From the NCBI RefSeq assembly GCF_004349105.1, contig NZ_SMLB01000058.1:1-37230 (forward strand): a stretch of 37,230 nt of DNA, written 5' to 3'. The DNA is from Jiangella aurantiaca. GTDB taxonomy: Bacteria > Actinomycetota > Actinomycetes > Jiangellales > Jiangellaceae. This document shows, one piece after another, positions 1-37,230 of this stretch. Under the pieces are notes generated by a model, which was not told the DNA's origin, did no database searches, and saw nothing but the letters and a program-made list of their open reading frames with translations. Made by a program: the position numbers and the translations under genes. Each line of letters starts with the position of its first letter. Within the stretch, counting starts at the first letter, position 1.

Positions 1-15
1 CGCCCCACCCAGCCC

Positions 16-76
16 GTTGATCATGGAGAAATCGGGGTTCCGCCTGCGCGGGAACCCCGATTTCTCCGTGATCAAC
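16..76. repeat. Dispersed 25-bp-stem hairpin, copy 1
   Basis: Arms at 16-40 and 52-76 are inverted repeats of 25 nt that begin with GTTGATCAT and end with GGGGTTC. One G-T type mismatch lies near the base, and the loop is about 11 nt. The element sits 23 bp after the stop codon of the minus-strand gene ending at 99, so it could act as its terminator or 3' stabiliser. A second copy is at 18089-18149. Stem position 14 differs between the copies by a compensated A-T to G-C change. Confidence 0.85.
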
Positions 77-98
77 TCATCCGGGCGGGCGAGGCGTG

Positions 99-1154
99 TC
101 ACGGGGTCGCCGGCGTCTCCTCCGGCCCGGACGGGGTCTCTCCCGGCACGGCGGCGACGGCAGCGGCCACCCGCGGGTCGTCGGCGGGCACCGGGCCGAC
201 AGTGACGGCCACGTCCAGCGGATCCAGCCCTTCGGCGACGGTGAGCGACGCGATCGCACCGGGCGCCGGGGACCACACCACGCGGTCCGTGCCCCGCAGC
301 ACGGCCGGCCGCCCGTCGACGTCGACGATCCGATCGCCGACCAGCCCCCAGCCGTAGATGCCGCCCGACCCCGTCTGGACGCTGAGCGACCCCTGTGGGC
401 CCGCGACCTCCCAGGAGTACCAGGTCGAACGCGCGGGCCCGGACTCGCCCACGTACTCCAGTCCCATCTCCGCCGGCCAGCCGCCCAGGTCGACGGCGCC
501 GTCAGTCAGGGTGGCCGCGGCCGCCAGAGCCTCCAGCTCCGCGGGGGTGAATCCGTCCGCGTCGATCCGCAGCTGCTGGCCGTCCGGCAGCAGCCATGCG
601 ACGTCACGCCGACCCGCCTCGTGGTCCTCCGGCCCGGGCACCAGCGTGCCGGGCGCGGTCCCGGCCGGCACCACGTCGGCCGGCGCCGGCCCGAACACGA
701 CGGCCAGCCGTTCGATGACGCCGTCGTCGTCCACACCGGCCAGGCTCAGCTCGCCGCTGCACGCACCCGTCTCCATCCGCGGCCAGGCTTCGTCGACGTC
801 CATTCGCCCGTCGTCCGGCCACAGCAGCCTGAGCTCGTCAGGCAACTCCGCCGGGGTGATCTGGTAGCCGTAGCCGGGCAGGTCCTCGCAGCCCTCGTCG
901 ACCCCGGTCGGCAGCTCAGCCGGCACTGGCGCGGCGGGCTGGGGCGTCGTCGTCTCCGGGCCGCCGAGCAGCGGCACCACGCCAGAGACCACGGCCGCCG
1001 CCGTCAGGACCGAGGCCGCTCCCACCTGGACACGGTGCCTGCGCAGCCGTCGGCGGCCGCCGTCGCGGGCGCGGCGCACCACATCCGGCGCGGGGTCCAC
1101 GGAAACCGACGCAGCCGTCAGGGCAGCGCGTAGAGCGTTCTCGTCGCGGGTCAT
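99..1154 (-). CDS. Membrane-anchored partner of the ECF sigma factor (putative anti-sigma-like protein)
   Basis: This 351-residue protein has a short basic cytoplasmic N-terminus (residues 1-42, arginine-rich around 27-41). One hydrophobic segment follows at about 44-65, then a Pro/Thr-rich linker and a ~270-residue extracytoplasmic region. The ATG overlaps the stop of the upstream sigma factor gene as ATGA (1151-1154), so the two are translationally coupled. That coupling and the topology are typical of genes encoded with SigE-type ECF factors, some of which act as anti-sigma factors. I see no zinc-binding HxxxCxxC anti-sigma motif at the N-terminus, so regulation of the sigma factor is inferred from context only. 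The C-terminus is Pro/Glu/Thr-rich. The exact function is unknown. Confidence 0.75.
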   Translation of the reverse strand: MTRDENALRAALTAASVSVDPAPDVVRRARDGGRRRLRRHRVQVGAASVLTAAAVVSGVVPLLGGPETTTPQPAAPVPAELPTGVDEGCEDLPGYGYQITPAELPDELRLLWPDDGRMDVDEAWPRMETGACSGELSLAGVDDDGVIERLAVVFGPAPADVVPAGTAPGTLVPGPEDHEAGRRDVAWLLPDGQQLRIDADGFTPAELEALAAAATLTDGAVDLGGWPAEMGLEYVGESGPARSTWYSWEVAGPQGSLSVQTGSGGIYGWGLVGDRIVDVDGRPAVLRGTDRVVWSPAPGAIASLTVAEGLDPLDVAVTVGPVPADDPRVAAAVAAVPGETPSGPEETPATP

Positions 1155-1666
1155 GAGCGTGCCTCCGGGGTGAGGTGGGTGTCATCGACGGCGGGCAGCA
1201 CCGTGCGCAGCCTGGCCAGTGCGCGCGCCGTCTGGCTCTTCACGGTGCCGACGGAGCAGCCCAGCGCCGCCGCGGTGTCAGCCTCGGAGAGATCGGCGAA
1301 GAACCGCAGCACCACGACTGCACGCTGGCGCGCCGGTAGGTTCCGCAGCGCGGCGACCACGACGGCGCGTTCGGTGTACGCCGCGGCGGCGTCGGGCCGG
1401 TGGTCCGGCCGGTCGTGCTCGATGCCGTACGCCGACTCCGCGGGCCGCCGCGACCGCATCCGCCACCGGTTCATCGCTTGCCGGGTGAGCGCCCGGTGGG
1501 CGTAGGCCGCCGGGTCGACTACCCGCGGCCAGGCCACGTACAGCCGCTCGTAGACGTCCTGCACGAGGTCCTCGGCCAGGCCGCGGTCCCCCGTCAGCAG
1601 GTACGCCGAGCGGAGCAGCCGGGCGGACCACCCGGCCACGAACTCATCGAATCCGTCGTTGCGCAC
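1151..1666 (-). CDS. SigE-family ECF RNA polymerase sigma factor
   Basis: This 171-residue protein has the two-domain layout of ECF sigma factors. Region 2 covers about residues 8-75 and includes LLTGDRGLAEDLVQDVY, the hallmark helix that binds core polymerase. Region 4 covers about 105-160, with LPARQRAVVVLRFFADLSE followed by the helix-turn-helix AAALGCSVGTVKSQTARALA. The sequence resembles the actinobacterial SigE group (~170 aa). No C-terminal extension is present. Its stop overlaps the start of the membrane protein downstream, which is the natural candidate for controlling its activity. It is separated from the FKBP gene behind it by a strong hairpin, so it probably has its own promoter. 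Target genes cannot be read from the window. Confidence 0.93.
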   Translation of the reverse strand: MRNDGFDEFVAGWSARLLRSAYLLTGDRGLAEDLVQDVYERLYVAWPRVVDPAAYAHRALTRQAMNRWRMRSRRPAESAYGIEHDRPDHRPDAAAAYTERAVVVAALRNLPARQRAVVVLRFFADLSEADTAAALGCSVGTVKSQTARALARLRTVLPAVDDTHLTPEARS

Positions 1667-1715
1667 ACCCTTCCAGACACCGCCGCCGCCGGAAAGGTTG
1701 CCCCCGGAACGCGCG

Positions 1716-1748
1716 AACTCCCGTCACCCGGGCGAGGTGACGGGAGTT
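1716..1748. terminator. Strong hairpin between FKBP and the sigma factor gene
   Basis: A perfect 13-bp inverted repeat (1716-1728 with 1736-1748, AACTCCCGTCACC and its complement) has a 7-nt loop. It starts 18 bp past the FKBP stop codon, which fits a terminator for the minus-strand proteasome/FKBP transcription unit. No run of T follows on the minus strand, as is common in GC-rich actinobacterial terminators. Confidence 0.75.
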
Positions 1749-1765
1749 TCAACGGCGCTCGGCCG

Positions 1766-2125
1766 CTACTTGACGGCGAGCAGGTCGATCACGAAGATCA
1801 GCGTCTTGCCGGACAGCCGGTGACCGCCGCCGGCCGGGCCATAGGCCTGGTCGGGCGGGACGACCAGCTGACGACGCCCGCCCACGCGCATGCCGGGGAT
1901 GCCGTCCTGCCAGCCCTTGATCAGGCCGCGCAGCGGGAACTCGATCGGCGCACCGCGGTTCCAGGATGCGTCGAACTCCTCGCCGGTCTCGAACTCCACG
2001 CCCACGTAGTGGACGAGGACGGTCGCGCCCGGCGTGGCCTCGTCGCCGTCGCCGACGGTGAGGTCGGTGATCTGCAGGTCCGCCGGCGCCTCGCCGCCGA
2101 CGAAGTCGATCTCGGGCCGTTCCAT
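1766..2125 (-). CDS. FKBP-type peptidyl-prolyl cis-trans isomerase (cytoplasmic, single domain)
   Basis: This 119-residue protein forms one FKBP domain with the expected order: VLVHYVGVEFETGEEFDASW, then PIEFPLRGLIKGWQDGIPGM, then GGRRQLVVPPDQAYGPAGG, and a final hydrophobic strand TLIFVIDLLAVK. These are the residues that shape the proline-binding pocket (Tyr, Phe, Asp, Trp). The enzyme catalyses prolyl isomerisation during folding. There is no signal peptide, so it is cytoplasmic. The ATG at 2125 shares a base with the TGA of the FKBP lipoprotein gene (TGATG), which fixes the start and implies coupled translation. Placement after pafA is a common actinobacterial arrangement, but a direct link to pupylation has not been shown. 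Confidence 0.95.
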   Translation of the reverse strand: MERPEIDFVGGEAPADLQITDLTVGDGDEATPGATVLVHYVGVEFETGEEFDASWNRGAPIEFPLRGLIKGWQDGIPGMRVGGRRQLVVPPDQAYGPAGGGHRLSGKTLIFVIDLLAVK

Positions 2126-3192
2126 CAGTAGCTCCCGATGACGTCGATGACGAGCACCAGCGGTGTGCCCGCCTCGCCGGTCTCCGGGTTGGCGTTGTCG
2201 GTGGCCGAGATGCGGCTGACGACGCGGCTGCCGACGGTGGCGCCGGTGAGCGCCTCGGCCAGGCCGGGGATGCCGGCCAGCTGCTCGGCGGCCAGGGTGA
2301 GCGGCGCCTGGCCCTCGTCCCACGTCGTGATGACGTCGGCGCCGTCGGGATAGGACGCTTGCACCATGTTGACCACGAGGTTTGCGCCCAGCTCCTCGCC
2401 GTCGCCGTTGACGACCAGCGTGGAGTCGGAGGTCTCCGGCGGCGTCGCGCCTTCGAAGCTCAGGGTCGGAGCGGCGCCGTCTTCGCCGTCGGTGACGGTG
2501 GGCAGGCCCTCGGGGACGTCGGTGACGGGCTCACCGGACGCGTGCGCGGTGGGGTCGATCGAGTCGACGATCTCGACCACGAACACCAGCGTGTCGTTCT
2601 GCAGGTCGTGGCCGTCCTGGTCGCCGTAGCCCTGGTCGGGCGGGATCGACAGCAGGACGCGGGAGCCGACCATCTGGCCCGTCAGACCGTCCTTCCAGCC
2701 CGGGATGACCTGGTTCAGCGAGAAGCTGGCAGCGCTGCCGCGGTCGTAGGAGTTGTCGAAGACATACGGCTCGGCCTCGCCGGAGCCGGAGTCGGCCGAC
2801 GGGTCGGCGCTGGCCTCGCCCTCGGGCGTGGTGGCGCCGCCGACATCGCCCTCGGCCGGGGTCTCCGCGGGCGTCTCGGCGGGCGTCTCGGCGGGGGTCT
2901 CCGCGGCCGGCGGCCGCGGCTCCCAGGTCTGGCCCAGGTAGTTCGCGACGACGACGTCGTTCTCGCCGACCTCGCGGCCGTCGCCCTCGTCGAGGACCTC
3001 GATCTGCAGGTCCTCCGGCGGGTCTTCGTCGGGGATGGTGAGGGTCGGCTTCTCGCCCGGCGCGCCGGAGACCTCGACGCCCAGGTCCGTGGTGGCGGTC
3101 GAGTCGCCGTCGCCGCCGTCGTCGCTCCCACACGCCGAGAGTGCGAGGGCGGATGACACGATCAGAGCGGCCAGAGCCTGTCGTCTGCGCAC
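2125..3192 (-). CDS. FKBP-type peptidyl-prolyl isomerase lipoprotein, two FKBP-like domains
   Basis: The 355-residue protein starts at GTG (3192). A lipoprotein signal peptide has a basic MRRR start, a hydrophobic core and an LSAC lipobox, giving a lipidated Cys21. It should therefore sit on the outer face of the cytoplasmic membrane. The first FKBP domain (about residues 45-215) carries VIPGWKDGLTGQMVGSRVLL and IPPDQGYGDQDGHD, but a ~70-residue acidic, Pro/Thr-rich insertion, including four ETPA repeats, splits it. The second domain (about 235-355) keeps IPGLAEALTGATVGSRVV and a terminal LVLVIDVIGSY strand. It lacks the usual aromatic pocket residues and the PP-x-x-AYG motif, so it may be non-catalytic. 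It likely assists folding of exported proteins. Its stop overlaps the next FKBP start. Confidence 0.92.
   Translation of the reverse strand: MRRRQALAALIVSSALALSACGSDDGGDGDSTATTDLGVEVSGAPGEKPTLTIPDEDPPEDLQIEVLDEGDGREVGENDVVVANYLGQTWEPRPPAAETPAETPAETPAETPAEGDVGGATTPEGEASADPSADSGSGEAEPYVFDNSYDRGSAASFSLNQVIPGWKDGLTGQMVGSRVLLSIPPDQGYGDQDGHDLQNDTLVFVVEIVDSIDPTAHASGEPVTDVPEGLPTVTDGEDGAAPTLSFEGATPPETSDSTLVVNGDGEELGANLVVNMVQASYPDGADVITTWDEGQAPLTLAAEQLAGIPGLAEALTGATVGSRVVSRISATDNANPETGEAGTPLVLVIDVIGSY
2851..2901 (-). repeat. 12-bp tandem repeat encoding (ETPA)n in the FKBP lipoprotein
   Basis: About four tandem 12-nt units encode Glu-Thr-Pro-Ala within the insertion of the first FKBP domain. Third positions vary between units, so the peptide repeat is conserved beyond the DNA repeat. 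Confidence 0.85.
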
Positions 3193-3248
3193 GGTGAACT
3201 AGTCCTTCATCTATTCGCGGGCTGTGTTGAGTTCCGGTCGAAACGGCA

Positions 3249-3254
3249 ACCCTA
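3249..3254 (-). promoter_or_regulatory. Candidate -10 element upstream of the FKBP lipoprotein gene
   Basis: TAGGGT on the minus strand, 57 bp upstream of the GTG start, fits the actinobacterial TANNNT -10 pattern. I see no convincing -35 hexamer at 17-18 bp. The same hexamer appears upstream of pup and of the PAC2 gene. Confidence 0.3.
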
Positions 3255-3304
3255 TGCGCTGCACCTGAGAAGTACCTGAACGGGCTGCGGCAGGCAGCTT
3301 ACGC

Positions 3305-4666
3305 TCACATGCCCTCGATGAGGCGGGCGACCCTCTCGTCGACGGACCGGAACGGGTCCTTGCACAACACCGTACGTTGCGCCTGGTCGTTGAGCTTCAG
3401 GTGTACCCAGTCGACGGTGAAGTCGCGGCGGCGCTCCTGGGCCCGCTTGATGAACTCGCCGCGCAGCTTCGCCCGGGTGGTCTGCGGCGGCACCGACTTG
3501 GCTTCGAAGATCTCGACGTCGCGAGCCACTCGCTGCACCTGGCCGCGCTTCTCGAGCAGGTAGTACAGGCCGCGGCCGCGGTGGATGTCGTGGTAGGCGA
3601 GGTCGAGCTGCGCGACCCGCGGGTGGGTCAGCGTCATGTTGTGCTTGGCGCGGTAGCGCTCGATGAGGCGGTACTTCGTCACCCAGTCGATCTCGTTCTC
3701 GACCAGCGAGAGGTCAGCGGAGTCGATGGCCTTGATGGTCCGCTCCCACAGCTCCAGCACCCGCTGGATGGCCGGCGTGGCCAGCTCGCGCCGCTCGACG
3801 AAGTCGCGGGCCTTGGTGAAGTACTCCTCCTGGATCTCCAGCGCCGACGCCTCGCGGCCGCCCGCCAGCCGGACCTTGCGCCGGCCGGTGAGGTCGTGGC
3901 TGATCTCGCGGATGGCCCGGATGGGGTTCTCCAGGGTCATGTCGCGCAGCCCGACGCCGGCCTCGATCATGCGCAGCACGAGGTCAGTGGCGCCGACCTT
4001 GAGGAGGGTGGTGCACTCGTTCATGTTGGAGTCGCCGACGATGACGTGCAGCCGGCGGTAGCGCTCGGCGTCGGCGTGCGGCTCGTCGCGGGTGTTGATG
4101 ATGGGCCGGCTGCGGGTGGTGGCGCTGGAGACGCCCTCCCAGATGTGCTCGGCCCGCTGGCTGACGGCGAACACCGCGCCCCGCGGCGTCTGCAGCACCT
4201 TGCCGGCGCCGCAGATGATCTGCCGGGTGACCAGGAACGGGATCAGGATGTCGGCCAGCCGGGAGAACTCGCCGTGCCGGCCGACCAGGTAGTTCTCGTG
4301 GCAGCCGTAGGAATTGCCGGCGGAGTCGGTGTTGTTCTTGAACAGGTAGACGTCGCCGGCGATGCCCTCTTCGGCCAGCCGCTTCTCCGCGTCGACCAGC
4401 AGGCCCTCGAGGACCCGCTCACCGGCCTTGTCGTGGGTGACGAGGTCGGTGATGCTGTCGCACTCGGGCGTCGCGTACTCCGGGTGGCTGCCGACATCGA
4501 GGTAGAGCCGCGCGCCGTTGGACAGGAAGACGTTGCTGCTGCGGCCCCACGTAACGACCCGGCGGAACAGGTAACGGGCGACCTCGTCGGGTGACAGTCG
4601 CCGCTGCCCGCGGAACGTGCACGTGACGCCGTACTCGTTCTCGAGACCGAAGATGCGGCGATCCAT
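3305..4666 (-). CDS. pafA: Pup-protein ligase PafA
   Basis: The 453-residue protein is full length for PafA. It activates the C-terminal glutamate of Pup with ATP and forms an isopeptide bond to lysines on target proteins. The carboxylate-amine ligase fold shows FGLENEYG at residues 6-13, with metal-binding Glu9, and [16 protein letters not shown] at 54-69, with the conserved catalytic Asp57. The loop [19 protein letters not shown] and the motifs [13 protein letters not shown] and GDSNMNE follow, then the C-terminal domain with the DWVHLKL segment. It is distinguished from Dop by its shorter N-terminal region, which lacks the long insertion after the first motif. It lies 9 bp downstream of prcA in the same operon. 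Confidence 0.98.
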
Positions 4667-4675
4667 GGTTCGAGC

Positions 4676-5416
4676 CTAGTCGCCCGAGCCCTCGGAATCG
4701 GGCTGCGGTGAGGTCTCGGAACCGCCACGGGCGAGCAACGAGTCAAGGACCGGCCCGGTGAGGCGGCGGAACCGGCGCCGGGGCCGCTCGCGGTCGAGGA
4801 CGGCGACCTCGAGCGACGACGTCGCCAGCTGCCGCGGCTCGTCGGTGTCGCGGCCCAGTGCGTCGACGGCCAGCCGCAGCGAGCCCTCCAACGACGCGCC
4901 CTTCGTGAAGTGCTCGCTGACGTACTGGCCGACCTGCTCGGCGGCCCCGCCCATGACGGAGAAACCGCTGTCGGCCCAGACCGAGCCGTCGTAGGTGATG
5001 CGGTAGATCTGGTCGGCGTCAGTGGTCTGGCCGACCTCGGCCACCACGAGCTCGACCTCGTACGGCTTGGGGTCCTGAGTGAAGATGGTGCCCAGCGTCT
5101 GCGCGTACACGTTGGCCAGCGCCCGGCCCGACACGTCGACGCGGTCGTATGAGTATCCGCGCAGGTCGGCCAACCGCACCCCGGCCTGGCGGAGGATCTC
5201 GAACTCGTTGTACTTGCCGACCGCGGCGAACGCGATGCGGTCGTAGATCTCGCTGATCTTGTGCAGCGACGGCGACGGGCTCTCGGCGGCGAACAGGATG
5301 CCGCCCGCGTACTGGATCACGATGACCGACCGGCCGCGGGCGATGCCCTTGCGGGCGTAGTCGGCCCGGTCCTTCATGATCTGCTCGGGCGAGACGTATC
5401 CGAACTGCATCGACAC
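4676..5416 (-). CDS. prcA: Proteasome subunit alpha
   Basis: The 246-residue protein makes the outer rings of the 20S core, where they form the gate and dock the ARC ATPase. The N-terminal gating segment [21 protein letters not shown] is followed by [23 protein letters not shown], then [21 protein letters not shown] and the [25 protein letters not shown] core. No catalytic Thr is expected in alpha subunits. I chose the GTG at 5416, which has an AGAGGA ribosome site about 8 nt upstream. An ATG two codons later is possible. The Ser/Asp/Gly-rich tail after about residue 225 looks disordered. The gene lies between prcB (45 bp gap) and pafA (9 bp gap). Confidence 0.98.
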
Positions 5417-5461
5417 CGATGGGTCCTCTCGTACGGCGGGGAGCTGGGGGTGGGGACGGGG

Positions 5462-6304
5462 TCAGCGCAGCGGCGCGACCGGACCGTCGGGCCGGACGTC
5501 GCGGCCGGCGACGACCTCTTCGACGATCTGCGCGACGGCCTGCTCGTCCCGCTGCCGGTAGCCGGCGTCGTCGACCACCGCCACGATGGGGAAGATGCGC
5601 CGCTGCAGATCGGGCCCGCCGGTCGCGGAGTCGTCGTCGGCGGCGTCGTACAGCGCCTGGACGGTGACAGCGATGGCGTCGTCGGCCGTGAGATCGTCGC
5701 GATAGAGCTTCTTCAGCGCTCCGCGGGCGAACACCGAGCCGGAGCCGACCGAGAAGAACTGGTGCTCCTCGTACCGGCCGCCGGTGACGTCGTAGGAGAA
5801 GATGCGGCCGCTGCCGGTGCCGAGGTCGTAGCCGGCGAACAGCGGCACGACCGCCAGGCCCTGCATGGCCATGCCCAGGTTGCCGCGAATCATATGCGAC
5901 AGCCGGTTGGCCTTGCCCTCGAGCGACAGCACCGTGCCCTCGATCTTCTCGTAGTGTTCCAGCTCGAGCTGGAACAGCCGGATGAGCTCCAGGCCCAGCC
6001 CGGCCGCGCCCGCCATACCGACCGCGGAGTACTCGTCGGCTTGGAACACCTTCTGGATGTCGCGCTGGGCGATCATGTTGCCCATGGTGGCCCGCCGGTC
6101 GCCGGCCATGACCACCCCGCCCACGAACGTGGTGGCCACCAGCGTGGTGGCGTGCGGGGTCAGGCCCCCCAGATCGGCGCCCGCCGGGACCCGGTTTCCC
6201 GGCAGCAACTCGGGCGAGTGCTGCCGCAGGAACTCGGTGAACGACGACGTCCCCGCAGTCAGGAACTCCGCCGGCAGGCTGCCGATACGCGAGACATCAA
6301 CCAC
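5462..6304 (-). CDS. prcB: Proteasome subunit beta (catalytic)
   Basis: This 280-residue precursor has a 52-residue propeptide ending at LTPHA. Self-cleavage would expose the nucleophile Thr53 in [20 protein letters not shown], the standard N-terminal threonine hydrolase start. The Asp and Lys-equivalent positions of the active site are in the following GDRRAT and GMAGAAG regions. Inner-ring beta subunits degrade unfolded pupylated proteins. The gene starts with GTG immediately after the TAA of pup, with no spacing at all. The ribosome site must therefore lie inside the pup 3' end (GGCGGAGAG), which couples Pup and PrcB synthesis. Length and propeptide fit other actinobacterial PrcB proteins. 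Confidence 0.98.
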
Positions 6305-6514
6305 TTACTCTCCGCCCTTCTGCACGAACGACCGGACGAAGTCCTCGGCGTTCTCCTCCAGCACCTCGTCGATCTCGTCGAGGATGGAGTCGACGTCGTC
6401 GTCGATCTTGTCCTGCCGCTCCTTGAGCTCCTCGCTCGCCTCGGTCGCCTCGGTGTTCTCGACGTCCTCGTTCTTCCGGGTCTGCTTGTGACCACCGGTC
6501 GTCTCACGCGCCAT
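6305..6514 (-). CDS. pup: Prokaryotic ubiquitin-like protein Pup
   Basis: The 69-residue protein is highly acidic, with an N-terminal MARETTGGHKQTR and a central helical region, KERQDKIDDDVDSILDEIDE, which in Pup forms the coil that binds ARC. The C-terminus is QKGGE. It ends in Glu, not Gln, so PafA can use it without deamidation by Dop. I chose the ATG at 6514 because a GGAGG ribosome site lies about 8 nt upstream and the product matches the family N-terminus. Longer upstream starts would add a non-homologous extension. The stop codon directly abuts the prcB GTG. A 279-bp gap containing a dispersed repeat separates it from dop. Confidence 0.98.
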   Translation of the reverse strand: MARETTGGHKQTRKNEDVENTEATEASEELKERQDKIDDDVDSILDEIDEVLEENAEDFVRSFVQKGGE

Positions 6515-6545
6515 CGCCAACCTCCACCTGGTCGCCTTGAGAACG

Positions 6546-6551
6546 ACCCTA
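6546..6551 (-). promoter_or_regulatory. Candidate -10 element for pup-prcBA
   Basis: TAGGGT on the minus strand lies 32 bp before the pup ATG, a plausible distance for a short leader. The -35 region is unconvincing. The 279-bp dop-pup gap makes an internal promoter likely. Confidence 0.35.
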
Positions 6552-6637
6552 TCCAGGAGTGGTGACATCGTGCCGCCCCGGGACACCGGATCGGGCCAGA
6601 GATTTCCGACTTACGCCGACAGCGAAGCCGCCGCCGC

Positions 6638-6754
6638 GATCACGTTCACCACGAAATCTCGTGTCGCACTACGCCTGCAACCGTGTTGACGCTCGAGAAA
6701 TCCTCGTGGTCGCCCCGCCCAACGACACCGAACTCACACCGTCGCGTTGATCAT
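6638..6754 (+). repeat. Dispersed ~115-bp box, copy A (dop-pup gap)
   Basis: The segment runs from GATCACGTTC to GTTGATCAT. It matches, in inverted orientation, 18141-18255 over its full length with only scattered substitutions and one small indel. Shared blocks include CTACGCCTGCAA and GAACTCACACCGTCGCG. In this copy the 25-bp-stem hairpin that follows copy B is missing, although its first nine bases are present. The box lies in the leader region between dop and pup and could carry regulatory sites. A short open frame crosses both copies (YACNR-DA-EILV), but nothing indicates translation. Confidence 0.85.
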
Positions 6755-6793
6755 CGAACGACGCACCCCCAGCGATCTGCCGCGCTCCCCGGC

Positions 6794-8305
6794 TCAGCGC
6801 GATGTCAGGGCGCTGACCAGATCGAGGGCGGTGTCGCACTGGTCGAGCAGGTCGCCGACGTGGGCTTTGGTGCCGCGGTTGGGGTCGAGCGTGGGCACTC
6901 GCTGCAGCGCCTCGCGGCCGGGCAGGTCGAAGATCACCGAGTCCCACGACGCCGCCGCGATGGACTCGGCGTACTTGTCGAGGCAGCGGCCGCGGAAGTA
7001 CGCCCGGGTGTCCTCGGGCGGCAGGTGGACGGCGTCGTCGATCTCCTGGTCGGTGATGAGGCGCTGCATGCGGCCCTTGGCGACGAGCCGGCGGTAGAGG
7101 CCGCGCTCCGGCCGGATGTCGGCGTACTGCAGGTCGATGAGGTGCAGCTTCGGGTGCGTCCAGTCCATGCCGTCGCGGTCGCGGTACTGCTGCAGCAGCG
7201 ACAGTTTCGCCACCCAGTCGAGCTGGTCGGACAGCGACATCGGGTCGGTGGCCAGCGCCTGCAGGGTGCTCTCCCAGCGGGCCAGGACGTCGGCCGTGAC
7301 GGGGTCGGCGTCGGCCCCGTAGCGGTCCTCGACGTACTTGCGGGCCTGCTCGGCGTACTCGGTCTGCAGCTGGACGGCGGTGAGGCGGCGGCCGTCGGCC
7401 AGTTCGACGACGTGCTTGAGCGTCGGGTCGTGGGAGATGTCGTGCAGCGCGCCCACCGGCCGCGACACCGCGAGGTCGCCGCCGAGGAAACCGTCCTCGA
7501 TCATGGCCAGGACCAGCGCGGTCGTCCCCAGCTTGAGGTACGTCGAGATCTCGGAGAGGTTCGCGTCGCCGAGGATGACGTGCAGGCGGCGGTAGCGCTC
7601 CGGGTCGGCGTGCGGCTCGTCGCGGGTGTTGATGATCGGCCGCTTGAGCGTCGTCTCGAGGCCGACCTCGACCTCGAAGTAGTCGGCGCGCTGGGAGATC
7701 TGGAAGCCGTGGCCGCTGCCGTCCTGGCCGATGCCGACCCGGCCGGCGCCGCAGATGACCTGCCGCGACACGAAGAACGGGATGAGGTGCCGGACGATGT
7801 CGGCGAACGGCGTCGACCGGTTCATCAGGTAGTTCTCGTGGCAGCCGTACGAGGCGCCCTTGTTGTCGGTGTTGTTCTTGTACAGCTGGATGGGCTGCGC
7901 GCCGGGCAGCCGGCCGGCCCAGCTGGCCGCCACGCCCATGATCGCCTCGCCGGCCTTGTCCCAGATGACGGCGTCGCGCGGCGAGGTGACCTCGGGCGAG
8001 GAGTACTCCGGGTGGGCGTGGTCGACGTAGAGCCGCGCGCCGTTGGTGAGGATGAGGTTGGCCAGCCCGATCTCCTCGTCGGTGAGCTGGCTCGGATCGG
8101 CACCACCGCGGGAGAGCTCGAACCCGCGGGCGTCGCGCAGCGGGTTCTCCTCCTCGAAGTCCCACCGCGCCCGCCGCGCGTGCGCGCGCTGCGCCGCGTA
8201 GCCGTTGACCACCTGCGACGAGGCCAGCATGGAGTTGGCCGCAGGATTGCTGGGCACCGAGATGCCGTACTCGGTCTCGATCCCCATGATGCGCCGGGCA
8301 CTCAT
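6794..8305 (-). CDS. dop: Deamidase/depupylase Dop
   Basis: The 503-residue protein is full length for Dop, the PafA paralogue. It hydrolyses the Pup-lysine isopeptide bond and, in species with Pup-Gln, deamidates Pup. The N-terminal [12 protein letters not shown] contains the metal-binding Glu10. A Dop-type insertion spans residues ~35-75, and the catalytic Asp95 lies in [14 protein letters not shown]. Further family motifs are [44 protein letters not shown] and GDANLSE. Because the Pup encoded here already ends in Glu, the main role is probably depupylation and Pup recycling. The gene is upstream of pup in the same direction. Genes upstream of dop (GNAT, oxidoreductase) are not part of the canonical pathway. 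Confidence 0.98.
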
Positions 8306-8353
8306 GTCACGAGCCTACGGCAGCGACCGCCGTCCACCACGCGGCCGACGCCG

Positions 8354-8911
8354 TCAGGGCAACTCCAGTCGCAGGATCGGCCGCTCCGGCGAGCGCCGCG
8401 CGACCTCGGTGAACCCCGCCCGAAGGAACGTCGAGGCGTAGCCGGTACTGGTCGCGCTGGGTGACACGGCGCCGTCGAGCGGGTAGGCCTCGACGGCGGG
8501 CGCGCCGGCATCACGCGCCCACGCCACGGCGGCCTCGACGAGCGCCGACGTGACGCCCTGCCGGCGGTGCCGCTTGCGGATGTAGAAGCAGGTGATCGCC
8601 CAGACGGGGACGTCGTCGACCGGCCGGATCCGCCACGGCCGATCCGCCGCCGGGACGGCCGCCCGCGGCGTCACCTGGCACCAGCCGACCGGCGTCTCAC
8701 CCTGCAACGCCAGCAGACCGGGTGGCGGACCGGCCGAGACCACCGCCCGGAAGTCGGCCCGGTTCTCGGCCGCTTCGCGCTTCCGGTAGGCCGGGCCGAT
8801 GCGCCAGCCCATGCACCAGCAGCGCGCCGCCGGTCCCCCGCTGTCGGCCATCAGCTCCTCGAACGCCGGCCACAGCGCCTCGGTGAGCGGCTCGACCCTT
8901 AGCCCGGCCAC
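8354..8911 (-). CDS. GNAT-family N-acetyltransferase
   Basis: The 185-residue protein has the acetyl-CoA-binding signature of GNAT enzymes. A central strand WAITCFYIRKRHRRQGVTSAL (about residues 104-124) contains the R/Q-x-x-G-x-G/A-type pyrophosphate loop RRQGVT, followed by the helix LVEAAVAWARDAG and the C-terminal AGFTEVARR. The N-terminal ARCWCMGWRIG segment is typical of a subgroup annotated only as GNAT proteins. The substrate is unknown. It starts at GTG, 3 bp after the stop of the oxidoreductase gene, so the two are co-transcribed. They lie upstream of dop, but a link to pupylation is not established. Confidence 0.88.
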   Translation of the reverse strand: MAGLRVEPLTEALWPAFEELMADSGGPAARCWCMGWRIGPAYRKREAAENRADFRAVVSAGPPPGLLALQGETPVGWCQVTPRAAVPAADRPWRIRPVDDVPVWAITCFYIRKRHRRQGVTSALVEAAVAWARDAGAPAVEAYPLDGAVSPSATSTGYASTFLRAGFTEVARRSPERPILRLELP

Positions 8912-8914
8912 GGC

Positions 8915-9940
8915 TCAGCGCAGCGACTCGACCGGTGCGGCCTCGGGATACCGGACGCCCAGCCCGGCCAGCGCCTGGTCCAAGATGTCCGCGATCTCGA
9001 CGGTGTGCGCGAGCGGCATCTCCGGGCACTCGGTGCGCCCTTCGCGGACGGCCTGGGCGACGGCGCGCAGCATCGGCACGTAGCCGCGGCCTTCCTTCTC
9101 CCACTCGAACGTCTTCGTCTCCTCGACGCCGCGAGCCGGTGCCTGCACGAGCCGCATGGCGGTGGCGGCGTGGAACCGCGGCGGCACCTCGATACGTCCG
9201 GTCGTGCCCATGACCAGTGCGGATCCCGGGATCGGCGACACCAGCGACACGTCGAGGTGCGCCCGGACACCGTCGGGCCAGGTGAGGAACAGCCCGGCCT
9301 CGCTGTCGACGCCCTGCTCGTTCAGCGTGCCGGCGACGGTGAGCGCGGACGGCGCGCCGAGCAGCATCTGCGCGAACGCGACCGGGTAGATGCCGACGTC
9401 GAGCAGCACGCCGCCACCGAGCACCGGGTCCCAGAGCCGGTGGGTGCGGTCGGCGGGCGCCACGAAGCCAAGATCGGCCGTCACGGCGCGAACGTCGCCG
9501 ATGGCGCCGTCGGCGACCAGCTGCCGCAGCTGCACGATCAGCGGGTTGAACCGCGTCCACATGGCCTCCATGCAGAACACGCTGCGCTTGCGGGCCAGCT
9601 CGGTCAGCCGGGCGGTCTCGGCCAGCGACGTCGTGAACGCCTTCTCGCACAGCACGGCCTTGCCGGCGTTCAGCGCGTACTCGACCACCGGAGCGTGCTG
9701 CGCGTGCGGCGTCGCGACGTAGACGACGTCGACGGCGGGATCCTCGGCCAGGGCGCGAATGTCGTCGTAGGCCCTGTCGACACCGAACTCCGTGGCGAAC
9801 GCCTCGGCCCGGGCGGGCAGCCGGGAGCTGACCGCGGCCAGCCGGCTGTTCTCCAGGAGTCGCAGGTCGCCGGCGATGTTGCGGGCGATGGCGCCGGTGG
9901 CGACGACGCCCCAGCCGATCGTGCGTTCCGACGTGGTCAT
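8915..9940 (-). CDS. Gfo/Idh/MocA family NAD(P)-dependent oxidoreductase
   Basis: This 341-residue protein begins with a Rossmann fold (IGWGVVATGAIARNIAGDL, residues 8-26). VDVVYVATPHAQH and the CEKAFTTS loop with the conserved Glu-Lys pair (99-100) are typical of this family. The C-terminal alpha/beta domain includes GGGVLLDVGIYPVAF, the active-site region in which a His or Tyr normally acts near the substrate. Members oxidise or reduce sugars, inositols or dihydrodiols, and the substrate cannot be told from sequence. I chose the ATG at 9940 because the product then starts with MTTSERTIGWG, as in relatives, and the upstream extension lacks similarity. It is coupled to the GNAT gene downstream. 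Confidence 0.92.
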   Translation of the reverse strand: MTTSERTIGWGVVATGAIARNIAGDLRLLENSRLAAVSSRLPARAEAFATEFGVDRAYDDIRALAEDPAVDVVYVATPHAQHAPVVEYALNAGKAVLCEKAFTTSLAETARLTELARKRSVFCMEAMWTRFNPLIVQLRQLVADGAIGDVRAVTADLGFVAPADRTHRLWDPVLGGGVLLDVGIYPVAFAQMLLGAPSALTVAGTLNEQGVDSEAGLFLTWPDGVRAHLDVSLVSPIPGSALVMGTTGRIEVPPRFHAATAMRLVQAPARGVEETKTFEWEKEGRGYVPMLRAVAQAVREGRTECPEMPLAHTVEIADILDQALAGLGVRYPEAAPVESLR

Positions 9941-10102
9941 GTACCCAACAATGATGTGTCGGGCCGTGCATCCGCCAATCCGCAGTTCGCAGCCCGACGA
10001 TTGCCCGTCCACATCCGACCGACGACTCGTGGGAGCCTCCGGCCCCCAGTCGTCGCCGGTATGCACGGCCCTCCACGGGACCCTACGCGGCCGCGGTCTC
10101 GT

Positions 10103-10741
10103 ATGATCCGGGCGATGCCCCCGTCCGTCCGCGCCGCCGCCATGGCCCTCGCCGGCACCTGGCCGCGCCGCGCCGCCTGGTTGGTCCTGGCGGCCGCCGT
10201 GCTGGTCACGGCCCTGATCGGCGGGTTCGAGACGGCGTCCGCGCCGGCCCCCGCGAGGGTCGCGCCGGGCGACGCCGTCGACGTCGGGCCGGTCCGGCTG
10301 GCCGCGCAGGCGTGGACGATCCGCGACGACATCGCGACCAGCAGCCTGCAGGACGCTGGCGCGGCCGGCTGGCTGGTCATCGAGGCCGAGGTCACCGCGC
10401 TCACCGACGCCACGACCACGTTCCCGGACACGGCGCTGCGACTACCGCCGGAGCTGCGGCTGGACGGCGCGCCGGATCGCGTCCTGCTGCTCGCCGGCGG
10501 CACGTTCGCGCCGCAACTGCAGCCCGGCCTGCCCGCCCGCGTGGCGCTGCTCTGGCCGGTCGCCGACGGCGTCGATCCGGGCGACGAACTGGCCCTGACC
10601 TACCTGCGGTCCCGGCGCTCCGACAGCACCATCGATGCCGGCCAGATGTGGCGGCCCGGCGGCGTCGCGGCGCACACGGCGCTCCCTCGCGACGACTCCG
10701 CGGGTGACGCGATCGCCGAGGACCCGGAGGACGAGCTGTGA
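10103..10741 (+). CDS. Hypothetical single-pass membrane protein (first of a trio)
   Basis: The 212-residue product is not recognised. An N-terminal hydrophobic segment (AAWLVLAAAVLVTALIGG, about residues 24-41) is followed by a Pro/Ala linker and an extracytoplasmic domain. Its strand pattern (VRLAAQAWTIRDD, GWLVIEAEVTALTD, RVALLWPVADG) recalls the immunoglobulin-like folds of DUF4352-type proteins. This is inference from pattern only. The start could also be the ATG at 10115, as neither has a clear ribosome site. Its TGA overlaps the ATG of the next gene (TGATG). The trio runs against the flanking minus-strand genes. Confidence 0.75.
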   Translation: MIRAMPPSVRAAAMALAGTWPRRAAWLVLAAAVLVTALIGGFETASAPAPARVAPGDAVDVGPVRLAAQAWTIRDDIATSSLQDAGAAGWLVIEAEVTALTDATTTFPDTALRLPPELRLDGAPDRVLLLAGGTFAPQLQPGLPARVALLWPVADGVDPGDELALTYLRSRRSDSTIDAGQMWRPGGVAAHTALPRDDSAGDAIAEDPEDEL

Positions 10742-11445
10742 TGGCGCGGCACCGGAGGGCCCAGCGGCCGTCCCGCGCCGGACTGGTCACGATGACCGTC
10801 GTGGTGATCGCGGCCGGCGCCGTCGTCTCCCGGGCGGACACCTGGTGGCCGGAAGCCGGGCCGTTCGTCACCGAGGCCGAGGTGGGCGAGCCGGTCCACG
10901 TCGAGCCGGTCCGGGTGACGGTGCATGGTGCACGCGCCGCGACGGTGTTGGCCGACGGGCTGAACGACCTCGACAGCGAGGGCGTATGGATCGCCGTGGA
11001 CGTCACTGCGGCGGCGTTGGACCAGCCGGCCGGGATCTCCGGCATGATGCTGCGGGACCGGCGCGGCCGCGAATACGCGTCGTCCAACCGTGTGACGAAC
11101 CCGATGATCGGCAGCACCTTCGACCCGCGGGTGCCCGAGCGCGGTGAGGTGGTCTTCGAAGTGCCGTCCGACGCGCTGGGCCGGTTCACGCTGGTGGTCA
11201 GCCCGGACGCCCCGGGCCGGACGGTGCCGCGGGCCGAGGCCGAAATGCCGTTGCGGGTGGACGAGGCCGCCGACGAGCCGCTGACGCCTCGTTCGCGCGA
11301 CCTCGCGGAGGGGCAGGCAGACACCGGCGCGCGACCAGAGGCCGACGGTCCCCGCGAGCCGTCGGTTCATGCCGCCTGTCCGCCCACCAGGAACGACACG
11401 GTCTGCCTGCACCGACGATCGGACGCCATGGCGGCGGCCGGATGA
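10741..11445 (+). CDS. Hypothetical single-pass membrane protein (second of a trio)
   Basis: The 234-residue product has a basic N-terminus and one membrane segment (GLVTMTVVVIAAGAVV, about residues 14-29). TWWPEAGPF follows directly, and then an extracytoplasmic domain of about 150 residues. That domain contains VRVTVHGARAA, GVWIAVDVTAAALD, MLRDRRGREYASS and RGEVVFEVP, resembling DUF4352-like domains in which a ligand-exposed sandwich follows a membrane anchor. The last ~55 residues are Pro/Arg-rich and look unstructured. I chose the ATG at 10741, though a GTG one codon earlier is possible. The stop overlaps the next start as ATGA (11442-11445). Function is unknown. Confidence 0.78.
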   Translation: MARHRRAQRPSRAGLVTMTVVVIAAGAVVSRADTWWPEAGPFVTEAEVGEPVHVEPVRVTVHGARAATVLADGLNDLDSEGVWIAVDVTAAALDQPAGISGMMLRDRRGREYASSNRVTNPMIGSTFDPRVPERGEVVFEVPSDALGRFTLVVSPDAPGRTVPRAEAEMPLRVDEAADEPLTPRSRDLAEGQADTGARPEADGPREPSVHAACPPTRNDTVCLHRRSDAMAAAG

Positions 11446-11951
11446 GCCGGGCGTGGTGGCGGCGGAACCGGATCGCACTGCCTGCGATGGTCGTCGCGCT
11501 GGCCGGACTGGCCTGGCCGACGTCGCAGGTGGCCCGGGACCTGTGGTGGCCGCGCGGCGAGCACGTCGCCCGGTCCCCCGGCGGCGACGGCTGGGCGACA
11601 GCCGGCGGGCTCTCGCTGCGGCTGGCCGCGTTCGGCCCGGCTGACGAGCTGCCGGACGACCCACTGCCGGACGGGTACACCGTCTGGCGGGCGGAGATCG
11701 CGGCCGACGGCGACCGCGGCGAGCCGCTGGCCTGCACGGCCCAGCTGCAGGATGGCGACGGCCACCGCTACGCGTCCGGGTCGCGCTACCTGCCGTCGTA
11801 CGACGACAAGTCGATCAGTGTGGAGTGCGGCGGCGGCCCGGAGGCCGGCGGCGTCGTGTACTTCCTGCTGCCCGACGACGCCGAGCCGCAGTCCGTCCGC
11901 GTCAGTGCGCTGGAGCTGCTGCCGGAGTACTGGGAGCTGCCGGTGCCGTGA
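11442..11951 (+). CDS. Hypothetical single-pass membrane protein (third of a trio)
   Basis: The 169-residue product has one N-terminal membrane segment (IALPAMVVALAGLAWP, about residues 11-26). LWWPRGEHV follows, matching the WWP-containing junction of the preceding protein, then an extracytoplasmic domain. Shared patterns with its neighbour are DGDGHRYASGSRYLPS against RDRRGREYASSNRV, and GGVVYFLLPDD against GEVVFEVPSD. This supports divergence from a common ancestor. Two cysteines (CTAQL and VECGGG) could form a disulfide. The 3' end overlaps the end of the convergent membrane protein gene by 50 bp. Function is unknown. Confidence 0.78.
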   Translation: MSRAWWRRNRIALPAMVVALAGLAWPTSQVARDLWWPRGEHVARSPGGDGWATAGGLSLRLAAFGPADELPDDPLPDGYTVWRAEIAADGDRGEPLACTAQLQDGDGHRYASGSRYLPSYDDKSISVECGGGPEAGGVVYFLLPDDAEPQSVRVSALELLPEYWELPVP

Positions 11952-13185
11952 CGGGTGCCTCCGCCAGGTCCGCGTCGGGTGCGGCGGGCAGCCGGCTGAC
12001 CAGCGCGTCGGCCGCGGCCGCCAGCAGTGCCGCGGACAGCACCTGCACGAGCACCGTCGTGACGGCGTCCAGCGGGCCGGCCAGCGCCGTCCAGTCCGCG
12101 ACCGGCGCCGGGCCGACGACGAGCCGCGCGACGCCCCACACCAGGTGCCCGGTCAGCCCGACCGCGACGTAGGCCAGGCAGAACAGCAGCGCCGACGTCC
12201 AGCCGGACCGCCAGATCATCGCCAGCCCGCCGGCCAATGGCCCGAATCGGCGCTCGCTGTCCAGACTCGCGCGCCAGGCCCGGGCGACGTTCTGCTCGCC
12301 CACACGGGCGCTGAGCCGGGCCGCGACGCGGAACGGCACCCGTCCGGCCGGCGGTGCGACGGCCTCGGCCGGCTGCGTCCCGTACACAACGGTCCCGAAC
12401 GCCAGCCACGAGATCGGCACCACCAGGCCGGTGACCACACCGGCGACCAGCAGGTCCGTCGCCGGAGCCAGGCCGGCGGCCAGCCCGTCGAGCAGCTCGA
12501 AGCGCTCCGTCAGCTCGCTCCACCAGCCCGCGAGCCGGTCCGCGATCACCCGCCCGGACCACCAATCCCGGCCCTCGCGGATGGCCAGCGCGACGACGAA
12601 GGCGCCGAGCACGATCCAGACGACGTCGCAGTAGCCGGCCAGCACCTGCAGCGCCGTCCGCCGCGCCGACGTCCGCGGCCGCCCGCGCGAGAGCCGCCCG
12701 GCGAGTGACCGCAGCGCCAGCGCGCCGAGCGCCGTCGCCAGCACCGCCGCCGACGCGCCGGCCGGGACGCGGCTGGCGGACTCGCCGGTGGTGACGGCGA
12801 GCGCCGCGGCGTCGTGGGCGGACTCGTAGTAGTACTGGCGCTGGTCCTCGGCGAGCGTGCCGTAGTGCTCGTAGACGACAAGGAACGGGACGATGAGGCT
12901 GCCCAGGACCGCGAACACCGTCCGCGCGCGGCGGCCGCGCGGCACCGTCGAGGGCCGCATGACCAGCAGCATCGCGACCGTGACCAGCATCGCGCCGAGC
13001 GGCACCAGCGCCAGCACCAGGAGGCCGACCACCGCCGAGTGCCGGCCCGCCCACACGGCGGCGTCCAGCGTGTACTCGCGGGCCACCAGCCCGGCCGCCG
13101 CGAGGGCGACCAGCGCCGGCCACGACCGGCGGAGGCGCCGCCCCGCATCGAGCAGGACGGCGCCTCGGCCGGGTGCGATGCTCAG
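11902..13185 (-). CDS. Polytopic membrane protein coupled to ARC (probable CTG start)
   Basis: The product of about 427 residues has several hydrophobic segments (for example [55 protein letters not shown] and [20 protein letters not shown]) and an Ala/Pro-rich C-terminus. I recognise no family. The reading frame has no ATG, GTG or TTG near its upstream end. The first plausible start is a CTG at 13185, whose last bases form CTGA with the arc stop codon, imitating the usual ATGA overlap. A GTG 38 codons further in would remove the first hydrophobic segment. Translational coupling to arc suggests co-production with the proteasome ATPase, but no role is known. Confidence 0.7.
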
Positions 13186-14867
13186 AGGTACTGGCCGGTG
13201 TTGGCCACGGTGTCGATGGAGCGGCCGGCCTCGGTGCCCTGCTTGCCCGAGATGAGCGTCCGGATGTAGACGATGCGCTCGCCCTTCTTGCCGGAGATGC
13301 GCGCCCAGTCGTCGGGGTTCGTCGTGTTCGGGAGGTCCTCGTTCTCCTTGAACTCGTCGAAGCAGGCGGTCAGCAGGTGCTGCACCCGCAGGCCCTTCGC
13401 GCCGGTCTCGAGGAGGTCCTTGATCGCCATCTTCTTCGCGCGGTCGACGATGTTCTGGATCATCGCGCCGGAGTTGAAGTCGCGGAAGTACAGGACTTCC
13501 TTGTCGCCGTTGGCGTAGGTGACCTCGAGGAAGCGGTTCTCCTCGGTCTCGGAGTACATCTTCTCGACCGAGCGCTGGATCATGGCCGCCGTGGTGGCGG
13601 CGGCGTCGCCGCCGTGCTCGGCGAGGTCGTCGGGGTGCAGCGGCAGGGTGGTCGTGAGGTACTTGCTGAAGATGTCGCGGGCCGCCTCGGCGTCGGGCCG
13701 CTCGATCTTGATCTTCACGTCCAGCCGGCCGGGCCGCAGGATCGCGGGGTCGATCATGTCCTCGCGGTTCGAGGCGCCGATGACGATGACGTTCTCGAGA
13801 CTCTCGACGCCGTCGATCTCGCTCAGCAGCTGCGGGACGATGGTGTTCTCGACGTCGGAGGAGACGCCCGAGCCGCGGGTGCGGAACAGGGAGTCCATCT
13901 CGTCGAAGAACACGATGACCGGCGTGCCCTCGCTCGCCTTCTCGCGGGCCCGCTGGAAGACCAGCCGGATGTGCCGCTCGGTCTCGCCGACGTACTTGTT
14001 CAGCAGCTCCGGGCCCTTGATGTTGAGGAAGTACGACTTGTGCTCGGACATCCCCTTGAGCTTCGCGATCTGCTTGGCCAGCGAGTTCGCGACGGCCTTC
14101 GCGATGAGCGTCTTGCCGCAGCCGGGCGGGCCATAGAGCAGGACGCCCTTCGGCGGGCGCAGCTCGTGCTCGCGGAACAGCTCCGCATGCAGGAACGGCA
14201 GCTCGACGGCGTCGCGGATCTGGTCGATCTGCCGGGACAGGCCGCCGATGTCGGAGTAGTCGATGTCGGGGACCTCTTCGAGGATGAGCTCCTCGACCTC
14301 CGACTTCGGGATGCGCTCGTAGACGAACCCGGCGCGCGGCTCGAGCAGCAGGGAGTCGCCCACCCGCAGCCCGGAGTCCTGTAGCGGCGAGGCGATGCGC
14401 ACCACCCGCTCCTCGTCGGTGTGCCCGATGACCAGGGCGCGCTCGCCGTCGGCGAGCAGTTCCTTGAGCATGACGACCTCGCCGACGCGCTCGTACTCGA
14501 GGGCGCGCACGACGTTGAGGGCTTCGTTGAGCATGACCTCCTGGCCCGGCCGGAGCTCGTCGAGCTCGACGTCGGGGCTGACCGCCACCCGCAGCTTCCG
14601 GCCGCCGGTGAACACGTCGACCGTGCCGTCGTCGTACTTGGACAGGTACGTGCCGAATCCGGACGGAGGCTGCGCCAGCCGGTCGATCTCCTCCTTGAGC
14701 GCCACGATCTGGTCGCGAGCTTCGCGGAGGGTGGCCGCCAGCCGCTCGTTCTGGGCGTTCACGGAGGCCAGTCGTGCCTCGAGGAAGGCCACCTCGCCGG
14801 CCATGTCGGACGGCTCGCGTCCGGACCCACGCCGGCCGTGATCGAAGCCATCGTCGTACGACGCCAT
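13182..14867 (-). CDS. arc: Proteasome-associated AAA+ ATPase ARC/Mpa
   Basis: The 561-residue protein unfolds pupylated substrates and threads them into the 20S core. An N-terminal coiled coil (about residues 22-65, [19 protein letters not shown] onward) captures Pup. Two OB-fold interdomain regions follow (~70-200). The AAA+ module has Walker A GPPGCGKT (246-253), Walker [13 protein letters not shown], sensor 1 VIVIGASNR and the arginine-finger region AILRPGRLD. The C-terminus is TGQYL. This is the conserved penultimate-tyrosine motif that docks into the PrcA ring. GAGGAGGTG gives a strong ribosome site before the ATG. The gene is separated from dop by six other genes instead of the close spacing common in mycobacteria. 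Confidence 0.98.
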
Positions 14868-14892
14868 CTCGCACCTCCTCGGAAGGGGGTCG

Positions 14893-14898
14893 TCTATA
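14893..14898 (-). promoter_or_regulatory. Candidate -10 element upstream of arc
   Basis: TATAGA on the minus strand lies about 26 bp before the arc start, in the 124-bp gap after trmI. It is one of the few AT-rich hexamers there. No good -35 match is visible, so this is tentative. Confidence 0.3.
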
Positions 14899-14991
14899 GC
14901 CAGACCTTACAGTCGCCCGGCCCGAACGCCACGCAGGAGATCAGCTAGTGACCAGATGTTGACTTTCGGTGCCGTCGGACGTGGATACTCC

Positions 14992-15939
<948 letters not shown>

Positions 15940-15951
15940 TCAGCCCGCAGC

Positions 15952-17061
15952 TCAGCGAGTGGCCAATGCGTGGTCGACGTCGGACGTGACGAGAACGCCG
16001 TAGACCCGGCCATCGGCGTCGACCACCAGGTACTCCGTGGCCGGCGTCTCGCGCATCGCCTTGAGGAGGTCGTCGCCGCGGACGTCGAGGGGCAGGATCA
16101 GGCCGTGCTGCAGCGACCGCGACGACTGGCCGATCGTCACCCACGGCCGGCGCTGCTCAGGGATGGCGGCCACCGCGGCCTCGTTCACCAGGCCGGTGGG
16201 GCGGCCGGCACTGTCGACGATCACGAGCGACGTGACGTTGGCCTCGCGGGCCTGCCGCAGCGCCTCGGAGACCGGCAGGTCCGGCGCGACGGGCGCGGCC
16301 CGCCTGGCCAGCGTCCGGGTGTCGAGACGCGGCAGCCGGGCTCGCATGCGGCCGACGTCGAGCGCCTGCGTCGCGCCGCTCCACAGGAGCGCGGCCACCA
16401 GACCGGCCCAGATGATGCTGAACAGCTCCGGCCGGCCGCCGTTGAGCAGGAACGGGAGCACCAGGACGAGCCCGGCCAGCACCTGGCCGGACCGGGCCGC
16501 CACGACGGTGCCGCGGTGCTCGTCGCCGCTGACCCGCCAGACGGCCGCGCGCAGCATGTGCCCGCCGTCCAGCGGCAGGCCGGGCAGCACGTTGAAGACG
16601 CCGACGATGAGGTTGGCGACCGCCAGCTCCCACACCAGGAAGGTCAGGACGCGGTCGTCGATGGCCGTGCTGGCCAGCAGGCCGAGCCCGCCGAGCACCA
16701 GCGACAGCAGCGGGCCGGCCGCCGACACGACGAGGTCGCGGCCCGGCGTGGGCGCGTCGCGCTCGATCTCGGTGTAGCCCCCGAGGAAGTGCAGCGTGAT
16801 GCCACGCACCGGCAGGCCGAGCCGCAGCGCCGTCAGCGCGTGACCGAGCTCGTGCACGAACACCGACACGTACAGCAGCACGGCGAACAGGAACGCGACC
16901 AGGTAGGCGCCGCCGTCGGAGAGCTCGGGAAGGTAGCTGAGCACGATGTCACGACCGCCGAGCGTGATGACGGCGGCCACAAGGAACCAGGTCGGGCTGA
17001 CGTAGACGGGGATGCCCGCGATGCGTCCGAGACTCAGCTGCCGTCCACGACCGGTTGCCAT
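15952..17061 (-). CDS. Site-2 protease family (M50) intramembrane metalloprotease with CBS domains
   Basis: The 369-residue protein has multiple membrane segments. Its zinc site is HELGH (His70, Glu71, His74), with the third ligand in NVLPGLPLDGGHML (Asp165). Both lie within hydrophobic helices, as expected for intramembrane cleavage. A cytoplasmic pair of CBS domains (about residues 245-369, with VTSLVIVDSAGRPTGLV and EYLVVDADGRVYGVLVTSD) probably senses nucleotides. Relatives cleave membrane-bound anti-sigma factors or other membrane proteins, but the substrate here is unknown. The gene is the first of the minus-strand series leading into trmI and arc, and is divergent from the RecB-like nuclease. 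Its 5' end lies 75 bp from that gene. Confidence 0.95.
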   Translation of the reverse strand: MATGRGRQLSLGRIAGIPVYVSPTWFLVAAVITLGGRDIVLSYLPELSDGGAYLVAFLFAVLLYVSVFVHELGHALTALRLGLPVRGITLHFLGGYTEIERDAPTPGRDLVVSAAGPLLSLVLGGLGLLASTAIDDRVLTFLVWELAVANLIVGVFNVLPGLPLDGGHMLRAAVWRVSGDEHRGTVVAARSGQVLAGLVLVLPFLLNGGRPELFSIIWAGLVAALLWSGATQALDVGRMRARLPRLDTRTLARRAAPVAPDLPVSEALRQAREANVTSLVIVDSAGRPTGLVNEAAVAAIPEQRRPWVTIGQSSRSLQHGLILPLDVRGDDLLKAMRETPATEYLVVDADGRVYGVLVTSDVDHALATR

Positions 17062-17136
17062 GATCCAAGGCTACGTGGCCGGGATGGCGGCGTGTGCCGC
17101 CCGGCTCTGTCGGTGGCGTGATCTACAGTCACGAAT

Positions 17137-18042
17137 ATGACCATCCGGACGCGCACCGCCCTCGGGGACGACGACCCCGGGGCCGAGCGCGTGCCGAGCC
17201 TGTCGCCGTCGCGCGCCGCCGACTTCATGACCTGCCCCCTGCTCTACCGCTTCCGCACCATCGACCGGCTGCCCGAGCCGCCCAGCTCCGAGGCCACCCG
17301 CGGCACCGTCGTGCACAGCGTGCTCGAGCGGCTGTACGACCTCCCGGCCGGCGAACGGACGCCCGGCCGCGCGACCGGGATGGTCCGGCCGGCGTGGGAC
17401 GAGCTGCTCGCGGCCGAGCCCGCGGTGGCCGAGCTGTTCGCCGACGACGAGGACGGCTCGGCACTCGCGGCCTGGCTGACCAGCGCCGAAGACCTCGTCG
17501 AGCGGTACTTCGCGCTCGAGGACCCACGCCGCCTCGAGCCGGCCGAGCGCGAGCTGTACGTCGAGACGACGCTCGACTCCGGGCTGCGCCTGCGCGGCTA
17601 CGTCGACCGCCTCGACCGCGCGGAGGCCTCGGGCGACCTCCGCGTCGTCGACTACAAGACCGGCAAGGCGCCGCGGGCCGGGTTCGAGCAGCGGGCGATG
17701 TTCCAGATGCGGTTCTACGCGCTGGTGCTGTGGCGGCTGCACGGGCGGGTGCCGCGGCTGCTGCAGCTGATCTATCTCGGCAGCGGTGAGCTGCTGCGGT
17801 ACGAGCCCGACGAGGCCGACCTGCGGGCGACGGAGCGCAAGCTGGCCGCGCTGTGGGCGGCCATCGAGCGGGCCGCCGCGACCGGCGACTGGCGGGCCAA
17901 CCCCAGCCGGCTGTGCGACTGGTGCTCGCACCAGGCGCTCTGCCCGGCCTACGGCGGCACCCCGCCGCCGCTCCCGGAACGCGTCGACACCACGGACGAC
18001 GACGAGGCCCCCTCGCCCCGCACCTCCCCCGTCGACGCCTGA
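17137..18042 (+). CDS. RecB/AddB-like PD-(D/E)XK exonuclease with probable 4Fe-4S cluster
   Basis: The 301-residue protein is a stand-alone nuclease domain of the RecB family (PDDEXK_1). His60 in RGTVVHSVLERLYD and Asp157 in GYVDRLD are present. Asp172 and Lys174 in VVDYKTGKAP supply the metal and catalytic residues. A QxxxY-type helix (MFQMRFYALVL) follows. Four cysteines, Cys33 in MTCPLLYRF and Cys260, Cys263 and Cys269 in CDWCSHQALCP, have the spacing of the iron-sulfur staple in AddB and Cas4. No helicase domain is attached. It likely acts on DNA ends in repair. No cas genes are nearby. It is conserved beside trmI/arc in many actinobacteria. Confidence 0.94.
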   Translation: MTIRTRTALGDDDPGAERVPSLSPSRAADFMTCPLLYRFRTIDRLPEPPSSEATRGTVVHSVLERLYDLPAGERTPGRATGMVRPAWDELLAAEPAVAELFADDEDGSALAAWLTSAEDLVERYFALEDPRRLEPAERELYVETTLDSGLRLRGYVDRLDRAEASGDLRVVDYKTGKAPRAGFEQRAMFQMRFYALVLWRLHGRVPRLLQLIYLGSGELLRYEPDEADLRATERKLAALWAAIERAAATGDWRANPSRLCDWCSHQALCPAYGGTPPPLPERVDTTDDDEAPSPRTSPVDA

Positions 18043-18088
18043 CGCGCGCTCGGCCGGGCGCCCGTACTTCCGCACGACCCGCCACGAT

Positions 18089-18149
18089 GTTGATCATGGA
18101 GGAATCGGGGTTCACAGTACCGCGGAACCCCGATTCCTCCATGATCAAC
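18089..18149. repeat. Dispersed 25-bp-stem hairpin, copy 2
   Basis: Arms 18089-18113 and 18125-18149 are perfect inverted repeats with an 11-nt loop. The arm sequence equals copy 1 (16-76) except for an A-to-G change balanced by T-to-C in the other arm. It starts 47 bp after the stop codon of the RecB-like gene, again just 3' of a gene, so a terminator-like role is plausible. Confidence 0.9.
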
Positions 18150-18255
18150 GCGACGGTGTGAGTTCGCTGTCGTTGGCGGGGGATCACGAGGATCTCCCCA
18201 GCGTCACCACGATTGCAGGCGTAGTCCGACACGAGATTACGTAGCGAACGTGATC
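18141..18255 (-). repeat. Dispersed ~115-bp box, copy B
   Basis: The reverse complement of this segment aligns over its length with 6638-6754. On its own strand the box leads straight into the 25-bp-stem hairpin, so the two form a composite element here. Confidence 0.85.
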
Positions 18256-18340
18256 AATTGCGGCTGTCGACCCGTTCCGTGCGTCGGTCGTGTCTCGTAC
18301 GCCGGGGGTGGCCGCGTTGGCGGGGATTGGCGCGTTGGCC

Positions 18341-18468
18341 GTCCCCCCTGCTGCCCATTCTCTTGGCCGCGCACGCGCGCCTCAAGCGGACTATTTGGGC
18401 GCTCCGCGCCGGCGATGACCGCTTGACCCGCGCGCACGCGGCCTAAGTACAGGCAGCTATCAGGGGAC
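18341..18468 (+). repeat. Structured ~128-nt element, left copy
   Basis: The element begins GTCCCC and ends GGGGAC, with further pairing of CTGCTGCC and GGCAGC inside the ends. An inner outer-stem (TCAAGCGG 18382-18389 with CCGCTTGA 18419-18426) encloses an apical hairpin GGCGC-TCC-GCGCC (18398-18410). The reverse complement of 18706-18832 is homologous and folds the same way. Confidence 0.8.
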
Positions 18469-18554
18469 CGGGGGAAGAGCGGGCACAGCCCGCCGTGCAC
18501 CGTTCGCCGGTGTCCACGTGGTGAGACTTCACCGACGATTCGGGGTCCATCACC

Positions 18555-18608
18555 AGGCGTTCTCCCGCTTCACCAGGCATGCATTCGTGGTAGAGCGGGA
18601 GAACGCCT
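18555..18608. repeat. 15-bp perfect inverted repeat between the facing elements
   Basis: AGGCGTTCTCCCGCT (18555-18569) pairs perfectly with 18594-18608 around a 24-nt loop that contains GCATGC and a possible ACCA/TGGT inner pairing. It could be a bidirectional terminator or a recognition site. Confidence 0.75.
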
Positions 18609-18705
18609 AGCGACGTACGGAATGGTTGATGATCATCGCTGTCCACAAGCACCAACGGCACACCGAACCACGCCAGGTGGCCTTGAGGTGTGCCCCGACT
18701 CGCCC

Positions 18706-18832
18706 GTCCCCTGATAGCTGCCCGTTCTTGACCGCGGGCGCGCGGGTCAAGTCCGCCTCGTCGTCGCGAAGCGACCCCATCTGCGGACTTGAGGCGCGCG
18801 TTCGCGGCAAGAGAATGGGGCAGCAGGGGGAC
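18706..18832 (-). repeat. Structured ~127-nt element, right copy (inverted)
   Basis: This is the inverted homologue of 18341-18468. The outer stem TCAAGTCCGC (18747-18756) pairs with GCGGACTTGA (18783-18792), and the apical hairpin is GTCGC-GAA-GCGAC (18763-18775). A further stem CTTGACC/GGTCAAG lies at about 18727-18750. Stem sequences differ from the left copy while pairing is kept. Confidence 0.8.
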
Positions 18833-18889
18833 GGCGAACGGTACAGAATCCGACGCACGTTCGCCCGACCAACGGAGCGCCCGGTCAAG

Positions 18890-18940
18890 CAGTCGGCCGA
18901 GTCAACCAGTCGGCCGGGCGAACCAGTCGGGCAGGCCAAC
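18890..18940. repeat. Three tandem 17-bp repeats upstream of the sensor kinase
   Basis: Units at 18890-18906, 18907-18923 and 18924-18940 share CAGTCGG at the start and AAC at the end. The third diverges in the middle. They end about 95 bp before the kinase GTG, a position suited to regulator binding. Confidence 0.8.
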
Positions 18941-19034
18941 GGGCCGCCTGGCCGGGATCCTCCTGCCGGTGGAGACCACAGCTCGCCGTCCAGGACGAGC
19001 CGCGGCCGGTGTGCGGCGGCCTACCGTTGATCGT

Positions 19035-20264
19035 GTGACGACGGCCCGCGCCAAGCTCTTCCCACGCATCGAACCGTGGCTGCTGGACGCGTCGATGACG
19101 ATCGTCCTGGCGGTGACGGGCGTCGTCGCGCTGTTCGTCTACACCGATCCCAGCGGCGTCGACTATGCGGATCCCGACGCGTTCGGCGTCGTGCTGGTGC
19201 TGGCCATCACCGCGCCGCTGATCGTCCGGCGGCGGTATCCCGTCGCGGTCGGGCTCGGCACGGCCGCCGGGATGCTGGCGTTCGTCGGCGTCGACTACGC
19301 CATGCCGACGGCCGCCGCCGTCCTCCTGATCGCCGTCTACAGCGCGGCCAACTACGCCGGGCTGGCGTCCTCGCTGCTGGTCACGGCCGCGCATATCGCC
19401 ACGTCCAGCGCCTACGCCGCGGCGAGCGCCGGCCGGCATCCCGAGCAATCGATGGACGTGCCTGCGAACGTCGTCATCAGCGGTCTGCTCATCCTCGGCG
19501 CCTGGGGCATCGGGCGGGCGGTACGCAGCCGGCGGCTCTACACGGCCGAGCTGGAGGACCGCGCCCGCCGTCTGGAGCGCGCCAACGACGTCGAGGTGCG
19601 GGCCGCCATCGCCGAGGAGCGCTCGCGCATCGCCCGTGAGCTGCACGACGTCGTCGCGCACCACGTGTCCGTCATGACGGTGCAGGCTGCCGGCGCACGG
19701 CGCTCGCTGCACCGCGACGTCGACCGCACGGCCGACGCGCTGGCGGCGATCGAAGAGATCGGCCGGTCCGCGCTGGCGGAGATGCGCCGTGTCGTCGGTG
19801 TCCTGCGCAGCCCCGACGGCGACGACCGCGGCGCCCAGCCGGCCACGCTGGCGCCGCAGCCGGGGCTCGGCGACCTCGCCCAACTGGCCGAGCAGATGCG
19901 CGACGCCGGGCTGCCGGTGGACGTGACCATCGATGGCGAGCCGGGCGCGGTCCCCGTCGGCGTCGACCTCGCCGCGTTCCGGGTCATCCAGGAGGCGCTG
20001 ACGAACACCATCAAGCACGCCGGCCCCTCCACGGCCGCCGTCAACGTCCGGTACCTGCCGTCGGAGGTGCACGTCGAGATCTGCGACGACGGCCGCGGCG
20101 TCGCGGCAGCGCTGGAGGGGCGCCGGCCCGGCCACGGACTGCTGGGCATGCGCGAGCGGGTGGCCCTCTATGGTGGAACCCTCGCGGCCGGACCACGCCG
20201 CGGCGGCGGCTACGAGGTGCGGGCGAAGATCCCGTACGACGGCAACGGAACGGTGACGAGATGA
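19035..20264 (+). CDS. NarL-type two-component sensor histidine kinase
   Basis: The 409-residue protein starts with about five membrane segments (residues ~15-165: MTIVLAVTGVVALFVY, FGVVLVLAITAPLIV, and others) with short loops, so little extracellular sensing domain is visible. The HisKA_3 dimerisation region contains EERSRIARELHDVVAHHVSV with phospho-acceptor His204. The ATP-binding domain shows FRVIQEALTNTIKHA (N box), ICDDGRGV and GHGLLGMRERV. I chose the GTG at 19035 because the upstream in-frame sequence runs through the repeats and is not homologous. It ends in ATGA shared with the micro-ORF that leads to the response regulator. The signal is unknown. Confidence 0.95.
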   Translation: MTTARAKLFPRIEPWLLDASMTIVLAVTGVVALFVYTDPSGVDYADPDAFGVVLVLAITAPLIVRRRYPVAVGLGTAAGMLAFVGVDYAMPTAAAVLLIAVYSAANYAGLASSLLVTAAHIATSSAYAAASAGRHPEQSMDVPANVVISGLLILGAWGIGRAVRSRRLYTAELEDRARRLERANDVEVRAAIAEERSRIARELHDVVAHHVSVMTVQAAGARRSLHRDVDRTADALAAIEEIGRSALAEMRRVVGVLRSPDGDDRGAQPATLAPQPGLGDLAQLAEQMRDAGLPVDVTIDGEPGAVPVGVDLAAFRVIQEALTNTIKHAGPSTAAVNVRYLPSEVHVEICDDGRGVAAALEGRRPGHGLLGMRERVALYGGTLAAGPRRGGGYEVRAKIPYDGNGTVTR

Positions 20265-20356
20265 GTGAGCCCCGCCCACAGCCGAGGAATGAAGCCCCCA
20301 GCGGGGCGAACGAATCGAGGAACGTGACCGGCAAGCACGGAACGGTGTCACGATGA
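20261..20356 (+). CDS. 31-codon micro-ORF bridging kinase and response regulator
   Basis: The ATG overlaps the kinase stop as ATGA (20261-20264), and its TGA overlaps the regulator start as ATGA (20353-20356). The frame therefore fills the 88-bp spacer exactly. The predicted peptide is hydrophilic and starts MSEPRPQPRNEAPSG, with no known domain. The DNA contains GCCCCGC/GCGGGGC inverted repeats. Both ends carry near-copies of GGAACGGTG followed by the overlap, as if an insertion had duplicated the original kinase-regulator junction. It may work only as a ribosome relay between the two genes. Translation is unproven. Confidence 0.5.
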   Translation: MSEPRPQPRNEAPSGANESRNVTGKHGTVSR

Positions 20357-21033
20357 CGGCTCAGCCCATCCGGGTCCTGCTGGTGGACGACCAGCCGCTG
20401 CTGCGCACCGGCTTCCGCATGATCCTCGAGGCGGAGGCGGACATCGCGGTGGTCGGCGAGTCCGGCGATGGCGAGCAGGCTGTCGCCGACGCGCGGGCGC
20501 TGCAGCCCGACGTCGTGCTGATGGACATCCGGATGCCGCGGGTCGACGGCGTGCAGGCGACCCGGCAGATCACCGGCGCGGCCCGCGAGACCACGCCGCG
20601 CGTGCTCGTCCTCACCACGTTCGACCTCGACGAGTACGTCGTCGAGGCGCTGCGGGCCGGCGCCAGCGGATTCCTGCTCAAGGACGTGCCGGCCGAGGAC
20701 CTCGTCACGGCGATCCGGACGGTGTCGCGCGGCGACGCCGTCGTGGCGCCGAGCATCACCCGGCGGCTGCTGGACATGTTCGCCAGCCGCTTCCCCGCCA
20801 CGGACTCCCCCACGCCGGCCAATCTGCGCCACCTCACCGACCGCGAGCGCGAGGTGCTGACGCTGGTGGCGCGCGGCTACTCCAACGCCGAGATCGCCGC
20901 CGAGCTGGTCGTCTCGGAGACGACGGTGAAGACCCACGTCGGCAACGTCCTGACGAAGCTGGGGCTGCGCGACCGCGTCCAGGCCGCCGTCTACGCCTAC
21001 GAGAGCGGTCTGGTCCAGCCCGGCGCCCTCTGA
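20353..21033 (+). CDS. NarL/LuxR-family response regulator
   Basis: The 226-residue protein has an N-terminal receiver domain: acidic DDQ at residues 11-13, phospho-acceptor Asp58 in VVLMDIRMPR, the conserved Thr in VLVLTTFDLDEYV and the Lys in GFLLKDVP. A C-terminal LuxR-type helix-turn-helix (about 160-220) reads LTDREREVLTLVARGYSNAEIA and VSETTVKTHVGNVLTKLGL. It is the cognate partner of the preceding kinase. Binding sites are not certain, but the three 17-bp repeats upstream of the kinase are candidates for autoregulation, and the ABC system at 22135 is a possible target. Its 3' end overlaps the convergent hydrolase gene by 37 bp. Confidence 0.97.
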   Translation: MTAQPIRVLLVDDQPLLRTGFRMILEAEADIAVVGESGDGEQAVADARALQPDVVLMDIRMPRVDGVQATRQITGAARETTPRVLVLTTFDLDEYVVEALRAGASGFLLKDVPAEDLVTAIRTVSRGDAVVAPSITRRLLDMFASRFPATDSPTPANLRHLTDREREVLTLVARGYSNAEIAAELVVSETTVKTHVGNVLTKLGLRDRVQAAVYAYESGLVQPGAL

Positions 21034-21938
21034 GCGCCGGTGCTCGGCGCGTCCGCCCGCTGCGGAATCGACCTGAGGAAGCCTACGATCAGGCGCGTCG
21101 TCTCCTCCGGTGCTTCCTCGGCGAGGAAGTGTCCGGCGTGGACCGCCGCGCCACTGACGTCTCGGGCCCATGCGCGCCAGACCTCGAGCGGGTCGTACCA
21201 CCTCGCGACCGCGCCGCTGTCGCTCCACAGAGCGAGCACCGGGCAGCTGAAGCCGCCGAGTCTGTCGGCTTCATCGTGGACGACATCGTGCGTCACCGCG
21301 GCGCGGTACTGCTCGCAGATGGCGTGTACGCGGGACGGGTCGTGGAACTGCGCTCGATAGGCCGCTCTGACGTCTTCGGTGAAGACCTCCGGCCGGTCGG
21401 CCCAGTCGTCGAGCAGGTGGTCGACGAAGGCATCGGGATCACCGGCGATGAGGCGCTCCGGGAGCGGCGCGGGTGCGGCGAGGAACGACCAGACCCAGTA
21501 CCCGATCGCGAAGTCCCGGTTCGCACGCGCGAAGGCATCGGCGATCGGGATGATGTCCAGCACCGCCAGCGCGTCGATGCGCTCCGGATGGTCCAGTGCC
21601 GCTCGATAGGCACAGCGTGCGCCACGATCGTGGCCCGCGACGCAAAAGGTCCGGTAGCCGAGCTGGTCCATCACCTCGACCTGGTCGCGGGCCAACTCGC
21701 GCATCGCGTACTCGGCGTGCTCGGGGTCGCCTCCGGGAGCGTCGCTGGACCCGTAACCGCGGAGATCGGTGACCACGACGGAGAACTCGCGGGCCAGCTC
21801 CGGCGCGACCAGCCGCCACATGACGTGGGTCTGCGGGATTCCGTGCAGCAACAAGACCGGCGCGCCCGACCCGCCGCGGCGCCCGAACACCGTGCCGTGG
21901 CCGGTCGTGACGGTGAACTCCTCGAATCCCTCGAACAC
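20997..21938 (-). CDS. Alpha/beta hydrolase, haloacetate (fluoroacetate) dehalogenase-like
   Basis: The 313-residue protein has the HGIPQTH oxyanion region (residues 32-38). The nucleophile motif AGHDRGAR contains Asp104 with Arg105 and Arg108, which in fluoroacetate dehalogenases bind the carboxylate. Asp128 (VLDII) and His270 (HAGHFLAEEAPE) complete the triad. The pocket residues aligned from memory with the well-studied Rhodopseudomonas enzyme keep Trp150 and Tyr211, but the His of the halide pocket is Val149. Defluorination is therefore doubtful. Other haloacetates or an epoxide are possible substrates. The gene is convergent with the response regulator and overlaps it by 37 bp. The tail after about residue 295 is unstructured. 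Confidence 0.88.
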   Translation of the reverse strand: MFEGFEEFTVTTGHGTVFGRRGGSGAPVLLLHGIPQTHVMWRLVAPELAREFSVVVTDLRGYGSSDAPGGDPEHAEYAMRELARDQVEVMDQLGYRTFCVAGHDRGARCAYRAALDHPERIDALAVLDIIPIADAFARANRDFAIGYWVWSFLAAPAPLPERLIAGDPDAFVDHLLDDWADRPEVFTEDVRAAYRAQFHDPSRVHAICEQYRAAVTHDVVHDEADRLGGFSCPVLALWSDSGAVARWYDPLEVWRAWARDVSGAAVHAGHFLAEEAPEETTRLIVGFLRSIPQRADAPSTGAQRAPGWTRPLS

Positions 21939-21968
21939 TGTGCCTCCACGCGATGAGCGACGTCGCCC

Positions 21969-21996
21969 ACGACGTACCCAATGCCCGGCACGTCGT
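21969..21996. promoter_or_regulatory. Short inverted repeat in the divergent hydrolase/ABC promoter region
   Basis: ACGACGT and ACGTCGT form an inverted repeat separated by 14 bp within the 196-bp gap between divergent genes. Such a site could bind a dimeric regulator, but the half-sites are short and may be chance. Confidence 0.3.
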
Positions 21997-22134
21997 ACGC
22001 CCGCAGGACGGCGCCGGCCCGCGCCCTACTCCTCACGGCGGAGCCCGCAAACCGTGCGGTTCGCTGATCACTCCGGCCGCGCCGCGCCCTAGCGTGGAAC
22101 ACGATCCACGAACCAGCTGACGAGGAGCGCACCG

Positions 22135-22896
22135 GTGACGACGGAACCCAGTTCGCCGCGCACGGCGGCCCGCGCCGTTGACCTGACGAAGATCTATGGC
22201 AAGGACGACACACGAGTGGTGGCGCTCGGCGGCGTGACAGTGGAGTTCACCGCCGGCCGGTACACCGCGATCATGGGTCCGTCCGGCTCCGGCAAGTCCA
22301 CGCTCATGCACTGCATGGCCGCGCTGGACTCGTCGACGTCCGGGCAGGTCTACATCGGCGACACCGAGCTGAGCCGGCTGAACGACAAGGAGCTCACCCG
22401 GCTGCGCCGCGACAAGATCGGCTTCATCTTCCAGGCCTTCAACCTGGTCCCGACGCTGACGGCGCGCGAGAACATCACCCTGCCGCTCGACATCGCCGGC
22501 CGCCCGGTCGACAAGGACTGGTTCGACAACGTCATCGCGACGGTCGGGCTGGCCGACCGGCTCAGCCACAAGCCGAACCAGCTCTCCGGCGGCCAGCAGC
22601 AGCGGGTCGCGTGCGCCCGGGCGCTGGTCAGCAAGCCGGAGATCATCTTCGCCGACGAGCCCACCGGCAACCTCGACTCCCGGTCCGGCACCGAGGTGCT
22701 GTCGTTCCTGCGCCGCTCGGTCCGCGAGTTCGAGCAGACCATCGTCATGGTCACGCACGACCCCAATGCCGCCGCCTACGCCGACCGGGTGCTGTTCCTG
22801 GCCGACGGCCAGATCGTCGACGAGATGGCCGACCCGACCGCGGAGAAGGTGCTGGAGCGGATGAAGGGCTTCGACGCCGTGGGGCAGCAGGCATGA
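22135..22896 (+). CDS. ABC transporter ATP-binding protein (LolD/MacB type)
   Basis: The 253-residue ATPase has Walker [10 protein letters not shown] (residues 48-56), a Q-loop in [14 protein letters not shown], the signature [15 protein letters not shown], Walker [13 protein letters not shown] and the H-loop VMVTHDP. The [11 protein letters not shown] segment and the DEPTGNLD wording are typical of the subfamily that pairs with FtsX/MacB permeases. These are mechanotransmission systems acting in lipoprotein, peptide or antibiotic handling, not classical import. It starts at GTG. Its stop overlaps the permease start as ATGA (22893-22896). Confidence 0.96.
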
Positions 22897-25448
22897 TCCG
22901 CGCCACCCTCAAGAGCCTGGCCGCGCGGAAGCTGCGGCTGGCGATGAGCGCGTTCGCCATCGTGCTCGGCGTGGCGTTCGTGGCCGGGTCGTACGTGTTC
23001 ACCGACACGATCGACCGCACCTTCGACGACATCTTCGGCGGCCTGTCCTCCGACGTCGTCGTCCGGCCCGACCTGCCGGGCGAGACCGACCTGTTCTCCG
23101 GCTTCGCGACCGGCACCACGACGACCATCCCGTCCGGGCTGGTGGACGAGGTCGCCGGCCTGCCCGGCGTCGAGCGCGCCGACGGCGAGATCGAGAACCA
23201 GAGCTTCTTCGTCCTCGACACCGACGGCGACGTCATGACCACCCAGGGCGCCCCTGGCATCGCCGTCAACTGGCACGACGGCGCCAACGCCGAGGGTGAC
23301 CCGGTGCTCGAGCTGGTCGACGGCGAGCTGCCGGCCGGCCCCGGCGAGGTCGCGCTGGACGACCGCACGTTCGAGAACGCCGGCTACCAGATCGGCGACG
23401 AGGTGCAGTTCGTCAGCTCCGGCGACGAGCCACGGGTCTCGGCCGAGCTGGTCGGCGTCGTCCGGTTCGGCGAGTCCGGCAGCCTGGCCGGCGCCAGCCT
23501 GTCGGTGTTCGAGACCGGCTACGCCCAGGAGCTGTTCCTCGACGGCGAGGACGCCTACAACCGCATCTCGGTGACGGCCGCCGACGGCAGCAGCGCCGAG
23601 GAGGTCCGCGACGAGATCAGCGCGATCCTCCCCGGCGACTTCGAGGCGCTGACCGGCGCCGAGGTCGACGAGGAGACGGCGTCGGCGATCGAGGAGGGCC
23701 TCGGCTTCTTCAACACGTTCCTGCTGGTGTTCGCCGCGATCGCGCTGTTCGTCGGCGTGTTCCTCATCCTCAACACGTTCTCGATCCTGGTGGCGCAGCG
23801 GTCGCAGGAGATGGCGCTGTACCGGGCAATGGGCGCCGGCCGCGGGCAGGTGACGCGGTCGGTGCTGCTGGAGGCGTTCGTCGTCGGCGTCGTCGGGTCG
23901 ACGCTCGGCCTGCTGCTCGGCCTCGGGGTGGCCCAGCTGCTCAAGTGGGTGTTCGGCCTGTTCGGGCTCGAGCTCGGCGGTGGGCTGGTGCTGCTGCCGC
24001 GCACCGTCGTCATCTCCTACGTGGTCGGCATCGTGGTGACGATGATCGCCGCGTTCGTCCCGGCCCGGCGGGCGTCGAGGGTCCCGCCGGTCGCGGCGAT
24101 GCGCGACGACGTCGTCAACACCGAGTCGTCGCGCCGGGTGCACCTCTGGGTCGGTGCGCCGCTGACGCTGCTCGGCGCCGCGGCCATGGCGACCGGCCTG
24201 TTCGCCGACGTCGACGACGCGGCGCTCATGGTCGGCGCCGGCATCTTCGCCGTGTTCATCGGTGTGGCGCTGCTGGCGCCGGTGCTCGTGGCGCCCGTGC
24301 TCCGCGTCGTGGCCGGCTGGTACCCGCGGGCCTTCGGCACCGTCGGCCGGCTGGCCCGCGAGAACGCGCTGCGCAACCCGCGCCGCACGGCGGCCACGGC
24401 GTCGGCGCTGATGATCGGCATGGCGCTGGTCACGGCCATCTCCATCGTCGGTGCGTCGGCCAACGCGACGGTCGACAGCGCGCTCGACGACGGCGTGCGC
24501 GCGCAGTTCGTCGTCTCCAACGCCGTCGGGCAGCCGTTCTCCCCCACCATCGCCGAAGAGGTCAGCCAGGTCGACGGCGTCGACGAGGTGGTCTCGGTGC
24601 GGATGTCCGGCGGCATCGTCGACGGCGACCAGACCTTCCTGCAGGCGTTCGACCCGGTCGCGTACAGCCGGGCGGCCGACCTCGAGATGGTCGAGGGCAC
24701 CGACGAGCTCGGGCCCGGTCAGTTCCTCATCGGCGAGGACCAGGCCGAGTCCGAGGGGCTGTCGGTCGGCGACACCGTCCGGCTGCAGCTGCCCGGCTCC
24801 GACGAGGACATCGAGCTGGCCGGCATCTACGCGCAGTCGCCGCTGCTGGCCGGGGGCGTCGTCGTCAGCCAGCAGACGCTGGAGGACGGCGCGGTGCCGT
24901 CGCTGGACACGTTGCTCTACGTCATCGCCGACGACGGTGCCGACCTCGCCACCCTGCACGACGGCCTGGACGAGGCCACCGCGGACATCCCGACGGTCAC
25001 CGTCCAGGACCAGGAGGAGTACAAGCAGCAGTCCCGCGACCAGGTGAACCAGCTGCTGTTCCTGGTGTACGCGCTGCTCGGGCTGGCCGTGCTGATCGCC
25101 GTCCTGGGCATCGTCAACACGCTGGCGCTGTCGGTGATGGAGCGCACCCGCGAGGTCGGCCTGCTGCGGGCGGTCGGCATGAGCCGGCGCCAGCTGCGCC
25201 GCACGATCCGGCTGGAGTCGATCGCGATCGCCGTCCTCGGTGCCGTGCTCGGCGTGGCGCTCGGCCTGCTGTTCGGGGTGTCGCTGCAGCGCGCCATCGC
25301 CGACGACGGGCTCGAGGTGCTCTCGATCCCCGGCGGGCAGCTGATCGTGTTCGTGGTCCTGGCCGCGGTGATCGGCGTGCTGGCCGCCGTCTGGCCGGCC
25401 CGCCGCGCCGCCAAGCTCGACGTGCTGCGCGCTATCACGACGGAGTGA
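22893..25448 (+). CDS. FtsX/MacB-family ABC permease (large, two FtsX domains)
   Basis: The 851-residue protein has an N-terminal membrane segment (LRLAMSAFAIVLGVAFVAGS). A large extracytoplasmic MacB-PCD-like domain follows (about residues 40-260), then an FtsX domain with three helices (about 270-400, ending FVPARRASRVPPVAAMR). A second pair of helices and a second extracytoplasmic region come next (~520-710). The C-terminal FtsX domain ends VWPARRAAKLDVLRAITTE. The repeated PARRA(S/A)-K/R-V motif after each FtsX unit is diagnostic. No solute-binding partner is encoded. It works with the ATPase overlapping its start. Substrate is unknown. Such systems often lie next to a NarL-type kinase-regulator pair, as here. 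Confidence 0.95.
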   Translation: MIRATLKSLAARKLRLAMSAFAIVLGVAFVAGSYVFTDTIDRTFDDIFGGLSSDVVVRPDLPGETDLFSGFATGTTTTIPSGLVDEVAGLPGVERADGEIENQSFFVLDTDGDVMTTQGAPGIAVNWHDGANAEGDPVLELVDGELPAGPGEVALDDRTFENAGYQIGDEVQFVSSGDEPRVSAELVGVVRFGESGSLAGASLSVFETGYAQELFLDGEDAYNRISVTAADGSSAEEVRDEISAILPGDFEALTGAEVDEETASAIEEGLGFFNTFLLVFAAIALFVGVFLILNTFSILVAQRSQEMALYRAMGAGRGQVTRSVLLEAFVVGVVGSTLGLLLGLGVAQLLKWVFGLFGLELGGGLVLLPRTVVISYVVGIVVTMIAAFVPARRASRVPPVAAMRDDVVNTESSRRVHLWVGAPLTLLGAAAMATGLFADVDDAALMVGAGIFAVFIGVALLAPVLVAPVLRVVAGWYPRAFGTVGRLARENALRNPRRTAATASALMIGMALVTAISIVGASANATVDSALDDGVRAQFVVSNAVGQPFSPTIAEEVSQVDGVDEVVSVRMSGGIVDGDQTFLQAFDPVAYSRAADLEMVEGTDELGPGQFLIGEDQAESEGLSVGDTVRLQLPGSDEDIELAGIYAQSPLLAGGVVVSQQTLEDGAVPSLDTLLYVIADDGADLATLHDGLDEATADIPTVTVQDQEEYKQQSRDQVNQLLFLVYALLGLAVLIAVLGIVNTLALSVMERTREVGLLRAVGMSRRQLRRTIRLESIAIAVLGAVLGVALGLLFGVSLQRAIADDGLEVLSIPGGQLIVFVVLAAVIGVLAAVWPARRAAKLDVLRAITTE

Positions 25449-25461
25449 TGTCGCGGGGACG

Positions 25462-26562
25462 TCAGGTCGCGGGATCGGGCGCCGGGTCGGGCTCGATGAC
25501 GGCCTCGGCGGCCGGCTGGATGCGGCCCGCCTCGATGTCCTCCGCCCAGTGACACGCCACCCGGTGCGTCGCCGGATGGCCGGCCACCGTCCGCAGCGCC
25601 GGCCGCTCGTCGGCGCACCGGGTCGGCTGCCGGAACGGGCAGCGGGTGTGGAAGCGGCAGCCGGGCGGCGGGTCGGCCGGCGAGGGCAGGTCGCCCTGGA
25701 GCAGGATCCGCTGCCGGGCGTCCTCCACCGCCGGGTCCGGGATCGGCACCGCGGACATCAGCGCCTTCGTGTATGGGTGCAGCGGCGTGGCGTACAGGTC
25801 GTCCGACGGCGCCTGCTCGACCAGCCCGCCCAGGTACATGACCGCGACGATGTCGGCGATGTGCCGGACGACGGCGAGGTCGTGCGCGATGACCAGGTAG
25901 GTCAGGCCGAGCCGGTCCTGCAGCTCCTCCAGCAGGTTCACCACCTGCGCCTGGATGGACACGTCCAGCGCCGACACCGGCTCGTCGGCCACGATCAGCT
26001 GCGGCTCCAGCGCGATCGCCCGGGCGATGCCGATGCGCTGGCGCTGGCCGCCGGAGAACTCGTGCGGGTACCGGTTCGCCGCCGACGCGGGCAGCCCGAC
26101 GAGGTCCAGCAGCTCACGCACCCGGGCCCGGTGGTCGCCGCCGACGCCGTGCGCCCGCAGCGGCTCGCTGATCACCGACTGGACGTTCTGGCGCGGGTCG
26201 AGGCTGGCCATCGGGTCCTGGAAGACCATCTGCAGCTGCCGGCGCATGCGCCGCAGCTCCTCGCCGGCCAGCGCCCCCAGGTCGGTGCCGTCGAACGTGA
26301 CGGTGCCCGCGGTCGGCTCGACCAGTCGCAGGATCGCCCGGCCGAGCGTCGACTTGCCGCAGCCGGACTCCCCCACCAGCCCGACGGTGGCACCGCGCGG
26401 GATGTCGAGGTCGACGCCGTCGACCGCCTTCACGGCGCCGACCTGGCGTTCGATGATGATCCCGGACCTGATCGGGAAGTGGACCTCGAGACCGCGGACC
26501 GAGAGGAGGCCGTCGGACGAGGCACGCTTCTCAGCCGAGGCCGCAGATGTCTGGTCGTTCAT
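25462..26562 (-). CDS. dppF: Dipeptide/oligopeptide ABC transporter ATP-binding protein (DppF/OppF)
   Basis: The 366-residue ATPase is the second of the two importer ATPases. Walker A is GESGCGKST, the Q-loop [14 protein letters not shown], the signature [14 protein letters not shown], and Walker [13 protein letters not shown]. The C-terminal oligo_HPY domain has [13 protein letters not shown] and the cysteine cluster [15 protein letters not shown], which in relatives can hold an iron-sulfur cluster. I chose the ATG at 26562 because it overlaps the dppD stop as ATGA and the product then starts near the family N-terminus. It is the last gene of the operon and ends 13 bp from the convergent FtsX gene end. 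Confidence 0.95.
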
Positions 26563-27566
26563 CGCGTGGCCACCTCCTCGGTCTCCGTCAGCGGGTTCAG
26601 GCAGCGCAGCGACCGTCCGCCGATGGACTCCAGCGGCGGCGGGCCGTCGGTGCACGGCTCGATGCGGTTCGGGCAGCGCGGGGCGAAGGCGCATCCCCTG
26701 GACCAGCGCAGCACGTCCGTCGGCGAGCCCGGGATCGGGTGCAGCGGCGCGCCGCGCGGGGCGTCCAGCCGAGGCACCGACGCCAGCAGCCCGCCGGTGT
26801 ACGGGTGCCGCGGCTGCGCGAACAGCTCCCGCCGGCCGGCCGACTCGACGATCCGGCCGGAGTACATGACGTGGACCGTGTCGCACAGGCCTGCGACGAC
26901 GCCGAGGTCGTGCGTGATCATCACCAGCGACGCGCCCGTGTCCTGCACCAGCTCCTTGAGCAGTTCGATGATCTGCGCCTGGATGGTGACGTCGAGCGCC
27001 GTCGTCGGCTCGTCGGCGATGAGCAGCCGCGGCCGGCAGGCCAGGGCCATGGCGATGAGCGCGCGCTGGCGCATGCCGCCTGACAGCTGGTGCGGGTACT
27101 CCTTGAGCCGGCGGGCCGGGTCGGGGATGCCGACGCGGGACAGCAGGTCCTCGGCCGCCGCCCGGGCCGTGTCGCCCTTGAGGTCCTGGTGGCGTTCCAG
27201 CACCTCGGTGACCTGGATCCCGATGGGCACCACCGGGTTCAGCGACGACATCGGATCCTGGAACACCATGGCGATGTCGCGGCCGCGGATGTCGCGCATC
27301 CGGTCGCGCGGCAGCGTCAGCAGATCGTCGTCGTCGAAGGCCACCTGCCCGCCCACCTGGACCCCGCGGCGCGGCAGCAGTCCCATGACCGCCAGCGACG
27401 TCACGCTCTTGCCGCTGCCCGACTCGCCCACCAGGCCGACGGTCTCGCCCGGCCGCACGGTGAACGAGACGCCGTCGACGGCCCGCACGCTCGGCCCGCC
27501 CTTGCGGGTGAACGTGACGGACAGGTCGCGGACGTCGAGCAGGGGTTCGGAGTTGGTCACGCTCAC
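26559..27566 (-). CDS. dppD: Dipeptide/oligopeptide ABC transporter ATP-binding protein (DppD/OppD)
   Basis: The 335-residue ATPase shows Walker [10 protein letters not shown]-loop [13 protein letters not shown], signature [14 protein letters not shown] and Walker [15 protein letters not shown]. The C-terminal oligo_HPY region is [13 protein letters not shown] with the cysteine-rich [14 protein letters not shown]. The GTG at 27566 overlaps the dppC stop as GTGA. A second in-frame GTG two codons later (27560) is also possible. It pairs with DppF to energise the DppB/DppC channel. Confidence 0.95.
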
Positions 27567-28477
27567 CGCCGGTACTTGGGGTCGATGGCCTCGCGCAGCC
27601 GCTCGCCGAGCATGGTGAAGCCCAGTGCGGCGACGACGATCGCGATGCCGGGGAAGAACGCCAGGTGCGGCGCGGAGGCCAGGTAGCGCTGGGTGTCGGC
27701 GAGCATGCGTCCCCACTCGGGGACGCGGGGGTCGGCGCTGCCCAGACCGAGGAAGGACAGCCCTGCGGCCTCGATGATCGCCGTCGCCAGCGTCAAGGTG
27801 GCCTGGACGATGACCGGCGAGATCGAGTTCGGCAGGATGTGCCCGAGCACGATCGGCCGTCTCCGTACGCCGATCGACACCGCGGCCAGCACGTAGTCGG
27901 AACCGCGTTGCGCCAGCATCTGGCCCCGGAGCAGCCGGGCGAACACCGGCACGTTGATGATCGCGATGGCGATCATCACCGACCACAGGCTGGCACCCAG
28001 CAGCGCCGCGATGGCGATCGCCATCAGCAGGCCGGGGATCGAGAGCATGACGTCGACGATGCGCATGACGACGGCGTCGACCTTGCCGCCGAACGCGCCG
28101 GCGAGGGTGCCCAGCAGCAGGCCGCCGGCCATGCCGATCAGGGTCGCGACGACGCCGACGAGCAGCGACTGCCGGGCGCCGTAGACCACCCGGCTGAACT
28201 CGTCGCGCCCGGACGCGTCCAGCCCGAACCAGTGGTCCGCGGACGGGCCGGGAATGTTCGTCGGCGTGATCATGCCGCGGCCCGGCTGGGCGTCCGGGGC
28301 GTACGGCGCGATGAGCGGCGCGAAGATCGCGACCAGGACGAAGAACGCGATCAGGGCGAACCCGACCAGGGCGACGGGGTCGCGGCGCAGCCGCTTCCAC
28401 GCCTCCTTGCGGAGGTTGCCGGCCGCCTGCTCGACCTGCTCTGACTCGGTGGTCGCCTCGACTTCGGACAGGCTCAT
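27563..28477 (-). CDS. dppC: Dipeptide/oligopeptide ABC transporter permease (DppC)
   Basis: The 304-residue permease has a cytoplasmic N-terminal segment, then a first helix ([23 protein letters not shown]) typical of the OppC_N domain. Periplasmic-side [21 protein letters not shown] follows, then five further helices of the BPD_transp_1 domain. The EAA coupling loop includes [21 protein letters not shown] near residues 240-260. A clear AGGGGGA ribosome site precedes the ATG. It follows dppB after 64 bp and overlaps the dppD start. Confidence 0.95.
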
Positions 28478-28541
28478 GCACGTTCCCCCTTTCCATTGTG
28501 GGACTCGCCGCCTGTCTGGGACCTCGCGGTCGGCATCTGGC

Positions 28542-29546
28542 TCACCGCACCCGAACTCGTGGGTCGATCAGACCGTACGACACGTCGACGAGCAGGTTCA
28601 CGACGACGTACATCGCAGCGATCACCAGGATGAACCCCTGCAGCACCGCGTAGTCGCGGTTGCTGATCGCCTCGGCGATGAACCGGCCGACGCCGTCGAA
28701 CGCGAACACCGTCTCGGTCAGGATCGCACCGGAGAACAGCAGCCCGGCCTGCAGCCCGATGACGGTGACCACCGGCAGCAGCGCGTTGCGCAGCACGTGC
28801 CGGCGGGTGATGGTGCGCTCCCACAGGCCCTTCGCCTCGGCCGTGCGCACGTAGTCCTCGTGCACGACGTCGAGCACGCTGGCCCGGGTGATGCGGACGA
28901 TGATGGCCAGCGGGATGGCGCCCAGCGCGATGGCCGGCAGCACCAGGTGCATGATCGCGTCCCAGCTGGCCTCGAGATTGCCGGTGATGAGGCCGTCGAG
29001 CACGTACAGCCCGGTGGGATGGTCCGCGTCGATGCGCGGGTCCTGCCGCCCCTGGGTCGGGAACCAGCCCAGCTGGACGCTGAAGACGTACTTGAGGATG
29101 TAGGCCAGGAAGAACACCGGCACCGCGACGCCCAGCAGCGAGCCGGACACCGACACGTTGTCCAGCCAGGTGCCGTACTTCTTCGCGGCGTAGTAGCCCA
29201 GCGGGATGCCGATGCCGACCGCGAAGATCAGCGCCGCGATGGCCAGCTCGAAGGTCGCCGGGAAGGTCCGGGCCATCTCCTCGGTGACCGGCCGGTTGGT
29301 GCGGGCGCTGTTGCCGAAGTCGAGCTGGATGGCGGAGGACACGAACTTCCAGTACTGGACGTACCACGGCTCGTTGAGGCCGTAGAGGGCCTCGATGCGG
29401 GCGACGGAGTCCGCGGTCGCGCGCTCTCCCAGGAGAGCCTGGGCCGGCCCTCCTGGGAGCGCACGCAACCATACGAACAGCAGCACCGACAGCCCGAACA
29501 GGATCGGGACGAGCAGCAGCAGCCGCCGTGCGACGAACTTGAGCAT
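28542..29546 (-). CDS. dppB: Dipeptide/oligopeptide ABC transporter permease (DppB)
   Basis: The 334-residue permease starts with the helix LLLLVPILFGLSVLLFVWLR and the conserved LPGGP segment. Five helices of the BPD_transp_1 domain follow, together with the EAA loop region TRASVLDVVHEDYVRTAEAKGL. It forms the inner-membrane pore with DppC. The coding region contains a GC-rich inverted repeat at 29426-29459 that is not needed by the protein. It lies 10 bp after dppA, so the two are tightly linked. Confidence 0.95.
   Translation of the reverse strand: MLKFVARRLLLLVPILFGLSVLLFVWLRALPGGPAQALLGERATADSVARIEALYGLNEPWYVQYWKFVSSAIQLDFGNSARTNRPVTEEMARTFPATFELAIAALIFAVGIGIPLGYYAAKKYGTWLDNVSVSGSLLGVAVPVFFLAYILKYVFSVQLGWFPTQGRQDPRIDADHPTGLYVLDGLITGNLEASWDAIMHLVLPAIALGAIPLAIIVRITRASVLDVVHEDYVRTAEAKGLWERTITRRHVLRNALLPVVTVIGLQAGLLFSGAILTETVFAFDGVGRFIAEAISNRDYAVLQGFILVIAAMYVVVNLLVDVSYGLIDPRVRVR
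29426..29459. repeat. Intragenic inverted repeat in dppB
   Basis: CTCCCAGGAG and CTCCTGGGAG pair perfectly around 14 nt inside the dppB 5' region. With a 2-nt bulge the stem extends by a GCG/CGC pairing. It might modulate the dppA:dppB expression ratio. Confidence 0.5.
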
Positions 29547-29556
29547 CTAGACGTCG

Positions 29557-31227
29557 TCAATCAACCGTTACGGTCGCGAAGCTCTCGTTCGACAACGGGT
29601 CGGGCACGAAGCCGGACACGCCCTCGCGGAAGGCGATGGCCGGTTCGCTGTGGACGTACGGGACGCCCGGCACGAAGTCCATGATCAGCCGGTTCGCCTC
29701 CTGGTACAGCTCGGCCCGCCGGTCCTGGTCGGTCTCCGCCTCGGCCTCGTCGAGCTTGGCGAAGATCTCCGGGTTGTCGAAGCTGCCGAACTGTGGGTTG
29801 ACGTCCTGGAAGAACGTGCCGATGAAGTTGTCCGGGTCACCGAAGTCACCGTTCCAGCCGAGCAGGAACATCGGCGTGCCGCCGGTCTGGGTGGCGTCCA
29901 GGTAGTCCGGGTTCCACGGCGCCGTGTGCGGTTCGATGGTGAAGCCCACCGCTTCGAGGTCCGCGGCCATCAGCTCCCAGTTGGCCTGCGGGTTCGGCAT
30001 GTATGGGCGGGTGACGTCGGTCGGGTACCAGAACGGCAGCGTCAGGTTCGTGACGCCGGACTGCGCGATCAGCTCGCGGGCGCGGTCGGGGTCGTAGTCG
30101 TACGTCGTGACGTCGTCGGCCCAGCCGAACAGCTCCGGCGGCATGAACTGCGTCGCCCGGACCGCACCCTCGGGGTAGTTGGTCCGGATGATGTTGTCGA
30201 AGTCGATCGCGTGCGCGATCGCCTGCCGGATCTGCAGGTTGTCGAACGGCGGGACGTTCTGCTGGAACCCGATGTAGGCGACGTTGAACGCCGGGCGGCG
30301 CAGGATCTGGTAGCCGCTGCTCTCGAGCAGCTCGACGTCGGCCGGGTCGACCAGGTCGTAGCCGTCGATCTCGCCGCTCTCCAGCGCCTGCCGGCGGGCC
30401 GGGCCGTCCGGGATGACGGTGAAGATCAGCTCGTCGACCTGTGCGGGCTCGTCCCAGTAGTCCTCGTACTTGCTCAGCCGCACCTCGCTGCCGCGCTCCC
30501 ACGACTCGAACTGGAACGGACCGGTGCCGACAGGGTGCTCGTATCCGAAGGTCCCGTCGAACGACGGCGACTCGCCGGTTCCGCTGACGGCGTCGGCTTC
30601 GAACTCCTGCAGCGCGGCCGGGCTGGCGATGGTGAACGCCGGCATGGCCAGCGCGGACAGGAACGCCGATGAGGGCCGCGACAGCGTGATGACCGCGGTC
30701 CGCTCGTCGGTGGCCTCGCAGCCGGTGTAGAGGCTCTCCCCCATGGCGGGGTCCTCGTTGACGGCGAACCCGCCCATGACGGTGCCCCAGTAGTAGGAGA
30801 CCGCAGGGCTCTGCAGGACGCCGGCGAAGTTGTACCAGCGCTCGAAGTTGAAGCAGACGGCTTCGGCGGTGAGCGCCTCGCCGTCGTGGAACGTCACGCC
30901 CTCACGCAGCGTGAAGGTCCACGTCAGGCCGTCCTCGCTGGCCTCCCACGACTCGGCGAGCGCCGGCTCGATCTCGGTGCCGCCCTCCTCGCTGCGGACC
31001 AGGCCCTCGAAGATCTGGTTGATGACCCGGGTCGACTCGCCGTCGCTGACCAGGGCGCCGTCCAGGATCACTGGATCGGCGGAACCGGCGAAGACGAGCG
31101 TGCCGCCGCCGTCGCCGCCCTCAGCGGAGCCGTCGTCGTCGTCTCCGCCACACGCCGTGAGCCCCAGGGCCAGGGCACCGGCCGCGGCTCCCGCGGCCAG
31201 CCTGCGGTTCAGGCTCATGCCACGCAT
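29557..31227 (-). CDS. dppA: Peptide ABC transporter substrate-binding lipoprotein (SBP_bac_5)
   Basis: The 556-residue protein carries a lipoprotein signal with LTAC lipobox, giving lipidated Cys26. An Asp/Gly-rich linker precedes the SBP_bac_5 domain: LVFAGSADPVILDGALV, WEASEDGLTWTFTLREGVTFHDGEALTAE, and a C-terminal NRLIMDFVPGVPYVHSEPA segment are hallmarks. It binds peptides or similar ligands outside the membrane and delivers them to DppB/DppC. I chose the ATG at 31227, which has GAGGT upstream. A GTG four codons earlier and an ATG three codons later are alternatives. It is the first gene of the importer operon. The ligand cannot be deduced; nickel and oligopeptide binding are both known in the family. 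Confidence 0.95.
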   Translation of the reverse strand: MRGMSLNRRLAAGAAAGALALGLTACGGDDDDGSAEGGDGGGTLVFAGSADPVILDGALVSDGESTRVINQIFEGLVRSEEGGTEIEPALAESWEASEDGLTWTFTLREGVTFHDGEALTAEAVCFNFERWYNFAGVLQSPAVSYYWGTVMGGFAVNEDPAMGESLYTGCEATDERTAVITLSRPSSAFLSALAMPAFTIASPAALQEFEADAVSGTGESPSFDGTFGYEHPVGTGPFQFESWERGSEVRLSKYEDYWDEPAQVDELIFTVIPDGPARRQALESGEIDGYDLVDPADVELLESSGYQILRRPAFNVAYIGFQQNVPPFDNLQIRQAIAHAIDFDNIIRTNYPEGAVRATQFMPPELFGWADDVTTYDYDPDRARELIAQSGVTNLTLPFWYPTDVTRPYMPNPQANWELMAADLEAVGFTIEPHTAPWNPDYLDATQTGGTPMFLLGWNGDFGDPDNFIGTFFQDVNPQFGSFDNPEIFAKLDEAEAETDQDRRAELYQEANRLIMDFVPGVPYVHSEPAIAFREGVSGFVPDPLSNESFATVTVD

Positions 31228-31320
31228 GTCACACCTCACACAGCTCGACTGCCGGGCGGTGTTCCCGACCGGTTGGCCTGTGACAGTACTTCCTGCGGGA
31301 CGGGTGGATAGTCACCGAGT

Positions 31321-31389
31321 TGTCAGGATGACATCGCGATTTCGCAACATTCTTTTGTCAGTCAAACCATGCGAAATGACAATGTGACA
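31321..31389 (-). promoter_or_regulatory. AT-richer leader of the dpp operon with an 8-bp inverted repeat
   Basis: In an otherwise very GC-rich window this stretch is AT-rich. ATTTCGCA (31339-31346) and TGCGAAAT (31370-31377) form an inverted repeat. A minus-strand TTGACT lies at 31360-31365, and a TGTCATCCTGACA palindrome lies just downstream. These are plausible promoter and operator parts for dppA. The -10 hexamer is not obvious. Confidence 0.4.
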
Positions 31390-32076
31390 TTACACTCGAT
31401 CAAGCGTGGCGTCGTCGAACAAGGCGAGCAGGTCCGCCGCTCGGATTCCGGCCAGCGAGTCGATGACGACGAGCCCTGGCTCCGGCACCGCCGCGACGGC
31501 GTTCGGGACGGACAACACCAGCGCGCCGGCGGCGAGTCCGGCGGCCGCCCCGCGCGGGGAGTCCTCGATCACGATGCACTCGGCCGGATCGGCGCCGAGC
31601 TCGCGGGCCGCCGTCAGGTACGGCTCCGGGTGCGGTTTGCCGTTGGTCACCTCGTCGCCGGTGACGACGGCGCCGAACAGGCCCGCGGGCAGCCGCCCGA
31701 CGACCGCCTCGGCCAGCCCGCGGTACGACATGGTCACCAGCGCCTGCGGCACGCCGAGCGCGCGCACCTCCGTCAGCAGCTCGAACACGCCCGGCTGCCA
31801 GGTGACGCCGTCGCCGATGCCCTTCAGCACCTCGCCCACCAAGTGGTCCACGATCTGCGGCGGCGTCATCGGGATGTTGCCGCGTTCGCGGATGTAAGCG
31901 GCGGACTCGAGCAGGTCGCTGCCGACCAGGGAGAGGCCGTCGGCGTCGGTCCAGGTGCCGCCGTGGCGCAGCACGAGGGCCTCCTCGGCGCCCATCCACA
32001 GCGGCTCGGTGTCGATGATGGTGCCGTCCATGTCCCACAGGACGGCGGCAGGCAGAGGCGAAGTCACGTACTCCAT
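31390..32076 (-). CDS. HAD-superfamily hydrolase (beta-phosphoglucomutase/GPH-like phosphatase)
   Basis: The 228-residue protein has motif I LWDMDGTIIDTEP, with nucleophile Asp15 and acid/base Asp17. A helical cap, motif II VTMSY, motif III Lys in TNGKPHPEPYLTAA and motif IV IVIEDSPRGAAAG follow. This pattern marks small sugar-phosphate phosphatases or mutases. The specific substrate is unknown. I start at ATG 32076. A GTG at 32067 is possible. It is transcribed towards the dpp operon, whose dppA start is 162 bp beyond its stop. The strong-looking dppA leader suggests separate control. Confidence 0.9.
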   Translation of the reverse strand: MEYVTSPLPAAVLWDMDGTIIDTEPLWMGAEEALVLRHGGTWTDADGLSLVGSDLLESAAYIRERGNIPMTPPQIVDHLVGEVLKGIGDGVTWQPGVFELLTEVRALGVPQALVTMSYRGLAEAVVGRLPAGLFGAVVTGDEVTNGKPHPEPYLTAARELGADPAECIVIEDSPRGAAAGLAAGALVLSVPNAVAAVPEPGLVVIDSLAGIRAADLLALFDDATLDRV

Positions 32077-32229
32077 GGTCCCATGCCGCGATCCCCACGC
32101 CGAACTCGGACGAATGGCCGCCCGGCGCTTGACGGATGGGCCGTCAGCGGGAAGCGTGGGTGGTGCGAGCGGCTCGTCAACCGGCGTCTGTCGGCCGGGA
32201 GAGGATCGATAAACCCCCGCCGTACGATC

Positions 32230-32276
32230 GCGGGCCGGCCTGCGGCCCGCCGTCTCCGGGCATCGGCGCCGATGCC
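32230..32276. promoter_or_regulatory. Two adjacent palindromes upstream of the HesB-like gene
   Basis: A hairpin (GCGGGCCG 32230-32237, CGGCCCGC 32243-32250, 5-nt loop) is followed by a perfect 18-bp palindrome at 32259-32276 (GGCATCGGC and its complement). Both lie in the 5' gap of the HesB-like gene, 63-109 bp before its ATG. They may be an operator, an RNA leader structure, or both. Confidence 0.5.
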
Positions 32277-32338
32277 GACAATCCCCACACCGAGGAAACG
32301 GGTGCGCTGCCGCGCGCCCAGCGGAGGTGCGTTTCACC

Positions 32339-32647
32339 ATGCTCACACTCACCCAGAACGCGGCCGCGGTCATCCGCAACATCGAGGGCCGCGACGACCT
32401 GCCCACCGGGACCGGCATGCGGATCGCGGCCAACGCCGACGGCGGCCTCGATCTCGAACTGCGGCCCGCGCCCGAGGTAGGCGACCAGATCCTCGACGAC
32501 GCCGGCGCGGTGCTGTTCCTCGACGCCGACGCCGCAGCCATGCTGGACGACAAGGCCCTCGACGCCTCGGTCGACCCGGAGGGCTCCGTCCGGTTCGCCG
32601 TCACCGAGCAGGCCGGCCGGCCGGAGACCAACGGCATGCCCGGCTGA
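32339..32647 (+). CDS. HesB/IscA-like Fe-S biogenesis domain protein lacking cysteines
   Basis: The 102-residue protein resembles the actinobacterial branch of A-type iron-sulfur proteins: LTLTQNAAAVIRNIEG, GMRIAANADGGLDLELRP, AVLFLDADAAAMLDDKALDAS. It contains no cysteine at all, although A-type carriers such as IscA need three. It therefore cannot act as a classical Fe-S carrier and may have another role in that fold. I chose the ATG at 32339 because of GGAGG 11 nt upstream. A GTG at 32327 lies too close to that site. It is flanked by palindromes upstream and converges on metH with a 76-bp gap. Confidence 0.85.
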   Translation: MLTLTQNAAAVIRNIEGRDDLPTGTGMRIAANADGGLDLELRPAPEVGDQILDDAGAVLFLDADAAAMLDDKALDASVDPEGSVRFAVTEQAGRPETNGMPG

Positions 32648-32723
32648 GCCCACCGCCCCACCACCCACGTCTCCCGTCCGCGCGGCCCGGCGATCCTGTC
32701 TCCCGGCGGGCCCGCGGGCGGTG

Positions 32724-36206
<3,483 letters not shown>

Positions 36207-36241
36207 CCCGCCAGACTAGGGCCGTCCGGCCTGCTCACAAG

Positions 36242-36266
36242 GAATCGTCCGGCATACGGACGATTC
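36242..36266. promoter_or_regulatory. Perfect 10-bp inverted repeat between metH and the PAC2 gene
   Basis: GAATCGTCCG (36242-36251) and CGGACGATTC (36257-36266) flank a 5-bp centre. The site is 36 bp upstream of metH and lies in the divergent promoter region, as expected for a regulator-binding site. A second short hairpin (GGCGCG/CGCGCC) follows at 36290-36306. Confidence 0.6.
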
Positions 36267-36315
36267 GTCTCTGATTTTGGGATGGCCTTGGCGCGCCTTT
36301 CGCGCCGTGGAGCCG

Positions 36316-36321
36316 TAGGGT
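36316..36321 (+). promoter_or_regulatory. Candidate -10 element for the PAC2 gene
   Basis: TAGGGT on the plus strand lies 53 bp before the ATG. It is the same hexamer as upstream of pup and the FKBP lipoprotein gene. No clear -35 is visible. Confidence 0.3.
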
Positions 36322-36373
36322 TGGTCGAGAGGACGACGGGGTTGTGACCCTTCCAGGCAGGGAGACGAGCGCG

Positions 36374-37213
36374 ATGGAGAACGATGGTGCGCGGCAGTTG
36401 CGCAATCCTGTCCTGATCGCGGCATTCGAGGGGTGGAACGACGCCGGTGAGGCCGCGACGGCGGGGATCGAGCATCTGGAGCGGGTCTGGAACGCCGGCG
36501 CCGTGGCCGCGCTCGACCCGGACGAGTACTACGACTTCCAGGTCAACCGCCCGCTGGTCAGCGTCGACGACCACGGCAACCGCAGCATCCAGTGGCCGAC
36601 CACGCGGCTGTCGGTGGTGAGCCTCAAGGAGCACGAGCGCGACATCGTCCTGCTGCGCGGCATCGAGCCGAACATGCGGTGGCGGGCGTTCTGCGCCGAG
36701 CTGCTGTCCGTCGCCACCGACCTCGGCTGCGAGCAGGTCGTCACGCTGGGCGCGTTGCTGGCCGACGTGCCGCACACCCGGCCGGTGCCGGTCACCGTGT
36801 CGGCCAGCGACCCCGACCAGGCCGAGGCGCTCGGGCTGGAGCAGTCCCGGTACGAAGGCCCCACGGGCATCGTCGGCGTGTTCCAGGACGCCGCCACGCG
36901 CGCCGGGCTCGACGCCGTGTCGCTCTGGGCGGCCGTCCCCCACTACGTCGCACAGTCGCCCTGCCCGAAGGCGACGATGGTGCTGCTGCAGCGGGTCGAG
37001 GATCTGCTGGGCCTCTCGGTGCCGATGGGCGACCTCGCCGAGCAGGCCGAGGCCTGGCAGCACGGCGTCGACGAACTGGCCGAAGAGGACTCCGACGTCG
37101 CCGAGTACGTCCGCCGCCTCGAAGAGGCCCGTGACACCGTCGACCTCCCCGAGGCCTCCGGCGAGCACATCGCCCGCGAGTTCGAGCGCTATCTCCGCCG
37201 CCGCGACACCTGA
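36374..37213 (+). CDS. PAC2 family protein
   Basis: The 279-residue protein matches the actinobacterial PAC2 family, which is related to a eukaryotic proteasome assembly chaperone. Recognisable segments are NPVLIAAFEGWNDAGEAAT near the N-terminus, LSVVSLKEHERDIVLLRGIEPNMRWRAFC, VVTLGALLADVPHTRPV, GPTGIVGVFQDAA and YVAQSPCPKATMVLL. The last ~50 residues are acidic and probably helical. A GGGAG ribosome site supports the ATG at 36374. Its biochemical role in bacteria is not established, though a link to the proteasome has been proposed from family resemblance. It is divergent from metH and far from the proteasome operon in this window. Confidence 0.93.
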   Translation: MENDGARQLRNPVLIAAFEGWNDAGEAATAGIEHLERVWNAGAVAALDPDEYYDFQVNRPLVSVDDHGNRSIQWPTTRLSVVSLKEHERDIVLLRGIEPNMRWRAFCAELLSVATDLGCEQVVTLGALLADVPHTRPVPVTVSASDPDQAEALGLEQSRYEGPTGIVGVFQDAATRAGLDAVSLWAAVPHYVAQSPCPKATMVLLQRVEDLLGLSVPMGDLAEQAEAWQHGVDELAEEDSDVAEYVRRLEEARDTVDLPEASGEHIAREFERYLRRRDT

Positions 37214-37230
37214 CGCCTCCCCCTCTCGCC

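Follow-up and report, generated by a model that had tools for sequence, protein, structure and literature searches.

A composite palindromic repeat with long hairpin arms in the intergenic regions of Jiangella

Background

In this study, we report that two facing hairpins of about 128 nt, located in a 37,230-nt stretch of the Jiangella aurantiaca genome (hereafter the window), are the arms of a single dyad-symmetric composite unit of about 490 bp (18341-18832). We regard this unit, with a probability of about 0.7, as a non-autonomous, mobile and mosaic palindromic repeat of Jiangella, which would be copied in trans by a candidate enzyme other than a Y1 transposase that recognises its fold. In favour of this reading, the unit is repeated, its presence differs between species, genes lie back to back where it is absent, and its fold is kept. 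A preliminary description of the window, made from the sequence alone, had taken the hairpins for two MITE- or REP-type elements or for a structured RNA; the repeat-like kind of the element was borne out, whereas the two elements proved to be one composite unit and the length, stem, tag and transposase of tagged REPs do not fit it.

Among the publications listed in our literature searches, none was seen to describe this repeat, and the accessible part of the J. gansuensis genome paper (PMC5292007) names no repeat family. Related Jiangella species with between 0 and 231 inner ends of the unit, with empty and filled sites and with many stem replacements, constitute a natural experiment, in which it becomes testable what copies palindromic repeats without a REP transposase, and whether a fold is kept for a copying enzyme or for a transcript. 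The repeat also accounts for some of the long intergenic spaces in Jiangella.

Methods

The genome of J. aurantiaca (the own genome) was compared with those of 11 other Jiangella (G001 to G011, among them J. rhizosphaerae, G002, and J. ureilytica, G011). Individual loci are designated by L numbers, and those from named species are mainly from J. rhizosphaerae. Genes at these loci were called using our own codon-score script. Empty and filled sites were compared by local matches. Folding scores of the two arms in the window were obtained against 200 dinucleotide shuffles.

Results and discussion

Organisation of the unit

The left arm (18341-18468, plus strand) is a hairpin of about 125 nt, with GTCCCC at its outer and CAGCTATCAGGGGAC at its inner end. 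The right arm (18706-18832, minus strand) was recovered as a minus-strand BLAST match of the left arm (81% identity, E 5.2e-24), so the two copies are inverted homologues lying where the preliminary description had placed them. The ends that it had described, the TCAAG/CTTGA stem and the 5-bp apical stem with its 3-nt loop were all seen in the fold of each copy. The inner part of the left arm (18382-18426, plus strand) consists of a TCAAGCGG/CCGCTTGA stem and an apical GGCGC/GCGCC stem, and that of the right arm (18747-18792, minus strand) of a TCAAGTCCGC/GCGGACTTGA stem and an apical GTCGC/GCGAC stem; the pair-preserving replacements noted earlier are thus present in the sequence.

The arms are located in a 1-kb gap between a gene for a PD-(D/E)XK nuclease (17137-18042, plus strand) and a histidine kinase gene, also on the plus strand. 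Of the 27 predicted genes of the window, 26 were compared with Pfam together with two further ORFs, and none showed a transposase domain, in agreement with the earlier remark that no transposase is nearby. The 237 bases separating the arms (18469-18705) are also conserved in other copies, and a BLAST search with this middle part only recovered most of the own-genome loci that were read. The two hairpins are therefore arms of one unit, with the order arm, core, inverted arm. When the 492-bp unit was compared with its own reverse complement, a match of 70% was obtained over positions 4-490, and full units in the own genome measure about 460-540 bp. The core contains a long hairpin of its own (AGGCGTTCTCCCGC.../...GCGGGAGAACGCCT, 18555-18608), and the 80-nt piece around it (18546-18625) has a folding z score of -6.1. 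A linker of GTTSGCC-like short repeats (18300-18340, plus strand) precedes the left arm, and many copies have such a linker beyond their outer end.

Beyond the unit, the intergenic block of the window (18054-18954) holds a separate perfect hairpin (18089-18149, beginning GTTGATCATGGAGG), a degenerate core-like copy adjoining the unit (18155-18269, plus strand, 46 bits with the unit model) and short linker repeats. The motif TTGATCATGGAG of the separate hairpin recurs at window position 17 and at other examined loci, and this hairpin possibly belongs to another repeat family. Degenerate core-type copies that have no arms are found at 6634-6771 of the window as well as at 18155-18269; the core hairpin may represent an older family than the arms. 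Core-like short hairpins of the form TCACCAGGC...GCCTGGTGA were also seen beyond Jiangella, in further genera of its family (L052-L055), which makes the core hairpin type the wider one.

Copies in Jiangella and beyond

A lack of further copies in the genome would have counted against the preliminary description; the left arm alone gave 48 BLAST matches in the 6.6-Mb own genome. A profile identified 47 arms or arm pieces in the window and 31 other places of this genome. Some of the units are complete, while others have one arm cut or missing, and such losses often fall at hairpin boundaries.

With the unit as query, BLAST matches were obtained in all 12 Jiangella genomes, the best ones in G003 and G006 falling in the core (L050, L051). 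Records carrying the end pattern were, among the matches listed, all from Jiangella and comprised at least 106 loci. Inner ends with at most 2 mismatches numbered 40 in the own genome, 231 in J. rhizosphaerae, 80 in G009, 65 in J. ureilytica, 63 in G007, 59 in G008, 46 in G001, 32 in G005, 15 in G004, 14 in G010, 1 in G006 and 0 in G003; the reversed pattern, used as control, gave no match in any of the 12 genomes. Outer ends with at most 1 mismatch showed the same distribution (53 in the own genome, 235 in J. rhizosphaerae, 5 in G006 and 0 in G003, against 0-2 for the reversed control). The covariance-model search of relatives that had been suggested at the outset matched in 11 of the 12 Jiangella genomes: ten gave at least 40-43 arms each and G003 one weak match, G006 giving none, and outside the genus one or two weak matches were found in 3 of 10 relatives from the family and 1 of 58 from the class, all these counts being lower bounds from strict filters and a limited number of candidates per genome (at most 43). 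Judged from these searches, the arm family appears essentially confined to Jiangella. An origin from plasmids or phages was rejected, as no match was found in plasmid or phage collections.

The 231 inner ends of J. rhizosphaerae correspond to about 115 units. Compared with the 0-1 ends of G003 and G006, this copy number represents a strong lineage-specific expansion. In J. ureilytica, tandem outer ends about 102 bp apart were observed (L102, 4530-4757; L129, 4710-4836), a pattern that the head-to-tail duplication of part of an arm would leave.

Exchange of arms between units

In 62 oriented units, the similarities of left arm, core and right arm were correlated (r 0.23, 0.29 and 0.48, p 0.001), which indicates that units tend to be copied whole. 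Nevertheless, 12 of 60 pairs of units with left arms at least 95% alike had right arms less than 75% alike, and the reverse case, with right arms alike and left arms unlike, was met in 10 of 33 pairs. The nearest arm in another locus was at the median 95% alike, and 28 of 200 arms had one at least 98% alike. The two arms within a unit, on the other hand, were no more similar (0.748, 69 units) than arms drawn at random (0.748), and the idea that they are twins produced by recent inverted duplication was therefore rejected. The family appears to be a mosaic, in which different kinds of arm are combined in different units.

Occupied and empty sites

In none of the 11 other Jiangella genomes was the element found in the 1.5 kb that follow the nuclease gene; in J. 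rhizosphaerae, J. ureilytica and G001, copies lie about 1.2 kb upstream of this gene. The neighbours of the window site are separated by 1 bp in G005, 15 bp in G006 and 41 bp in G003, compared with about 0.9 kb in the window, so that the whole intergenic block is without counterpart at the orthologous site in these three genomes. Between the same flanks, G001, G007, G008 and J. ureilytica have 0.7-1.3 kb without a match to the element, and the far flank was not found in J. rhizosphaerae, G004, G009 or G010. The exact ends and a target duplication at the window site are undefined, because the extra block holds linkers and other repeats.

At a second site (L018), convergent genes lie 6-46 bp apart and element-free in 7 of the 12 genomes. 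The corresponding gap measures 1,010 bp in the own genome, where it contains a full unit, 463 bp in J. rhizosphaerae, where a core-type copy is all that is present, and 320 bp in G003, where no match to the element was obtained; the far gene was not found in G007 or in G006, the latter with a partial match. Some sites are occupied in two species (L009/L065, L015/L089 and L016/L126), and there the unit and its linkers differ more than the flanking genes do, which may reflect independent arrival, conversion or fast change. Units thus appear to come and go between species, with gain and loss only partly separable on these comparisons, and some sites seem to have been used more than once.

Position relative to genes

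Among 103 elements with a predicted gene on both sides, a set that includes partial and core-type copies and from which copies cut by a locus end or not flanked by genes on both sides were dropped before counting, the flanking genes were convergent in 44 cases, tandem in 50 and divergent in 9. Element-free gaps of at least 150 bp in the same loci were convergent in 24, tandem in 67 and divergent in 39 of 130 cases, so the elements are enriched between convergent genes (Fisher p 8e-5) and depleted between divergent ones (Fisher p 7e-5). All element-free neighbours taken together comprised 56 convergent, 257 tandem and 86 divergent pairs of 399. The bias was weaker for the own-genome copies alone (14 convergent, 14 tandem, 5 divergent). 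The median distance from element to neighbouring genes was about 100 bp, 4 of the 103 elements overlapped a predicted gene by more than 100 bp, and in 11 convergent cases both stop codons were within 75 bp of the element. The elements are mostly located near gene 3' ends. Between tandem genes, the core pointed in the direction of the genes in 20 cases and against it in 21, and its orientation is thus unrelated to theirs.

Fold and covariation of the arms

Folded as RNA, the left arm had z scores of -6.1 (outer to inner) and -8.3 (other strand), the right arm -8.0 and -7.6, respectively, and none of the shuffles folded as well as either arm. For 40 arms from 63 representatives, 91.0% of cells in a 46-pair hairpin were paired, so that changes in the extra copies keep pairing. 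Two-sided changes affected 20 pairs (13.0 in shuffled data) and 138 cells (55.9 shuffled, 0 of 500 shuffles as high), supporting the selection on structure that the preliminary description had proposed from two copies, and further pair types numbered 43 (35.7 shuffled, 2 of 500 shuffles as high). The covariation score was 0.194, against 0.028-0.056 when partners were slid; since the structure was derived from the same sequences that were tested, and shuffling and sliding are uncorrected for relatedness, weight is placed on this slid control and on the effect size.

The middle stem could be cut out at fixed motifs in 184 of 200 arms and occurred in 141 distinct forms, many of them fully complementary. 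TCAAG/CTTGA, the adjoining 2x2 CC/CC loop and the outer stem are nearly invariant, the loop being kept in 174 of the 192 scorable arms of the 200. Blind correction of the palindrome would erase this loop, and pairing kept by selection is therefore the better reading.

The two strands are not equivalent. Isolated mismatches in the 141 forms of the middle stem were A.C in 61 cases and G.T in 5, which places G.T (or G.U) on the inner-to-outer strand, and this strand gave the better fold for 122 of 199 arms when treated as RNA and for 156 of 199 when treated as DNA. At the apex (positions 50-68) the mismatch bias was reversed relative to the middle stem. Among representatives, isolated mismatches of the whole arm numbered 76 A.C and 39 G.T, and all arm mismatches were about equal (131 A.C, 140 G.T). 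These data hint at one working strand and are no proof of RNA. The arm apex reads GCGAAGC on one strand at 18766-18772 of the window and in most short-loop arms, and GCTTCGC was present in 125 of 200 arms. GCGAAGC forms an unusually stable DNA mini-hairpin.

Relation to known repeat families

No Rfam model matched in the window at gathering score. A relaxed scan of 18000-19050 gave 8 hairpin matches (7 microRNA models and 1 sRNA model), all well below the cut-offs and taken as chance, and a known RNA was rejected.

The unit resembles REP, BIME and REPIN sequences as characterised in the accessible part of PMC3733652, being a high-copy intergenic palindrome, often in facing dimers, near stop codons and between convergent and tandem genes. 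The REPs of that text measure 20-40 bp, with stems of 5-13 bp and an unpaired GTAG or CGTC tag; the Jiangella arms, in contrast, measure about 125-140 nt with 46 modelled pairs, and the CGTC/GACG at their ends sits in the outer stem. The excerpt used of PMC1525189 describes REP repeats as landing sites for insertion sequences of the IS3, IS110, IS4, IS256 and IS5 types, and arms and cores serve as such sites here. By their description in the accessible part of PMC2229807, ERIC/IRU sequences are likewise intergenic palindromic repeats, of about 127 bp, for which the mobiliser is not known; they are enterobacterial, however, and in the Jiangella unit two arms face each other, in dyad symmetry, across a core that is itself conserved. 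MITEs such as RUP and Correia/NEMIS, in the same portion of that source, are short, non-coding, inverted at their ends and spread between genes, but in Jiangella the arms themselves are long structured hairpins. The MITE-type features of terminal inverted repeats (the unit ends being alike and inverted), short length and lack of coding capacity are present, although the unit has neither a defined target duplication nor an identified parent IS with matching ends. Pneumococcal BOX elements are modular composite intergenic repeats with structured parts. The Jiangella unit shares this composite and modular build in general description.

The best reading is that the unit is REP/BIME- or MITE-like in behaviour and far larger than the known small palindromic repeats. 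It departs from tagged REPs in length, stem, tag and transposase, the defining features that were tested, and assignment to the MITEs in the strict sense is not established.

Insertion sequences in arms and cores

Facing outer ends 1-7 kb apart, as expected of an autonomous parent, were sought in 191 loci and none were found. Facing outer ends 1.4-4.7 kb apart are frequent in G008. About 15 of these loci (L196-L212 region) were read and proved to be arms or cores interrupted by other transposons, so this wide spacing was rejected as an autonomous form. The interrupting transposons carry the domains PF13701, DUF4096, DDE_Tnp_4, Transposase_mut and rve/HTH_21. We take PF13701 to mark the IS1380 type and DUF4096 and DDE_Tnp_4 to mark IS5 types; Transposase_mut is presumably of the IS256 type and rve/HTH_21 of the IS3 type. 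Several IS types have used arms and cores as landing sites.

The IS1380 type was the commonest interrupter in those G008 loci, where 21 of its 22 ends abut CTNAG and one abuts GTTAG; its CTNAG targets lie near the arm base. G008 contains 11 full, nearly identical copies of it. Adjoining arm sequence was found for eight, namely by profile for L216, L227, L237, L239 and L240, by reading of the left flank for L238 and L241, and at the junction contained in L200 for L244; three copies (L235, L242 and L243) have none. The ends of this IS type (CCTCGATCC) differ from the arm ends, and its copies were therefore taken as insertions and not as the mobiliser, a decision which L206 makes less than certain. 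L206 (384-2258, G008) contains an IS3-type (rve) transposase gene between two intact arms, and of the loci seen it comes nearest to an autonomous form. A 1.36-kb part of it also occurs (98.4%) in the L211 unit with other neighbours, and because the same IS is found there in a different setting, the gene in L206 is read as an insertion into the core. The L206 transposase could nevertheless be a partner element.

Possible mode of spread

Under the preferred reading of a mobile repeat copied in trans, a putative enzyme other than a Y1 transposase would copy the units and would recognise the folded arm by its near-invariant TCAAG/CTTGA, CC/CC loop and outer stem; pairing rather than stem sequence would be kept for this reason. 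Insertions downstream of genes would be the least harmful, so that most surviving copies would be found there, where they may in addition serve as 3' ends of transcripts. The fold is probably the substrate of the mobiliser; it may have a role in the transcript (RNA 3' end), and selection may act on RNA or on folded DNA. A wider proposal, rather unlikely in our judgement, is that the unit exemplifies a class of elements in which a folded single strand is the substrate of a non-HUH (Y1) mobiliser, with fixed loops, variable stems, reshuffled arms and copying to gene 3' ends.

If the transcript were instead what is selected, the elements would be structured RNAs at mRNA 3' ends, acting between convergent genes as bidirectional transcription barriers or as stabilisers of 3' ends. 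The enrichment between convergent genes, the depletion between divergent ones, the 11 convergent cases with both stops within 75 bp and the 61 A.C to 5 G.T mismatches of the middle stem, which imply that G.U is tolerated on the other strand, all agree with this. We nevertheless hold it to be doubtful, though possible: most relatives are element-free at the examined sites, so that no particular gene needs the element; the favoured strand runs from inner to outer, whereas transcription from the nearest gene would read its first arm in the other sense; the bias is reversed at the apex and, over the whole arm, falls to 76 against 39 for isolated and 131 against 140 for all mismatches; the core lies in either orientation about equally often between tandem genes; and the arms in the window are not followed by a U tract.

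Template switching during replication between the two sides of a quasi-palindrome, by which changes are copied across, would give long stems with many alternative and often fully complementary sequences, just as observed. The same process should erase internal loops, yet CC/CC persists in 174 of 192 arms and TCAAG/CTTGA hardly changes. As the origin of the fold it is improbable, although the fold may in part be a by-product of template-switch repair. Still less can be said for a REP/BIME family once moved by a RAYT-type Y1 transposase that has since been lost, which we consider very improbable. The facing dimers, the intergenic position at gene 3' ends and the use by IS elements as landing sites are all REP-like, but length, stem and tag do not fit, and the Y1 transposase domain PF01797, at E 0.001, matched in none of the 12 Jiangella genomes (the control matched in 5 of 14), J. 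rhizosphaerae with its 231 inner ends included. A RAYT system, as in REPIN/RAYT pairs, was rejected on this result.

Elsewhere in the window, upstream of the unit, a Pup-proteasome cluster (3305-8305) comprises Pup, two Pup-ligase-type proteins and two proteasome subunits, an arrangement ordinary for actinobacteria.
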